Shown in pieces: positions 1-64,000 of a stretch of 64,000 nt of DNA. The notes under the pieces were generated by a model, which was not told the DNA's origin, ran no database searches, and saw only the letters and a list, made by a program, of their open reading frames with translations. Each line of letters begins with the position of its first letter. Position 1 is the first letter of the stretch. The translations under genes and the position numbers were made by a program. The DNA comes from Fodinisporobacter ferrooxydans. GTDB lineage: Bacteria; Bacillota; Bacilli; Tumebacillales; MYW30-H2. The stretch covers positions 2,497,501 through 2,561,500 of the forward strand of contig NZ_CP089291.1 in NCBI RefSeq assembly GCF_022818495.1, in the 5' to 3' direction.

Positions 1-171
1 TTATTTGGCGGAGAAGGTACGCTTATCGGAACCATTATTGGTGCATTTATATTAGGTGTTATCAGCAATGGATTAAACCTTTTAAATGTAAATGCGTTTT
101 ACCAAGATGCCATTAAAGGAATTATTATTTTAATCGCCATTATGCTGGATCGCAAAAAAATATCCAGATAG
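1..171 (+). CDS. rbsC: Ribose-type ABC transporter permease, 3' end only
   Basis: The first 56 codons visible belong to the C-terminal end of a sugar ABC permease of the RbsC/AraH family (membrane channel for monosaccharide import). The segment reads LFGGEGTLIGTIIGAFILG and ends in a short cytosolic tail with DRKKISR before TAG; the GGxGTxxGxxxGAxxLG pattern is typical of the last part of this family. It runs directly into an RbsB-like binding protein 74 bp downstream, the usual rbsC-rbsB order. The 5' end lies outside the window. Confidence 0.88.
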   Translation, partial: LFGGEGTLIGTIIGAFILGVISNGLNLLNVNAFYQDAIKGIIILIAIMLDRKKISR

Positions 172-245
172 AAATTTCCTGATTCATGAATAAAGACAAA
201 ATGTCTTTATCAATATACGTCTAACAAAAAAGGGGAATGTACAGA

Positions 246-1211
246 ATGAAAAAGCAAATGGGTACACTCGCATTGGCAGGAATTTTGTCAGCAGGCTTGC
301 TTGCCGGATGTGGATCGCAACAAAATTCATCCACACAAACAGCAAAGGATACTTCAACACAAACAAGCAAAAGCGGGAAAACAATCGGGTTTGTCGTATC
401 GACGCTAAACAATCCGTTTTTCGTAGCCATGCGGGATGGGGCGCAAGCGGAAGCAACCAAACTAGGTGTAAAATTATTAGTGGAAGATGGCAATAACGAC
501 CCATCCAGTCAATTGAATCAAATTCAAAACTTGATTCAGCAAAAAGTGGATGCGATCATTTTGAATCCCGCATCCAGTCAAGCTCTTTCCAGTGCGGTTC
601 AAATGGCGAATCAAGCGAAGATTCCAGTCATTACATTGGACCGCAGCGTAGATTCCGGCAAAGTTGCCACATTTATTGCTTCTGATAATATCAAAGCAGG
701 TAAAATGGCGGCTGACCAGTTGATTCAAGCGCTCAAGGGAAAAGGCAGTGTAGTGGAATTGCAAGGCGTAATCGGGACATCTGCCGAGCGTGATCGGGAA
801 AAGGGATTTGATGAGGAAATTGCAACTGCTTCCGGAATCAAAGTAGTTGCGAAACAGCCAGCAGATTTTGATCGGACAAAAGCGCTTAATGTTATGCAAA
901 ACATTCTGCAAGCAAATCCTAATATTAAAGGAGTCTTTGCCCAAAATGATGAAATGGCTTTGGGAAGTTTAAAAGCCATCCAAGCTGCGAATAAAAAGGG
1001 TATAGCAATTGTTGGAATCGATGGGGAAAAAGAAGCGATCAATAACGTTCAAAATGGCTCCATGCTTGCAGATATAGCACAGCAACCAAGTCAAGAAGGG
1101 GCACTTGGGGTAGACAACGCTTTAAAAGTGATTGAAGGCAAATCTGTACCATCGACGATTGCTTCGCCTCTGCAGCTTGTAGTTAAAGGAACTCAATTCT
1201 CCGGGTTTTAA
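246..1211 (+). CDS. rbsB: Ribose-type ABC transporter substrate-binding lipoprotein
   Basis: Extracellular sugar-binding lipoprotein (321 aa) of the periplasmic-binding-protein type 1 fold, partner of the upstream RbsC-like permease. The N-terminus is a lipoprotein signal peptide with lipobox LLAGC, followed by a Ser/Thr/Gln linker and the mature domain starting near TIGFVVSTLNNPFFVAM, a hallmark of RbsB-like proteins; NDEMALG and VGIDG in the second lobe also fit. I start at ATG 246 because the AAGGGGA site at 229-236 is correctly spaced for it; an in-frame ATG at 237 would sit directly on the ribosome site. The sugar could be ribose or a related monosaccharide or autoinducer-like furanose; only the family is certain. 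Confidence 0.9.
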   Translation: MKKQMGTLALAGILSAGLLAGCGSQQNSSTQTAKDTSTQTSKSGKTIGFVVSTLNNPFFVAMRDGAQAEATKLGVKLLVEDGNNDPSSQLNQIQNLIQQKVDAIILNPASSQALSSAVQMANQAKIPVITLDRSVDSGKVATFIASDNIKAGKMAADQLIQALKGKGSVVELQGVIGTSAERDREKGFDEEIATASGIKVVAKQPADFDRTKALNVMQNILQANPNIKGVFAQNDEMALGSLKAIQAANKKGIAIVGIDGEKEAINNVQNGSMLADIAQQPSQEGALGVDNALKVIEGKSVPSTIASPLQLVVKGTQFSGF

Positions 1212-1271
1212 GCCATACGATTGAGACAGTCATTTCAAGCGAGAGAGTACTTTCAAACGCATATTTTACAT

Positions 1272-1303
1272 GAAAAAGACTTTGCCGCGGCAAAGTCTTT
1301 TTC
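1272..1303 (+). terminator. Rho-independent terminator after rbsB
   Basis: A perfect 32-bp palindrome (half-site GAAAAAGACTTTGCCG) with A-rich and T-rich flanks lies 60 bp after the rbsB stop. The T-tract on both strands makes it potentially bidirectional. Confidence 0.85.
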
Positions 1304-1486
1304 AACAACAGGATAAAATCTATAGTAGCCCTGTTCATTTATCCAGGTGTATTCCATGGGCATATTTTACTAGTACGTTTTAACCATTTAAAATAGTCGT
1401 AAAAGATCTGATGATTCACGTGAAATCAAGGTATAGTGTAAGTAAGAAATAGAACTCAAGCAAAACAAAACATTCAAGTTTTTGTT

Positions 1487-1510
1487 AATACGTGAATTAT
1501 TTCACATAAT
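1487..1510. promoter_or_regulatory. Imperfect operator-like inverted repeat (site 1)
   Basis: Half-sites AATACGTGAA and TTCACATAAT separated by 4 bp match the perfect repeat at 1744-1767 (8 of 10 positions in the left arm). It overlaps the region just before the ribosome site of the 61-aa ORF. A further perfect palindrome TTCACGTGAA lies at 1415-1424. The shape suits a dimeric winged-helix repressor such as a MarR type; no such gene is nearby. Confidence 0.45.
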
Positions 1511-1526
1511 AAGGAGCTGATTAGCG

Positions 1527-1712
1527 ATGTTACTTTGGAAAATTGCAGAAAGAATACACAAAACCAATCTTGATATCGAAAAATGGGTGGATGGTGCGAC
1601 TGCAGATGGATCTCCGTGGGATTTCGAACCTTATCATCGGGTAGAAAATCTGGAAACTCCTCCACGAGAGATTTTGTTGGAAGGTGATGAACATGTTCAC
1701 ATGGTTAATTAA
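1527..1712 (+). CDS. Small hypothetical protein, 61 aa
   Basis: I do not recognise this protein. It is short, acidic and soluble, with three Trp and the sequence EKWVDGATADGSPWDFEPYHRVE in its middle part, and no signal peptide or membrane segment. An AAGGAG site at 1511-1516 is well placed before ATG 1527, which is the main support for its being real. It lies between two matching inverted repeats and upstream of the DoxX gene, so it is probably expressed with or under the same control as doxX. Confidence 0.6.
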   Translation: MLLWKIAERIHKTNLDIEKWVDGATADGSPWDFEPYHRVENLETPPREILLEGDEHVHMVN

Positions 1713-1743
1713 ATAGGCAGCCATTTCTGAGTTTTTCAACCCG

Positions 1744-1767
1744 ATTATGTGAATGATTTCACATAAT
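1744..1767. promoter_or_regulatory. Perfect operator-like inverted repeat (site 2)
   Basis: Half-sites ATTATGTGAA and TTCACATAAT are exact reverse complements with a TGAT spacer. The site sits 30 bp before the DoxX start codon and repeats site 1 upstream of the small ORF. The position suggests repression of doxX by an unidentified dimeric regulator. Confidence 0.5.
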
Positions 1768-1797
1768 GATTTTTATAAACCACAGGGGTGAAACGTC

Positions 1798-2337
1798 ATG
1801 TTCACGAATTGGTTACGCACGAATAAGAATGCAGCGATCGTCTTGACAATTCTTCGCGTCTATCTTGGCTGGCAATGGTTGACGGCGGGATTTGAAAAAT
1901 TGACGGGAGCAAAACCGTTTGATGCCAGCGGGTTTTTGACAAACAGTATCAAGCATCCAGTTTTGGGGCCGGCAAAAGATGTCGTCTATCCGATTTTTCA
2001 CTGGTTTATTCAAAATTTTGTCATGCCAAATATGAAAGTATTCAATTTTTTGATTCCTTGGGGAGAGTTCCTGGTTGGATTGGGATTGGTTCTTGGCGTA
2101 GTAACAACAACTGCTGTCTTTTTCGGAATGCTGATGAATTTTATGTATCTGCTTGCCGGAACTGTATCGACAAACCCTTGGGATATTCTGATTGGAATGT
2201 TTATTATTGTGGCTGGCTATAATGCGGGGCGATTTGGCGGAGACTATTGGGTGATCCCGTACCTGCGAAATCTCAAACACGAACGGTTTCATTTCGATCA
2301 CTTTAAATTTGGCGGTCATAAGGGCGCACGCATTTAA
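1798..2337 (+). CDS. DoxX family membrane protein
   Basis: Integral membrane protein of 179 aa in the DoxX/DoxD family (four-helix proteins linked to thiol and quinone redox stress; the archaeal DoxD is part of thiosulfate:quinone oxidoreductase). The family signature LRVYLGWQWLTAGFEKLTG is at residues 18-36, followed by a TM segment around WGEFLVGLGLVLG, another around FFGMLMNFMYLLAG, and a last one around ILIGMFIIVAGYNAGRFGGDYW. Start ATG 1798 has GGGGTGA with 7-bp spacing. Operator-like repeats upstream suggest induction by a chemical signal. The precise reaction is unknown. Confidence 0.85.
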   Translation: MFTNWLRTNKNAAIVLTILRVYLGWQWLTAGFEKLTGAKPFDASGFLTNSIKHPVLGPAKDVVYPIFHWFIQNFVMPNMKVFNFLIPWGEFLVGLGLVLGVVTTTAVFFGMLMNFMYLLAGTVSTNPWDILIGMFIIVAGYNAGRFGGDYWVIPYLRNLKHERFHFDHFKFGGHKGARI

Positions 2338-2377
2338 TGATTAAACAAAAATCAACAAAATGATTGCGAAACATATG

Positions 2378-2420
2378 AAACCCAAGCAGAGTGTATTTTA
2401 GCTACTGCTTGGGTTTTGTT
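2378..2420 (+). terminator. Rho-independent terminator after doxX
   Basis: A 12-bp perfect stem (AAACCCAAGCAG with CTGCTTGGGTTT) around a 15-nt loop is followed by a T-rich run. Confidence 0.8.
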
Positions 2421-2428
2421 TGTTATAG

Positions 2429-2472
2429 AGGATGTTCAAAAAGTAGTCAAAACTCCACGTCGGATTGCTTTG
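2429..2472. repeat. 153-bp element, truncated copy A
   Basis: The 44-bp remnant starts with AGGATGTTCAAAAAGTAGTC, the same end as the copies at 7810, 12254, 31317 and 54947, and is preceded by GTTATAG, which resembles the CTTATAG duplication of copy B. The rest of the element is lost. From here to dltC (2615) I see only AT-rich sequence that probably holds the dlt promoter. Confidence 0.75.
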
Positions 2473-2614
2473 AGCATTTATAGAAAATATCCAGGGATTT
2501 TACACATTTTTTACATAATTTCATAGGTTTCCTTTTGATAATCTAATAATGAACAGATTTTAATCGGAGTGGAAATAAACTGTTGCAAGTGAAGAAAAGA
2601 TTGGAGGAACAAAA

Positions 2615-2854
2615 ATGTCCCAAATTCGCGAACATGTCTTAAATATACTAATCGATGTGTGCAAGGAAGAAGAAATTCGGTCACATCCCGATATTCATTT
2701 GTTTGATTCCGGCTTACTGGATTCCATGGGCATTGTTGAACTATTAGTAGAGATAGAAGAGAAGTTAAGCGTCCATATATCGATTACGGAATTCGATCGT
2801 GACGAATGGTCCACAGCGAATAAAATTATGTCATATGTCGAGAGTCGTGCGTGA
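2615..2854 (+). CDS. dltC: D-alanyl carrier protein DltC
   Basis: Small acyl-carrier-type protein (79 aa) that carries D-alanine on a 4'-phosphopantetheine arm between the ligase DltA and the membrane acyltransferase DltB. The attachment motif is LFDSGLLDSMGIVELL, with the modified serine at residue 37. GGAGGAAC precedes ATG 2615. It is the first gene of the operon here, whereas in Bacillus it normally follows dltB. Family assignment is firm from length, motif and neighbours. Confidence 0.92.
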   Translation: MSQIREHVLNILIDVCKEEEIRSHPDIHLFDSGLLDSMGIVELLVEIEEKLSVHISITEFDRDEWSTANKIMSYVESRA

Positions 2855-2877
2855 CAGGGAAAGGTTGAAGAAATCAG

Positions 2878-3039
2878 ATGAAATCGTTCATTCGTTTCTT
2901 CCTAGAATGGAAGAATTATTATTATTTTTTATGGATGATCCGGACTCTTTATTATCTGTCGATCCTTCTGGCACTCGTTTATTTTTACGGATTTGTCAAT
3001 GATACTCCGAAAACCAATTTTATTTATGATGGTTTTTAA
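2878..3039 (+). CDS. dltX: DltX, small membrane D-alanine transfer protein
   Basis: This 53-aa ORF has the DltX layout: a short basic, aromatic N-terminus (KSFIRFFLEWKNYYYFLWM), one transmembrane helix (about LYYLSILLALVYFYGFV) and an extracellular C-terminal hexapeptide FIYDGF. In characterised Dlt systems the tyrosine of this terminal FxYxxF-like motif takes D-alanine from DltB before DltD passes it to teichoic acid. The gene lies between dltC and dltA, in a different frame from a longer spurious ORF at 2799-3002, and dltA follows after 15 bp. It is short enough to be missed by routine ORF cut-offs. Confidence 0.88.
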   Translation: MKSFIRFFLEWKNYYYFLWMIRTLYYLSILLALVYFYGFVNDTPKTNFIYDGF

Positions 3040-3054
3040 TCTCGAAGGGGAAAT

Positions 3055-4593
3055 GTGAGTATGAATATTCTACAGCAAGTATTTCACAATGCAAACGAAC
3101 ATCCGAATCGAACGGCCTTTAAGAATCGGAAGGAATGTATTACATATCAAGAGTTATGGGAACAATCGGACGCATTGGCGCATTGGATTGCGGCACGCTT
3201 TGGAAGCGAAAAAACTCCAATCGTCGTGTATGGACACAAAGAACCGCTGATGCTTGTATGTTTTTTGGCCTGTGTCAAAACAGGGCGAGCCTATATTCCT
3301 GTCGATCTTTCCACACCATTAGATCGTTTGGAACGCATCCTATTGAATTCGAAGACAAAGTTGGTGCTTTCGCCAATAGAATCCCCAAACATGACTTCAA
3401 CTGCGATTTCTGTACTTCGTGGAACGGACTTGGCGACCGTTATTTCTCAAAATAAGGGGAAGACTCTATCTTCCGACAATTGGGGAGAAGGAGAAGACAA
3501 CTTTTATATTATGTATACGTCCGGAAGCACAGGCGAACCCAAAGGTGTACAAATCACTCACCAATGTTTATCAAGCTTTTTGCACTGGATGATCGATCAT
3601 TTTGGCATTCAGAAGAACAGCACATTTCTCAATCAAGCACCTCTATCTTTTGATCTTTCCGTTATGGATCTGTATACATCTCTTGTCAGCGGCGGAACGA
3701 TTTGGTCTGTGGATCAAGAAATGATCGCAAATCCGCGGATTTTATTTGAAGAATTGAAAACTTCCCATCTGACTGTATGGGTGTCTACACCTTCCTTTGC
3801 TGAATTATGTTTACGCGATTCATCCTTTCATGAAGAGCTGATTCCCCATTTGCGCACGTTTTTATTTTGCGGGGAAACTTTACACGGCACAACGGCTCGT
3901 AATTTGATCAACCGTTTTCCCAAAATCAAACTGTACAATACGTATGGTCCAACGGAAGCAACGGTCGCTGTTGCATCGATACAAATTACCGAGTCGATCC
4001 TGGAGCAATTTTCTCAACTGCCGGTTGGGGTTGTGAAAGCCGACTGTGAGATTCAAATCATAAACGAAAAGGGCGAATGTCTTGCTGAAGGAGAAAAAGG
4101 AGAGATCATTATTTTTGGGCCGAGTGTGAGTCCTGGCTATTATCAGAATGAAGAAAAAACGCATCAACGCTTTTTTATGATGAGTGGAAAACGTGGATAT
4201 CGCACAGGTGATATAGGGTATCTCGAACAGGGGCTGTTATTTTTTCATGGCAGATCGGATTATCAAGTAAAATTGCAAGGATATCGAATTGAACTGGAAG
4301 ATATTGAAGAAAATTTGTTGAAATTGCCGAGCGTAAGCCACGCAGCAGTAATCCCAAAATACAAGAATAACGTATGCGAGTATTTGACTGCATTTGTTGT
4401 CTCCGAATCAAATTCCGATTCAGTTTCTGCCGAGAACCATCTTTCTCTTGCATTAGCGCTGAAAAAGGAACTTGCCAACTACATTCCGTCATATATGATT
4501 CCGAGAAAAATCGTCTTTAAAAAACACCTTCCCTTGACAGCAAACGGGAAAATTGATCGAAATGCATTGGCAAGCGAGGGTTTTAAAGAATGA
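3055..4593 (+). CDS. dltA: D-alanine--D-alanyl carrier protein ligase DltA
   Basis: Cytosolic adenylating enzyme (512 aa) that activates D-alanine with ATP and loads it on DltC for teichoic acid D-alanylation. ANL-superfamily motifs appear in order: YIMYTSGSTGEPKG at about residues 150-163, TYGPTEATVAVAS near 302-314, YRTGDIGYLEQG near 382-393, and the C-terminal lysine in LTANGKIDR. Length fits DltA (about 505 aa). The start is GTG 3055 or ATG 3061; the GAAGGGG site at 3044-3050 allows both. The stop overlaps the dltB start by 4 bp, indicating translational coupling. Confidence 0.94.
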   Translation: MSMNILQQVFHNANEHPNRTAFKNRKECITYQELWEQSDALAHWIAARFGSEKTPIVVYGHKEPLMLVCFLACVKTGRAYIPVDLSTPLDRLERILLNSKTKLVLSPIESPNMTSTAISVLRGTDLATVISQNKGKTLSSDNWGEGEDNFYIMYTSGSTGEPKGVQITHQCLSSFLHWMIDHFGIQKNSTFLNQAPLSFDLSVMDLYTSLVSGGTIWSVDQEMIANPRILFEELKTSHLTVWVSTPSFAELCLRDSSFHEELIPHLRTFLFCGETLHGTTARNLINRFPKIKLYNTYGPTEATVAVASIQITESILEQFSQLPVGVVKADCEIQIINEKGECLAEGEKGEIIIFGPSVSPGYYQNEEKTHQRFFMMSGKRGYRTGDIGYLEQGLLFFHGRSDYQVKLQGYRIELEDIEENLLKLPSVSHAAVIPKYKNNVCEYLTAFVVSESNSDSVSAENHLSLALALKKELANYIPSYMIPRKIVFKKHLPLTANGKIDRNALASEGFKE

Positions 4594-5801
4594 TACCATA
4601 CTCGGACTTTACGTTTTTTGGAATTTTATTTTTGTTCTTGATTCCGGCAATTGTACTGGGTTTTTTGGGAAAAGGGATCCGGGGATATGCGTTTTTCATG
4701 CATTTTGTGTTCATTTGGCTGATTTTTGGCAACAACTCGCAAGAATTATATTCTCTGGTGATCTATGTACTGTATCAATGGATGGTTTTGTGTTTGTATT
4801 TCAAATATAAAGACCAAAATTGGACATATCCGATTGCATTGCTGTTCAGTCTTCTTCCACTGGTTTTGGTAAAAATTACGCCAGTACTCAGTCCGCATTC
4901 AACACTTGGATTTTTAGGCGTTTCCTATTTAACATTTAAAAACGTACAAATCATTATAGAAGCCAAGGATCAATTGATAAAAGACATAACGCCATATGAA
5001 TTTTTTGATTTTTTGTTATTCTTTCCAACCATTAGTTCCGGACCGATTGACAGGTACCGTCGGTATGGAAAAGATGCGCAAATCGAATGGACAGACAAGC
5101 AGTATGGGGAATTTCTTTTTCAAGGAATCCATCGATTGTTTCAAGGATTTCTATATAAATACATTTTGGCATATCTCATCAATCGCTATTGGTTGCCGTT
5201 AAAATTTTTACAAGATCGACCCGTTGCTGCGTTTGTATATCATTCCTATCAACAGTTTTTTCATTACTTTTTTACATTGGCCCAATTTAAGACGTTTGTA
5301 TCCGCTGTATTGTACATGTATGGCTACAGTTTGTATCTGTTTTTCGATTTTGCCGGTTATACGGCGTTTGCGGTTGGCGTGAGCTATATTCTTGGCATAA
5401 AGACGCCGGAAAATTTCAATCGGCCGTTTATCAGCCGCAACATCAAGGAGTTTTGGAATCGGTGGAATATGACATTGTCGTTTTGGTTCCGCGATTACGT
5501 GTTTATGCGGGTAGTGTTCGCGTTAACACGAAAAAAAGTGCTGAAAAGCAGGCAAATCATTTCCTACATCGGCTATCTGTCCTTGTTTGGTTTAATGGGA
5601 TTTTGGCATGGACTGGCATGGCATTATATCGTCTATGGATTGTATCATGCGGCATTATTTATCGGATACGATTTGTTTGACCGTTTTAATAAAAAATGTA
5701 ATATTTGGAAGAATAATGTATATTTCCGCGGGTTGTCAGTTGTGATTACATTCCATTTTGTGTGTTTTGGATTTTTGATATTTTCCGGATACCTGTTTTA
5801 A
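4590..5801 (+). CDS. dltB: MBOAT O-acyltransferase DltB
   Basis: Polytopic membrane acyltransferase of the MBOAT family (403 aa) that takes D-alanine from DltC at the inner face of the membrane and delivers it outward. Around eleven hydrophobic segments are visible. The MBOAT signature FNRPFISRNIKEFWNRWNMTLSFWFRDYV and the catalytic-histidine region GFWHGLAWHYIVYGLYHA are both present. Its ATG overlaps the dltA stop (ATGA). Confidence 0.94.
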   Translation: MIPYSDFTFFGILFLFLIPAIVLGFLGKGIRGYAFFMHFVFIWLIFGNNSQELYSLVIYVLYQWMVLCLYFKYKDQNWTYPIALLFSLLPLVLVKITPVLSPHSTLGFLGVSYLTFKNVQIIIEAKDQLIKDITPYEFFDFLLFFPTISSGPIDRYRRYGKDAQIEWTDKQYGEFLFQGIHRLFQGFLYKYILAYLINRYWLPLKFLQDRPVAAFVYHSYQQFFHYFFTLAQFKTFVSAVLYMYGYSLYLFFDFAGYTAFAVGVSYILGIKTPENFNRPFISRNIKEFWNRWNMTLSFWFRDYVFMRVVFALTRKKVLKSRQIISYIGYLSLFGLMGFWHGLAWHYIVYGLYHAALFIGYDLFDRFNKKCNIWKNNVYFRGLSVVITFHFVCFGFLIFSGYLF

Positions 5802-5816
5802 AGGGGTTACTCTACT

Positions 5817-7025
5817 ATGGATCGTATAAATATGGATCGTATAAAAAAACCGGCATTTGGACCCTTGATCGCAGCGCTTGCGATCCTCTTGATTTTGTTG
5901 TTTTTCCCCGTATCCTTTGCCAAAAAATTGCTGACAAATCAAGATATAGAAAAAGTTGCCGCATCTGCAGATCTGGCAAAGTTTAAAAATGTCTTTTTGC
6001 AAAAAGAAGCATTTTCCATGAATCAAAAGTTTTTACCCTTTTTCGGTTCATCTACCATCGGGATTTTTAGCAGGTATCATCCTGTCAACTTTTTTTCTCC
6101 CAATCAATTTGCTCCGTACCTGGTTGGGCAGCCGGGATGCACCAATATCATTCATGTCATGGACTTTTCAGCGTTAAGCGGGAACTTGTATCACAAAAAA
6201 CTGGTGTTCATGCTTGATACGTCCGAATTTATGAATCCCAATGGCATTGGCGATCAGGGATTTAGCAAATTTTACTCGCCGTTAAACGGTTATGAGTTTC
6301 TCTTTAATGATGAAATTCGTCCGCAAGACAAGAAACAAGTGGCGGAACAATTGTTAAAGTATGCGGCAGTCAAAAAGGACGGATTGCTTGCGACGATTTT
6401 AGAAGGGATCACACATGATTCTTTATCGTATCAAATCAAGGCGGATTTTCTCAAACCGATTGCGTATCTTCGCATGAAACTATTGGAAAAACAAGATTTT
6501 ATCCAGTCGTTGCAATTGGTGAATCGGATACAGCCCTATCATCAGCAGTTCGTCCCGCGCAATCTCCCATGGAACCAGCTGCGAAGCATGGCAATCCAGG
6601 AAGCAAAGCCGCAGACGAATAACAATCCATACGGCATGCTGGATGGGTTTTATAAACAAAAGGTACAGAAATTCAAAGGAAAACTGAAAGATTCCTGGAA
6701 ACCGAATCATATGAATTACCTGCATTCTGTTGCATATGTGGATTTGCAAGCGATTTTAGACGTTTTAAAGAGTGAACACGCAGATCCGGTATTTGTCTTG
6801 ATCCCGCAAAAAGGGGCATGGGATGATTACAAAGGATTTACGAACTCCTATCGAAATCTTCTGTACAATAAAATTGTAAATGAAGTGAAGGCGGAAGGGT
6901 TTCAAGTTCTTGATTATCGGAACCATCAATACGACAAATATTTTTTAAGAGATTTTTGGCACCTGGGATGGACGGGCTGGGTGCAAGTGGATCATGATCT
7001 TGCCAACTATATGAAACAAAAATAG
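5817..7025 (+). CDS. dltD: D-alanyl-lipoteichoic acid biosynthesis protein DltD
   Basis: Membrane-anchored extracellular acyltransferase of the SGNH type (402 aa) that completes D-alanine transfer to teichoic acid. A single N-terminal anchor (about residues 15-36) precedes the domain. FFGSSTIG holds the candidate catalytic serine and DFWHLGW near the C-terminus supplies the Asp/His pair. AAAGGGG at 5800-5807 fits ATG 5817. The first ten codons are an exact-length duplication: ATGGATCGTATAAA occurs at 5817 and again at 5832, so a second start with the same context exists. Confidence 0.93.
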   Translation: MDRINMDRIKKPAFGPLIAALAILLILLFFPVSFAKKLLTNQDIEKVAASADLAKFKNVFLQKEAFSMNQKFLPFFGSSTIGIFSRYHPVNFFSPNQFAPYLVGQPGCTNIIHVMDFSALSGNLYHKKLVFMLDTSEFMNPNGIGDQGFSKFYSPLNGYEFLFNDEIRPQDKKQVAEQLLKYAAVKKDGLLATILEGITHDSLSYQIKADFLKPIAYLRMKLLEKQDFIQSLQLVNRIQPYHQQFVPRNLPWNQLRSMAIQEAKPQTNNNPYGMLDGFYKQKVQKFKGKLKDSWKPNHMNYLHSVAYVDLQAILDVLKSEHADPVFVLIPQKGAWDDYKGFTNSYRNLLYNKIVNEVKAEGFQVLDYRNHQYDKYFLRDFWHLGWTGWVQVDHDLANYMKQK

Positions 7026-7037
7026 CGGTTGGATGGG

Positions 7038-7074
7038 GGCAGTGCGAACATTTGCCACAGTCGTTCGCCCTGCC
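7038..7074. terminator. Hairpin between convergent dltD and deacetylase genes
   Basis: GGCAGTGCGAAC and GTTCGCCCTGCC pair over 12 bp with one mismatch. It lies between two convergent genes, as a shared terminator would, but the T-tract is poor on both strands. Confidence 0.5.
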
Positions 7075-7095
7075 TTGATAAGTCTCACACTTGAT

Positions 7096-7788
7096 TCACT
7101 TGGTTTGCAAAAGATCGGTGACGGTTAAAAACTGGTATCCCTGTTTTTGAAGTTCCGGGAGGATGATTTTGAGTGCCTCTACCGTTTGTGAACAATCTCC
7201 TTCAAAATCATGAAATAAAACGATATCACCGTTATGGACATTGGATAAAACGGTGCGGACAATTTTATCAACACCAGGTTTTTTCCAGTCCCTCGTATCT
7301 TGATACCATGACCAAAGAACGATTTGACAATGTTGCTGTTTGGCGACATTGATGACAGAGGGATTCACAATTCCCCCCGGCGGTCGGAATATGTGCGGGA
7401 CCTGCTCGATTGTATCGTATATGGCCTCTTGTGTTTGAACGACTTCTTGCTCGGCTCTTTGGAGCGCAGATCCTTTTAAATATTGATGATCAAACGTGTG
7501 ATTCGCAATCTCGTGGCCTTCGTTGACTTCACGTATGACAAGTTTCGGATACATTCCTACACGTTTTCCAAGGACAAAAAATGTGGCGTTGGCGTTATAT
7601 TGTTTCAGAATATCCAGGATTTTTGGGGTGAATACAGGATTGGGACCGTCGTCAAATGTAAGAGCAATCACCTTTTTGTCTGTATGAATGCTGGATACCA
7701 CTTCATCTGTCTTGGCATACGAAACTCCGCAAAGACAAAGGAGAATTGATGCGAATGTCGCTATAGACCCTTTCCGATACAAAGCCAT
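7096..7788 (-). CDS. Secreted polysaccharide deacetylase (NodB domain)
   Basis: Exported carbohydrate esterase family 4 enzyme (about 230 aa) that removes acetyl groups from a polysaccharide, probably a peptidoglycan or chitin-like polymer. The signal peptide is MALYRKGSIATFASILLCLC. Motif 1 is LTFDDGPNP with the catalytic Asp pair, motif 2 is HEIANHTFDH with the metal-binding histidines, motif 3 is RPPGG, and LFHDF supplies the last histidine region. The start is ATG 7788; an in-frame GTG at 7794 is possible and neither has a convincing ribosome site. The upstream side is occupied by element copy B, whose end forms a promoter only about 14 bp from the start, which would give an almost leaderless mRNA. 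Confidence 0.88.
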   Translation of the reverse strand: MALYRKGSIATFASILLCLCGVSYAKTDEVVSSIHTDKKVIALTFDDGPNPVFTPKILDILKQYNANATFFVLGKRVGMYPKLVIREVNEGHEIANHTFDHQYLKGSALQRAEQEVVQTQEAIYDTIEQVPHIFRPPGGIVNPSVINVAKQQHCQIVLWSWYQDTRDWKKPGVDKIVRTVLSNVHNGDIVLFHDFEGDCSQTVEALKIILPELQKQGYQFLTVTDLLQTK

Positions 7789-7802
7789 CCCCACTTTTTT
7801 GT

Positions 7803-7831
7803 CTTATAGAGGATGTTCAAAAAATAGTCAA
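7803..7831 (-). promoter_or_regulatory. Putative promoter formed by element copy B and its target site
   Basis: On the minus strand TTGACT (7831-7826) lies inside the element end, and TATAAG (7808-7803) lies in the duplicated target CTATAAG, with a 17-bp spacer. It points at the deacetylase gene. The -10 is very close to the start codon, so the transcript would begin near 7796. Confidence 0.5.
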
Positions 7832-7962
7832 AACTCCACGGCGGATTGCTTTGTCGAATCCCAAAACGTCTTGCTCATGTACCAAACACGTACACTCCGC
7901 CGCCTTTTCGTGCTTCGACTTCGCACTCCTTGTGTCTTACTTAACCACTTTTTGAACACGCA
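7810..7962. mobile_element. 153-bp MITE-like element, full copy B
   Basis: The element is bounded by the 7-bp direct repeats CTTATAG at 7803-7809 and 7963-7969. Its ends, AGGATGTTCAAAAAATAGTC and the complement of TGCGTGTTCAAAAAGTGGTT, are imperfect terminal inverted repeats. It has no transposase, so it would have to be moved in trans. It matches copies D and E in length (153 bp) and almost throughout in sequence. Confidence 0.85.
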
Positions 7963-8107
7963 CTTATAGTATGACCGAAATCCGAGATCGTAATCAAACG
8001 TCTTTCATGGAAAATGATTTCCAATTGAAAGAATTACGTGGGATTTCTAATTTGTTTCCATAATTGTTCCAAAATCTAGCGATATAGTAGGACATGTAAA
8101 TACGAAA

Positions 8108-8178
8108 GCCAAGTGATTGGCGGAAAGAAAAGATCAGTCAAGCAAGTCAGGATCAGCAAGCCAATTAGTGGCTTGACT
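8108..8178 (+). promoter_or_regulatory. Structured 5' leader before coiled-coil protein gene
   Basis: Three inverted repeats are packed here: GCCAA-GTGA-TTGGC (8108-8121), AGTCAAGC (8136-8143) with GCTTGACT (8171-8178), and an inner AAGCCA-ATTAG-TGGCTT. The block ends directly before AAGGAGG. It does not match a riboswitch I can name. Confidence 0.45.
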
Positions 8179-8194
8179 AAAGGAGGAAATTCGT

Positions 8195-8878
8195 ATGAAA
8201 TGGAGAATTGCTTTTGCAACGTTAGGTATTGCATCTATGGTAACCGTTGGTGCCACATCCGCATTCGCAGCGACAAATAACTCCACGGTTCAGGCAGATC
8301 AAAGCACATTGAAACAATTGCAAACACAGATGCAAACGTTGAACCAGCAGATCAAACAGCAACAACAAGCGAACAAACAGGCCTTAACAGGGAAAATTAC
8401 CCCGGTAAATAAAGATGAAGTAGCGAAAGTAAAGGGCGTATTTGAGAATATCAAAAGCCTTCGCCAGCAATTGAAGCCGTTGTATGTACAGCTAAAAGAT
8501 GCGAAAGCGAAAAAAGATCAAACGGCAATCGCCAGCTTGAAACAGCAGATTCAATCCATTCGCGATCAAATTCAAACGCAAAAAAATTCGATTCAAGGAG
8601 ATTTGCAGACATTAAAACAGACTCGCCAAGGAAATCAAGCGATTTGGAGTCAATTGAAACCCATTAGGCAACAAGAAAAGACGGCAGAGCAACAACTGAA
8701 GCAATTGGCGCAACAGCAAAAAGGTCTGTTCCAACAAGCGAAAGCAGACCGCCAGTCCAAGAACTTTGCTGATTTGCATTCCGTCCTGACGAAAGAAATT
8801 GCTTTAAAACAACAAGTGATTCAAGAAAAACAACAGCTTCTTCAATACGAACAGCAAGCGGCAAATGTACTAAAATAG
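8195..8878 (+). CDS. Secreted Gln/Lys-rich coiled-coil protein
   Basis: A 227-aa protein with a clear Sec signal peptide (MKWRIAFATLGIASMVTVG, cleavage near AFA-ATN). The rest is almost wholly helical, rich in Gln and Lys with heptad-like spacing (TLKQLQTQMQTLNQQIKQQ and similar), and should form long coiled coils on the cell surface or in the medium. AAAGGAGG precedes ATG 8195. I cannot name a family; resemblance to other coiled-coil exported proteins would be by composition only. It stands alone, with a structured leader upstream and a strong terminator directly after. Confidence 0.8.
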   Translation: MKWRIAFATLGIASMVTVGATSAFAATNNSTVQADQSTLKQLQTQMQTLNQQIKQQQQANKQALTGKITPVNKDEVAKVKGVFENIKSLRQQLKPLYVQLKDAKAKKDQTAIASLKQQIQSIRDQIQTQKNSIQGDLQTLKQTRQGNQAIWSQLKPIRQQEKTAEQQLKQLAQQQKGLFQQAKADRQSKNFADLHSVLTKEIALKQQVIQEKQQLLQYEQQAANVLK

Positions 8879-8883
8879 GAAAT

Positions 8884-8916
8884 AAAAACAGGCGGGGTAT
8901 ATCCCCGCCTGTTTTT
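8884..8916 (+). terminator. Strong bidirectional terminator
   Basis: A 14-bp perfect stem (AAAAACAGGCGGGG / CCCCGCCTGTTTTT) with a 5-nt loop ends the coiled-coil gene. Its A/T arms let it also serve the operon arriving on the minus strand, which stops at 8988. Confidence 0.92.
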
Positions 8917-8987
8917 ACGTTCAGCCCATAATTCTTCAACCGATGATTTCATTTATTTTTATTTATTTTGTATTTTCGTGTAATTTG

Positions 8988-9545
8988 TCAATTCATCGTT
9001 CCTCGGGGATATTTCAATACTTGTTGGCGGGACCGTTTAAACCTCAGAAATAGCAACAACAAAACGCCGAAAATTGAAATCACATACATGCCGAACGACC
9101 CGGTTGTCTTGCTGTCAGTACCGATCCATAACCCGTGCAGCGTTACCATTATATAAACGATCGGAGACAACATGTGCAGTTTTCGCCAGATTTTCACGCC
9201 GATCTTGTTGCGCATCTCGGTTGTGAGTATCGTGGCAATTAACAGATAAAATCCAATGATGCCGATCGCCATTGGTATGGTTTTATACGTCGTAGCAAAT
9301 GGCACCAAAATATCTTTCCATGTAAAGTTCGTGTACTGATCAAAGAATAAAATTGCGACATGGAACATCGCAATATACATCGCCCAATTCGCGAGCGCAG
9401 TGTGCAACAACGGATATATACCGGGGCTTTGGCCATGTTTCTTGCGAACGAGCCCATATAATCCCGACATGACGGACAGCGAAAGCAAAACATAAGAAGT
9501 GATGCCGGCTGCCCGTGTTAAATACCATGTATTAAGCAAATCCAC
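8988..9545 (-). CDS. Ferric reductase-like transmembrane protein (di-haem b type)
   Basis: Membrane protein of about 185 aa with five or six helices, of the ferric reductase-like transmembrane domain family (relatives: MsrQ, NOX cores). Two histidine pairs, H48/H62 and H124/H137 (counting from GTG 9545), have the spacing of the two bis-His haem b sites (HX13H and HX12H). I choose GTG 9545 because AAGGAG lies 8 bp upstream of it; GTG 9554 would overlap that site. It overlaps the end of apbE by 14 bp, so the two are co-translated. The likely role is moving electrons across the membrane; donor and acceptor are unknown, as no cytosolic NAD(P)H/FAD domain is attached. Confidence 0.82.
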   Translation of the reverse strand: MDLLNTWYLTRAAGITSYVLLSLSVMSGLYGLVRKKHGQSPGIYPLLHTALANWAMYIAMFHVAILFFDQYTNFTWKDILVPFATTYKTIPMAIGIIGFYLLIATILTTEMRNKIGVKIWRKLHMLSPIVYIMVTLHGLWIGTDSKTTGSFGMYVISIFGVLLLLFLRFKRSRQQVLKYPRGTMN

Positions 9546-10443
9546 TTGGAACACTCCTTACTTGCTGATTTTGATCCACAAGCACAGCCTGTGCTTGTCG
9601 CTCCTGCACAAATTTCGTCCCTTGCTCCACACCCAAAAGCAACACTGTTTTAGCCCAAACATCCGCTTCCTTGGCGGTAGGTGCGGTTACTGTGGCGGAG
9701 ACGATTTCACTTTGTGTCGGTCTGCCGGTGCGTGGATCGATTAAATGAGTCATCCAATTCCCGCCTCTTTTCCAGCGCCTTTTCCATGTCGACGATGTGG
9801 CCACAGCTCCATTTCGAATGGCGAGCGTCCCAAGATCCTTATTTGGATCAAAGGGATTTTCGACCCCTATATGCCAGAATTCATCACGATCGCCAAAAAC
9901 GCGAAGATCGCCGCCAGCGTTGATAAATCCAGCTCCGAACTGTTTCAGATAGTCTGCTGCATGATCGACTGTCCAGCCTTTTGCGATCCCGCCCAGGTCG
10001 ATCTTCATGCCTTGAGAAAGACGCACTGTCTTACGGTTTGTATCGATCTCGAAAGGAAGCTTTGCATACGCAAAAAATGGATGCATTGGCAGCTTGTCTT
10101 CCGAGTCGGTGATGTTCTCCATGGATTTGTCATATCCGGCTGCTTCCAATTGCGGCAGCAGGCACGGATTGAACATGCCGTCTGTATATTTCCATGCATT
10201 ATACGCATTGATCAGCACTTCGAATAATAATGGGGACAGCGGCATGTCCCGTTCCGTTGTTCGATTTAATATGGATAGCTCACTTTCCGGTAAAAAGCGG
10301 CTGCAGATATGTTCCACTTGCTGAAATAACAATTGAATATACGTGCAGAGTTCCTCTTTTTCGAATGCTTGCTGTTCATATGGCTCTAACAGCAGTTCTA
10401 CTTGCGTATTCATAGCTCGAAATGTAAAAGATAGCTGATTCAT
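9532..10443 (-). CDS. apbE: FAD:protein FMN transferase ApbE
   Basis: A 303-aa enzyme that transfers FMN from FAD to a Thr or Ser of a target flavoprotein outside the membrane. Family motifs are present: AMNTQVELLL at the N-terminus, IDLGGIAKGWTVD, FINAGGDLRVFG, and HLIDPRTGRP, plus a late EADVWAKTVLLLG. No clear signal peptide or lipobox is visible, unlike many Gram-positive ApbE proteins. Its start overlaps the stop of the upstream repeat-protein gene by 4 bp and its end overlaps the haem protein gene, so the three genes form one operon. No FMN-binding-domain target is encoded here. Confidence 0.92.
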   Translation of the reverse strand: MNQLSFTFRAMNTQVELLLEPYEQQAFEKEELCTYIQLLFQQVEHICSRFLPESELSILNRTTERDMPLSPLLFEVLINAYNAWKYTDGMFNPCLLPQLEAAGYDKSMENITDSEDKLPMHPFFAYAKLPFEIDTNRKTVRLSQGMKIDLGGIAKGWTVDHAADYLKQFGAGFINAGGDLRVFGDRDEFWHIGVENPFDPNKDLGTLAIRNGAVATSSTWKRRWKRGGNWMTHLIDPRTGRPTQSEIVSATVTAPTAKEADVWAKTVLLLGVEQGTKFVQERQAQAVLVDQNQQVRSVPSGFA

Positions 10444-10940
10444 GACGCACGTGTCCTCGTATGGGAACGATAGCCGCCCGATGGATAGAATCCACCGTTG
10501 CCGCTCGCTTGCTGATTGTATACTCCACTGCTGACACTGGATGGATCATTGGATTGGCCATTGATGGTTGACTGAGCAACAGATGGATCATTGGATTGGC
10601 CACCGCTGTTTGCTTGAGCAACAGATGGATCATTGGAGTTATTCAATGAGGTCGAATCGTTCCCCGTAGTATTCGAGTTGTCGTTTACTTGATTGTCGGA
10701 ACTGCTGCCGATACTCGCTGAATCATTTTTTGATGAACTGACAGATTGTCCGTTTGCACTGCTTGAAGGACTTGATTGATTATTTTTTAAATTCTGGCGC
10801 AATGCTTGCTGATGATTCGCATTGCCGAATCCATGAGCAGATGCAGCCGCGCCTTGTGTGCCCAAATTGCCGGCGATGATTGCTACAGCTGCTACACTGC
10901 TTAAACGAACCGCCCAGTTGATAAAAACTTTTTTATTCAT
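10440..10940 (-). CDS. Secreted Ser/Asn-rich repeat protein
   Basis: A 166-aa protein with a signal peptide (MNKKVFINWAVRLSSVAAVA) followed by a low-complexity mature part rich in Ser, Asn, Gln and Gly. The C-terminal half holds three 14-aa repeats of the type SNDPSVAQxxxxGQ. It opens the operon with apbE and the haem protein and has GGGGAGG before ATG 10940. I do not recognise a domain, and I see no flavinylation motif of the usual SGAT kind. A spacer or surface partner of the redox pair is possible, but this is inference from position only. Confidence 0.72.
   Translation of the reverse strand: MNKKVFINWAVRLSSVAAVAIIAGNLGTQGAAASAHGFGNANHQQALRQNLKNNQSSPSSSANGQSVSSSKNDSASIGSSSDNQVNDNSNTTGNDSTSLNNSNDPSVAQANSGGQSNDPSVAQSTINGQSNDPSSVSSGVYNQQASGNGGFYPSGGYRSHTRTRAS
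10515..10640. repeat. Three 42-bp in-frame tandem repeats
   Basis: The core ATGGATCATTGGA recurs at 10541, 10583 and 10625, exactly 42 bp apart, and encodes the 14-aa SNDPS repeats. Such arrays change length by slippage. Confidence 0.85.
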
Positions 10941-11133
10941 GATAAAATGCCTCCCCTACCGATTTCGAAAATCTTTCTATGTGGTCAATGCTGATCGTAG
11001 TTTGGTTGCCGTTGTTGTACAGTATGGAGCAGAAATTTTAGATTTTTCTTTGAAAAGTCAGGGAAAATTATGGATTTTAAACGTGCGAATAGGGAAGGCA
11101 GAGGTTTATTTTTATTGTAGAATTTACTGAAAG

Positions 11134-12039
11134 CTACTGACTAAATTGATTGAGAACTGCAAAAAACTCCTTCAGAAAATTGTAAAACAATTTTTCCGAT
11201 GGAGGCAGTTCCCGATAGCGCGGGATGATGACGCCAACCGTTCGCGTCACATTGGGATCGATGACAGGGATTGCGACCGTTGTCCGCGGCTTGCTGTCAA
11301 TCAGCGTCACTTCCGGCAGAAGTGTGATTCCAAGTCCCGTAGCGACGAGCCCTTTGATCGCATCGATGTCTTCTCCCTCAAACGATACTTTTGGTTCAAA
11401 CCCCATTTGCTTGCATGCGCCTACGACGATGTCCCGCAGGATGAACCCGGGCGGGAACAGCACAAACGAGTCATCTCGCAATTGACTTAGACGAAGGGAA
11501 GGGCGGTCGGCCAAAACATGATCGGATGACAATAGAGCGACAATCCGTTCCACGAACAGGATATGCCCTTTGATGTCTTTTTCATTCGTCGGTACCGGCC
11601 CTACGAAAGCCAAGTCAATGCTGCCTTTAATAACGGATTCGATCAGATATCGATAGGAACCTTGCCGCAGTTGGAAACCAATGCCCGGATATTTGTCGCG
11701 GAAGGCAGAAATCACAGTCGGCAACGTATGGGAAGCGAGGCTGCTGGGAAACCCGACGCGAATCATCCCTTTTTGGGGATCCAGAAATTCATCGATTTCC
11801 TGTTTGGCTTTTTCGATCTCATTCATCGCCGTTTCCATATGTTCTAAAAATACCTTGCCGATTGCAGTGAGCCGGACATTCCGCCCTTCACGGATAAATA
11901 ATTCAATCCCCAACTCTGACTCCAGGTTGGCAATTTGCCGGCTCACCGCAGATTGGGCCACATGCAAAGCGTCTGCCGCTTCTGAAACGTGTTCGCGTTT
12001 CGCTACTTCAATAAAATATTTGATCTGCCGCAATTCCAT
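11134..12039 (-). CDS. gltC: LysR-type regulator of glutamate synthase, GltC
   Basis: A 301-aa LysR-family transcription factor. The N-terminal helix-turn-helix reads MELRQIKYFIEVAKREHVSEAADALHVAQSAVSRQIA, and the rest is the effector-binding domain. From memory it aligns along its length with Bacillus subtilis GltC, including IDEFLDP, IRVGFPSSLASHTLPTVISAF and VGPVPTN. The position confirms this: it is divergent from the glutamate synthase large subunit. I start at ATG 12039 (MELRQ) rather than TTG 12054. In B. subtilis GltC activates gltAB when 2-oxoglutarate is high. Confidence 0.93.
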   Translation of the reverse strand: MELRQIKYFIEVAKREHVSEAADALHVAQSAVSRQIANLESELGIELFIREGRNVRLTAIGKVFLEHMETAMNEIEKAKQEIDEFLDPQKGMIRVGFPSSLASHTLPTVISAFRDKYPGIGFQLRQGSYRYLIESVIKGSIDLAFVGPVPTNEKDIKGHILFVERIVALLSSDHVLADRPSLRLSQLRDDSFVLFPPGFILRDIVVGACKQMGFEPKVSFEGEDIDAIKGLVATGLGITLLPEVTLIDSKPRTTVAIPVIDPNVTRTVGVIIPRYRELPPSEKLFYNFLKEFFAVLNQFSQ

Positions 12040-12061
12040 GAAAACACATCCCAATCTTAAT

Positions 12062-12080
12062 CGATCTCATTTTGAGATCG
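12062..12080. promoter_or_regulatory. GltC-box-like palindrome
   Basis: The arms CGATCTCA and TGAGATCG are exact complements around TTT, giving the T-N11-A shape of LysR sites (ATCTCATTTTGAGAT core). It is 23 bp upstream of the gltC start and in the position of the autoregulatory GltC box. It is 267 bp from the glutamate synthase start. Confidence 0.75.
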
Positions 12081-12253
12081 TTTTTATCTGAATTATATAT
12101 TGTTTGTATGAATGATGAAACATTACAATAAGAATAAATAAATGCTTCATACATGACAAATATATAAAGAAATTTTTAAAAATTTAGACTTAACAATTCC
12201 GACAAAATCGATGTGATGCAAATCGTATCGTTGCAACTTATGAGAGATAGTAG

Positions 12254-12314
12254 TGTGTGTTCAAAAAGTGGTTAAGTAAGACGCAAGGAGTTTTGACTAC
12301 TTTTTGAACATCCT
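12254..12314. mobile_element. 153-bp element, internally deleted copy C (61 bp)
   Basis: Both ends of the element are kept (TGTGTGTTCAAAAAGTGGTT and TTTTGACTACTTTTTGAACA) but about 92 bp between them is missing. The flanking heptamers ATAGTAG and CTATAAG are not the same, which suggests deletion or recombination after insertion. It lies between the GltC box and the glutamate synthase gene. Confidence 0.8.
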
Positions 12315-12321
12315 CTATAAG
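12293..12321 (+). promoter_or_regulatory. Putative promoter for glutamate synthase from element copy C
   Basis: TTGACT (12293-12298), a 17-bp spacer and TATAAG (12316-12321) give a near-consensus vegetative promoter 26 bp before the glutamate synthase ATG. The -35 is in the element and the -10 is in the flanking target sequence. Confidence 0.6.
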
Positions 12322-12346
12322 ATTTGAGGGAGTGGGGATCTGAACG

Positions 12347-15300
12347 ATGAGAATGAATGGATTGCCGGAGAAACAAGGTTTATATAATCCGCTGCATGAA
12401 CATGACGCGTGTGGAATCGGATTTATCGCAAATCTGAAAGGAATCGCGTCACATGAAATGGTGCAAAACGGTCTCACAATGCTGATTCGGCTTGAACATC
12501 GCGGCGCACAGGGAAGTGATCCGGAAACCGGTGACGGTGCCGGCATCATGACCCAAATTCCGCATGATTTCTTTAGAAAAGCTCTTGCAAAAGAGAAGAT
12601 TGACTTGCCTGTGCAGGGAAAATACGGTGTGGGCATGCTCTTTTTGCCGTTGGATCCGATGCAACGTGCGAACGCTGAAAAACAGCTGGAATCGATCATT
12701 GCAGCAGAAGGCCAGCAGTTGTTAGGCTGGAGGACAGTGCCTTTGGATGATTCCAAGATTGGCAAGACTGCAAAAGAAAGCAAGCCATGCATTCGTCAAG
12801 TATTTATCGGTGCAAGCGAAGGCACAAAGGATGCAATGGCTTTTGAACGGAAACTGTATATCATTCGCAAGCAATTTGAAATAATGGCGCATAAAGGCGT
12901 GTACGTATGCAGCATGTCCAGCCGGACGATTGTCTACAAAGGGCTTTTGACGCCAAACCAATTGACTGATTTTTATCGGGATCTGCAGGATCAGGCATAT
13001 ACATCGGCATTTTCAATTGTCCATTCCCGTTTCAGTACGAACACGTTTCCAAGCTGGGAGCGGGCGCATCCAAACCGTTATTTGATTCACAACGGAGAAA
13101 TTAATACGTTGCAGGGGAATATCAATTGGATGCAGGCGCGGGAACAAATGTTCCAATCGGAAGTGTTCGGTGCGGACATCCAAAAAGTATTGCCGATTAT
13201 CGATATGGAAGGCAGCGATTCTGCTGTTTTAGATAATTGTTTTGAATTCTTCTACCTGGCCGGCCGTTCTCTCCCGCATGTGGCGATGATGATGATTCCG
13301 GAACCTTGGGATCAGGACGCACAAATGTCCGACCCGAAAAAAGCGTTTTATGAGTACCATAGCTGCTTGATGGAGCCTTGGGATGGACCGACGGCAATTT
13401 CCTTTACTGACGGCAAACAGATTGGGGCGATTTTGGATCGCAATGGTCTTCGTCCGGCTCGTTACTATGTGACGAATGACGATACGATCATTTTTGCATC
13501 GGAAGTCGGCGTGCTGGATGTACCGGAAGAAACCATCATTCGGAAGGGTCGGCTCAGCCCCGGACGCATGCTTTTGGTCGATCTGGAAGAAGGACGGATC
13601 ATTGCCGATGAGGAAATCAAAGAACAAGTGGCGAAGCAATATCCGTACCGTGAGTGGCTGGATCAATCGTTGCTGTCCATTGCCGATCTGCCGGCAGCAA
13701 AAGCAACTGCAGATTTGGATGACAAAACGATTTTTCAATTGCAAAAAGCGTTTGGTTATACGCAGGAAGAATTGCAAAAGAACCTGGCGCCGATGGTTTC
13801 GGAACATAAAGATCCGATCAGTTCCATGGGGATCGATACGCCTTTGGCCGTTTTATCAGACCGGTCGCAACTGTTATACAACTATTTCAAACAGTCGTTT
13901 GCACAGGTAACGAATCCGCCGATTGACGCCATTCGGGAAGAGTGTGTGGTTTCAACGATGACTACACTGGGGGCAGAAGGAAATCTGCTTGCGACAGATC
14001 CGAACAGTTGCCGGAAAATCCGGTTGGAACAGCCGATTCTTGCGGATGAGGAGTTTGCAAAGCTGGTACAGAATCCGTATCCGGAATTTAAGGTAAAAAC
14101 TCTTTCCATCCTGTTTCCGGTTGCCGATGGAGAGCAACAACTGGAAAAGGCGCTTCATGCTGTATTTGCCCAAGCTGACAAAGCGATTGCAGAAGGCCAT
14201 ACGCTGCTTGTCCTTTCCGACCGCGGAATCAATCAGGATTTGGCGGCAATCCCTGCACTGCTCGTCGTCAGCGGTCTTCATCACCATTTGGTTGCAAGCG
14301 GCACACGCACAAAAGTAAGCATGATCGTCGAATCGGGAGAACCGCGTGATGTGCATCAATTCTCCATGTTAATCGGCTATGGTGCAGATGCCATTTATCC
14401 GTATCTGGCGCTTGCGACACTCAAAGAATTGATCCATGGCAATGTCCTGCAAGGTGTCACGCATTCGGAAGCTGTGCAAGCATTTATTTCTACAGCGACA
14501 AAAGGCGTCGTCAAAGTTATGTCGAAAATGGGGATTTCGACGATTCAAAGTTATCGCGGCGCACAAATCTTTGAAGCGATCGGGATCAGCACAACGGTAA
14601 TCGACCGTTATTTTACAAGAACTTCTTCACAAATTAGCGGAATTGATCTGGCAACAATCGCCAAAGAATCGCTGATCCGCCACGAACAGGCATACCATTC
14701 GGAAAGCGCGAAGGATCAACTGGATGTCGGTACAGAACTGCAATGGCGCAGAAACGGCGAGCATCACGCATTCAATCCGACAACTGTGCACACGCTGCAG
14801 CGGGCATGCCGCCAAGAGGACTATGAACAATTTAAAACATATACGAAAATGGCAAACGAGGAGCAGTTGGCATTCTTGCGCAACCTGTTCGATTTCCGTA
14901 CAGACCGGACACCCGTGCCAATTGATGAAGTCGAATCGGTCGAGTCGATTTGCCAACGTTTCAAAACAGGCGCCATGTCCTATGGCGCGTTAAGCCAGGA
15001 AGCACATGAAGCTTTGGCGATTGCCATGAACCGGCTGGGCGGCAAAAGCAACAGCGGAGAAGGCGGAGAAGATGCGAAACGGTTTGTGCCGGATGCCAAT
15101 GGGGATTCCCGCCGCAGCGGAATCAAACAGGTCGCATCCGGACGGTTTGGGGTTTCCAGCTATTATCTGGTGAATGCCGATGAACTTCAAATCAAAATGG
15201 CACAAGGCGCAAAACCGGGAGAAGGCGGGCAACTGCCAGGGAATAAAGTATATCCATGGATCGCTGAAGTGCGCGGTTCAACGCCGGGAGTTGGTCTGAT

Positions 15301-16948
15301 TTCACCACCTCCGCATCATGATATTTATTCGATTGAAGATCTTGCGCAATTGATATATGACCTGAAAAATTCCAATCCAAGCGCAAGAATCAGCGTGAAA
15401 TTGGTTTCCAAAGCAGGCGTCGGAACGATTGCGGCAGGCGTCGCAAAAGGCCTTGCGGATGTGATTGTAATCAGCGGACACGAAGGCGGCACAGGCGCAT
15501 CGCCCCGGACGAGTATCAAGCATGCCGGGATGCCTTGGGAACTCGGATTGGCGGAAACGCATCAAACGCTTCTGCTGAATCAGTTGCGGGATCGTGTCGT
15601 ATTGGAGACGGACGGCAAATTGATGACAGGCCGCGATGTCATCATGGCCGCACTGCTGGGAGCTGAAGAATTTGGCTTTGCGACCGCACCGCTTGTCGCT
15701 ATGGGATGTGTAATGGCGCGTGTTTGTCATCTTGATACCTGCCCTGCAGGTGTCGCAACGCAAAATCCGGAACTGCGCAAGAAGTTTAAGGGCGAGCCGG
15801 AGCATGTCGTCACATTTATGCGATTTATCGCCCAAGAAGTACGTGAGATCATGGCGGAATTAGGTTTCCGCACAGTGGAAGAAATGGTTGGCCGCAGTGA
15901 TGTACTGATAGTTAGCGAGCGTGTGAAAACACACTGGAAAGCAAAATATCTCGATCTCTCAACACTGTTGCATCAACCGGATGTAGCTGCTGAAGTGGGC
16001 AGATACCATCAGCACAAGCAGGATCACAAACTGGAGGAAACACTTGATCGCAGGGAGATTCTCAAACGTTGCCAGCCGGCACTTGACGGCAAAACACCTG
16101 TCGAAGTGAATCTGCCGATCAAAAACAGCGATCGGGTTGCTGGTACGATCCTGGGAAGCGAAGTGAGCAAGCGATTCGGCGCAGATGGTCTGCCGGAAGA
16201 TACGATTCGACTGAATTTCAAAGGTTCGGCGGGACAAAGTTTTGGCGCATTTGTTCCCAAAGGCATTACATTGACGTTGGAGGGAGATGCCAACGACTAT
16301 GTGGGCAAAGGCTTCTCCGGCGGCAAAATGATTGTCTATCCGCCTGCAAACGCAACATTTGTCCCGGAGGAAAATACGAGCATCGGCAACGTAGCTTTTT
16401 ATGGCGCGACTGCCGGTGAAGCGTATATCCGCGGAAGAGCCGGAGAGCGGTTCTGTGTCCGGAACAGCGGAATTCATGCTGTCGTTGAAGGCATTGGCGA
16501 TCATGGCTGTGAATATATGACAGGCGGGCGCGTTGTCATTCTTGGCCAGGTCGGCAAAAATTTTGCTGCCGGCATGTCGGGTGGTATTGCCTATGTGCTG
16601 GCGGATGACGCTGATGCGTTTGCCGAGCGCTGCAATCTGGAAATGGTCTTGTTGGAAACGTTGCAAGATCCGACAGAAATCGCCGAAGTAAAGCATATGA
16701 TCGAAAAGCACGTACAATATACAGGCAGTCAATATGCACAAGATCTTTTGGATCAATGGCAGCAAACCGTCAAAACACTAGTCAAAGTGATGCCAAAAGA
16801 ATACAAGAAAATGCTGGAATCGATTCGACAACTGGAGCAAACGGGAATCAGTCGTGAAGAAGCCATTTTTGTTTCATTTGAACAGAATCATAAGAAACAC
16901 AGCAGCAAAAAAACTGTGAAGAAAGAATTGGAACCTGTTTTCAATTAA
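12347..16948 (+). CDS. gltB: Glutamate synthase large (alpha) subunit
   Basis: A 1533-aa NADPH-dependent glutamate synthase alpha chain (gltA in B. subtilis naming) that makes two glutamates from glutamine and 2-oxoglutarate. The N-terminal glutamine amidotransferase begins at Cys22 ([12 protein letters not shown]) after a short propeptide. The central domain follows, then the FMN/synthase domain with [10 protein letters not shown] and [18 protein letters not shown], the 3Fe-4S cysteines in [20 protein letters not shown], and the GXGXG beta-helix domain at the end. Length is typical. No gltD small subunit follows; the next ORFs are a tiny membrane protein and a convergent gene. Element copy C lies just upstream. 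Confidence 0.95.
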
Positions 16949-16965
16949 GCGTATGTTAGGAATGG

Positions 16966-16999
16966 AAATGGGGGAGCAAGCTTGTCTTGCTCCCCATTT
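16966..16999 (+). terminator. Terminator after glutamate synthase
   Basis: GGGGAGCAAG (16971-16980) pairs with CTTGCTCCCC (16986-16995) and is followed by ATTTT. It lies 22 bp past the stop and ends the transcript without a gltD gene. Confidence 0.85.
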
Positions 17000-17087
17000 T
17001 GCTGTCAAGTAACTGAATATCATGTATATTTTTTCAGTCTTGGTTCAAAATGGTAAGGAATTATCAGGAAAGTGGTGATTGGATTTC

Positions 17088-17204
17088 ATGAAGATGTTCT
17101 GGATTATAGGAATCATTGTTGTTGTCGTTTTATTGATCTTGTTTATATTTTTTAGAAAAAAGAATTATAAAAAACTTCCGTATTATAAAGTTAAAAAAGA
17201 TTAA
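17088..17204 (+). CDS. Putative 38-aa single-span membrane protein
   Basis: The ORF encodes MKMFWIIGIIVVVVLLILF followed by a basic tail ending in KKLPYYKVKKD, a layout of one membrane helix with a cytosolic positive end. The ribosome site (about GTGGTGAT) is modest. It overlaps the 3' end of the convergent Q/N-rich gene by 14 bp. No family is recognised, and it may be a chance ORF, but the hydrophobic block and charged tail are coherent. Confidence 0.45.
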   Translation: MKMFWIIGIIVVVVLLILFIFFRKKNYKKLPYYKVKKD

Positions 17205-17943
17205 AGTGTCCTTGATTCAAATTTTGTTTCCCTGACAGATCTTCCATCATATGAAGCATTTGCATATTTTTTAAAACTTCTGTCGCATCTTTTCCTTGCA
17301 TAATTTCAAAAAGCGCCATTTTCTGAATGAAATTTTGATCATTGTTTTGTTTTGTTTGACCGACTTTAATCGTTCCTTGTTTTTGCTTCTGTTCATTTCC
17401 TTTAAGAATCCAATCAATGACCTGTAATTTTAATAGCACGTCCTGATCCTGAGGCTGGTTTTGCTGAGACTGGTTTTGCATTTGGTTTTGTTGAGACTGA
17501 TTTTGATTCTGCATTTGATTTGGCATTTGATTTTGAACCTGATTTTGGCTATTGTTTTGATTATTGTTTTGGTTTTTATTTTGTTGATCATCGGATTGAT
17601 CTTTGGGCAAAAAGTCTTGATCCGAGTGGCTTTTCATCAGTTGATCCAGATAATCTGCATGTTTTTGCTCTGTACATACAAGTGCTTGATTCGACCCGGC
17701 ATCAATAATATAAAAATTTCCTGAACCAAAACTGTCTTCCAATTGAATGAGACCCTGCGCTTTTTCCAGTTCCTTTTGTTCATTTGCGCTGACTGATACC
17801 TTAGGAATTTGTTCGATAATGGCCAATGCAACCGGGCGTGCCACCCTTGATGCTTTTAGGGCTTGTACAACAGAATCATGAATCATTGCATAAAGTGGAA
17901 GCGTTAAGGTTTGACATGTATTTTTGATGATATTGTCACTCAT
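17191..17943 (-). CDS. Hypothetical protein with Gln/Asn-rich low-complexity region
   Basis: About 250 aa. The N-terminal 110 residues look like a folded alpha/beta domain (TLPLYAMIHDSVVQALKASR and later FYIIDAGSNQALVC). Residues from about 115 to 165 are an uninterrupted run of Gln, Asn, Met and Ser with repeats such as NQMQNQNQSQQ. A helical C-terminal part contains LQVIDWILKGNEQKQKQG and ATEVLKNMQMLHMMEDL. I use ATG 17943 (MSDNIIK), which has GTGTGG upstream, rather than ATG 17967. No homologue is recognised; a spore or surface role is only a guess. Confidence 0.7.
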   Translation of the reverse strand: MSDNIIKNTCQTLTLPLYAMIHDSVVQALKASRVARPVALAIIEQIPKVSVSANEQKELEKAQGLIQLEDSFGSGNFYIIDAGSNQALVCTEQKHADYLDQLMKSHSDQDFLPKDQSDDQQNKNQNNNQNNSQNQVQNQMPNQMQNQNQSQQNQMQNQSQQNQPQDQDVLLKLQVIDWILKGNEQKQKQGTIKVGQTKQNNDQNFIQKMALFEIMQGKDATEVLKNMQMLHMMEDLSGKQNLNQGHFNLF

Positions 17944-18094
17944 TTGAAAACCACACTTTCCGTGCATTTTACACTTATATTTACCTACTTGTCATCATTC
18001 ATTCCGGTTTTTATTTACAAATTATGGTAAGAATATGTGTTTCCATTTATGAAACAATCGCTATGCATTTGGAGAGCAGGAGAGGAGAAGTAAC

Positions 18095-19084
18095 ATGATT
18101 CGCTTTGGAATAATTGGCACCGGTTCGATAACAGAAGAATTTATCAAATGTGCAAGCGTCTGCGAAGATTTTTCTTTACATGCGATCTACTCCAGAACGG
18201 AAGAACGAGCGAAACGCTTTGCTGCTGCATATTCCGTGGAACATATATTTACAGATCTGCACGCAATGGCTGCATCCGATTTGATTGACGCAGTATACAT
18301 TGCCAGTCCAAATTCCTTCCATGCGGAGCAAACCATTCTGTTTTTGCAGAATAAAAAGCATGTATTATGTGAAAAACCTATCGCGTCCAATCGAAACGAA
18401 TTGACGAAAATGATTCATGCAGCGAATGAAAATAAAGTGCGATTGATGGAAGCCATGAAATCGATCTATTTGCCGAATTTTAAAGCAGTACAAGACAATC
18501 TTTATAAAATAGGGAAAATACGAAGATTTTTCGGAACCTTTTGCAAATACTCTTCCCGTTATGATTTGTACAAAGCCGGAAACAATCCTAACACGTTTAA
18601 TCCCGAATTTTCTAACGGATCTTTGATGGATCTGGGTGTCTATTGTATGTATCCGGTCATTTCGCTGTTTGGTGCGCCCGATCGCATGATGGCAAATGCC
18701 CTTTTCCTGGAATCCGGTGTCGATGGGCAAGGAAGCATTTGCTTGCAGTATAAGGATATGGAAGCAGTTCTTATTCATTCGAAGATCACCAATTCAGCAA
18801 TTCCAACGGAAATCCAAGGTGAAAAAGGGAGCATGATGATCGATAAGATCAGTGCTCCCGGTAAAATTGAAATTATTTACAACACTGGAGAAGTTGAAGA
18901 TCTTACTCAACAGCAGTCAGACTATAGTATGTTCTACGAAATCAATGAATTTCTGGAACGGATCAAATCGGATTCGCCGGAATCGAGTGCACATTCTCAC
19001 ATGCTTTCCTTGCAAGTGATGGATGTGCTGGATGCGGTGAGAAAAGAAATCGGGCTGATTTACCCTGCGGATATTCATTCATGA
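18095..19084 (+). CDS. Gfo/Idh/MocA family oxidoreductase
   Basis: NAD(P)-dependent sugar or cyclitol dehydrogenase family protein (329 aa). The Rossmann start is IRFGIIGTGSITEEF, the catalytic-lysine motif is HVLCEKPIASN near residue 95, and the C-terminal alpha/beta domain has GSLMDLGVYCMYPVISLFGAP. AGGAGAGGAG precedes ATG 18095. It stands alone between a convergent hypothetical gene and a convergent antiporter, unlike the two close paralogues at 39176 and 55996, to which it is only distantly similar. Substrate unknown. Confidence 0.88.
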   Translation: MIRFGIIGTGSITEEFIKCASVCEDFSLHAIYSRTEERAKRFAAAYSVEHIFTDLHAMAASDLIDAVYIASPNSFHAEQTILFLQNKKHVLCEKPIASNRNELTKMIHAANENKVRLMEAMKSIYLPNFKAVQDNLYKIGKIRRFFGTFCKYSSRYDLYKAGNNPNTFNPEFSNGSLMDLGVYCMYPVISLFGAPDRMMANALFLESGVDGQGSICLQYKDMEAVLIHSKITNSAIPTEIQGEKGSMMIDKISAPGKIEIIYNTGEVEDLTQQQSDYSMFYEINEFLERIKSDSPESSAHSHMLSLQVMDVLDAVRKEIGLIYPADIHS

Positions 19085-19140
19085 TACAATGAATTGCTTC
19101 TCCTTCTCCTTGAATCTTTCTTCTACATGGGCCTTTTTCC

Positions 19141-20709
19141 CTAGATCTGTTTCGGCAGGAAAAAACCGACAGCGGCATACAAGATCGCGGAAACGACAAC
19201 GGCCAGTATGGAAGCTTTCAGTTTCGCATTCGCATACTGCATCAGCGGGAGTTTCATAACGGTTGCCATTGCTACTGTATTATCACTTAACGGCGATGCA
19301 AATCCACCGAAGGTACCGCTGGCAAAAACAGCTCCGGCGATCAAGGGCAAATATGCATGTGTGCTTGTTCCCAGTGAAAATCCCAAAGGCAAAAGCATGC
19401 CCCATGTGCCAAAAGAAGAGCCGATTACATAGGAAATCAGGCAGCCGAATAAAAACAATACAGGTGCGATGAACACAGGCGGCACCAGATGCCCGATCGT
19501 TCGCTCCATGTAATTGGTGAACCCCAGATCGGAAGATACTGCCGAGATCGACCATACCAAAACCAAGAGGACAATCACGCCCATCATCTCATTGCCGCCG
19601 GCTAAAAATCCGAACATCGTCCGGCTGATCGGTTGCCTTTGAAATATGTACCATACAATGCTAAAAAACAGGGTGATCAGCAGCGCTTCCAACATTGCTT
19701 TGGCCGCGTTTGCATTTGCCAATGCGGCCAAAAACGACGGTGCGCGAAAATGGCCATCCCACCAAGTCATAAACAAAGTCAAACTCAACAATACAAATAA
19801 TGGGATCGACAAGTTCTTCATGTTCGGCGGTATTTTTTCCGAAACCAGCTCGACCGGATCGGGAAACGAGTCTTCATTTGGATCTTTCCCATGTGAAGAA
19901 TTTTGTATGTTTTGTTTCTTCGACAGTATACCGAATTCCGAAGCGGTCTCAGCATTTGCAAACTGTGATACGATTCGGATTCGGTTTTCGGCTGCGAGTT
20001 GCATCGAACCTTTTGCAGGCCGATCTTTGGAATTCTCACCCGACTTCACCGATGAACGAACATCTGTCTTGGAAAAAAAAGTTTTATACAGGCCGAACAA
20101 AAGTATGACAATGGAGAAGAAATTAAATGGAATACTTACCAGAAATACATGATAGGCAGAGCTTGCAACGGCATTATGGCGCATGCTTGTAGCAATTAAT
20201 CCGACCATGTAGCCGACAAATGCTGTTCCGAGCGGAACGAGAGCGATAAATGGCGTTGATGTCACATCGATTGCAAATGCCACTTTCGAATTTGGCACGT
20301 TTAGTTTGCCGAATATCTGTTTCATTACAGGCGCTACCGTAATAATCCGAAAATCTGGCGCCATAAATGTAATCAGGGAAGATAACCAAGTAACCGCAAA
20401 CGCTCCACGAATGGAGTGAATCCGAGTCTCCATCCATTTCGTAAATCCGGTCACACCTCCTGTAACACGAACCAAGCCAACAAAAGCGCCAAATCCATAC
20501 AGGAAAACGATCAGGCGCAAGTTGTCGGACACCGACAGTTCTTTCAGTATATAGGCAAGTGTCGCTTGAATTCCTCCCAATACACTTGGATGCAGCATAT
20601 AGGAGCCGACCAACAATCCCACCATTAACCCCGGCAGTACTTGCCGCGTGATCATCGATAATGGTATCACAATCAGAAACGGCAAAATGGACCAAAATGT
20701 CCCGTACAT
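19141..20709 (-). CDS. NhaC-family Na+/H+ antiporter-like transporter
   Basis: Polytopic membrane protein of 522 aa in the Na+/H+ antiporter NhaC superfamily. Numerous hydrophobic segments are visible, with conserved stretches FMAPDFRIITVAPVMKQIF, IGSSFGTWGMLLPLG and ASGTFGGFASPLSDNTVA, the last being typical of NhaC relatives. A charged cytosolic loop occupies about residues 215-290. AAAGGTGG precedes ATG 20709. Sodium, proton or an organic acid such as lactate/malate could be the substrate. A TTCAG array lies 129 bp upstream, shared with the divergent efflux operon. Confidence 0.82.
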   Translation of the reverse strand: MYGTFWSILPFLIVIPLSMITRQVLPGLMVGLLVGSYMLHPSVLGGIQATLAYILKELSVSDNLRLIVFLYGFGAFVGLVRVTGGVTGFTKWMETRIHSIRGAFAVTWLSSLITFMAPDFRIITVAPVMKQIFGKLNVPNSKVAFAIDVTSTPFIALVPLGTAFVGYMVGLIATSMRHNAVASSAYHVFLVSIPFNFFSIVILLFGLYKTFFSKTDVRSSVKSGENSKDRPAKGSMQLAAENRIRIVSQFANAETASEFGILSKKQNIQNSSHGKDPNEDSFPDPVELVSEKIPPNMKNLSIPLFVLLSLTLFMTWWDGHFRAPSFLAALANANAAKAMLEALLITLFFSIVWYIFQRQPISRTMFGFLAGGNEMMGVIVLLVLVWSISAVSSDLGFTNYMERTIGHLVPPVFIAPVLFLFGCLISYVIGSSFGTWGMLLPLGFSLGTSTHAYLPLIAGAVFASGTFGGFASPLSDNTVAMATVMKLPLMQYANAKLKASILAVVVSAILYAAVGFFLPKQI

Positions 20710-20837
20710 ATGTTTTCCACCTTTCCCCAGTCGAACGATCGGTTTGAAAAATAGTTACAACACCTAGGTTTCTCCATGAAAGGAAATTTATACTGCAAAA
20801 ATCGATCAGCCGCATGCAACTTTCAGGCATTTGAAAC

Positions 20838-20881
20838 ATTCAGCATTCTTTCAGCTACATTTCAAAGTCATTTCAGCATCA
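20838..20881. promoter_or_regulatory. Four-unit 11-bp TTCAG array (site for an OmpR-type regulator)
   Basis: ATTCAGCATTC, TTTCAGCTACA, TTTCAAAGTCA and TTTCAGCATCA follow one another with exact 11-bp period. The same kind of array stands at 28732-28775 before the response regulator gene. An 11-bp period of direct half-sites is the usual geometry for PhoB/OmpR-family dimers. It is located between the divergent NhaC-like and efflux genes. Confidence 0.75.
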
Positions 20882-21022
20882 AGCTTTAAAATGGGCAACA
20901 GAGGCAGCAAATATAGAAGAAGCAATTTTTCGAGCAGAATTCGGGTAAAGCACGAGTAGGGCTCGAGCAAAGCATATGCAGGAGTGTAATATGGTAAATC
21001 GTACATATTTGCATGAAATTCG

Positions 21023-23125
21023 ATGAATGTAGAGAATGGGGACAGAAAGGACATGGCGGAGATATCAAGCAAGGAAATAGAACCCAATTTTGCGAATGGA
21101 TCCATCGTACGACGGAAAAAGAAATGGATTGCGATTGGATTGGCCGGTTTGTTGGTTGCAGGGAGTGCATTTGGGATATATGAAAAAGTTGCATCACCCA
21201 AAAACACGATGGCAAATATGCGGTTGGTCACGGTCCAGCGGGGAGATGTGACTGAGACAGTCTCCGCTTCGGGAACCATCCAGGCAGCAACACAAGTGAA
21301 CTTGAACTTCTCTGCCGGAACTGGCAAATTAACGGCCCTGAATGTAAAAGTCGGTGACAAAGTGAAAGCCGGTCAGGTCTTGGCGACACTCGACAACCGA
21401 ACCCAACAAGCGCAGGTTGCCAGTGCACAGGCAAACCTAAGCGCTGCACAGGCACAGCTGGCCAAAGCATCGGAAGGATCGACAGCACAAGCAATCGCAC
21501 AACAAAAGGCCAACCTGGAAGCGGCACAAGCCAGGCTTGCACAGGCCAAGGAAGGTGCCACACCGCAGGCGCTCGCCGTACAAGAGACCAGTGTGGAAAA
21601 AGCAAAAGCGGCGCTTGATGGCGCAAAGACAGCCTATCAGGACCAACTGGCCATTTATAATGATCGTTCGGCGGACCAGCAAACACTGACAAGCGCGCAA
21701 AATCAAGTCGATCAGGCGACTACACAATTAAAAAATGCGCAAGCGGCGCTCGATTCGGCTAATGCAAAATTGACACAGGCGAAAGAAGGGCCGACGGCAT
21801 CCCAGTTGTATGCAGCCCAAGAGGCGGTGAATGCAGCCCGCAGCCAATTATCCAATGCCCAACAACAACTGGGTCTTGGCGGGAGTTCCAGCCAATATTT
21901 GTCCAATATGAATGCGATAAGCCAAGCGGAAGCGAGTTTGGCCAATGCGGAAAACAATTTGGCAACACTGCAAGCGGGAACGGATGCGAATGTGATTGTG
22001 CAAGATCAGGCGACTGTCACACAAGCACAGGCTACTGTTCAGCAAGAACAGTCCAATCTGAAAGCGGCCCAACAAGCGTATAGCACAGCTGTGCAGAGTT
22101 ATAACGATCGTACCAGCGCCAAAGCGCAACTGGATCAATCAAAAAATAACCTGGATCAGGCACAGTCTTCGTATGATCAAGCGGTTGCCCAGATGAACCA
22201 ATTGCAAGCTCCGCCGGATAGCAATGCCGTCAAGGAAGCGCAGGCAGCGGTTGATCAGGCGCAGGCCCAATTGGATCAGACGATGGCATCCCCGGATGCC
22301 GCAACGATTCAACAGGCACAGGCAGCGGTGGATCAGGCGCAGGCACAACTCCAGCAACAGCAAAAAGCTCTTGACAATTTTGTATTGAAAGCGCCGATTG
22401 ACGGTGTGGTAACACAGGTGAACGGTCACCCTGGAGAAATGACGAATGCCGCATCGTCCAGCAGTACGTCGGCAATCGGCCCTGGATTAATCGTACTGGA
22501 CGATTCCAATTCCACGGATCTGCAAGTCATGGCGCAAGTCAGCCAAACAGATATCGGAAAAATAAAAAGCGGCATGAATGCAACGTTCAGTACCAGCACG
22601 TTTCAAAACAAATCCTTTAACGGCAAAGTTCTCTTGGTGTATCCGGAAGCCACCACATCGAATGGCGTTACTACGTACGATGTCTTATTATCCGTCGATA
22701 ATCGTGAAGGATTGTTGAAACCAGGCATGACGGCAAATGTAACGATTCAAGTCGGAGATCATAAAAATGTTCTGTATGTTCCATCCATGGCGTTAAAAGA
22801 AGTGAATGGGCAGGATGGCGTACTCGTACAAGCAAATGGATCCACCGGCAAGTCGGGCAGCCAGGCTGCCAATCCGGGCGCCGGCCAATCCGGCAAATCA
22901 GGAAGCAAATCCAATGCTGCAAGTACGAGCGGAACGCATTTCCAATCTGTCCAAATCGGCTATTATAGTTCCAATAAAGTAGAGATTTTATCTGGTTTAA
23001 AGGAAGGAGATCAAGTCGTCGTTACGTTCCAGAACACAGGAAGCAGCAACAATAAAGGGTTTGCCGGCAGAGGTCCTGGATTCGGCGGCGGCCCTGGCGG
23101 CTTCGGTGGAGGTCGAGGAAATTGA
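21023..23125 (+). CDS. HlyD/MacA-type efflux adaptor with very long coiled coil
   Basis: Membrane-fusion (adaptor) subunit of a MacAB-like exporter, 700 aa, well above the usual 350-450. One membrane anchor (WIAIGLAGLLVAGSAFGIY) follows a short cytosolic tail. The lipoyl half-domain begins at VTVQRGDVTETVSASGTIQA; a huge Ala/Gln-rich helical hairpin spans about residues 120-450 with repeated QAQAAVDQAQAQL-type units; the second lipoyl half is FVLKAPIDGVVTQVNGHPG, then a beta-barrel. The tail is Gly-rich (GFAGRGPGFGGGPGG). The start is ATG 21023 or ATG 21053; neither has an ideal ribosome site. The next gene starts at the stop codon, so the three genes form an operon. Confidence 0.87.
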   Translation: MNVENGDRKDMAEISSKEIEPNFANGSIVRRKKKWIAIGLAGLLVAGSAFGIYEKVASPKNTMANMRLVTVQRGDVTETVSASGTIQAATQVNLNFSAGTGKLTALNVKVGDKVKAGQVLATLDNRTQQAQVASAQANLSAAQAQLAKASEGSTAQAIAQQKANLEAAQARLAQAKEGATPQALAVQETSVEKAKAALDGAKTAYQDQLAIYNDRSADQQTLTSAQNQVDQATTQLKNAQAALDSANAKLTQAKEGPTASQLYAAQEAVNAARSQLSNAQQQLGLGGSSSQYLSNMNAISQAEASLANAENNLATLQAGTDANVIVQDQATVTQAQATVQQEQSNLKAAQQAYSTAVQSYNDRTSAKAQLDQSKNNLDQAQSSYDQAVAQMNQLQAPPDSNAVKEAQAAVDQAQAQLDQTMASPDAATIQQAQAAVDQAQAQLQQQQKALDNFVLKAPIDGVVTQVNGHPGEMTNAASSSSTSAIGPGLIVLDDSNSTDLQVMAQVSQTDIGKIKSGMNATFSTSTFQNKSFNGKVLLVYPEATTSNGVTTYDVLLSVDNREGLLKPGMTANVTIQVGDHKNVLYVPSMALKEVNGQDGVLVQANGSTGKSGSQAANPGAGQSGKSGSKSNAASTSGTHFQSVQIGYYSSNKVEILSGLKEGDQVVVTFQNTGSSNNKGFAGRGPGFGGGPGGFGGGRGN

Positions 23126-23853
23126 TGAAACAACCGCTGATTCAAATTGACGACTTGCGCAAGATGTACCAAATTGGAGATCAACAGATTCAAGCACTAA
23201 GGGATGTCAGCCTGACAATTCATGAAGGTGAGTTTGTTGCCATCATGGGGCCGTCCGGGTCCGGCAAATCGACGATGATGAATGTGTTGGGATGTTTGGA
23301 TAAACCGACATCTGGCGAATACATGCTGGACAATTATCGTATTTCAACTGCACATGACGATGATTTGGCGTTTATTCGCAATCAGAAGATTGGATTTGTA
23401 TTCCAAAGCTTTAATCTATTGCCGAGAACGACTGCTGTAGAAAATGTGGAATTGCCCTTGATGTATTCTGGAGTGCCGGTGCGCGAACGGAGAGAACGGG
23501 CGATCGCAGCTTTGCAGGATGTGGGCTTGGGAGAGCGGCTGTGGAACAAGCCGAACGAATTGTCCGGCGGGCAACAGCAGCGGGTGTCTATCGCCAGAGC
23601 CTTGGTCAACAATCCTTTGATCCTGTTGGCTGATGAACCTACAGGAGCACTGGATACGAACACCAGCAACGAAATCATGAGCATTTTTCAACATTTAAAT
23701 GATGCAGGCAAAACGGTGATTCTTGTCACACACGAGCCGGATATCGCAGAGTACGCCAAGCGGATCGTCCGCTTTCGGGACGGGCGGATTGAGGAGGATC
23801 AGCTTGTGGAAGTGCGGCGGCTGGCGTACCATCCGGAGGTGGTGCGATCATGA
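23125..23853 (+). CDS. ABC transporter ATP-binding protein, MacB/LolD type
   Basis: Cytosolic ATPase of the efflux system (about 242 aa). Walker A is GPSGSGKST, Q-loop region FVFQSFNLLPRTTAVENVELP, signature LSGGQQQR, Walker B LILLADEPTGALD, and the switch histidine is in VTHEP. This combination (including NLLPRTTAVENV) is typical of MacB/LolD/FtsE ATPases. ATG 23125 overlaps the adaptor's TGA, with GAGGA just upstream; the TTG at 23122 is less likely. Confidence 0.94.
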   Translation: MKQPLIQIDDLRKMYQIGDQQIQALRDVSLTIHEGEFVAIMGPSGSGKSTMMNVLGCLDKPTSGEYMLDNYRISTAHDDDLAFIRNQKIGFVFQSFNLLPRTTAVENVELPLMYSGVPVRERRERAIAALQDVGLGERLWNKPNELSGGQQQRVSIARALVNNPLILLADEPTGALDTNTSNEIMSIFQHLNDAGKTVILVTHEPDIAEYAKRIVRFRDGRIEEDQLVEVRRLAYHPEVVRS

Positions 23854-25067
23854 ATGTTTTGGAAAGTATAAACGTTGCGTTTCGCAGTGTAAAATCCAAC
23901 ACCATGCGCTCCATTTTAACCATGCTTGGGATTATCATCGGCGTTGCTGCGGTGATTGCGATGGTGGCGATCGGGCAGGGAGCTTCCGCGAGTGTATCGT
24001 CCAGAATTCAAGGGCTCGGCAGCAATCTGTTGATCGTCATGCCCGGACAGGCAAAACAAGGCGGTGTCAGCATGGGAGCCGGTTCTTTGGATACGTTGAC
24101 ACTGGATGATGCCAATGCGATCGGCAAACAAAGTTCGATTGCCGGGGTAGCGCCGGATGTCAATAAATCGGCACAAGTCGTTTACGGAAATCAAAACTAT
24201 TCGACTGCCATTGAAGGCTCGACGGCGGATTATCCCCATGTACGAAGCGCGAATGTGCAGAACGGACGCTTTTTTAACAAGTTTGAAGTCAATGGCCAGG
24301 CAAACGTGGCCGTTCTGGGTACGACCGTTGTACAAAATTTATTTGGAAGCGCAAATGCAAATCCGGTCGGAAAGATCATAGAAATCAATCAGATGCCATT
24401 TACCGTTGTCGGTGTTTTGGAAAGCCAAGGCAGCCAGGGCATGACGAACAACGACGACCGAATCATCATCCCCATCACGACCGAAATGAATCGGCTGTTT
24501 ACCATTGCCAAAATACGGACGATCTTTGTTTCCGCAAAATCGGCCGACCTGATGAATCAAGCCCAATTTGATATCGAAGCGACACTGCGGGCCCAACACA
24601 ATCTGGCACCCGGAGCGGATGATGATTTTACAATCAATTCACAAGCACAGATTTTAAATACGGCACAAAGTGTCAATCGTGTCATGGTGGCGCTGCTGGT
24701 AGGCGCTGCAGCGATTTCGCTGATTGTCGGCGGAATCGGGATCATGAATATTATGCTGGTGTCCGTTACAGAACGGACGCGGGAAATCGGCATTCGCAAA
24801 GCGATTGGCGCCACGCGGGGGATCATACTTACACAATTTCTCATTGAATCGGTGATGCTCAGCGTACTTGGCGGAATCATCGGGATATTGCTGGGTGTCG
24901 GCGTTTCGGCACTGATGAACCAAACAGGGATGATGACAACAACCATTACGCTTACACCCATTCTATATGCATTTTTCTTTTCGATGCTTGTCGGTGTTGT
25001 CTTTGGCGTCTATCCGGCACGGAAAGCGGCTCGACTCAATCCGATTGACGCATTGCGGTATGAATAA
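23850..25067 (+). CDS. MacB-type ABC transporter permease
   Basis: FtsX/MacB-family permease of 405 aa: one N-terminal helix (MRSILTMLGIIIGVAAVIAM), a large extracellular MacB core domain (about residues 45-270) and three C-terminal helices with the signature VTERTREIGIRKAIGATRG. The ATG overlaps the ATPase stop by 4 bp. Together the three genes form a tripartite-like exporter of a peptide, antibiotic or lipid; in Gram-positives this type often confers resistance to cell-wall-active agents. The substrate is not evident. Confidence 0.93.
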   Translation: MNVLESINVAFRSVKSNTMRSILTMLGIIIGVAAVIAMVAIGQGASASVSSRIQGLGSNLLIVMPGQAKQGGVSMGAGSLDTLTLDDANAIGKQSSIAGVAPDVNKSAQVVYGNQNYSTAIEGSTADYPHVRSANVQNGRFFNKFEVNGQANVAVLGTTVVQNLFGSANANPVGKIIEINQMPFTVVGVLESQGSQGMTNNDDRIIIPITTEMNRLFTIAKIRTIFVSAKSADLMNQAQFDIEATLRAQHNLAPGADDDFTINSQAQILNTAQSVNRVMVALLVGAAAISLIVGGIGIMNIMLVSVTERTREIGIRKAIGATRGIILTQFLIESVMLSVLGGIIGILLGVGVSALMNQTGMMTTTITLTPILYAFFFSMLVGVVFGVYPARKAARLNPIDALRYE

Positions 25068-25108
25068 GCACATATCATCGCCAAATGTCGATTTCATGTT
25101 AAAATAAC

Positions 25109-26482
25109 ATGGTAGGCGGTGGTGATGTGGTGGAAAAAGTGGTTAGGTCATGGAAAATTTGGATTGGGATCGGGTTATTTTTGTTGGGAATCTTGATTCC
25201 ATATGCGTTGAACCCTCAACTTGTGGGAATGAATCAATTACTTAAAACGATGAACCACAAAACAGATGGAAATGCATTAATGATGAGTGCTTTTTTCATC
25301 GTGTCAATTAATACCATCATCTCCATTCCCCAATTTCTCAGTGTGGTCATGTTGGGAGACGGGATGGCCGCTGCCTTCAATCGATCCGAATTAAAAACCC
25401 TGATCCCTCTGATCGTCGTGCCGCTCGCTTATGTTTTCGTCAATATGCTGACACCATTAACCTATAATTTTGGAGCCACAGATATTTTTCTGTGGCTTAC
25501 GATCGTGGTCATGCAGAAATTAAGCAAACAAAAATTAAATATGGTGATGAAATTGCTGGTTTTCTCCCAATTAATTTTTGGTGTTACCTGGCTGAATCAA
25601 GTTCCTTATTTTACTCCCTATGGCTTTGGCCGCGGTTCTTTATCGATGAAGGTGAAACAGGCGGCGCTGCAAATTGGATTTGGCCAGGTTCTCGCGCTTT
25701 ATGCCAATATGTTTTTTCTGATCTTTGTAGCCAGTGCCATCACTTTATGGATTTACCTGGTTTTATACATGGAGAGGTGGGCCATTTCGCAGGATCTGCA
25801 CAGAGCTCAACTGGAAGCCCGGGAATCCCGGTCGGGACGTGAAGTTCTCCATCTGGTCCACGATCTTAAGACACCGCTTGCTACGATCGAAGGACTGGTT
25901 TCATTGATGGAGATCCGATGGCCGGATCCCAAGATGCAAGAATACTGTCAAACCATCTATGGTTCCATTCATTCGATGAGCAGAATGGTTTCAGAAATTT
26001 TGTACGAGGATCGAAAGGATTGGTGCAAGCTGATCGAACTCATCGATTATGTTCGGGCGAGTCGTTTAAGCGGTACGAATGTATCGGTGGATATCGAATT
26101 GGAGGGAGAAACCCAAACGAGTCTTTACATCAATAAAATCAGGGTGACACGAGCGATTGTAAATTTGATTGACAACGCGTTGGATGCCATTCAAGAACGG
26201 GAAAACGGAAGGATAGTCTTGCGGGCAAAAACGTTGACAAAAGTAGTAATATTAGAGGTAGAAGACAACGGCTGCGGTATTTCTGCAGATCGGGTAAAAA
26301 GAATTTGGAAGACCGGATACAGCACGAAAAACCACCCTGGAGTCGGTCTGTCTTTTGTACGACAGGTTGCGGAGGGACACGGAGGAACCGTTCATGTAAA
26401 AAGTGCCGCGGGGCAGGGGACGAAAGTTTGGATAACATTGCCGCTGGGGGAAACCAATGAGAATTTTCATCATGAAAGATGA
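25109..26482 (+). CDS. Orphan sensor histidine kinase (GHKL type)
   Basis: Membrane sensor kinase of 457 aa. About six hydrophobic segments fill the first 220 residues and no extracellular ligand domain is visible. The cytosolic part holds the H-box LHLVHDLKTPLATIEGLV, N-box NLIDNALDAIQE, G1 VEDNGCGIS and G2 PGVGLSFVRQVAEGHGG. No response regulator follows on the same strand; the convergent two-component pair at 26502-28669 already has its own kinase. The start could be ATG 25109 or a GTG at 25127 or 25130, where AGGCGGTGGTGAT forms a ribosome site. Confidence 0.87.
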   Translation: MVGGGDVVEKVVRSWKIWIGIGLFLLGILIPYALNPQLVGMNQLLKTMNHKTDGNALMMSAFFIVSINTIISIPQFLSVVMLGDGMAAAFNRSELKTLIPLIVVPLAYVFVNMLTPLTYNFGATDIFLWLTIVVMQKLSKQKLNMVMKLLVFSQLIFGVTWLNQVPYFTPYGFGRGSLSMKVKQAALQIGFGQVLALYANMFFLIFVASAITLWIYLVLYMERWAISQDLHRAQLEARESRSGREVLHLVHDLKTPLATIEGLVSLMEIRWPDPKMQEYCQTIYGSIHSMSRMVSEILYEDRKDWCKLIELIDYVRASRLSGTNVSVDIELEGETQTSLYINKIRVTRAIVNLIDNALDAIQERENGRIVLRAKTLTKVVILEVEDNGCGISADRVKRIWKTGYSTKNHPGVGLSFVRQVAEGHGGTVHVKSAAGQGTKVWITLPLGETNENFHHER

Positions 26483-26490
26483 TCAGGACA

Positions 26491-26522
26491 AAAGACACCG
26501 CTTACGACAGGTGTCTTTTGCC
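26491..26522. terminator. Bidirectional terminator between convergent kinase genes
   Basis: CAAAAGACACC and GGTGTCTTTTG pair exactly around a 10-nt loop. The stem overlaps the last 7 codons of the minus-strand kinase gene, so one arm is coding. Confidence 0.8.
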
Positions 26523-27992
26523 ATTGGCAGCGGATTCGGCATTCGGCAACAAAACTTTAAATATAGACCCAGATCCTTTCGTGCTCGCAACCTGTATGCT
26601 TCCACCATGCATTTCCACAATCGATTTGGTGATGGCAAGACCCAATCCCGCTCCGCCATATTTTCTTGCCCGTGATGCGTCCACCCGATAGAAGCGCTCA
26701 AACAAATGGGGCAAATGCTCATCAGGAATCCCCACTCCGTTGTCTTGAATCGAGAGGATGATTGCCTCCGGGGAGAAATGCTGCAAAGAAACTCGAATTT
26801 CCCCATCGATCGGATGGGTATGTTGAACTGCATTTTGGAACAGGTTTAATAGTACTTGTTTGATTTTATCTGGATCAAAGACTGATTTTACATCTGAGGC
26901 GATTGAAAATTGGACACTTCGCTCGCCTGCCAGCAGCAAAAGCTGCGACTCCATTTCATGTATGACAAGGTCCAATTGACCTTCCATCATATGCAGTGTC
27001 GGTGTCCGATCCATTTTTGCCAAGAAGAGTAAATCGCCAACCAGCTTGCTCAAGCGTTCCGATTCACCATGCATGCTGGCCAGAGCTTTTTTCAGCTGTT
27101 CCGAATTATTGGATGCGCCGCGCAGCAATACTTCCAAAAAACCGCGTATGGATGTTAAAGGAGTCCGCAATTCATGAGACGCATCGGCGACAAATCGGCG
27201 CATTTGCTCCTTCGCTTCTTGTTCGGCGATAAATGAGGCTTCCAGTCTCTCCAACATGGCATTAAAGGAGATTGACAGCCTATCGACCTCTACCTGCCCT
27301 TGTTCTGTCGGCAGGCGTTCATGCAAATTGCCGGCATTAATTTGTTCTACCGTATCCACTATATTTGACAATGGGACTAATGTCCGCCGTATGACGGGCA
27401 AGAACGTAAACAGTCCGACAACCAGTGCAGCCAACGACAGGGATGCATAAATTGTCAGCTCCCGCATCAGAATATCCTGCAATGGTCGTACGCTATTGCT
27501 GATCTGCGCCAAGCCATTGGGCAAAGGTTGCAGTACAACCAATTGCTCCTGTCCCTTTGCATCTTTTATGATATTGAGGTTCAAACTATGCCTTCTTTGC
27601 TTTGATGCTTGTTGATAGGTCTGGACAGGAAGTTTTGGCGCCTGATGTTCGCCAAAATGGTCTAACAGATCATGAACATTTCCATTCCTGTCCACAAATG
27701 CCAATGTCTCATCAGGGCTAAGCAAATGAAAGAACAGAGACGGATCTAATATTTCCTGCGTATTCTCAGAACGTATCGCTTGCCACACATTGGGCGGAAT
27801 GGAACGAATTTGAGTTCTCATGTTTACGGCTGCGCTTGTGTACAAAAATTGACGCATGAAAAAATACTGAAAAATCCCGACGAGCAACAGCAAAACAGAT
27901 AAAATCAAGAAGGAACGGGACAAGATTTGCCATCGCAAGGAAGTGGGCGAAAGGAAACGCAGGATTCGCTTGTGTTTGCTGCTCTGATTCAT
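26502..27992 (-). CDS. Two-component sensor histidine kinase with HAMP domain
   Basis: A 496-aa classical kinase: TM1 about residues 25-48, an extracellular sensor of roughly 130 aa, TM2 (SLSLAALVVGLFTFLPVI), HAMP (LSNIVDTVEQINAGNLHERLP), the phospho-acceptor motif VADASHELRTPLTSIRGFLE and the HATPase motifs NLFQNAVQHT, DNGVGIPDEHL and GAGLGLAITKSIVEMHGG. Its ATG overlaps the response regulator's stop (ATGA). The arrangement resembles kinases that sense envelope stress or phosphate; the signal is not known. Confidence 0.93.
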   Translation of the reverse strand: MNQSSKHKRILRFLSPTSLRWQILSRSFLILSVLLLLVGIFQYFFMRQFLYTSAAVNMRTQIRSIPPNVWQAIRSENTQEILDPSLFFHLLSPDETLAFVDRNGNVHDLLDHFGEHQAPKLPVQTYQQASKQRRHSLNLNIIKDAKGQEQLVVLQPLPNGLAQISNSVRPLQDILMRELTIYASLSLAALVVGLFTFLPVIRRTLVPLSNIVDTVEQINAGNLHERLPTEQGQVEVDRLSISFNAMLERLEASFIAEQEAKEQMRRFVADASHELRTPLTSIRGFLEVLLRGASNNSEQLKKALASMHGESERLSKLVGDLLFLAKMDRTPTLHMMEGQLDLVIHEMESQLLLLAGERSVQFSIASDVKSVFDPDKIKQVLLNLFQNAVQHTHPIDGEIRVSLQHFSPEAIILSIQDNGVGIPDEHLPHLFERFYRVDASRARKYGGAGLGLAITKSIVEMHGGSIQVASTKGSGSIFKVLLPNAESAANGKRHLS

Positions 27993-28669
27993 AGATCTAC
28001 CCGGTAGCCGGCGCCCCGTATGGTGCGAATCAATTGATGTTCCTGGTCATTCAGCTTTTCTCGTAAAGAGCGAATATAGACTTCTACGATATTTTTTTCT
28101 CCTCCGAAATCGTATCCCCACACCTTGTCCAAAATCATTTCCTTGCTCAGGACTTGATTGTGATTCACAATCAGATACTTCAACAGTTTATATTCGGTAG
28201 GCGACAGTTCAAGTACGGAACGATCGTACTGGATTTCCATTTTTCGATCATCGATACGAAACGCTCCGATGATCACTTCATCCAGCAAATTCGGAAATTG
28301 ATTTCGAAGCCTTGCGTGGATTCGTGCCAAGAGTTCTTCAAAACTAAATGGTTTTATCATATAGTCGTCTGCACCGGTTTCCAAACCTTTCACGCGATCC
28401 TCCACTTCTTCTTTTGCCGTTAGCATAATGACAGATATATTTTTTGATTTTTTCAGCATGCGGCATACTTCAAACCCGTCCATGCCGGGCATCATGACAT
28501 CGAGTACAGCAACATGCGGATCGAACTGTTTCGCCATATTCATTGCGGATAAACCGTCTAGGGCTGTCCGTACATCAAACCCTTCATTCTGAAGCCCAAA
28601 TTCCAGAAATTGAAGGATATTCGGTTCATCGTCGACAACAAGTATTTTTATTCCTTCGAATTGCTGCAT
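27989..28669 (-). CDS. OmpR/PhoB-family response regulator
   Basis: A 226-aa regulator: receiver domain with acidic pocket (VVDDEPN), phosphorylated Asp in VAVLDVMMPGMDGFEV, conserved Lys in MIKPFSFEEL, then a winged-helix DNA-binding domain (LSPTEYKLLKYLIVNHNQVLSKEMILDKVWGYDF). I choose ATG 28669, with GAGGTGAT 5 bp upstream; GTG 28678 lies within that site. An 11-bp-period TTCAG array 63-106 bp upstream is probably its own binding site, and the same array precedes the efflux operon. Confidence 0.94.
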   Translation of the reverse strand: MQQFEGIKILVVDDEPNILQFLEFGLQNEGFDVRTALDGLSAMNMAKQFDPHVAVLDVMMPGMDGFEVCRMLKKSKNISVIMLTAKEEVEDRVKGLETGADDYMIKPFSFEELLARIHARLRNQFPNLLDEVIIGAFRIDDRKMEIQYDRSVLELSPTEYKLLKYLIVNHNQVLSKEMILDKVWGYDFGGEKNIVEVYIRSLREKLNDQEHQLIRTIRGAGYRVDL

Positions 28670-28731
28670 GTCTATCACCTCAGTTTCATCTTACACGAAT
28701 AAAAATACTGCCACCACTATTCTTGCGCAAC

Positions 28732-28775
28732 ATTCAGGATACTTTCAGCTTAGATTCAACGGTATTTCAGTACAG
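28732..28775. promoter_or_regulatory. Four-unit 11-bp TTCAG array before the response regulator gene
   Basis: ATTCAGGATAC, TTTCAGCTTAG, ATTCAACGGTA and TTTCAGTACAG are contiguous 11-bp units, the same motif and register as the array at 20838-20881. Confidence 0.75.
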
Positions 28776-28782
28776 ATAATTG

Positions 28783-28812
28783 GAATACAGTCCGAAATTT
28801 CGGACTGTATTC
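28783..28812. promoter_or_regulatory. Perfect 30-bp palindrome, candidate enhancer site for the sigma-54 activator
   Basis: The half-site GAATACAGTCCGAAA is followed by its exact reverse complement. The centre is about 103 bp upstream of the -24 GG, a typical distance for an enhancer-binding protein site. No T-tract follows, which argues against a terminator. Confidence 0.6.
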
Positions 28813-28856
28813 ATGATTACGTCTATGTGCGGGCCAATCCGGATCCGATCGTTAAC

Positions 28857-28894
28857 GAAGCTATCCACTAATTTTGAAGCTATCCACTAATTTT
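28857..28894. repeat. Perfect 19-bp tandem direct repeat
   Basis: GAAGCTATCCACTAATTTT occurs twice without spacing and ends 4 bp before the -24 element of the sigma-54 promoter. Confidence 0.85.
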
Positions 28895-28898
28895 TAGG

Positions 28899-28915
28899 TT
28901 GGCACAATTCTTGCT
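28899..28915 (+). promoter_or_regulatory. Sigma-54 (-24/-12) promoter
   Basis: TTGGCAC-N5-TTGCT matches the sigma-54 consensus TGGCAC-N5-TTGCW exactly. It lies 48 bp before the start codon of the dehydrogenase gene, and a sigma-54 activator gene is encoded 2.6 kb downstream. Confidence 0.85.
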
Positions 28916-28962
28916 TATTGTGAATGATACAAATCATTTTCAACATGTCGGAGGGTTCTGCA

Positions 28963-29748
28963 ATGACGAATTTGTTGGCTGATAAAGTTGCCTTTATTAC
29001 CGGTGCTGCAAGTGGAATCGGTTTGGAAATTGCGCGTGCATTTATTGCGGCAGGTGCGCGTGTCGTCATATCCGATTTGCATCGGGCAGCCGTTGACGAA
29101 GCGGTACGGATATTAAATGAAACAACGGAGCTGGCCGCCGGCATTCCTTGTGACGTGACAAGTGAAGAGCAGATTCGGGCTGGCATTGAGTATACCGCAA
29201 CTACGTTCGGATCGCTTGATATCCTTATAAACAATGCGGGGCTTCAGCACGTTTCACCGATCGAAGACTTCCCGACCGAGAAATTTGAACTGCTTTTGCG
29301 GATCATGCTGACCGCTCCGTTTGTTGCAATTAAACATGTGTTTCCAATTATGAAAACACAGGGATACGGTCGAATTATCAACGTTGCTTCTATCAATGGT
29401 CTGATCGGGTTTGCCGGAAAATCGGCATACAACAGCGCAAAACATGGTGTGATCGGACTCACGAAAGTGGCTGCATTGGAAGGTGCTGAACATGGGATTA
29501 CTGTAAACGCTTTATGTCCCGGTTATGTAGATACGCCGCTTGTCCGCAATCAATTGGGCGATTTGGCGAAAACGAGAAACGTACCCCTCGACAAAGTATT
29601 GGAAGAGGTAATTTATCCGTTCGTACCGCAAAAACGCCTGATAACAACTCAGGAAGTGGCGGATTATGCCGTCTTGCTGGCAAGTGACAAGTTGCGGGGT
29701 GTCACGGGTACTGCGGCTGTTATTGATGGTGGATACACAGCACAGTGA
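28963..29748 (+). CDS. 3-hydroxybutyrate dehydrogenase (SDR family)
   Basis: NAD-dependent short-chain dehydrogenase of 261 aa, most likely converting 3-hydroxybutyrate to acetoacetate. The cofactor motif is TGAASGIGLEIA, NNAG is present, and the catalytic set is Ser in NVASINGLIG with YNSAKHG. CPGYVDTPLVRNQ and the C-terminal GTAAVIDGGYTAQ are characteristic of the BdhA-type family. I start at ATG 28963 (GGAGGG 8 bp upstream) instead of ATG 28924. The neighbours, acetoacetate CoA-transferase subunits, support the assignment. Confidence 0.9.
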   Translation: MTNLLADKVAFITGAASGIGLEIARAFIAAGARVVISDLHRAAVDEAVRILNETTELAAGIPCDVTSEEQIRAGIEYTATTFGSLDILINNAGLQHVSPIEDFPTEKFELLLRIMLTAPFVAIKHVFPIMKTQGYGRIINVASINGLIGFAGKSAYNSAKHGVIGLTKVAALEGAEHGITVNALCPGYVDTPLVRNQLGDLAKTRNVPLDKVLEEVIYPFVPQKRLITTQEVADYAVLLASDKLRGVTGTAAVIDGGYTAQ

Positions 29749-29880
29749 CGGTTGTTTGACGCAGGCAGGCATCTTTACACGCGCAGAAAGTGTGCCAAAT
29801 CATTCCGAACCGTTTTCAAAATGATCTTTATGAATAAAAGCGAAATCAATTTTCAATTTTGAGGAAAGGGAGTAGAGATT

Positions 29881-30582
29881 TTGTCAAATAGAAAAATTGC
29901 CGCATCACCAATGGAAGCTGTTCAAGATATTTTTGACGGCGCCACACTTATCTTCGGCGGATTCGGCTTATGTGGTATTCCGGAAAATCTGATCCAGGCG
30001 TTGCGGGAGCGAACTGTAAAGGATTTGACAGTCGTCAGCAATAACTGTGGCGTCGATGATTGGGGACTCGGATTGCTGCTTGCCAATAAGCAAATCAAAA
30101 AAATGATTTCCTCTTATGTAGGAGAAAACAAACGGTTTGAACAGCAATTTCTGCGGGGGGAACTGGAAGTTGAACTTGTGCCGCAAGGAACGCTTGCGGA
30201 ACGAATTCGTGCAGGCGGTGCCGGTATTCCAGGATTTTACACAGCGACCGGCGTAGGGACTTTGGTTGCGGAAGGTAAGGAACAACGGGAATTTGATGGT
30301 AGAACGTACATTTTGGAACGTGGCATCGTCGGGGATTTTGCTTTGGTGAAAGCGTGGAAAGCGGATACGATGGGGAATTTGGTGTTTCGAAAAACAGCCC
30401 GCAATTTTAATCCGTTGGCGGCGATGGCGGGGAAAATCACAATTGTGGAAGCAGAGGAGATCGTAGAGGCGGGAAAATTGGACCCGGATCAGATTCACAT
30501 GCCAGGCATTTTCGTGCAGCGGATTGTACAAGGTGACAGATATGAAAAACGAATCGAACGAAAGACATTTCGGATTTCTTAA
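29881..30582 (+). CDS. scoA: 3-oxoacid (acetoacetate) CoA-transferase subunit A
   Basis: Alpha subunit (233 aa) of succinyl-CoA:3-ketoacid or acetoacetate CoA-transferase, which activates acetoacetate. The CoA-binding glycine loop is [15 protein letters not shown], and [16 protein letters not shown] and IEAxx-type [11 protein letters not shown] are family marks. Translation starts at TTG 29881 with GAGGAAAGGGAG upstream. It follows the dehydrogenase by 130 bp and precedes subunit B by 15 bp. Confidence 0.93.
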
Positions 30583-30597
30583 GAGGAGGGAAGAATC

Positions 30598-31260
30598 ATG
30601 GACAAGACTCGTTTGCTTATTGTCAAACGCGCGGTACAGGAGATACAAGACGGCATGTACGTGAATCTCGGGATCGGCATGCCGACACTCGTGGCCAACG
30701 AAATTCCCGGTGATTATAATGTGTTGCTACAATCCGAAAACGGATTGCTGGGCATAGGGCCCTATCCCTATGAAGGAGCAGAAGACGCCGACCTGATCAA
30801 TGCAGGCAAAGAAACGGTCACGACAGTACCGGGAGCATCTTATTTCGACAGCGCGGAATCGTTTGCGATGATACGAGGCGGTCATATCGATCTGGCTATT
30901 TTGGGCGGTATGGAGGTGTCCGAGACGGGAGATCTGGCAAATTGGATGATTCCCGGAAAAATGGTCAAGGGCATGGGAGGAGCAATGGATCTGGTCAATG
31001 GCGCCAAACGGGTTGTCGTCATTATGGAGCATGTAAACAAACATGGAGAATCGAAAGTAAAAAAAGTTTGCACATTGCCGCTTACCGGAAAACAAGTGGT
31101 GCACCGCCTGATTACGGATCTGGCCGTATTTGATTTCACGCAAGCCGGCATGATGCTTGTAGAAGTACAGGAAGGTGTGACGATCGAAGAAGTGCGGCAA
31201 AATACGGATGCCGCATTTTCCGTGAGTCCATATTTGCTAAAGGAACATATGAAGGCGTAG
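30598..31260 (+). CDS. scoB: 3-oxoacid (acetoacetate) CoA-transferase subunit B
   Basis: Beta subunit (220 aa) carrying the catalytic glutamate in [15 protein letters not shown] (the SENG motif). [17 protein letters not shown] and [39 protein letters not shown] are conserved. GAGGAGGGAAGAATC gives a good ribosome site. With the dehydrogenase it turns 3-hydroxybutyrate into acetoacetyl-CoA for thiolysis, probably for use of polyhydroxybutyrate or external hydroxybutyrate. Confidence 0.94.
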
Positions 31261-31316
31261 TGGGGAAGACGAAAGAAACTGCATGAAAGTAAAATTACGC
31301 TTGTTTTTCCTTGTAG

Positions 31317-31469
31317 TGCGTGTTCAAAAAGTGGTTAAGTAAGACACAAGGAGTGCGAAGCCGAAGCACGAAAAGGTGACGGAGTGTACGTGTTTGGTAC
31401 ATGAGTAAGCCTTTTTGGGATTCGGCAAAGCAATCCACCGTGGAGTTTTGACTACTTTTTGAACATCCT
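31317..31469. mobile_element. 153-bp MITE-like element, full copy D
   Basis: Perfect 7-bp duplications CTTGTAG at 31310-31316 and 31470-31476 flank it. In this orientation its TTGACT end faces the sigma-54 activator gene, but the -10 supplied by the target is TTGTAG, a weak match. It separates scoB from the activator gene. Confidence 0.88.
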
Positions 31470-31530
31470 CTTGTAGACAAACGGATGTTGAAGTACACTT
31501 AATTTAAAATGGCAAACATGTACAGGTCAT

Positions 31531-33018
31531 ATGTGTATCCATCCTCTGAGTTTAGAGACGATTGTTGCGGCTCTCTTGGACAACCCTGAGGAATTGCACA
31601 AGGTGGCCTTTCTTTTTCTTAAAGCATCGATTCGATTGGGGGAGCATTTTATGGGCCCGTTCCAACAAAATAATGAAGCTGAATTCAACTTGTATTTTGA
31701 GGTACTCGAGAATGCTTTTCAAGGAATTGTTGTTGTGGATCCGGGCGGATATATCCTCTTTATGAACAAAGCATATAAGCAGTTTCTCGGGGCCGAAGAG
31801 GTTGTCGGTCGGCATGTGACGGAAGTGATAGAAAATACGCGCATGCATATTGTTGCACAATTGGGAAAAGCGGAAGTCGCGGGGTTGCAGCGGATTAAGG
31901 GACATGATATGATCGCAAACCGGATTCCCATATACGTCGAGGGCAAGCTGATCGCTGTTTTGGGAACGGTCATATTTCAGGATGTCCGTGAACTGCATGC
32001 ACTGGCTGCCACGGTAGACCGTTTGAAACAGGAAGTCGCCTATTATAAGGAAGAACTGCGCAAAAAGCTTGGGGCCACATATGAGTTTGAACAAATCGTG
32101 GGCGCCACGGAAAGCATGCAGGCGGCCAAACAGCTTTCACAAAAAGTTGCAAAAAGTGATACGACCATTTTAATTACGGGTGAAAGCGGCACAGGCAAGG
32201 AGTTGTTTGCACATGCGATCCATGCGGCGAGCCGCCGGAATCTAGGTCCGTTTATCCGGATCAATTGCGCCGCCATTCCAGACGCGCTATTAGAATCGGA
32301 ACTGTTCGGATATGAAGAAGGAGCCTTCACTGGAGCGGTTCGCAAAGGGAAAAAAGGAAAATTCGAACTGGCCAATCACGGTACGATATTATTAGATGAA
32401 ATTGGGGATATGCCGCTTGTTTTGCAGTCCAAATTGTTACGAGTGTTGCAAGAAAAGGAAATCGAGCGAATCGGCGGTACGCATCCGATATCCATCGATG
32501 TCCGGGTCATTTCTTCCACAAATCGGAATCTTCAAGAACTTGTGCGTGAAGGAAGGTTCCGGGAAGACTTGTATTACCGTTTGCATGTCGTTTCGATCCA
32601 TATTCCGCCTTTGCGGGAACGGCTGGAGGATATTCCGGAGATCGCAAAAGATTTACTGGATCAATTGATGGAATCTACGGGAATTCCGGTCAATCATATT
32701 GATCCGGATGTATGGAATGTGCTGAAACGTCATGATTGGCCGGGTAATGTCAGAGAACTCCGCAACGTCTTGGAACGCGCGCTGCATTTGATGGAAAGGG
32801 ATACTCTGAATGCAACCCACATCATGATACCCATATCGCAAATTCAGGAAATGACAAAACCGCTTCGCACATTGCGGGAAACGGTACGGGCAGCGGAAAA
32901 AGAAGCGATCGTGCAGGTATTGGCGGCAACAAACGGAGATAAATTAAAAGCGGCAAAATTTCTCGATATTAGCAGATCCAGTCTGTACCAAAAGCTATTG
33001 GATTATGAGATTGTATAA
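31531..33018 (+). CDS. Sigma-54-dependent enhancer-binding activator with PAS domain
   Basis: A 495-aa transcription activator. An N-terminal PAS domain lies at about residues 55-150 (VLENAFQGIVVVDPGGYILFMNKA). The AAA+ domain follows with Walker A GESGTGKE, the sigma-54-contact loop GAFTGA, Walker B ILLDEIGD and the R-finger region RFREDLYYRL. A Fis-type helix-turn-helix ends it (GDKLKAAKFLDISRSSLYQKL). The natural target is the sigma-54 promoter at 28899, upstream of the hydroxybutyrate genes. The PAS signal is unknown; a keto acid or CoA intermediate is plausible. Confidence 0.93.
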   Translation: MCIHPLSLETIVAALLDNPEELHKVAFLFLKASIRLGEHFMGPFQQNNEAEFNLYFEVLENAFQGIVVVDPGGYILFMNKAYKQFLGAEEVVGRHVTEVIENTRMHIVAQLGKAEVAGLQRIKGHDMIANRIPIYVEGKLIAVLGTVIFQDVRELHALAATVDRLKQEVAYYKEELRKKLGATYEFEQIVGATESMQAAKQLSQKVAKSDTTILITGESGTGKELFAHAIHAASRRNLGPFIRINCAAIPDALLESELFGYEEGAFTGAVRKGKKGKFELANHGTILLDEIGDMPLVLQSKLLRVLQEKEIERIGGTHPISIDVRVISSTNRNLQELVREGRFREDLYYRLHVVSIHIPPLRERLEDIPEIAKDLLDQLMESTGIPVNHIDPDVWNVLKRHDWPGNVRELRNVLERALHLMERDTLNATHIMIPISQIQEMTKPLRTLRETVRAAEKEAIVQVLAATNGDKLKAAKFLDISRSSLYQKLLDYEIV

Positions 33019-33084
33019 AATCGGTTTAAATGAAAATCCAGGATCATTATTTTAAACAGGTGCGCACATATATGGTGAAAGCTT

Positions 33085-33125
33085 TAAAAGCCCTATCGAT
33101 TGATTTGGATAGGGCTTTTATTGTT
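33085..33125 (+). terminator. Terminator after the sigma-54 activator gene
   Basis: TAAAAGCCCTAT (33085-33096) pairs exactly with ATAGGGCTTTTA (33109-33120), followed by TTG TTTTT-like sequence. It ends the activator transcript. Confidence 0.88.
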
Positions 33126-34710
<1,585 letters not shown>

Positions 34711-34828
34711 TCGGAAAAACATTTCTTTGTATTGGCGGCGGCCAAGGGATTGCCACCGTTTGGGAAGCTCTCTAAACAGCGTGGGAAAGAGGCTGTTCCG
34801 GAAGTATTGGCAGTGTGAATGAAACAGC

Positions 34829-34875
34829 AAAAGCATCTCATTTCACAATACAAGTGAAGTGAGATGCTTTTGTAT
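34829..34875 (+). terminator. Terminator downstream of pobA
   Basis: AAAAGCATCTCATTTCAC pairs with GTGAAGTGAGATGCTTTT (one G-T pair) around a 7-nt loop, then TGTATTCTTTT. The 200 bp on to the next gene is AT-rich and shows nothing else. Confidence 0.85.
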
Positions 34876-35080
34876 TCTTTTGAATTAAAATGTATTACAT
34901 TGAGGAATAGAGCTTCCAAAAATTAAATATTTTTTCATTGAACTTTTTCACATATCGATTCGTCTTATAATTATGATGTTGATATCTTGCAAATCGAAAA
35001 AATCTATGAAAAGATTAGTGAATGGATTTTAATAGATGAAATGAATAGATTCTAAACGAAAGAAGGATGTATGAGGATTT

Positions 35081-36283
35081 ATGAGCAAATTTAAGTTAAG
35101 TCTTGGGGTTGTTTCCTTGTTGTTGATTGGCGGTGTGATCACTCAGGAAATACGCCCGTTTCGGCCGTACACGTTTACAAGTCATATACAAGCAGTTTCT
35201 ACCGTTTCCGGAAATCTTAATTTTACATTGCCCACAGATGGATCTTCAATCGTAGGTATTCCTGGTGTCGGCATTATGAAAGAAAAAGCCCAAGACAGTC
35301 AGGTTCCAATTGCGAGTTTGACAAAAATGATGACTGCGTATGTCGTACTGCAGAAACACCCTTTGAAAGAAGGGGAAAACGGTCCAAGTCTTACAATGAC
35401 GGCAAATGATGAAAATCTGTACAATCAAGATGTGGCAGCCGGAGATTCTGTCATCAAAGTTGCCAAAGGGGAAGTATTGACGGAAAAACAAATGCTGGAA
35501 GGACTGCTTTTGCCATCCGGCGACAACATGGCTACGACATTGGCTAATTGGATAGCCGGAAGTGAAAGTGCATTTGTACAACAAATGAATGAAACAGCCA
35601 AACAACTCGGCATGGCTCACACACATTATGCGGATGCGTCGGGTGTCAATCCACAAACGGTAAGCACAGCGGCCGATCAATTTAAAATTGCGGAAGCGGT
35701 CATGAAACTGCCTGTGTTTCGGGATATTGTGGACATGCAGCAGGCGACATTGCCGGTGGCGGGCGTGCAGTACAATGTCAATTATGATTTGGGCAAGGCC
35801 GGAATCGTTGGAATAAAAACGGGAAGTACGCCGGAAGCAGGGGGAAATCTTGCTGCTGCGGCATATGCGACAAGTGGCGATTCGAAAAACCTCGTGATCA
35901 GTATCGTTTTAGGGCAACAAGGAGTCCAGCCTCTCATGCAGGCGTTATCCGTCAGTGAAGCGATCATGAATCAGGCAAGGCAGGACGTCATTCCAGTTAC
36001 ATTCAAGAAGGCCGGGGACACCATTGGAGATTTGACGCTTCCATGGGGAGGCAACGTTCCTCTTGTTATAAACAAGGACATTCCCTTAACTGGATTTGCC
36101 GGTATGGATATACACAAAAAGGTGATATTAAATCCTAAACTTTCAGGCAGTATTCCTGCAAATACCGTTGTGGGCAAACTTTTGCTGGATGCCGGAGATC
36201 AACACATTTCGGTACCTCTATATACAAAAAGCGCAGTGAATGCGCCAGGTTTTATCTGGAAACTGACACACCTTCAAAGATAA
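35081..36283 (+). CDS. D-alanyl-D-alanine carboxypeptidase (PBP5 family)
   Basis: Exported serine DD-carboxypeptidase (400 aa) that trims peptidoglycan stem peptides. A signal peptide (residues 1-22) is followed by the penicillin-binding motifs SLTK with nucleophile Ser79, SGDN near residue 147 and KTGS near 247. The C-terminal 90 residues form the beta-rich PBP5 tail domain, but no terminal amphipathic anchor is evident. GAAGGATG upstream supports ATG 35081. It stands alone between terminators. Confidence 0.91.
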   Translation: MSKFKLSLGVVSLLLIGGVITQEIRPFRPYTFTSHIQAVSTVSGNLNFTLPTDGSSIVGIPGVGIMKEKAQDSQVPIASLTKMMTAYVVLQKHPLKEGENGPSLTMTANDENLYNQDVAAGDSVIKVAKGEVLTEKQMLEGLLLPSGDNMATTLANWIAGSESAFVQQMNETAKQLGMAHTHYADASGVNPQTVSTAADQFKIAEAVMKLPVFRDIVDMQQATLPVAGVQYNVNYDLGKAGIVGIKTGSTPEAGGNLAAAAYATSGDSKNLVISIVLGQQGVQPLMQALSVSEAIMNQARQDVIPVTFKKAGDTIGDLTLPWGGNVPLVINKDIPLTGFAGMDIHKKVILNPKLSGSIPANTVVGKLLLDAGDQHISVPLYTKSAVNAPGFIWKLTHLQR

Positions 36284-36393
36284 AACAACAATACTGGAAT
36301 ATGATATGGCAGTCTGAAACTTTAATTTCAAGTTTTGGCTGCCATTCTGTTATTTAAGGGGCGCAACATCAAATTTTGACATCAAATTTCAGC

Positions 36394-36422
36394 TTGACAT
36401 GGTAAAATCTGAATATTATAAT
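36394..36422 (+). promoter_or_regulatory. Consensus vegetative promoter of the first LacI gene
   Basis: TTGACA, a 17-bp spacer and TATAAT match the sigma-A consensus at every position. The predicted start near 36429 falls beside the operator at 36431. Confidence 0.85.
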
Positions 36423-36430
36423 CAATACAA

Positions 36431-36442
36431 GAAACCGGTTTC
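36431..36442. promoter_or_regulatory. LacI-type operator GAAACCGGTTTC, copy 1
   Basis: Perfect 12-bp palindrome with central CG, placed at the predicted transcription start. Confidence 0.75.
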
Positions 36443-36628
36443 CTGAAATCCGATAGAATCTCAACTCAGTAACTGCAATTTTCCTGTAACTATTCATGGC
36501 ATCCCCAATTTACCAACGTTTATTTATCGAAGTTACGATAAAAATTACTATAATTGCTATTTTATATATAATTTTATTTCGCTATTTGCTCAATAAAATT
36601 GTTTTGCAGGAATCACGACGACTTTTGA

Positions 36629-36640
36629 GAAACCGGTTTC
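36629..36640. promoter_or_regulatory. LacI-type operator GAAACCGGTTTC, copy 2
   Basis: Identical 12-bp palindrome 198 bp downstream of copy 1, directly abutting the TAGGAGG ribosome site of the regulator gene. It suits autorepression with DNA looping or roadblock. Confidence 0.75.
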
Positions 36641-36655
36641 TAGGAGGTGTTTGAT

Positions 36656-37666
36656 GTGTCCTTAACAATCAATGATATTGCCAGACTGGCAGGCGTATCA
36701 AAAGCGACCGTCTCAAGAGTCATCAATAACGGCAAAACAGTTGATCCGAAATTGCGGGATAATGTGTTGTCCGTGATTGAACAAGTAAACTACAGGCCCA
36801 GTGCGCTTGCCAGAGGACTTGTAAAGAATGAATCAAATTTAATCGGAATTATTGTACCGGAAATTGCCAATATCGTGTTTGGCGTCATGCTCGAAGGGGT
36901 CTCGAAAGTGGCCGAAATCTACGGATATGATATTATGCTGAGTTTAACGGAAAAAAGTACAAAAAAAGAGATTCATTATCTGAATCTTCATCGGGATAAA
37001 CAAGTCGATGGAATTATATTATCCAGCCGGTCGCTAAAAAAGGAACATATTGAAATTATTGAACGTTTCGAAATTCCATGTGTTCTGATTGGGCAAAAAT
37101 CATCAGTACCGGGTATTCCATCTGTACACTTGGATAACTTCAGTGCTTCCTATGAAGCGGTAAAAACTTTGATCCGTTTTGGACATCGTAAAATTGCCAT
37201 GATTCGTGCCCCGCTCGATGATGGAGAATCGGGAGATGAGCGGTTTCGCGGATATGCAACCGCACTTGCAGATGAAGGCATTCAGTTCGAGGATGATTGG
37301 ATTTCGGTAAGCGATTTCTCGGCGGCGGAAGGATATGTGGCGATGAAACAAATAATTGAATCCGGATTCCAACCGACCGCTTTATTTGCGGCATCCGACA
37401 AAATTGCGTTAGGAGCGATGAATTATTTGCAGGATCAAGGATATATGATTCCGCGGGATATATCTATCTTTGGGTTTGACGATATGGATGTGACGGAACT
37501 GGTCAGACCGAAATTGTCGACTGTTCATTATTCTTCAATCGAGATGGGAATGACAGCGTTTCGCAACTTGATAAAACTGATTAAAAAGGAAGAAATACCT
37601 GCACAACATACGAATGTTCCACATCAAATCATACTTCGAGACAGTGTCGTACGACATGTTTCTTGA
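36656..37666 (+). CDS. LacI-family transcriptional regulator (module 1)
   Basis: A 336-aa repressor with N-terminal helix-turn-helix LTINDIARLAGVSKATVSRVINNG, hinge RPSALARGLV, and a sugar-binding core ending in the usual FGFDDMDVTELVRPKLSTV. GTG 36656 is the start (AGGAGG 8 bp before); the in-frame GTG at 36647 is in the ribosome site. Two identical operators lie upstream. It probably controls itself and the isomerase/oxidoreductase genes that follow. Confidence 0.92.
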   Translation: MSLTINDIARLAGVSKATVSRVINNGKTVDPKLRDNVLSVIEQVNYRPSALARGLVKNESNLIGIIVPEIANIVFGVMLEGVSKVAEIYGYDIMLSLTEKSTKKEIHYLNLHRDKQVDGIILSSRSLKKEHIEIIERFEIPCVLIGQKSSVPGIPSVHLDNFSASYEAVKTLIRFGHRKIAMIRAPLDDGESGDERFRGYATALADEGIQFEDDWISVSDFSAAEGYVAMKQIIESGFQPTALFAASDKIALGAMNYLQDQGYMIPRDISIFGFDDMDVTELVRPKLSTVHYSSIEMGMTAFRNLIKLIKKEEIPAQHTNVPHQIILRDSVVRHVS

Positions 37667-37795
37667 GCTCATTGGATGTGGAATTCATTTTTAATTTCCG
37701 TTTGATCCATTATTCAATGCGACAAAAAAACATTAGGAATGGATCTATGTAATTTATGGAGGAAAGATGGTGCAACCAGAATATTTCATTTAAAC

Positions 37796-38113
37796 ATGAA
37801 GGAAATCGATGCTGTTCTCATTACGGTTCCAAATTTTCTTCATGCGCAAGTATCCGGTTAGACAATGGCGCTACATTGACCGTGGATGTCAGTTGGGCAG
37901 CCAATATTGAAAAGGATACAGTATTTGTGAATCTGATGGGAACAAAGGGAGGTGTTTCTTTAAATAATGAAAAGGGGATCTCGATCTTCTCCGATCTCTT
38001 CTCCTGTGCAGGGCATGCATATCAATAAGATCTTGGATGCGATCTATGAATCGAGTCGAACGGGTCGTGAAGTTTTCATTTCCAACCCGGAATTGTTGCT
38101 GGAATCGAAATAA
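37796..38113 (+). pseudogene. Decayed Gfo/Idh/MocA oxidoreductase remnant
   Basis: Three pieces of one protein family lie in shifted frames. First, MKEIDAVLITVPNFLHAQ (37796-37861) is the part before the EKP motif. Then RLDNGATLTVDVSWAAN (from about 37856 to 38028) is the C-terminal beta-sheet part. Last, KILDAIYESSRTGREVFIS (38015-38113) is the C-terminus. The intact paralogues have the same blocks (for example NGATIVLESSWALN and EILEAIYQSAQTGETVYF). The region between the first two pieces, about 150 aa including EKP, is deleted. Confidence 0.8.
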
Positions 38114-38132
38114 CAGAAGGAGTGCAGAATGT

Positions 38133-39101
38133 ATGAAACTTGGAATATTTACAGTATTATTTGGCGACAAAACTTTAGGTCAAGCCCTTGATTATATCAA
38201 ATCCCAGGGTTTGGATGCCGTAGAAATTGGCGTAGGCGGATATCCAGGCAAGAAACATGCGGATGCGGCAGCATTGTTGGAAGATGAGCAAAAATTGCAA
38301 GATTTCAAGCGGGAAATCGAAACGAGGGGACTTGAAATCAGCGCTCTTTCCTGTCACGGGAATCCGCTGCATCCGAAACGGGAAGTAGCAGAGCAGTTCC
38401 ATAAGGATTTTGTCGACGCGGTTCGATTAGCTGAAAAATTAGGCGTGGAGACTGTGATCGGTTTTTCCGGATGCCCAGGTGAGTCGGACTTCTCCCAGAA
38501 TCCCGTTTGGGTGACATGCGCTTGGCCTACGGAACACGCTGAGGTGCTGGAATGGCAGTGGAAAGAGAAAGTGGTTCCTTATTGGACCGAAATGTCTGCT
38601 TTTGTACGCAAGCATGGTGTGCGTGTAGCGATTGAACCACACCCGGGATTTGTGGTCTACAACACGGAGACTGCCTTGCGCCTTCGCCGTGAAGCAGGAG
38701 ATAACATTGGCGTAAATTTCGACCCGAGCCATTTGTATTGGCAGCAAATGGACCCGAATGAATGTTTGAAAGAATTGGCCAAAGCAGGAGCATTGTATCA
38801 TTTTCATGCCAAAGATACGGCATTTGATGAACGCAATATGGCTTTGAATGGCGTTCTTGATACCAAGCCATATCAGGATGAGCTGAATCGATCCTGGATT
38901 TTCCGTACAGTTGGATATGGGCACGGTGAGGAATCGTGGAAAAAAATGATCAGCACACTGCAAATGGTCGGATATGAAGGAACAATCTCCATTGAGCACG
39001 AGGATAGCCTGATGTCAACGGAAGAAGGTTTTGAAAAAGCAGTGTCTCATCTAAAGAGTCTGTTAATTCGGAATCGGATGAAAGAGATTTGGTGGGCATA
39101 A
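38133..39101 (+). CDS. Sugar phosphate isomerase/epimerase (AP-endonuclease 2 TIM barrel)
   Basis: A 322-aa TIM-barrel protein of the IolE/xylose-isomerase-like family. Metal-ligand motifs are visible: ALSCHGNPLHP, VAIEPHPGFVVYN, GVNFDPSHLYW, FHAKDT and the C-terminal SIEHEDSLMSTEEGF. I start at ATG 38133 (AGAAGGAG upstream), not at the long upstream extension, which belongs to the pseudogene. It is followed by a Gfo/Idh dehydrogenase, a common pair for inositol, ketosugar or glycoside degradation by a 3-keto intermediate. A truncated copy of its 3' end lies at 57098-57277. Confidence 0.9.
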   Translation: MKLGIFTVLFGDKTLGQALDYIKSQGLDAVEIGVGGYPGKKHADAAALLEDEQKLQDFKREIETRGLEISALSCHGNPLHPKREVAEQFHKDFVDAVRLAEKLGVETVIGFSGCPGESDFSQNPVWVTCAWPTEHAEVLEWQWKEKVVPYWTEMSAFVRKHGVRVAIEPHPGFVVYNTETALRLRREAGDNIGVNFDPSHLYWQQMDPNECLKELAKAGALYHFHAKDTAFDERNMALNGVLDTKPYQDELNRSWIFRTVGYGHGEESWKKMISTLQMVGYEGTISIEHEDSLMSTEEGFEKAVSHLKSLLIRNRMKEIWWA

Positions 39102-39175
39102 GTTCACAAGCAAAGGAAAATAAGAAAATCGATATAAGGTAAGAATGTTTGTTCAAAACGGAGGAGGAATTGTAC

Positions 39176-40255
39176 ATGTCAAAAAAATTAAGAATTGGAA
39201 TCATTGGCTGTGGCGGAATTGCGAATGGAAAGCATATGCCGAGCTTAGCGAAACTTGCGCAAGTAGAAATGGCCGCATTCTGCGATATTGAGGAAGAGCG
39301 CGCACATCAGGCGGCCGTAAAATTTGGTTCGGAGGATGCCAAAGTTTATACGGATTATCGAGAGCTCTTGAAAGATGCAACAATCGATGTGGTTCATGTC
39401 TGTACACCCAATGATTCTCATGCGGATATAACGGTAGCCGCTTTGCAAGCAGATAAACATGTGATGTGCGAGAAACCGATGGCAAAAACGGCTGCAGACG
39501 CCAGACGAATGGTTGAAGCTGCCAAGAACACAAACAAAAAACTAACGATTGGCTATCAAAATCGCTTTCGTACTGACAGCCAGTATTTGCATCAGCTATG
39601 TGAGCGTGGAGATCTTGGGGACGTCTATTTTGCCAAGGCGCATGCGATTCGCCGGCGTGCTGTCCCCACATGGGGTGTATTTCTCGATAAAGAAAAGCAA
39701 GGCGGGGGCCCTTTAATTGATATTGGAACACATGCTTTGGATTTGACTCTCTGGATGATGAATAACTACAAGCCCAAAGCCGTATTAGGAAGCACATTTC
39801 ATAAATTAGGTCAAAAGAAGGACGCCGCAAACGCATGGGGTCCTTGGGATCCGGAAACATTTAAGGTTGAAGATTCGGCATTTGGCTTTATTACCATGCA
39901 AAATGGCGCGACCATTGTCCTTGAATCCAGCTGGGCACTAAATTCACTGCAGACGGGGGAAGCCAAATGTACACTCTGTGGTACGGAAGGTGGAGCGGAT
40001 ATGCTGGACGGCCTTCGTATCAACGGCGAGAATTTCGGTAAATTGTATACGAATCGCATCGATCTGGATGCAAAAGGCGTTGATTTTTATAACGGGGAAA
40101 CAGAAAGTGCGGCAGATCTGGAAGCAAGACTATGGATTGAATCTATCTTAAACAATTCGGATCCCGTTGTGAAACCGGAGGAAGCCCTGGTGGTCACGGA
40201 AATCCTGGAAGCGATCTATCAGTCGGCGCAAACAGGAGAAACCGTTTATTTTTAA
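39176..40255 (+). CDS. Gfo/Idh/MocA family oxidoreductase (paralogue 1)
   Basis: A 359-aa NAD(P)-dependent oxidoreductase: Rossmann motif GIIGCGGIANGKHMPSL, catalytic lysine in HVMCEKPMAKT near residue 97, then GGGPLIDIGTHALDLTLW with the conserved Asp/His. ATG 39176 has GGAGGAGG upstream; ATG 39149 is less likely. It is very close to the 55996 gene along its whole length (same length, long identical runs such as RRRAVPTWGVFLD), so the two arose by recent duplication or have been kept similar. Likely acts with the preceding isomerase on the same sugar. Confidence 0.92.
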   Translation: MSKKLRIGIIGCGGIANGKHMPSLAKLAQVEMAAFCDIEEERAHQAAVKFGSEDAKVYTDYRELLKDATIDVVHVCTPNDSHADITVAALQADKHVMCEKPMAKTAADARRMVEAAKNTNKKLTIGYQNRFRTDSQYLHQLCERGDLGDVYFAKAHAIRRRAVPTWGVFLDKEKQGGGPLIDIGTHALDLTLWMMNNYKPKAVLGSTFHKLGQKKDAANAWGPWDPETFKVEDSAFGFITMQNGATIVLESSWALNSLQTGEAKCTLCGTEGGADMLDGLRINGENFGKLYTNRIDLDAKGVDFYNGETESAADLEARLWIESILNNSDPVVKPEEALVVTEILEAIYQSAQTGETVYF

Positions 40256-40305
40256 GATGTTACATACGATGATGCAAACAGTCTAGTAAGGGAAGGGCGA
40301 TTGAA

Positions 40306-40473
40306 AAACAGGCTGTCCCAAAAGTCAACTTTGGATTTTTCAACCCCCACTTTTTTCATAATATAAAATAAAGAACGAGCCTCCAACTCCATTTTCATTG
40401 TGGTTTTGGAGGTTTTTTCGTTCTGGTTTTGGGACTGGTTCATTCGGTGTCATCCTTTTAGGACAGCCTGTTT
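40306..40473. repeat. 168-bp inverted-repeat element, second MITE-like type
   Basis: AAACAGGCTGTCCCAAAA at the left end and TTTTAGGACAGCCTGTTT at the right end are inverted repeats with one mismatch. An internal hairpin CCTCCAA / TTGGAGG followed by TTTTTT (about 40388-40428) resembles a terminator and could end the upstream operon. It carries no transposase. Only one copy is in the window and no clear target duplication is seen. Confidence 0.65.
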
Positions 40474-40526
40474 CCGTGACAATATGATTCATAACAGACT
40501 TCAGAAATTTTTTAATTCCTATGAAA

Positions 40527-40556
40527 TTTCCTTTTAATTTTCCTTAAAAATTTCCT
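40527..40556. repeat. Three TTTCCT units at 12-bp period
   Basis: TTTCCT starts at 40527, 40539 and 40551. Two more copies (40813, 40826) and one reversed (40795) lie nearer the regulator gene. They may be binding half-sites, or a feature of AT-rich sequence. Confidence 0.35.
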
Positions 40557-40735
40557 TATAGAAACAATAAAATTCCCCCAATAGTAAACATTTGTTTTAT
40601 TGTCTTGGATAAAAGCCAAGCGCAGCTAGTTTTCTCTTCAATCCTGTGCACCTATGCAAACAACTTGCATTCTCAGCTTCAGCAATAAGGGATGCAGATT
40701 TTTTTGAGAGTTTTTAAAATATCAAAAATTACTTG

Positions 40736-40764
40736 TTGAAATAGTGTAAGCGTTTTATTATTAT
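40736..40764 (+). promoter_or_regulatory. Promoter with embedded cre (CcpA) site, module 2
   Basis: TTGAAA, 17-bp spacer, TATTAT forms a vegetative promoter. Inside the spacer TGTAAGCGTTTTAT (40745-40758) matches the cre consensus in 13 of 14 positions, so catabolite repression by CcpA is expected. Confidence 0.7.
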
Positions 40765-40864
40765 AGATATAAGAAATTTTACTTCAAATATATAAGGAAA
40801 ATAACATATTAGTTTCCTGATAAAATTTCCTAAATAACAATGACGGAGTATTGGTGAATATCAG

Positions 40865-41881
40865 ATGACAACAATAAAAGAAATCGCTGAAAAAGCAAAT
40901 GTTTCCATGTCTACTGTATCAAAAGTTTTAAATAATCGTACCAATTCCATTTCAGAGGAAACACGAAATCGAATTTTTGAAATTGCCGAGCAATTTCAAT
41001 ACAAATCCAATCGCAAACAAACGAATAAACAGTTGAATAAAGAAATAGGCATCTTAACTTGGTGTTCCCAACAAGATGAGTCAAACGATCCCTATTTTTT
41101 ATCGATTCGGCAAGGAATTGAAAAACAATGCAACGATTTGGGAATCCGTCTTTCAAAAATGATACGAATGAGCGACTCAATGCCGAATTACAAGGAGAAT
41201 CAACTCGATGGGCTCATTGTCATCGGAAAGATTGACCTTGATGATTTGAAAAAAACATTCGATCGTGAGGATCGCATCGTATTTGTGAATCAAAGCCCGG
41301 CTTCTCTGACATTTGATTCTGTTGTAGCAGATTTTGAGACAGCGACACAACAAGTTTTGGATCATTTTTTGCGCCTGGGCCATACGCGAATTGGCTATAT
41401 TGGCGGAGAAGAATACTTGCAAAAATACGAGGAAAAAAGAGGCGAGAAAGCAGCGGAAATTCGTAAAGAAACATTTGAAAACATCTTGAAGAATAAAGGC
41501 TATTACAATCCCAAGGACGTGTATATTGGGGAATGGACTACGGCGAGCGGCTACGAATTAATGAAGCAAGCTTTGAGAGATTCGGAATTTCTACGTGCGT
41601 TTTTCGTTGCCAGTGATAATTTGGCGATTGGTGCTATACGAGCGTTGCATGAATCTGGATTCAAAGTTCCGGATGATGTTGCGATTGTCAGTTGCGATGA
41701 CATTGAAATCGCCGCATATGTAAACCCTCCTTTATCAACTGTGCGAGTACACACAGAACAAATGGGAAAATCGGCGGTAAATGTTTTGAACGAAAGAATG
41801 AACGGCAGGGATATACCCGTTAAAGTGGTGATACCGACTGAATTGATCATACGAGAGAGTTGTGGAAGCAAGTTGACATGA
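40865..41881 (+). CDS. LacI-family regulator of alpha-galactoside module
   Basis: A 338-aa repressor with helix-turn-helix TTIKEIAEKANVSMSTVSKVLNN and a ligand-binding core (ASDNLAIGAIRALHESGFKVPDDVAIVSCDDIE). It precedes an ABC importer and a GH36 alpha-galactosidase, so melibiose, raffinose or another alpha-galactoside is the likely inducer. The 5' region is 600 bp long and holds an inverted-repeat element, a cre-bearing promoter and TTTCCT repeats. Confidence 0.91.
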   Translation: MTTIKEIAEKANVSMSTVSKVLNNRTNSISEETRNRIFEIAEQFQYKSNRKQTNKQLNKEIGILTWCSQQDESNDPYFLSIRQGIEKQCNDLGIRLSKMIRMSDSMPNYKENQLDGLIVIGKIDLDDLKKTFDREDRIVFVNQSPASLTFDSVVADFETATQQVLDHFLRLGHTRIGYIGGEEYLQKYEEKRGEKAAEIRKETFENILKNKGYYNPKDVYIGEWTTASGYELMKQALRDSEFLRAFFVASDNLAIGAIRALHESGFKVPDDVAIVSCDDIEIAAYVNPPLSTVRVHTEQMGKSAVNVLNERMNGRDIPVKVVIPTELIIRESCGSKLT

Positions 41882-42008
41882 GACATCTGAAAGGGGGTGA
41901 TGTTAAAGGAAGCGGTCTCAAACAGGACGCAGCCCTTTTACATAACTTGTAATCCGTGAGAATCGTTGACTGGTTTAAAATTGAAATTTTAAAAAGGTGG
42001 GGAACGAC

Positions 42009-43250
42009 ATGAATAAAAAAATGACAATCACTTTGTCAGGTGCATTTGCATTATCTCTGCTCATCACTGGGTGTGGCTCTACTAGTGGATCGTCAAGCAG
42101 TTCTTCGAACGGACAGGTAACACTTGAATTTTTTCAATACAAGCCCGAAGCCGGTGGAACTTTCAACAAGCTTATCAAAAAATTCGAACAAGAGAATCCC
42201 AATATCAAAGTAACTCAGACAAATCCTCCTGATGCGGAAACGGTAATAAAAACGCGCATCGCAAAGAATAATTTGCCGGATGTGATCGGAATTGGGGGAG
42301 ACAGCACTTATGCGGAAATGGCGAAAGACGGACTTTTAGCAGATTTTACAAAAAGTTCGGAATTGAAAAATATCGAACCTGCATATTTGAAACTACTTCA
42401 CCACGTGACCGGTTCCCAAACAGACAATGCCATTCCGTATGCAGCAAACGCAGACGGCGTCATTTATAACAAGCAAATTTTTAAACAATTGGGCATCACG
42501 CCTCCGACGACTTGGGATCAATTTATAGCAGATGCGCAAAAAATTAAAGCAGCGGGCAAAACGCCATTCTATTTTACATTCAAAGATTCCTGGACAACCC
42601 TGCCGGCATTCAATGGTTTGGCTGCCAATCTTCCGGGAGATTCCTTCTTTACTGATTTAAAAGCGGGAAAAACAACGTTCCAAAAAAGTTATAAAGATAC
42701 CGCAGATAAATTTTTGCAATTGCTGCAATATGGACAAGCCGATGAATTTGGCCATGGCTACAACGATGGCAATGTTGCGTTTGCAAATGGGAAGTCGGCC
42801 ATGTATTTACAGGGGATTTGGGCGATTCCTGAAATCAAAAAAGCAAATCCCAATATTCAATTAGGCGTATTCCCGTTGCCGGCAAGCAATGATCCGTCCA
42901 AAAACCGCCTGGTTTCCGGCGTGGACTTGCTCTTGACGATGCCAAAGAATGAAAAACATCCGGCAGAAGCGAAAAAATTCATCGATTTCTTGTTGAAACA
43001 AGATTCGGTCAAAACATACATCGCGGAACAAAACGCGTTTTCCATCGAAAAGGGAATCAATCAAGACAATCCGGATGTAGCAGAATTAAATCCTGTGTTT
43101 GCGAAAGGAATGGTGGTTGATTTTGCCGACCATAACATTCCGTCTGCCATGCATTTGGATCAATTGGTTCAGCAATTTGCACAAAAGAAAGATGTAAATG
43201 CATTCCTGAAGTCATTGGATACCGAGTGGAACAAAGCGCAAAGTCACTAA
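42009..43250 (+). CDS. ABC sugar-binding lipoprotein (alpha-galactoside module)
   Basis: A 413-aa extracellular solute-binding protein of family 1 with signal peptide and lipobox LLITGCGS. TLEFFQYKPEAGGTFNKLIKKFEQENPNIKV at the start of the mature domain is the family opening. I start at ATG 42009 (AGGTGGGG upstream). It belongs with the MsmE/RafE group by context: two permeases and an alpha-galactosidase follow. No ATPase gene is in the cluster. Confidence 0.92.
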   Translation: MNKKMTITLSGAFALSLLITGCGSTSGSSSSSSNGQVTLEFFQYKPEAGGTFNKLIKKFEQENPNIKVTQTNPPDAETVIKTRIAKNNLPDVIGIGGDSTYAEMAKDGLLADFTKSSELKNIEPAYLKLLHHVTGSQTDNAIPYAANADGVIYNKQIFKQLGITPPTTWDQFIADAQKIKAAGKTPFYFTFKDSWTTLPAFNGLAANLPGDSFFTDLKAGKTTFQKSYKDTADKFLQLLQYGQADEFGHGYNDGNVAFANGKSAMYLQGIWAIPEIKKANPNIQLGVFPLPASNDPSKNRLVSGVDLLLTMPKNEKHPAEAKKFIDFLLKQDSVKTYIAEQNAFSIEKGINQDNPDVAELNPVFAKGMVVDFADHNIPSAMHLDQLVQQFAQKKDVNAFLKSLDTEWNKAQSH

Positions 43251-43277
43251 TTCTAGGTATTGACGCTGTACAGATTT

Positions 43278-43302
43278 GAAACGGGGGACATTCTCCCGTT
43301 TC
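43278..43302 (+). promoter_or_regulatory. Hairpin between binding-protein and permease genes, module 2
   Basis: GAAACGGG and CCCGTTTC pair around a 9-nt loop. There is no T-tract, so it is more likely an mRNA-stability or partial-attenuation hairpin than a full terminator. Confidence 0.6.
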
Positions 43303-43331
43303 CTATTACCTTCCAAGAGGTGTATACATGC

Positions 43332-44198
43332 ATGAAATCGAAGAATCTCGCTTTTTACATCATGACAATTCCGGCATTTGCCCTATTTTTTACGTTTCAT
43401 ACGTTTCCGGCGTTAGAAGGAATTTTTTATAGTTTCACAAACTGGGATGGCATTGCGCCTTCGTTTAAATTGGTGGGATTCAAGAACTACTTCAATTTAT
43501 TCCATGACCAAGATGTATTAAACGCCTATCTGTTTACGTTTAAATTTGCTATTGTAACTACCCTAATTGTCAATGCATTAAGTTTGCTCATTGCCATGGG
43601 ATTAAATGCAAAAATCAAATGTAAAAACTTCTTTCGAGGCGTTTATTTTCTTCCCAATGTATTGGGTTCGTTGATTGTGGGCTATATTTTCAACTACATT
43701 TTTTCCAATATTCTTCCGCAAATGTTTGGGAAATTGGGAATTCAGGCGCTTTCGACCAACATATTGGGAAATGAGCATTATGCCTGGATCGGAATCGTAA
43801 TTGTGACTGTTTGGCAATCGGTTGCATTAAATACGATTTTGTATTTGTCCGGATTGCAAACAATACCTGCTGATTTATATGAAGCATCGAACTTGGATGG
43901 GGCGGGAAAATGGAAAGAGTTTTGGTATATCACATTTCCGATGATCGCTCCGTTTTTCACCATTAACATGGTTTTGGCTATGAAGAACTTTCTGATGGTA
44001 TTCGACCAAGTAATCTCCATGACAAACGGGGGGCCGGGAAAAGCTACAACTTCCATTTCTTTGTTGATTTATCAAAATGGTTTCTCTGGAAATGAGTTTG
44101 CATATCAATCAGCAAATGCAGTCATTTATCTGATTGTGATTATGATTATTTCATTCACGCAGATTAAATTCTTACAAAAACGGGAGATTGATATGTGA
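43332..44198 (+). CDS. ABC sugar transporter permease, MsmF-like
   Basis: A 288-aa MalF-type inner-membrane permease with six helices. The EAA loop that docks the ATPase is LYEASNLDGAGKWKEFWYITFPMIAPF. The start is ATG 43332 with AAGAGGTG 9 bp upstream. The stop overlaps the next permease's start (TGATG). Confidence 0.92.
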   Translation: MKSKNLAFYIMTIPAFALFFTFHTFPALEGIFYSFTNWDGIAPSFKLVGFKNYFNLFHDQDVLNAYLFTFKFAIVTTLIVNALSLLIAMGLNAKIKCKNFFRGVYFLPNVLGSLIVGYIFNYIFSNILPQMFGKLGIQALSTNILGNEHYAWIGIVIVTVWQSVALNTILYLSGLQTIPADLYEASNLDGAGKWKEFWYITFPMIAPFFTINMVLAMKNFLMVFDQVISMTNGGPGKATTSISLLIYQNGFSGNEFAYQSANAVIYLIVIMIISFTQIKFLQKREIDM

Positions 44199-45019
44199 TG
44201 ACAACACGAAAAATAAATTGGGGTATCACACTACTGATTGCACTTGGTTCCTTATTTATTTTCTTTCCTTTGTATATTGCAATAGCAATTGCCATGAAAA
44301 ATCCGCAGGAAATGGCGAAATCGGTGCTTGCGTTTCCGACCCATTTCCATTGGAGCAACTTTACGCATGCCATACAAATGACTCATTTTTTTCAAGCGGC
44401 CCAAAATAGTCTATATATAACAGCGCTATCCGTTATTTTTACCATTCTGACAAATTCATTGGTTGGATATGCTGTTGCCCGAAATTTGCATCGCAAACTC
44501 TTTAAAGGCCTGTATTATTACTTCGTGAGTGCATTATTTGTTCCGTTTCCGATCATCATGTTGCCAATTGTGAAAGAAACGTCCGCTTTCGGGCTTGACA
44601 ACCCAAACGGCTTGATTTTCTTATACATCGTTTATGGTTTATCGTTTAACGTGTTTTTGTATGTAGGATATATCCGTTCGATTCCAAAGGAATTGGAAGA
44701 AGCGGCAATTGTCGACGGCTGCAGTACATGGGGGGTGTTTTGGAGAGTTATCTTCCCTTTATTGGCTCCTATTAATGCTACAGTTGCCATTCTTACGGCG
44801 TTATGGGCATGGAACGACTTCCTGCTGCCGCTAATTGTATTGGACAAACCGGAATCTGCAACGCTGCCATTGGTTCAATATGTGTTCCAGTCACAATTCA
44901 GCATCAATTACAATTATGCTTTTGCTTCCTATTTACTGGCGTTGGCTCCCATGGTCATCGTGTATATATTTGCACAAAAATGGATCATCAATGGGGTTAC
45001 AAAAGGAGCAATTAAATAA
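44198..45019 (+). CDS. ABC sugar transporter permease, MsmG-like
   Basis: A 273-aa MalG-type permease: six helices, EAA loop LEEAAIVDGCSTWGVFWRVIFPLLAP. The ATG overlaps the preceding TGA. It forms the channel with the MsmF-like subunit; the shared MsmX/MsmK-type ATPase must come from elsewhere in the genome. Confidence 0.92.
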   Translation: MTTRKINWGITLLIALGSLFIFFPLYIAIAIAMKNPQEMAKSVLAFPTHFHWSNFTHAIQMTHFFQAAQNSLYITALSVIFTILTNSLVGYAVARNLHRKLFKGLYYYFVSALFVPFPIIMLPIVKETSAFGLDNPNGLIFLYIVYGLSFNVFLYVGYIRSIPKELEEAAIVDGCSTWGVFWRVIFPLLAPINATVAILTALWAWNDFLLPLIVLDKPESATLPLVQYVFQSQFSINYNYAFASYLLALAPMVIVYIFAQKWIINGVTKGAIK

Positions 45020-45038
45020 ACTTTGGGAAGGTGCTAAA

Positions 45039-47228
45039 ATGGGGATTCGATTTAACGCTGCAAATCAAACATTTCATTTACAGGCGAAAGATACAAGTTA
45101 TGTCATACAATTGATTCGAGACGGATACTTGTCGCACAAGTATTGGGGAAGAAAAATCAATGAATATCAAAATTCGAACAATCTAACGTTTTTGGATCGG
45201 GCATTTTCACCAAATCCGGAATCGAACGATCGGACATTCTCATTGGATACACTCCCACAGGAGTATCCGGCTTACGGAAATACGGATTTTCGTACGCCTG
45301 CATATCAAATACAATTGGAAAACGGTTCAACAATCTCAGATTTGCGGTATGGCACACACAAAATTTTTAAAGGAAAACCTAAATTGGAGGGGTTGCCAGC
45401 TACCTATATTGAAAATATAGATGAAGCGGAAACTTTGGAAATTGAGTTGCTTGATTCCTTGCTTGGACTGAAAGTGATTCTTAGCTATACGGTTTATGAG
45501 GATTATAATGTTATTGCCAGAAATGTACGTTTTATCAATGAGGGAAATCAAAAATTAAGAATATTGCGGGCGTTAAGTGCCAACATCGATTTTCATGATT
45601 CCGAATACGATTTGCTGCATCTCTCCGGTGCTTGGGGGAGAGAAAGACATATGATACGGCGTCCTTTATTTGTTGGAAACCAATCCATCGAGAGTCGCCG
45701 CGGAGCAAGCAGTCATCAGAACAATCCATTCCTTGCTTTGCTAAGGAAAGATGCAAGCGAAGACCATGGGGAGGTTTATGGGTTTAGCTTGGTCTATAGC
45801 GGCAATTTTTTGGCAAATGTGGAAGTCGACCAGTTCCAAACGACCCGGGTTTCTATGGGAATCCATCCATTTGATTTCACCTGGATATTAAATGGCGGCG
45901 AAACGTTTCAAACTCCTGAAGTCGTACTCGTATATTCTGCAAATGGGCTCGGCGACATGTCGAGAACGTATCACAAATTGTACCGGACTCGCTTGTGCCG
46001 GGGACCATTCAGGGATACAGTCCGTCCGATTTTAATCAACAACTGGGAAGCAACGTATTTCCGGTTTCATGCGGAGAAAATCGAAGAAATTGCAAAAGCG
46101 GGAAATGAACTGGGAATTGAGTTGTTTGTTTTAGACGATGGATGGTTCGGAAAACGAGATGACGATATAAGCTCCTTGGGTGATTGGTTTGTGGATCGAA
46201 ATAAACTGCCCAAGGGTTTGGAAGACTTGGCAGGACGGGTTCGAAACCTGGGAATGCAATTCGGTCTTTGGTTTGAACCGGAAATGATATCTGTCGACAG
46301 TGAATTGTATCGAAACCATCCGGATTGGTGTTTGCACGTTCCCAATCGTCGTCGCTCGGAAAGCAGAAATCAGCTGATATTGGATTTTTCAAGAGATGAC
46401 GTCTGTGAGTATATCGTGCAAGCGGTCTCGGATATTTTGTCTTGTGCTCCCATTACATACGTAAAATGGGACATGAACCGGCATATGACGGAAATCGGTT
46501 CAGCGAAGTTGCCGCCAGAAAGACAAAGGGAAACGGCACACCGGTATATGCTTGGGTTATATCGCATTATGGAAGAAATTACTTCCCGCTTTCCACATGT
46601 TTTATTCGAAAGCTGCTCAGGGGGAGGAGGAAGATTTGACCCAGGCATTTTGTACTATATGCCGCAAACGTGGACGAGTGATAACACGGATGCGGTCTCC
46701 CGTTTAAAAATCCAATACGGCACGAGCATTGTCTATCCTTCCAGTTCCATGGGTGCTCATGTGTCTGCAGTTCCGAATCATCAAGTGCATCGCATTACAT
46801 CTTTAAAAATGCGAGGAGATGTAGCGATGTCCGGAAATTTCGGATACGAGCTGGATGTAACGAAATTTACAGAAGAAGAAAAGGAAATTGCAAAAAATCA
46901 AGTGGAAATGTATAAACAGTTACGCCATTTGATTCAATTCGGCGATATGTTTCGTTTGCTAAACCCGTTTGCGGGAAATGAAGCGGCCTGGATGTTTGTT
47001 TCCGAAGATCAATCAGAAGCGTTTGTGGCATATTTTCAAGTGTTGGCAGAAGCAAATGCCCCGGTAAAAACACTGAGGCTAAAAGGATTACATTCGCAAA
47101 CGGCATATGAAATCATTGAAACCGGAGAAATTTACGGCGGAGATGAGTTGATGTATGTCGGTTTAACGGTTCCCGTATTGCATGGAGACTTTCAAAGCTT
47201 TGTATTCCGATTGCAAGCACGCGGATGA
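45039..47228 (+). CDS. Alpha-galactosidase, glycoside hydrolase family 36
   Basis: Cytosolic GH36 enzyme of 729 aa that removes terminal alpha-1,6-galactose from melibiose and raffinose oligosaccharides. The nucleophile is Asp478 in YVKWDMNRH and the acid/base is Asp548 in TWTSDNTDA, the same numbers I recall for Geobacillus AgaB, and ELFVLDDGWFGKRDDD and ESCSGGGGRFDPG are family motifs. I start at ATG 45039 (GGAAGGTG upstream); an upstream extension overlaps the permease gene and is not coding. It completes the module-2 operon: import, then hydrolysis inside the cell. Confidence 0.95.
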   Translation: MGIRFNAANQTFHLQAKDTSYVIQLIRDGYLSHKYWGRKINEYQNSNNLTFLDRAFSPNPESNDRTFSLDTLPQEYPAYGNTDFRTPAYQIQLENGSTISDLRYGTHKIFKGKPKLEGLPATYIENIDEAETLEIELLDSLLGLKVILSYTVYEDYNVIARNVRFINEGNQKLRILRALSANIDFHDSEYDLLHLSGAWGRERHMIRRPLFVGNQSIESRRGASSHQNNPFLALLRKDASEDHGEVYGFSLVYSGNFLANVEVDQFQTTRVSMGIHPFDFTWILNGGETFQTPEVVLVYSANGLGDMSRTYHKLYRTRLCRGPFRDTVRPILINNWEATYFRFHAEKIEEIAKAGNELGIELFVLDDGWFGKRDDDISSLGDWFVDRNKLPKGLEDLAGRVRNLGMQFGLWFEPEMISVDSELYRNHPDWCLHVPNRRRSESRNQLILDFSRDDVCEYIVQAVSDILSCAPITYVKWDMNRHMTEIGSAKLPPERQRETAHRYMLGLYRIMEEITSRFPHVLFESCSGGGGRFDPGILYYMPQTWTSDNTDAVSRLKIQYGTSIVYPSSSMGAHVSAVPNHQVHRITSLKMRGDVAMSGNFGYELDVTKFTEEEKEIAKNQVEMYKQLRHLIQFGDMFRLLNPFAGNEAAWMFVSEDQSEAFVAYFQVLAEANAPVKTLRLKGLHSQTAYEIIETGEIYGGDELMYVGLTVPVLHGDFQSFVFRLQARG

Positions 47229-47250
47229 CAAAGATGGATCTTGTTCAAAT

Positions 47251-47297
47251 AAAAAAGAGGATGTCCCAAACGAAATGATGGGACACCCTCTTTTTAT
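47251..47297 (+). terminator. Terminator of the alpha-galactoside operon
   Basis: AAAAAGAGGATGTCCCA pairs with TGGGACACCCTCTTTTT with one internal mismatch around a 10-nt loop and ends in a T-run. Confidence 0.88.
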
Positions 47298-47468
47298 CTC
47301 GATACGATTTGTGATAGCAGATAAGACTGTCATGTAAAACAAAATGGAATGAGTATTCACATGTCACAGGAAATGGATTTGTAAGAGTGTTTGACTTATA
47401 ATGCAGGAATGGGGCAATGTAGCAAGTGATATGCTTATTGGTGTGATAAAAGACAAAGAGGTGAGAGA

Positions 47469-47795
47469 ATGACGATTTATGTATCAAATCAGGAAGTAAA
47501 GCAACGCCTGGAACGTGGAGAAAGCGTAAATATTATTGATGTCAGAAATCCGGATGAAGTAAAAAAAGGGATGATTCCTGGCGCCAAAAACATCCCGCTG
47601 ACAGAACTGGAGAGCCGTATCGGGGAATTGGACAAGGACGAAGCATACATATTTGTTTGAGGCGGCAAAACAAGAAGCACGCGTGCGTGTGAAATCGCTG
47701 CAAAATCAGGTTTTCCAAATGTCAAGAGCATGGAAAGCGGCATGAAACAATGGGATGGCGAAATAGTCGGACAACCGGTTTCCAATGGGTCATGA
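47469..47795 (+). CDS. Single-domain rhodanese with in-frame TGA at the catalytic cysteine
   Basis: Rhodanese-type sulfurtransferase fold, 108 residues if the TGA at 47658-47660 is read through, the normal length for a GlpE-like protein. IIDVRNPDEVKKGMIPGAKNIPL is the CH2A region. The active-site loop reads YIFV, TGA, GGKTRS: the stop stands at residue 64 where the family has the sulfur-carrying Cys of CX4R(S/T). The frame then stays open and family-like (ACEIAAKSGFPNVKSMESGMKQW) to the end. The ribosome site AGAGGTGAG is good. Either this codon is selenocysteine, or a single base change made a recent pseudogene. A small hairpin GCACG-CGTG-CGTGT (47677-47690), with G in its loop 21 nt after the TGA, lies in the window expected for a bacterial SECIS, but such hairpins arise by chance. 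Confidence 0.72.
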
Positions 47796-47806
47796 TGGAA
47801 TGATAC

Positions 47807-47843
47807 AACCATGCCTATTGCTATCGTAGCAACCGGCATGGTT
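47807..47843. terminator. Nested hairpin between convergent genes
   Basis: AACCATGCC pairs with GGCATGGTT, and inside it TTGCTA pairs with TAGCAA. It separates the rhodanese gene from the convergent acetyltransferase. The T-tract is poor. Confidence 0.55.
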
Positions 47844-47891
47844 ATTCTCGTTGGTAGAATCGGATTATACCTATACTTCATTTCTAATACT

Positions 47892-48452
47892 TCATATTTC
47901 AATTTGTTTCATCACTTTTGCAGGATTCCCGGCTACAACAACGTTATCAGGCACATCTTTTGTCACCACTGCACCAGATGCTACAACTACGTTATTGCCT
48001 ATATGAATGCCGGGATTTATAATGGCTCCCCCGCCAATCCATACGTTGTTGCCGATCGTGACTCGTTTTCCGTATTCTGCTCCCGCAATCCGCTCGTATG
48101 GATGCAAAGGATGCGTAGCCGTATAGATATGTACACCTGGAGCAAGAAGGCAGTTATCACCGATACGTACTTCACAAACATCTAAGATGACACAATCGAA
48201 ATTCGCATAAAAGTTTTCTCCAACGTGAATGTTGTAGCCATAATCACATCGAAAATTCGGTTCGATATATACATGATCTCCGGTTGAACCGAAAAGTTCC
48301 TTTAGAATTTCAGTACGTTTGACGTCTTCCGTTTCGAATGTTTGATTGTATAATCGAGTGAGTCTTCTTGCGTTTTGCCGTTCTTTTACTAATTCTGCAT
48401 CGGCCGCATTATAGAGTTTGCCATTCAACATCTTTTCTTTTTCTGAAAACAT
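47892..48452 (-). CDS. maa: Maltose/galactoside O-acetyltransferase family protein
   Basis: A 186-aa trimeric left-handed beta-helix acetyltransferase (Maa/LacA/NodL family) that acetylates sugars with acetyl-CoA. The N-terminal cap [27 protein letters not shown] is diagnostic, and hexapeptide repeats run from about residue 60 ([21 protein letters not shown]), with the catalytic His in [12 protein letters not shown] and CoA-side repeats [22 protein letters not shown] precedes ATG 48452. Monocistronic. Confidence 0.9.
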
Positions 48453-48582
48453 GATTATAATCTCCTGTAAAATGTTAATTTTGTGTGAATGATTTCATTC
48501 AATTCTCTAAAATCATACCACATCCAAACTTTTTTTTTCAACAAAACTGTTTCGCTGATCCGGGAGCTTTGGCTGCACGTAT

Positions 48583-48605
48583 CTTCCGCTTTAAAGAAGC
48601 GGAAG
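48583..48605 (+). promoter_or_regulatory. Leader hairpin before the MFS transporter gene
   Basis: CTTCCGCTT and AAGCGGAAG pair exactly around TAAAG, 83 bp before the start codon, then ATTTAG. It could be a leader hairpin or a weak terminator of something upstream. Confidence 0.45.
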
Positions 48606-48687
48606 TATTTAGTGTGCGGTTAGCCCTATCGGATACATTTTTTCCATAAAGTCTTACATATAAAAAAGAGGAAGGAAGCATAAAGAA

Positions 48688-50091
48688 ATGAAACATGTGG
48701 AGAGGAATGCCAAACCTGTAACGGACACTTCCGACATAAAGAAAAGTGTGCTGTGGATTTATTACGTCATCTTTTTCGCCGTACTGAATGAATCGGTATT
48801 TAACGTATCCACCCCAAGCATTGCCAAGCAGTTCGAGTTGGATGCTTCCGGCGTTAGCTGGGTGGTTACGATCTTTTTTATCGTCTTCGGTATGGGAACT
48901 GTCATTTTTGGAAAGCTTTCCGATATGTATAGCGTCAAAAAACTGATTACGATTGGAATCGCCCTTTACAGCCTGGGGTCTATTCTGGGCTTTGTTTTAC
49001 AATCCTGGTACCCCGCCGTCATTTTATCCAGGGCGATTCAAGGGGCCGGCGGATCCTCCATTCCGGCATTGGTCTTTGTCATGGTAGCCCGCTTTTTTAC
49101 AGCGGAAGAACGGGGGAAAATGTTTGGCGTCATAACGTCGATCGCTTCTTTTGCGGTTGGCATCGGTCCGGTACTCGGCGGTTATATTGCGGGATCGTTC
49201 CACTGGGCATATTTGTTTCTCCTTCCGCTCCCCGTACTTGCGGCTATTCCTTTTTTTCAAAAGTTTTTGCCTGTGGAACAACGTAAAGCGGGCAAATTGG
49301 ATAGTATTGGAGCGGTGCTGCTGTGCATTGTAGTGTCGATGCTGATTTTGTTTACGACAAAAGCGCATTGGCTTTATTTGCTCGTAGCTTTCATAGCTCT
49401 TATCCTTTTTATCGTCCAAATCCGCCGGGCGAAGGAGCCGTTTGTCGATCCTGCCCTTTTCACCAATCCGCTCTACAGGAGCGGGCTCATCGTCGGCTTT
49501 CTTATATTCGGCACCGTGATGTCCGTGATGTTTGTGATCCCGCTTATGTTAAGTAAAATGTACGGCCTTAATACGGAGAAAATCGGGCTCATTATGTTTC
49601 CGGGAGCGATCAGCGCAGTCATATTCGGGAGAGTTGCCGGCAAGATGACAGTCAAACGGGGAAGCCATTTTGTCGTATATCTGGGGTTGGCCTTAATCGC
49701 GCTTAGCCTGCTGATGCAATCTTCATCCGTCGGGCTTTGGGTGTGGTACATTGGGGCTGCTCTGATTATGATGTATATCGGATTTTCCTTCGTGCAGACG
49801 GCATTAACGGAAAGTGTAACGAAAATATTGCCTGTTCACCAAATCGGCGTCGGCATGGGTCTTTTCAATATGACGTCGATTCTTTCAGGGGCGGTAGTAA
49901 CCGCATTAGTCGCCAAAGCGATGGAGAAAGAGCTGTTCGCTTTCCCGTTCCACCCTTTCATTTCGAATTCGCATGCATACTTGTACGGCAATCTCATTCT
50001 GTTATTAAGTTTGATTGTCGTAACGAGCGGGCTCTTGTATTTTTTATCTTTCGGTAAAAAATCCCCGGAGCCGGTCAATGAACCGATCTAA
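48688..50091 (+). CDS. MFS drug exporter, TetK/TetL-like (14 TM)
   Basis: Drug:H+ antiporter of the DHA2 type, 467 aa and about 14 helices. From memory it aligns with Tet(K)/Tet(L): FFAVLNESVFNVSTPSIAKQF, FGKLSDMYSVKKL (motif A), LSRAIQGAGGSSIPALVFVMVARFF (motif C region) and IGLIMFPGAISAVIFG. The divergence is too large to call it a tetracycline resistance gene; other drugs or monovalent cations are possible. GAGGAAGGAAG precedes ATG 48688. The gap from its stop to the next promoter (50092-50369) holds no convincing gene. Confidence 0.86.
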   Translation: MKHVERNAKPVTDTSDIKKSVLWIYYVIFFAVLNESVFNVSTPSIAKQFELDASGVSWVVTIFFIVFGMGTVIFGKLSDMYSVKKLITIGIALYSLGSILGFVLQSWYPAVILSRAIQGAGGSSIPALVFVMVARFFTAEERGKMFGVITSIASFAVGIGPVLGGYIAGSFHWAYLFLLPLPVLAAIPFFQKFLPVEQRKAGKLDSIGAVLLCIVVSMLILFTTKAHWLYLLVAFIALILFIVQIRRAKEPFVDPALFTNPLYRSGLIVGFLIFGTVMSVMFVIPLMLSKMYGLNTEKIGLIMFPGAISAVIFGRVAGKMTVKRGSHFVVYLGLALIALSLLMQSSSVGLWVWYIGAALIMMYIGFSFVQTALTESVTKILPVHQIGVGMGLFNMTSILSGAVVTALVAKAMEKELFAFPFHPFISNSHAYLYGNLILLLSLIVVTSGLLYFLSFGKKSPEPVNEPI

Positions 50092-50369
50092 CATTCGCTG
50101 CAGTCGCTATTGCGTAAAGGCAGGCGTGGTTTTTCGATGAAATCAGTGGTCTCAGGTACGATTCATAATAAGAGGCAGCAAATTGTAACCGAGGATGGGA
50201 TGATTCAAAAAATCGGCCAACTATCCGCAATTGGACGGAGAGGCATGTTCGCAAGACGGCAAGTTCACAATCTGCGCCATCAACTTGTCGTCTTATCCCT
50301 TCATTATTTGTATTTTGAAGAGTCATTGTGCGCGCCATGTAAAAGATATTTAAAGCTTTCAAATATTTA

Positions 50370-50415
50370 TTGACAAATCATAATAATCATTTTATTGTAT
50401 ATGTAAGCGCTTTAT
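50370..50415 (+). promoter_or_regulatory. Promoter and cre site of module 3 regulator
   Basis: TTGACA (50370), 17-bp spacer and TATTGT (50393) form a promoter. TGTAAGCGCTTTAT (50402-50415), a cre-like site, covers the predicted start, and GAAACCGTTTTC follows at 50417. Control by CcpA and by the LacI protein is likely. Confidence 0.65.
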
Positions 50416-50458
50416 GAAACCGTTTTCTGAAACAGGAATCAGAAAGAGAGATATGGGA

Positions 50459-51508
50459 ATGAAGGTAAATATAAAGAGAGTAGCACAAGAGGCAAATGTT
50501 TCGATTTCTACAGTTTCCAGAGTTCTTAATTCTCCCGAACTGGTGAGTCCGGAAAAACGGCAGCGCGTCCTTCAGGTAATACAGGAACTGAATTATCAGG
50601 CAAGTGAGCTTGCGCGTGGTTTGAGTTCCAAGAAAACGCAAACGATCGGCGTAATCATTCCTCGTGTTACAAGTTTCTTTTTCAATGAATTATACCGGGG
50701 TATTGATGTTGCTGTGAAAGAGTTTGGCATGAATATCTTGTTGTACGACTGTGACTCGAATCTGGAACGAACGACGCATGGATTCACATTTCTGGTTAGG
50801 CGTCAAGTTGAAGGGATTATTTATGCCAGTCAGTTTATTACTGAAGAATTGTATACGTTTATATCCCGGCTTGGTGTACCGGTCATTCTGGCGTTGACGG
50901 AGAGCTTTAACAGAAAACTGACCGCCTTTAAAGTCGACGAAGTTCGGGCGGCGTTCGATGCCGTATCCTATTTGATTGCCCGCGGCCATCATAGAATCGC
51001 GATGATTTCCGGTCCGCTTGACAATTTTGTTGCGGGGAAGACTCGCTATGAAGGGTATCGAATGGCGCTTAATCAACATAATCTCCCATTTTTGGATGAC
51101 TGTGTGGCTTTTGGGGGATATCGATATGAAGATGGGCACCGTGCAATGAGAGAACTTTTGGAAAAACGGAATGATACGCAATTTACTGCTTTGTTTGCCG
51201 CTAGTGATGAGATGGCGATCGGAGCTATGAGATGTGCGTTTGATCACGGACTCTCTGTGCCGCAAGATATCTCCATCATCGGTTTTGACAATCTTTCAAT
51301 CGCCAATATGGTAACACCGAAATTGACAACAGTTTCCCAACCCTTTGAGCAAATCGGTTTTGAAGCAGTACGAACGTTAATTCGAGCGATTTCCGGCGAC
51401 ATACATGAATCGGATTCTTCTAACCATTATCTTCCACATCAAATTATTGAAAGAGAATCGGTTGCCAGCAGAGCCATAGAAGAAGTGGCAGCCGCTGACG
51501 AGCGGTAA
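50459..51508 (+). CDS. LacI-family transcriptional regulator (module 3)
   Basis: A 349-aa repressor with helix-turn-helix VNIKRVAQEANVSISTVSRVLNSPELVSPEKRQRV and a periplasmic-binding-like core (FAASDEMAIGAMRCAFDHGLSVPQDISIIGFDNL). I start at ATG 50459; ATG 50414 would lie in the operator region. It precedes an ABC importer and ThuA/Gfo genes and most probably controls them. Confidence 0.9.
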   Translation: MKVNIKRVAQEANVSISTVSRVLNSPELVSPEKRQRVLQVIQELNYQASELARGLSSKKTQTIGVIIPRVTSFFFNELYRGIDVAVKEFGMNILLYDCDSNLERTTHGFTFLVRRQVEGIIYASQFITEELYTFISRLGVPVILALTESFNRKLTAFKVDEVRAAFDAVSYLIARGHHRIAMISGPLDNFVAGKTRYEGYRMALNQHNLPFLDDCVAFGGYRYEDGHRAMRELLEKRNDTQFTALFAASDEMAIGAMRCAFDHGLSVPQDISIIGFDNLSIANMVTPKLTTVSQPFEQIGFEAVRTLIRAISGDIHESDSSNHYLPHQIIERESVASRAIEEVAAADER

Positions 51509-51601
51509 TTGGATCCTTGAAGTTACAGATACATAGAAAAACTGAACTTTTGGGATCTGATTCTATAAATCTTCTGCATATTTAAAAAGGGAGGAACGTT
51601 T

Positions 51602-52948
51602 ATGGTTCGATTAAACGCGCAAAGCAAAGTTTGGAAACACAGGGGGATTCAAACCGCAGCCGTTTTTATGATGTCGACTGCCTTGTTGGCAGGTTGCGGA
51701 AGCTCAAGCACTTCCACAAACGCAACCGGAAGTTCCGGTGCCGGAAGTTCTGGCACCTCTTCGACAAAGCCTGTAACGATCACATTCGCATCGGGGAAAG
51801 ATGCTACAGGAACCGTACAACTTGAAATAAAAAAATTTGAAGAAGAAAACCCAAATATTAAAGTCAATTACATCGAGGAACCCCAAAGCTCGGACGAGTA
51901 TCATAACCAATTGGTAACAAAATTATCAGCAGGCGACAACAGCATCGATGTATATGCGATGGATATCATCTGGCCGCCGGAGTTCGGGGCTGCAAAATGG
52001 AATTTACCTTTGAATCAATACTTCTCAAAGGCGGATTTGTCTGCCATGTTGCCGGGGCCGGTTCAAGGAGATACGTACAAAGGCACCTTATATGCTGTCC
52101 CGTGGTTTACAGATGCCGGCGTTCTCTATTATCGCAAGGATATTCTTGACAAAGCGGGGATCCAACCGCCTAAAACATTTGATGAGTTGATGAAAGATGC
52201 GGAAAAATTAAAGGGGCAAGGCGGAACACAGTATGGATTCGTCTTTCAGGCGAAGCAATACGAAGGCCTTGTCTGCGACTACCTGGAGTATCTCTGGGGC
52301 AACGGCGGTGACGTATTGAATAAGGACGGAAAAGTTGTCATCGACTCGCCTAATAATCTTGAAGCGACGAAGTTTTTCGTGAATTTGGTAAAATCGGATG
52401 TTGTTCCTAAGGGAATCGATACGTTTATGGAGGAAGATGCACGTCGTCTGTTTACGGAAGGCAAGGCTGTATTCATGCGCAACTGGCCATATGCCTGGTC
52501 CATTTCCCAAGGACCCGAATCGAAAGTCAAAGGGGAAGTCGGCATGGCGCCGATGCCTGTCGGTCCGCATGGAACTGAGCCTGCCGCTACTCTCGGCGGT
52601 TGGAATCTTGGCGTAAATGCGAATATTAAAAAAGATCATGTAGCTGCTGCCATTAAGTTCTTGAAGTTCATGACAAGCCCGGAAGCACAGAAATTAAGTG
52701 CGATCAAAGGAAGCAGATTGCCGATCCTAAAAGAGACGTATAAAGACGCTGATGTGCTCAAAGTGGATCCGCAATTTGCACAATTGTATCCGGTATTTAT
52801 TCATGCAAAACCACGTCCGGTTTCACCGGTATATCCGCAAATTTCTGACTCGATCCAAATCAACGTTCATAAAGCAATGCTCGGAGAAGAGACTCCGGAA
52901 CAAGCGTTAAAGACGATGCAGGATCAAATTTCCAAGCTTGTAAAATAA
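51602..52948 (+). CDS. ABC sugar-binding lipoprotein (module 3)
   Basis: Extracellular solute-binding protein family 1, 448 aa. Signal peptide with lipobox LLAGCGSS, a Ser/Gly/Thr linker, then TITFASGKDATGTVQLEIKKFEEENPNIKV. Later AMDIIWPPEFGAAKWNLPL and WFTDAGVLYYRKDIL resemble trehalose/maltose-type binding proteins (ThuE-like), which agrees with the ThuA gene downstream. GGGAGGAACG precedes ATG 51602. Confidence 0.92.
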   Translation: MVRLNAQSKVWKHRGIQTAAVFMMSTALLAGCGSSSTSTNATGSSGAGSSGTSSTKPVTITFASGKDATGTVQLEIKKFEEENPNIKVNYIEEPQSSDEYHNQLVTKLSAGDNSIDVYAMDIIWPPEFGAAKWNLPLNQYFSKADLSAMLPGPVQGDTYKGTLYAVPWFTDAGVLYYRKDILDKAGIQPPKTFDELMKDAEKLKGQGGTQYGFVFQAKQYEGLVCDYLEYLWGNGGDVLNKDGKVVIDSPNNLEATKFFVNLVKSDVVPKGIDTFMEEDARRLFTEGKAVFMRNWPYAWSISQGPESKVKGEVGMAPMPVGPHGTEPAATLGGWNLGVNANIKKDHVAAAIKFLKFMTSPEAQKLSAIKGSRLPILKETYKDADVLKVDPQFAQLYPVFIHAKPRPVSPVYPQISDSIQINVHKAMLGEETPEQALKTMQDQISKLVK

Positions 52949-53016
52949 CAGGGATGAGTATGGAAGTTTTTTAAGCAATCATGGGAAGCAACAGGGGTTC
53001 CTGAAAGTCAAACATG

Positions 53017-53051
53017 CTTGGGTTCGGCAAAATTTCATTGCCGAACCCAAG
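53017..53051 (+). promoter_or_regulatory. Strong hairpin between binding-protein and permease genes, module 3
   Basis: CTTGGGTTCGGCAA and TTGCCGAACCCAAG form a perfect 14-bp stem with a 7-nt loop, followed by TTTG. It should lower permease expression relative to the binding protein. Confidence 0.75.
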
Positions 53052-53073
53052 TTTGAAAGGGAGGATCACAAGT

Positions 53074-54051
53074 GTGAAAAATACGAACCTGTCCATGGAT
53101 AACATCCTGAAAACCAGCCAAACGAACATTGACAATGCCACGAAATATGGCAAAAAGAGACGGCGACAAGAAGCGCTTTTGGGATACGCACTGGCTTCTC
53201 CGGGAATTCTCGTCATTGTGATTTTCTCTTTATATCCTATTATACAGACGATCAATCTGAGTTTTCATTCTTTAAAATTGACGATGCCCGGACTTGGAGA
53301 ACCGTTCGTAGGAATCAAAAACTATCTGGAAATTTCCCATTCCGCGCGGTTTTGGTTAGCCGTATGGCATACATTTGAATTTACGTTATATTCGGTTGTA
53401 TTCGAATTGGTTTTCGGATTGCTGATTGCCTTGCTCATCAACCGGCCGTTTTTCGGGCGTGGATTGATTCGGGCGGTTGTATTGATCCCTTGGGCTATAC
53501 CGACAGCTATATCATCCATGATGTGGAAATTCATGTTTGATGATCAATTAGGAGTCGTCAACCCGATTTTGATGAAACTGGGAATCATTCATCACAGCAT
53601 CGTGTGGCTTGGAAATCCAAATTATGCATTGGGATCGATTATTTTTGTGGATGTATGGAAGACGACCCCGTTTATGGCATTGCTGCTGTTGGCTGGATTG
53701 CAAGTCATACCGTCCGAATTGTATGAGTCGGCGAAAGTAGATGGCGCAAATGCCTGGCAACGCTTTTTTAAGATTACTTTGCCGTTGTTGAAACCGGCCT
53801 TGCTGATCGCGTTGCTGTTCCGTACCCTCGATGCATTCCGCGTGTTCGACGTCATCTTTATATTGACAGGCGGAGGTCCCGGCAATTCGACGGAAAGCCT
53901 GTCGATGTATGCGCAAACCGTTTTGATGCGCTATATGGACTTCGGACATGGATCCGCATTGGCAGTCGTTACGTTTGTGTTTATTTTATTGATCAGCATC
54001 TTCTATATCCGCTTGATCGGAATCCCGGTCGACCAGGAAAACAAGGAGTGA
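53074..54051 (+). CDS. ABC sugar transporter permease, MalF/ThuF-like
   Basis: A 325-aa permease with six helices; the EAA loop is LYESAKVDGANAWQRFFKITLPLLKPAL. GTG 53074 is the start (GGGAGG 9 bp upstream); the upstream ATG 53014 lies inside the hairpin. Confidence 0.9.
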   Translation: MKNTNLSMDNILKTSQTNIDNATKYGKKRRRQEALLGYALASPGILVIVIFSLYPIIQTINLSFHSLKLTMPGLGEPFVGIKNYLEISHSARFWLAVWHTFEFTLYSVVFELVFGLLIALLINRPFFGRGLIRAVVLIPWAIPTAISSMMWKFMFDDQLGVVNPILMKLGIIHHSIVWLGNPNYALGSIIFVDVWKTTPFMALLLLAGLQVIPSELYESAKVDGANAWQRFFKITLPLLKPALLIALLFRTLDAFRVFDVIFILTGGGPGNSTESLSMYAQTVLMRYMDFGHGSALAVVTFVFILLISIFYIRLIGIPVDQENKE

Positions 54052-54057
54052 TACGGC

Positions 54058-54894
54058 ATGAAAATGACATCAAGACTCATTCGCGGAACGCTGTTTTATA
54101 CAGCAGTCATTCTATTTGTCGTAATCGTAGCATTTCCTTTTTATTGGCAATTGATCACATCGTTAAAATCGCCGCAGGAAATCTATCAAATGCCGCCGGC
54201 GTGGTGGCCATCCTCATTTTATTTTGGCAGTTATAAAGATGTATTCACAAAGACGCCTTTTGGCCTCTATCTTTTGAATAGTTTTATCGTATCATCGATT
54301 ACGACAATTCTTTGTTTGGTATTCGGATCCACTACAGCATATGCGGTTGCCAGATTGCGTTTCAAAGGGAAAAAATTCTTGCTCGGCCTTGTCTTAAGCG
54401 TCTCGATGTTTCCGCCAATCGCGGTTTTAAGCCCACTGTTTCTGATATTAAAAAATCTGCACTTGTTGAGTACGTACCAAGGCCTGATTTTTCCTTATAT
54501 GACGTTTACAATGCCTTTGACCATTTGGATCTTGTCAAGTTTTTTTCGGGAAATTCCAAAAGAACTGGACGAAGCGGCAATCGTCGACGGTTGTACAAGA
54601 CTTCAGACATTTTGGCGAATCATGCTTCCCTTATCCGGACCGGGATTGTTTACAACAGGCATTCTTGTTTTCATTGCGGCCTGGAATGAATTTTTATTCG
54701 CATTTACATTTATGACGAATGACGCCATGCGAACGGTACCCGTCGGGATTGCCATGTTCCAAGGCGAGCATTCCTTGCCGTGGGGAGACATTTCCGCCGC
54801 GTCCATCGTAGTGACAGTACCTTTGATTATACTTGTGCTAATCTTCCAGAAACGCATTATTTCCGGCTTGACTGCCGGTGCGGTAAAGGGATAG
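54058..54894 (+). CDS. ABC sugar transporter permease, MalG/ThuG-like
   Basis: A 278-aa permease with six helices and EAA loop LDEAAIVDGCTRLQTFWRIMLPLSGPG. AAGGAG is 10 bp before ATG 54058. No ATPase gene follows; element copy E comes 52 bp after the stop. Confidence 0.92.
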   Translation: MKMTSRLIRGTLFYTAVILFVVIVAFPFYWQLITSLKSPQEIYQMPPAWWPSSFYFGSYKDVFTKTPFGLYLLNSFIVSSITTILCLVFGSTTAYAVARLRFKGKKFLLGLVLSVSMFPPIAVLSPLFLILKNLHLLSTYQGLIFPYMTFTMPLTIWILSSFFREIPKELDEAAIVDGCTRLQTFWRIMLPLSGPGLFTTGILVFIAAWNEFLFAFTFMTNDAMRTVPVGIAMFQGEHSLPWGDISAASIVVTVPLIILVLIFQKRIISGLTAGAVKG

Positions 54895-54946
54895 AACTAG
54901 TACTAGTATATGTAAATAAGCTCCAAATGAAAAATTTTAATAGTAG

Positions 54947-55099
54947 AGGATGTTCAAAAAGTAGTCAAAACTCCACGGCGGGTTGCTTTGTCGAATCCCC
55001 AAAAGGCTTACTCATGTACCAAACATGTACACTCCGTCGCCTTTTCGTGCTTCGACTTCGCACTCCTTGTGTCTTACTTGACCACTTTATGAACACTCA
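54947..55099. mobile_element. 153-bp MITE-like element, full copy E
   Basis: Flanked by ATAGTAG (54940-54946) and CTAGTAG (55100-55106), a 7-bp duplication with one difference. Same orientation as copy B. It separates the importer genes from thuA, so the two may no longer be one transcript. Its TTGACT end faces back towards the permease gene (minus strand), with a weak -10. Confidence 0.87.
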
Positions 55100-55140
55100 C
55101 TAGTAGAAATCGGTAGGAAAGATGAGGAGGAGGAACCAGT

Positions 55141-55863
55141 ATGATTCGAGTAACAGTGTGGAATGAAAATATTCACGAGAAAACGAATCCAAAAGTATCG
55201 GAAGTATATCCCAACGGCATTCACGTCGCCATAAAAGAGGGCATTGCCGGCGATTCCTTCGAAATTCGCACAGCCACGCTTGATCAACCGGAACACGGTC
55301 TGACAGAAGATGTGTTGCAACATACAGATGTTCTGATCTGGTGGGGACATAAAGCGCACGACAGGGTGGCAGATGAAATTGTCAACCGGGTGTATTCCCG
55401 GGTTTTGCAGGGGATGGGGCTAATCGTTCTGCACTCTGGGCACTTCTCGAAAATTTTCAAAAAGCTGATGGGAACCACTTGTGATTTGAAATGGAGAGAA
55501 GCAGGCGAGAAGGAAAGAATTTGGGCGGTGAATCCGGCACATCCGATTGCCGAAGGGGTCGGGCAATATATCGAGATTGAAAACGAGGAAATGTACGGCG
55601 AACATTTTGATATCCCGGCGCCGGATGAGCTGGTGTTTATCAGTTGGTTTGCGGGAGGAGAAGTGTTTCGCAGCGGATGTACCTATTACCGGGGGCAGGG
55701 AAAAATCTTTTACTTCCGGCCGGGTCATGAAACATACCCGACGTACCATCACAAAGATGTTTTGCGGGTGATTGCCAATGCGGTGAAATGGGCGGCGCCA
55801 AGACATGGTGCGAAGCCTGTATACGGCAATTCACAACCGTTGGAAGACATTAAGGGAAAGTAA
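55141..55863 (+). CDS. thuA: ThuA domain protein (trehalose/disaccharide utilisation)
   Basis: A 240-aa protein of the ThuA family, a glutamine-amidotransferase-like fold without the usual catalytic triad cysteine. [45 protein letters not shown] and [36 protein letters not shown] are family stretches. In Sinorhizobium thuA/thuB are needed to degrade trehalose, maltitol and sucrose through 3-keto derivatives. GAGGAGGAGGAACC precedes ATG 55141. A Gfo/Idh partner (ThuB-like) follows. Confidence 0.91.
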
Positions 55864-55995
55864 GGGAAGCTTAAAGAAATTTTGATTGAATGGATGGAAC
55901 AGGCAAGATTCGACAGGGAATTGGATGAAAATTCATAAAATTTCTTGGGTGGAATCGAAATAGACAGATTGCTTGCGTGCGAGGAGGAATTTGAA

Positions 55996-57075
55996 ATGGG
56001 GAAAAAACTGCGCGTCGGTATCATTGGTTGTGGTGGAATTGCGAATGGAAAGCATATGCCAAGTCTGGCGAAAATCCCCGAAGTGGAAATAGTCGCTTTC
56101 TATGATGTTTTTACAGAGCAGGCGCAAAAGGCGGCAATGGAGTTTGGAGCTGTCGACGCGAAAGTTTATAGCGATTATAAAGAACTTTTGCAGGAAGATG
56201 CGATTGATGTAGTACATGTTTGTACGCCGAATGACTCCCATGCGGAAATTACTATAGCGGCGTTGGAAGCAGGAAAACACGTCATGTGTGAAAAACCGAT
56301 GGCCAAAACCAGCGAGGAAGCGCGCAAGATGATGGAAGCGGCGAAACGAACCGGCAAAAAACTGTCGATTGGCTATCAAAACAGATTTCGTCCCGATAGT
56401 CAATATTTACATAAGATTTGTGAACAAGGCGCGCTTGGGGAAATCTATTTCGCCAAAGCGCTAGCCATTCGCCGCCGTGCAGTGCCGACTTGGGGCGTAT
56501 TTTTAGACGAAGATAAGCAAGGCGGCGGGCCGTTGATCGATATTGGCACACACGCCCTGGATTTAACGTTATGGATGATGAATAACTACAAACCCAAATA
56601 TGTGGTCGGGACAACGTATCATAAACTGGGGAGCCGGAGAAACGCGGCGAATGCGTGGGGCCCTTGGGATCCGGAAAAATTCAAGGTGGAAGATTCCGCA
56701 TTTGGCTTTATCGTGATGGAAAATGGCGCGACAATCGTTCTGGAATCCAGCTGGGCGTTAAACACGCTGCAAGTGGGAGAAGCAAAAACGCTGCTTGTGG
56801 GAACGGAAGGCGGCGCGGATATGGAAGACGGCTTGCGCATCAACGGCGAGCATCTCGGCCGACTGTACATGCAGAAAATCCAGCTGGACGGCGGTGGTGT
56901 TGACTTTTATGACGGCGCCAAGGAAAAGCCGGCAGATTTGGAAGCGCGCCTTTGGATCGATAGTATTCTGCATGATACAGAGCCGGTGGTAAAACCGGAA
57001 GAAGCGCTTGTTGTCACGCAAATTCTTGAAGCCATTTACGAGTCCGCGAAAACGGGTGCGCCCGTGTATTTTTGA
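55996..57075 (+). CDS. Gfo/Idh/MocA family oxidoreductase (paralogue 2, ThuB-like)
   Basis: A 359-aa NAD(P)-dependent oxidoreductase, near-duplicate of the 39176 protein: GIIGCGGIANGKHMPSL, HVMCEKPMAKT, RRRAVPTWGVFLD and GGGPLIDIGTHALDLTLWMMNNYKP recur unchanged. I start at ATG 55996 (GAGGAGGAA upstream), not ATG 55945. Next to ThuA it takes the ThuB position, so oxidation of a disaccharide or glycoside at C3 is a reasonable inference. A TIM-barrel isomerase remnant follows. Confidence 0.92.
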   Translation: MGKKLRVGIIGCGGIANGKHMPSLAKIPEVEIVAFYDVFTEQAQKAAMEFGAVDAKVYSDYKELLQEDAIDVVHVCTPNDSHAEITIAALEAGKHVMCEKPMAKTSEEARKMMEAAKRTGKKLSIGYQNRFRPDSQYLHKICEQGALGEIYFAKALAIRRRAVPTWGVFLDEDKQGGGPLIDIGTHALDLTLWMMNNYKPKYVVGTTYHKLGSRRNAANAWGPWDPEKFKVEDSAFGFIVMENGATIVLESSWALNTLQVGEAKTLLVGTEGGADMEDGLRINGEHLGRLYMQKIQLDGGGVDFYDGAKEKPADLEARLWIDSILHDTEPVVKPEEALVVTQILEAIYESAKTGAPVYF

Positions 57076-57097
57076 TCAACGTTCGTGTTCATATGGC

Positions 57098-57277
57098 ATG
57101 AACAACCAGAAATGGCAGGAAATCAGCAGTATGCTGCGAGCGGTTGGCTATGATTATGTCATGAGCATCGAGCATGAAGATTGCCTTGCCTCCACAAATG
57201 AAGGTTTTGCAAAAGCGGTGAATAATCTGAAACGATATGTATTTGCCGAACCGGCGGCTGAAATGTGGTGGGCATAG
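57098..57277 (+). pseudogene. 3' remnant of a sugar phosphate isomerase gene
   Basis: The ORF MNNQKWQEISSMLRAVGYDY, then SIEHEDCLASTNEGFAKAV and a final EMWWA, matches only the last 60 residues of the intact isomerase at 38133-39101 (SIEHEDSLMSTEEGFEKAV, EIWWA). The other 260 residues are gone and no ribosome site is seen. The block order Gfo then isomerase is the reverse of that at 38-40 kb. Confidence 0.82.
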
Positions 57278-57310
57278 CGGCACGCAAAAAAATATTGGTT
57301 ATTATTGGAT

Positions 57311-57336
57311 GGCGGACATGGCTCCGCCCTTTTTTC
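57311..57336 (+). terminator. Terminator before the module 4 regulator
   Basis: GGCGGA and TCCGCC pair around a 6-nt loop and are followed by CTTTTTTCTT. Confidence 0.8.
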
Positions 57337-57342
57337 TTACAT

Positions 57343-57372
57343 TTGACCTTTCCAAATGGAAAACGATATAGT
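57343..57372 (+). promoter_or_regulatory. Promoter of the module 4 LacI gene
   Basis: TTGACC, an 18-bp spacer and TATAGT lie 78 bp before the start codon, directly after the terminator. Confidence 0.65.
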
Positions 57373-57449
57373 AAGGTTGTAAACATGGGAACGTTTTCGG
57401 GCAATTTTAGACAAGTGAAATGTATTCTCTGTGTTCGGGGGAGGTTTTT

Positions 57450-58424
57450 ATGGCTACAATCAAGGACGTTGCTACGAAGGCGGGAGTAACGGTAACTACA
57501 GTGTCTCGGGTGTTTAACAATCGAGGCTATATTAGTGACGCTACGAGAAAAAAGGTATTACAGGCCATGGAAGAGTTGAATTATCGGCCGAATGAGTTGG
57601 CTCGGTCGTTTTATAAAAACCGGTCAAATATTATTGGCTTAATCGTGCCAACCGTTTCGAACCCGTTTTTTGGCCAATTAGCGACATGTATTGAAAACTT
57701 TGCGTATGACAACAAATACAAAATTCTGATTTGCAATTCAAATTTGGATCAAGCCAAAGAAAAAGAATATGTTGAGATGCTTAAGAGCAACAAAGTTGAC
57801 GGAATCATTATGGGAAGTCATACGCTCGATGTCGAAGAATTTAAAAATCTGGATTATCCTATCGTTACATTTGATCGAAAAATTTATGATTTTCCGTTTA
57901 TACGATCAGATAACTATAAGGGTGGAGAACTTGCAACCGAATTGCTGATTCAAAAAGGCTGTAAAAAACTTGCACATATATGCAACAACCTTGAACTTAA
58001 TATGCTTGGCAACAAGCGGACGGAAGCGTTTGTAGATGTAGCCGGGAAGTATGGCGTGCAAACCGTAATGATTGAAACGGATACAATCGGATTTAACAGG
58101 CAGGGGAATGACTTGGCGATTCAGAATATGTTCGAAAAACATCCGGATATCGATGGTGTCTTTGTGAGCAGCGATTTCATCGCATATTCTGTTATGAACA
58201 TATGCACCATGTCCGGAAGAAAAATCCCGGATGACGTTAAACTGGTAGGTTATGATGATATATTTCTCGGTTCCCTGGTCAAACCTTATTTAACTACCAT
58301 ACATCAGCCGATCGAAACGATGGCTCAATGTGCTGTTCAAACTATTTTTAATCAAATAGAGGGAATCAGGCCGAATGTTGACAATACATTTCCGGTACAT
58401 TTGGTGGAACGGGAAACGACGTGA
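57450..58424 (+). CDS. LacI-family transcriptional regulator (module 4)
   Basis: A 324-aa repressor: helix-turn-helix TIKDVATKAGVTVTTVSRVFNNRGYIS, hinge RPNELARSFYKNRSN, core with LIVPTVSNPFFGQLA and VGYDDIFLGSLVKPYLTT. ATG 57450 has GGGGGAGG upstream. Two large identical operators follow its stop codon and precede the importer genes, so it most likely represses the sucrose/fructoside operon in response to a sugar or sugar phosphate. Confidence 0.92.
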   Translation: MATIKDVATKAGVTVTTVSRVFNNRGYISDATRKKVLQAMEELNYRPNELARSFYKNRSNIIGLIVPTVSNPFFGQLATCIENFAYDNKYKILICNSNLDQAKEKEYVEMLKSNKVDGIIMGSHTLDVEEFKNLDYPIVTFDRKIYDFPFIRSDNYKGGELATELLIQKGCKKLAHICNNLELNMLGNKRTEAFVDVAGKYGVQTVMIETDTIGFNRQGNDLAIQNMFEKHPDIDGVFVSSDFIAYSVMNICTMSGRKIPDDVKLVGYDDIFLGSLVKPYLTTIHQPIETMAQCAVQTIFNQIEGIRPNVDNTFPVHLVERETT

Positions 58425-58449
58425 ATGACAGGAAAATATTTTTGAAACC

Positions 58450-58471
58450 ATATGTCAACCGGTTGACATAT
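58450..58471. promoter_or_regulatory. LacI-type operator, copy 1 of module 4
   Basis: A perfect 22-bp palindrome with half-site ATATGTCAACC and central CG. Its right half contains TTGACA, which serves as -35 for TATGCT 17 bp downstream, so bound repressor would block polymerase. Confidence 0.85.
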
Positions 58472-58632
58472 ACCAGATATAGATGTATGCTAATGATGCA
58501 AATGATTTTTAATATTTTGGCAATATCCATTGCATGTTGTGTGGAATGTAAGGGGTTTCTAAAAACCAAAATGAAGGAAGGGTCTAATTTTGAAACGAAA
58601 AAGGGGGTATCTGTTTGGAAAAAAAATTTTTA

Positions 58633-58660
58633 GCTATATGTCAACCGGTTGACATATAGC
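58633..58660. promoter_or_regulatory. LacI-type operator, copy 2 of module 4
   Basis: A perfect 28-bp palindrome with half-site GCTATATGTCAACC, sharing its central 22 bp with copy 1. The centre-to-centre distance is 186 bp. TTGACA in its right half is followed 17 bp later by TTTGCT. TGTAAGTGCTTTCG at 58739 is a possible weak cre. Confidence 0.85.
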
Positions 58661-58777
58661 AGGTATTGATGTTTGCTATTAAAGCAAATGATTTTCATCT
58701 CTCGGCAATCACGTATGGCAAATTGGTGTAGTGCTTCATGTAAGTGCTTTCGAAGAATCAAAAAGGAGGAAGGTCTA

Positions 58778-60100
58778 ATGTTGAAAAAGAAAAAAGCGCT
58801 GTTATCTGTTGGTTCCATTGCGTTAAGTAGTATGATCGCGGTGAGCGGCTGTGGATCTGCTACATCAGCCAATAATTCATCTGACGCGACAGCAGCCAAT
58901 TCAAAAGGTCCGATTCAATTGTCTTTGTGGCAGGTCAATGGCTCTCCTGATGAAAACAAGGTGATCAAAGATGAAATTGCAGCTTTTAACAAAGCGAATT
59001 CCGGGAAAATACAAGTGAACCTGCAATTTCTGCCGAGGGGAGGAAATGATACTTTTTTCGAAGATAAAGTTACAGCTGCCTTGAATTCCGGAACTTTACC
59101 TGACCTTGTATCGATGGACGGCCCTATGGTGGCTCCATATGCAGCAAATAAAATCATTCGCCCGATTGATCAATACGTAACTCCACAGTTGAAAAGTGAA
59201 TTCTTGCCTTCCATTATCAATCAAGGAACGTATCAGGGGCATCTATATACGCTTGGACAAACCGAATCTGACGTTTTGGTTTATTACAATAAAAAAATGT
59301 TCGACGAGGTCGGTTTAAAAGCTCCACAGGCCGTTTCACAAGCGTGGACTTGGCAACAGTTTGAAGATGCAGGCAAGAAACTTAAAAAAGTTTCACAGTG
59401 GCCGATCGACTTTTTTGTTACTACAAACGGCGGTGTTAATGAATGGCTCACATATATGGGGACAGTATTTACGTGGTCGAACGGTGGGGATATCATTTCA
59501 CCGGACGGCAAGACTGTGCAGGGATATTTAAACGGATCAAAGACAATTCAATCACTCCAATACATCCAGAACCTGTTTAATGAAAAACTTGCCACAGTCG
59601 CTGACAGTCCGGATGATTTCGCAAAAGGTCGTTCGGCAATCGCTGTCGATGGGGATTGGTTTGCCGAAACCCTTAAACAATATCCGAACCTCCAGTGGGG
59701 TATGATGCCTTTACCCTATAGCAAGACGCATGTCTCGCCTTCCGGTAATTGGTGTTGGGGTATTACAACACAGTCTAAGCATCCGCAGGCAACGTTTAAA
59801 CTTCTCGAATGGCTTACGAATGATACAAATGTTCTATCCATGGTAAAGGCTGACAATCAGCCGCCGGCCAAAAAAGCTGTATACAAAGATCTTCCCATGT
59901 ATAAAACCTATCCGTATAAGGTGATCTATGATCAACTATTCCAAGATGCGCATCCCAGACCGATTACCCCGGCATACATTGCGCTGTCTCACGCGTATGC
60001 CGAAGCGTTTGACGCTGCGGCATCAGGGAAGGATTTCAAAACAGTTTTAAACCAAGGTGTTCAAACGGTTGACCATGAACTGCAAAGATTTCAGCACTAA
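58778..60100 (+). CDS. ABC sugar-binding lipoprotein (module 4)
   Basis: A 440-aa extracellular solute-binding protein family 1 with signal peptide and lipobox AVSGCGSA. QLSLWQVNGSPDENKVIKDEIAAFNK opens the mature domain, and GHLYTLGQTESDVLVYYNKKMFDEVGL is typical. I start at ATG 58778 (AAAGGAGGA upstream). Context with a GH32 enzyme suggests sucrose or fructo-oligosaccharides as ligand. Confidence 0.92.
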   Translation: MLKKKKALLSVGSIALSSMIAVSGCGSATSANNSSDATAANSKGPIQLSLWQVNGSPDENKVIKDEIAAFNKANSGKIQVNLQFLPRGGNDTFFEDKVTAALNSGTLPDLVSMDGPMVAPYAANKIIRPIDQYVTPQLKSEFLPSIINQGTYQGHLYTLGQTESDVLVYYNKKMFDEVGLKAPQAVSQAWTWQQFEDAGKKLKKVSQWPIDFFVTTNGGVNEWLTYMGTVFTWSNGGDIISPDGKTVQGYLNGSKTIQSLQYIQNLFNEKLATVADSPDDFAKGRSAIAVDGDWFAETLKQYPNLQWGMMPLPYSKTHVSPSGNWCWGITTQSKHPQATFKLLEWLTNDTNVLSMVKADNQPPAKKAVYKDLPMYKTYPYKVIYDQLFQDAHPRPITPAYIALSHAYAEAFDAAASGKDFKTVLNQGVQTVDHELQRFQH

Positions 60101-60120
60101 ATCATGAGAAGCAGAATCCT

Positions 60121-60164
60121 TGGCGGTTCATTTTCGTGCGAAAATTCGTTCCATTGGACCGCCA
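60121..60164 (+). promoter_or_regulatory. Nested hairpin between binding-protein and permease genes, module 4
   Basis: TGGCGGT pairs with ACCGCCA and an inner ATTTTCG pairs with CGAAAAT. It ends just before the GGAGGGG ribosome site of the permease gene. Confidence 0.6.
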
Positions 60165-60179
60165 TAAGGAGGGGTAATA

Positions 60180-61127
60180 ATGAATCAAGGGAAAAAGATG
60201 GCTTTGGCAGCGAATACGTTTAAGAATCACTCAGCGACGAGTTTAAACAAGATGAAAAGGCGGGAAGCTCTCACAGGGTATGTGTTTATCTTGCCTGCCA
60301 TGATTCTGTTATTTGTTTTTATTATCTTGCCAATGCTCATGTCCATTTACTATAGCTTTACGGATTACTATCTTTTATCGCCACAACAAAAACACTTTGT
60401 AGGTCTTTCTGATTATCACTATGCCTTATCTCAATCTGTTTTTTGGCAGGCACTTAGAAATACGGTCTATTTTACAGTGGTAGTCGTACCGGTACAATGC
60501 GGAGTGGCACTTGGGTTGGCGCTGCTGGCCAATAAAAAGCTGCGGTTCATCAAGTTCTTTCGCACGGCATTTTTCAGCCCGGTGGTCATGTCAATGGCCG
60601 TTGTATCGATTTTGTGGACACTTTTGTATAATCCTAACCCGGATACAGGACTCATCAATCATTTTCTTGTTTCAATCGGATTGCCGGCACAACAGTTTTT
60701 GCTGAGTCAACAGGAGGCGATGAACTCCATTATATTGATGTCTGTTTGGCAAGGTGCAGGATTTCAAATGATGATATTTTTGGCCGGGCTGCAAGATATT
60801 CCCGAGCATTTGTATGAAGCAGCATCGATAGATGGAGCAGGTTCCTGGAGAAAATTCTTGCATATTACACTTCCAGGACTTCGAAACGTTTCCATCGTTG
60901 TCATAATCACGACTACGATTCAAGCATTTCGGTTGATAATTCAGCCGATGTTAATGACGCAAGGCGGTCCGGTGAACTCTACATTAACTCTCGTATATTT
61001 TCTTTATCAAACAGGGTTTGAATTAAAAGACATGGGGACAGCATCGGCGATTGGCGTGATGTTTACGATCATCGTTGTCGCAGTCGCGTTGATACAGCGG
61101 TTCGTGTTGAAAGAAGAAAAGGCATAG
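60180..61127 (+). CDS. ABC sugar transporter permease (MalF-like)
   Basis: A 315-aa permease with six helices; the EAA loop is LYEAASIDGAGSWRKFLHITLPGLRN. GGAGGGG precedes ATG 60180. Part of the module-4 importer. Confidence 0.92.
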   Translation: MNQGKKMALAANTFKNHSATSLNKMKRREALTGYVFILPAMILLFVFIILPMLMSIYYSFTDYYLLSPQQKHFVGLSDYHYALSQSVFWQALRNTVYFTVVVVPVQCGVALGLALLANKKLRFIKFFRTAFFSPVVMSMAVVSILWTLLYNPNPDTGLINHFLVSIGLPAQQFLLSQQEAMNSIILMSVWQGAGFQMMIFLAGLQDIPEHLYEAASIDGAGSWRKFLHITLPGLRNVSIVVIITTTIQAFRLIIQPMLMTQGGPVNSTLTLVYFLYQTGFELKDMGTASAIGVMFTIIVVAVALIQRFVLKEEKA

Positions 61128-61138
61128 GAGAGAGTGGC

Positions 61139-61981
61139 ATGAGACATCGAAGATTTCTGAACAATACCGTATCGTACGCAATTCTGATCATCCTGGCGGC
61201 AATTTTTCTCTTTCCGCTGGTGTGGATGATCGTATCGTCGTTTAAACAGAATGCCCAAATATACAATGATTTTGGGTCTGTCAAAGCATTCTTGCCGCCA
61301 AGACCGCATGTTGGCTATTTCTTAAATTACACCATTGATTTCAGCAATGTACCATTGATTCGACAGGCATTCAACAGCCTGTTTTATACAGCGCTCATTG
61401 TAGCAGGCAATCTTATCGTAAACTCAATGGCTGGGTATGCATTTGCCCGATTGAATTTCCCGTTAAAAAGATTCTTGTTTGCATTATTAATCGCACTGCT
61501 TGTCTTTCCCTCGGAAATTTTGTTGTTTCCGCAGTACATCATTATCTACAAACTCGGATGGATCAACAGTTACGCTGCTTTAGTCATGCCTGCAGTAGCT
61601 GATGCATTTTCGATCTATATTTTACGGCAGTTTTTCTTGGGTATTCCTGCAGAACTGGAAGAAGCGGCGCGTATTGATGGGGCTTCTGCATTGCGTATTT
61701 TCGTGCAGGTCGTCCTGCCGTTATCGAAACCGGTGTTGGCGACTGTTGCGGTTCTCTCTTTTGTCGCTCATTGGAATGACTTCTTATGGCCTTTAATTGT
61801 TACAACAAGCAGCCAAATGGGCACGATTCAAATTGGCCTGCAGGCTTTATTCGGTGCAAAGGTCACGCAATGGGGCCAAATCACCGCCGGTTTGACATTT
61901 GCGACGATACCGATGATTATTGTCTTTTCATTATTTCAAAAATACTATGTCCAAGGGCTAAAATATACCGGCGGCAAATAA
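61139..61981 (+). CDS. ABC sugar transporter permease (MalG-like)
   Basis: A 280-aa permease with six helices and EAA loop LEEAARIDGASALRIFVQVVLPLSKPV. It follows the MalF-like gene by 11 bp with AGGAGAG upstream. As in the other modules, no ATPase gene is linked. Confidence 0.92.
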   Translation: MRHRRFLNNTVSYAILIILAAIFLFPLVWMIVSSFKQNAQIYNDFGSVKAFLPPRPHVGYFLNYTIDFSNVPLIRQAFNSLFYTALIVAGNLIVNSMAGYAFARLNFPLKRFLFALLIALLVFPSEILLFPQYIIIYKLGWINSYAALVMPAVADAFSIYILRQFFLGIPAELEEAARIDGASALRIFVQVVLPLSKPVLATVAVLSFVAHWNDFLWPLIVTTSSQMGTIQIGLQALFGAKVTQWGQITAGLTFATIPMIIVFSLFQKYYVQGLKYTGGK

Positions 61982-62099
61982 GGGTTTGTGAATTTTAACT
62001 CTACTTGTCTACACAAAAACATAGTATTAAAGATATCATGCAGGGTTCGATTCAATAGATGGCTGGCAAGAAACGTTAAGTGGAACAAGCCACAAGGAC

Positions 62100-62129
62100 A
62101 GCACTTCCCTAAAAGTGGAGGTGCTTTTT
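62100..62129 (+). terminator. Terminator-like hairpin before the GH32 gene
   Basis: AGCACTTCC pairs with GGAGGTGCT (one G-T pair) around an 8-nt loop, then TTTTTC. It may reduce read-through into the hydrolase gene. Confidence 0.7.
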
Positions 62130-62204
62130 CAATCGAATGTTCATTGATAAAAATTTTTATTGATAAAGACGGTATATCCATATTTAAGAAAGAGTGATCA
62201 TGTG

Positions 62205-63719
62205 ATGGACAAAAATAGCCAACAAGTAATGCTTCAACAACAAGTAATGCTGCAAAAAGCAAATGATTACCTGAAAGAAAGAATGGAGCAAAACACAAGC
62301 GGATCTCATCGTTTGGCTTATCATATTGCGGCGCCGGCCAATTGGATCAATGACCCGAACGGACTGATTCAATTTAAAGGCGAATACCATGTGTTTTATC
62401 AACATCACCCTTTTTCAGCAGAATGGGGTCCGATGCATTGGGGGCATGTGAAAAGCAAGGATCTGGTTCATTGGGAGCACTTGCCGATCGCCTTGGCGCC
62501 AAGCGAAGCATATGACCAAGATGGGTGTTTTTCAGGCAGCGCTGTGGATGACAAAGGGACATTGACCTTAATTTATACCGGGAACGTCTGGATGAATGAG
62601 GAACAAACAGAAATCAAACAGATGCAATGCATCGCAACAAGCACAGATGGCATCACGTTTGTCAAAGATGCAGCAAATCCTGTGATCAGTGCACCGGCTG
62701 AAGAGGAAGCTGCCGATTTTCGGGATCCGAAAGTCTGGAAATATGAAAAATACTGGTATATGGTACTGGGGACGAAAAAAGAGGAAAAAGGGAAAGCAGT
62801 TCTTTATCGTTCTCTGGATCTTCGGAATTGGTCATATGTAGGAGTGATGGCCGAAAGCGACGGATCGCTGGGATATATGTGGGAATGCCCGGATTTCTTT
62901 TCACTTGGGGACAAAGATGTGTTGGTTTTTTCTCCACAAGGAATAGATGCAGAAGGAGAGCGTTACCAAAATTTGCATCAGACCGGGTATTTGGTTGGCC
63001 ATTTGGATTATTCAACGGGAGTTTTTTCACACGGTTCTTTTGAAGAATTGGACAAAGGATTTGACTTTTATGCGGCACAAACGTTTCTTGACGATCAGGG
63101 TAGACGAATCCTGATTGGCTGGATGGATATGTGGGAGTCCAAAATGCCCACGCAGGAGCAAGGATGGGCAGGTGCATTGACGATTCCGCGGGTTCTTGAA
63201 CTCTCAGCCGATGAGAAACTCATCATGAAACCAGTTCCCGAGCTTCAGAAACTGCGGAAAAAATGTTATGGACTTGCAGGAGAACAGATGATTTTTGGTA
63301 AATATATACTAGAAGTAGAAGGAGAATGTCTTGAAATCCTTGCGGAATTTTCATTGGAATCCTGTGATGCGAGTGAATTCGGGTTGAAAGTTCGATGTTC
63401 AGAAGACGGAAAAGAGGAAACGGTCGTTTCGTATCGTGTCGATCAAAGGCAAGTAACGGTTGATCGCAACCGTTCGGGGATCGGACCGGGTGGCGTTCGC
63501 GCAAGTACATTGGAAAGATCGGAAAAGATGAAGATCCGGTTTCATGTGTTTTTAGATCGTTCATCATTGGAGATTTTCGTGAATGATGGAGAATTGGTCA
63601 TGTCAAACAGAATCTACCCGGATCCACGCAGTCGCGGCGTAGAACTTTTTGCATTTTGTGGCAAGGTGAATTTGCTTTCTTTTGAAGCATGGGAATTAAA
63701 AGATATTTGGAAGAAATAA
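62205..63719 (+). CDS. Glycoside hydrolase family 32 (sucrose-6-phosphate hydrolase / fructosidase)
   Basis: A 504-aa cytosolic beta-fructosidase without signal peptide. The nucleophile motif is NWINDPNGLIQF, then FRDPKVW (transition-state Asp) and WECPDFFSLG with the acid/base Glu; the C-terminal beta-sandwich ends with RSSLEIFVNDGE. The importer is ABC type, not PTS, so free sucrose or short fructans rather than sucrose-6-phosphate may be the substrate. I start at ATG 62205. The N-terminus carries a duplicated QQVMLQ from a short DNA repeat (CAACAAGTAATGCT). Confidence 0.92.
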   Translation: MDKNSQQVMLQQQVMLQKANDYLKERMEQNTSGSHRLAYHIAAPANWINDPNGLIQFKGEYHVFYQHHPFSAEWGPMHWGHVKSKDLVHWEHLPIALAPSEAYDQDGCFSGSAVDDKGTLTLIYTGNVWMNEEQTEIKQMQCIATSTDGITFVKDAANPVISAPAEEEAADFRDPKVWKYEKYWYMVLGTKKEEKGKAVLYRSLDLRNWSYVGVMAESDGSLGYMWECPDFFSLGDKDVLVFSPQGIDAEGERYQNLHQTGYLVGHLDYSTGVFSHGSFEELDKGFDFYAAQTFLDDQGRRILIGWMDMWESKMPTQEQGWAGALTIPRVLELSADEKLIMKPVPELQKLRKKCYGLAGEQMIFGKYILEVEGECLEILAEFSLESCDASEFGLKVRCSEDGKEETVVSYRVDQRQVTVDRNRSGIGPGGVRASTLERSEKMKIRFHVFLDRSSLEIFVNDGELVMSNRIYPDPRSRGVELFAFCGKVNLLSFEAWELKDIWKK

Positions 63720-63733
63720 AGGGAGGTCTTATT

Positions 63734-64000
63734 GTGAAGTATCGACAATTGGGAAACACGGAATTGCATGTAAGTGAAGTCAGTTTTGGCACATGGGCCA
63801 TCGGCAGCGCCTGGGGAAACGTAAATGATCAAGATTCCATCCGCGGCTTAGAGGCGGCTATGGATGCAGGCGTCAACTTTTTTGATACGGCAGATGTTTA
63901 TGGGAATGGGCACAGTGAAGAATTGCTCGCTAAAGTGACAAAAGGGAAAGAAAATGAGATTTACATAGCTACCAAATTTTGCCGTGCCGGTAATATATAT
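63734..64000 (+). CDS. Aldo/keto reductase, 5' part only
   Basis: The first 89 residues of an aldo/keto reductase: KYRQLGNTELHVSEVSFGTWAIG, then catalytic-Asp/Tyr region GVNFFDTADVYGNGHSEELL and YIATKF. GTG 63734 has GGGAGG upstream. It follows the GH32 gene by 14 bp and is probably in the same operon. The gene continues beyond the window. Confidence 0.88.
   Translation, partial: MKYRQLGNTELHVSEVSFGTWAIGSAWGNVNDQDSIRGLEAAMDAGVNFFDTADVYGNGHSEELLAKVTKGKENEIYIATKFCRAGNIY

Follow-up and report, generated by a model that had tools for sequence, protein, structure and literature searches.

On the forward strand of the window, the whole 64-kb stretch of DNA analysed here, positions 47469-47795 translate as a frame of 108 codons that is interrupted by one internal stop before its terminal TGA (47793-47795). 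The internal stop is likewise a TGA (47658-47660); it occupies codon 64 and is directly followed by codons for GGKTRS (47661-47678). A Shine-Dalgarno-like GAGGTG (47458-47463, same strand) lies 5 nt ahead of the ATG, so that the single 108-codon frame with one internal stop and the good ribosome site described in a first-pass annotation of this DNA are both confirmed. Just 3′ of the frame and on the same strand is a strong inverted repeat (47807-47843; -20.8 kcal/mol for 47806-47850), which is a possible transcript end, though it does not have the T run of a textbook terminator. Only four TGA-interrupted frames in the window are coding-like on both sides of the stop; the frame described here has the top score among them, and it alone has its TGA within a single conserved domain, at a position held by Cys.

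The surrounding region (39149-55863), with genes named by eye from their translations, holds two sugar-uptake clusters comprising ABC permeases, binding proteins, LacI-type regulators, dehydrogenases, and an alpha-galactosidase-like gene. The interrupted frame is an isolated gene, flanked by the alpha-galactosidase-like gene and, on the opposite strand, by an acetyltransferase-like gene. Elsewhere in the window, a TGA at 34708 ends a 405-residue flavoprotein-like frame. The 35 codons beyond it remain open and show coding-like codon use and a SECIS-like hairpin, but lie outside any Cys context; this stretch probably reflects chance or a small C-terminal decay.

When the internal TGA is read through, the product matches the rhodanese domain over its full length (PF00581, 72.7 bits compared with a gathering score of 22.2, residues 7-96). 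The portion preceding the TGA scores 42.2 bits by itself, and the portion following it gives a weak match of 15 bits, below the cut-off and correctly placed at profile positions 71-100. An AlphaFold2 model built from 38 aligned sequences adopts a rhodanese fold with a mean pLDDT of 91.7, in which residue 64 resides between a strand (60-63) and a helix (68-79), where rhodaneses have their active-site loop. The Cys-containing rhodaneses of PDB entries 9a5g, 3mzz, and 3iwh share this fold (TM 0.84-0.89) and the same catalytic position. The profile score, the fold, and a CX4R loop that reads UGGKTRS, with the proposed selenocysteine (Sec, U) taking the place of Cys, assign the read-through product to the rhodanese family. 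The gene is therefore predicted to encode a 108-residue single-domain rhodanese, to which sulfurtransferase activity is ascribed by analogy with its family.

The alignment comprises this rhodanese and 37 relatives, three of which are paralogues from its own genome (L003, L004, and L021; L021 is the nearest of these, at 48% identity). Column 64 is Cys in all 37 relatives, which bears out the proposal that the TGA stands in place of the active-site Cys. An in-frame TGA is thus found opposite a conserved Cys of homologues, with conserved flanks on both sides, and such Cys/TGA pairing is the criterion used in SECIS-independent searches for selenoproteins (PMC9312934). The loop itself, UGGKTRS, differs from the CRSGxRS that predominates among the collected relatives. 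However, the same loop type occurs naturally with Cys in other rhodaneses, as CGGRTRS in a Shinella plasmid protein (L128) and as CAGRTRS in the Pseudomonas aeruginosa protein 1yt8, and its presence alone therefore does not point to decay.

The first-pass annotation had also described intact family sequence on both sides of the stop, and this holds with some qualification. Codon statistics in the proper frame are positive before the TGA (0.31 bits/codon) and after it (0.22 bits/codon), where the other five frames reach no more than 0.02 bits/codon. The 44 codons that follow the TGA combine these coding statistics with nearly all of the family's signature residues, including every invariant one (R69, S70, G81, G91, and W95). 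The exception is G67, which is nearly invariant among relatives and is Lys in this rhodanese. Conservation beyond the TGA is also relatively low: the ratio of identity after the TGA to identity before it is 0.80, below that of each of the 37 relatives (whose mean is 1.10, sd 0.11), and with the loop left out it is 0.81, the second lowest (mean of the others 0.96, sd 0.10). These values could reflect relaxed constraint, or else membership in a different rhodanese subgroup together with the demands of a SECIS element on the same codons.

The genome, a single contig of 4.86 Mb that is 100% complete, encodes the full apparatus for selenocysteine insertion. Profile searches identify selA (598.8 bits) and selB (352.5 bits, or 387.5 with the C-terminal piece), the latter in one open frame of 641 amino acids. 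A tRNA-Sec gene (selC) with anticodon TCA (UCA) is present, as is selD, which carries an in-frame TGA of its own (AG-U-GCKIGP). SelA, SelB, SelD, and tRNA-Sec, for which the first-pass annotation had recommended a search, are thus all encoded, alongside other genes for UGA-containing selenoproteins. One of these is a second selD-like gene with an in-frame TGA in the context AG-U-ACKVGP (C1:147069-147986 in the genome; L119, and L125 at about 7070-8095). Another encodes a formate dehydrogenase alpha subunit with TGA in the context NRT-U-HAP (L097 and L126; C1:3594769-3596778); four such alpha genes score above the family cut-off, and the remaining three have no internal stop. The TGAs of both selD genes and of the formate dehydrogenase gene sit at known or expected Sec positions. 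Each of 13 other genomes of the order has one TGA-containing selD, and selA accompanies a TGA-containing selD in all 14 genomes examined from the order; across the class, selA occurs in 85 of 399 sampled genomes. Given the presence of selA and TGA-selD throughout the order, and of the machinery and further UGA-containing genes in this genome, the gene content indicates that decoding of UGA as selenocysteine is normal in this lineage.

Downstream of the rhodanese TGA, a SECIS-like hairpin is predicted at 47662-47701 on the forward strand. It consists of a 5-bp lower stem (47662-47666/47697-47701) and a 5-bp upper stem (47677-47681/47686-47690) capped by the apical loop CGUG (47682-47685), which starts 21 nt past the UGA, and its folding energy is -11.3 kcal/mol. 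The hairpin with a G in its loop noted earlier at this distance is thus recovered by folding. The published bSECIS model calls for 4-16 bp, a loop of 3-9 nt with G in one of its first two positions, a spacing of 16-37 nt, and a minimum free energy of -7.5 kcal/mol or lower (PMC13188914). The rhodanese hairpin lies within all four limits, but so do 12-15% of control sequences, namely 11 of the 95 homologue regions that follow the active-site Cys and 15% of the synonymous recodings, and its folding energy is average (z = 0.06). The SECIS check proposed in the first-pass annotation thus gives a hairpin that agrees with the published limits but is not specific. Because such controls also satisfy the model, the hairpin adds little; it is compatible with a SECIS element, at a likelihood ratio no higher than about 7, and we rejected it as decisive evidence, in keeping with the earlier caution that it would not settle the matter. 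The model also lacks full sensitivity: when the same implementation was applied to the main selD genes of the order, which are presumed to be real, 7 of 14 failed. The hairpin of the formate dehydrogenase gene, in contrast, is SECIS-like and very strong, and only a fraction of 0.0005 of its synonymous controls match it.

A TGA-containing orthologue of the rhodanese was sought in several collections. None was found among the best 150 matches from 399 genomes of the class and 398 of the phylum, a sample without a congeneric genome, nor in the genomes of the order, none of which is congeneric. Viral contigs yielded nothing, and plasmids and phages yielded only relatives below 60% identity and no TGA orthologue. 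Five inspected matches from other genomes that contain a TGA (L037, L038, L058, L061, and L068) have Cys at the active site, with the TGA elsewhere in the match. The other one-TGA matches, among those listed, all reach at least query position 103, in keeping with normal gene ends.

We consider it likely that the catalytic Cys of this rhodanese is replaced by selenocysteine, a reading supported by the sel genes, the other UGA-containing selenoprotein genes, and the Cys of relatives. The main alternative is a recent nonsense mutation from TGC or TGT to TGA, which would have left a fresh pseudogene encoding a useless 63-residue fragment. That the TGA is common to no relative searched, that the hairpin stands at background level, and that conservation beyond the TGA is relatively below that of all 37 relatives are each consistent with such an event, and other Cys rhodaneses in the genome could cover the loss. 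A random mutation, however, would have had many other targets. Were codon 64 a Cys codon, the gene could acquire a stop through 43 different single-base changes; ten of these produce TGA, and a single one of the 43 falls on codon 64. The rest of the gene is free of decay, the invariant residues past the TGA are retained, the GGKT type of loop is natural in other rhodaneses, and the genome reads UGA as Sec in other genes. In a Sec-decoding genome, a TGA at the catalytic codon of an otherwise intact gene is far more likely to specify selenocysteine than to result from random nonsense mutation, and we regard the mutational origin as unlikely. Such doubt as remains concerns one recent mutation, since the genomes searched yielded no orthologue with the TGA and included no congeneric one.

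An error of sequencing or assembly, the true codon being TGC or TGT, would need only a single altered base. It would, however, have to strike the one catalytic codon and yield TGA there, within a genome assembled completely into one contig, and we judge it very improbable. If selenocysteine is indeed specified, tRNA-Sec and SelB would insert it at the UGA (47658-47660), guided by the hairpin just downstream, which SelB would be expected to recognize, and a full-length Sec-containing rhodanese would be made. The selenolate of this residue might then accept sulfane sulfur (or selenium) from a presumed donor as an Se-S adduct and pass the atom on.

Predictions of Sec-containing rhodaneses date back to 2005 (PMC1088965), and a 2026 review distinguishes five forms, with the motifs UxxS, UxxG, CxU, UxxG, and UxxxxU (PMC13188914). 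Forms 1, 2, and 4 (PF00581; UxxS, UxxG, and UxxG) resemble the present case in that a rhodanese with a Sec codon occurs in prokaryotes possessing the Sec machinery, and in that they too were predicted from TGA/Cys pairs; the loop UGGKTRS (UxxK) sets this gene apart from their listed motifs (PMC13188914). The rhodanese-related (seleno)protein family NF041203 (form 3) shares the rhodanese domain, but the CxU motif is absent from this gene, which scores 31.7 bits relative to a curated cut-off of 115. Similarly, TsoB (NF045694, UxxxxU), which resembles a rhodanese/DsbD fusion, has a rhodanese domain with Sec, whereas the product described here is single-domain with one Sec and scores 24 bits relative to a cut-off of 805. 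The single-domain rhodaneses of Bacilli (CRSGxRS) and those with CGGRTRS or CAGRTRS have Cys where this gene has TGA. Sec-rhodaneses are thus already catalogued and, given the UxxK motif and the scores below both family cut-offs, the predicted addition would be a UGGK loop in a genome that resembles those of Bacilli in its gene content and relatives.

Under automatic annotation the gene would appear as a pseudogene or as a fragment of 63 residues. If selenocysteine is inserted, the order, all 14 analysed genomes of which carry selA and a TGA-containing selD, gains a rhodanese in its selenoproteome. The gene would then exemplify a Sec/Cys exchange in the active site of a sulfurtransferase, where selenium offers no obvious benefit. 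We tentatively entertain the idea, which we hold to be somewhat less than an even prospect, that the protein represents a new UGGKTRS subgroup of Sec-rhodaneses that arose from a Cys rhodanese in a Sec-decoding lineage and may serve to carry selenium or sulfane sulfur in selenium metabolism.
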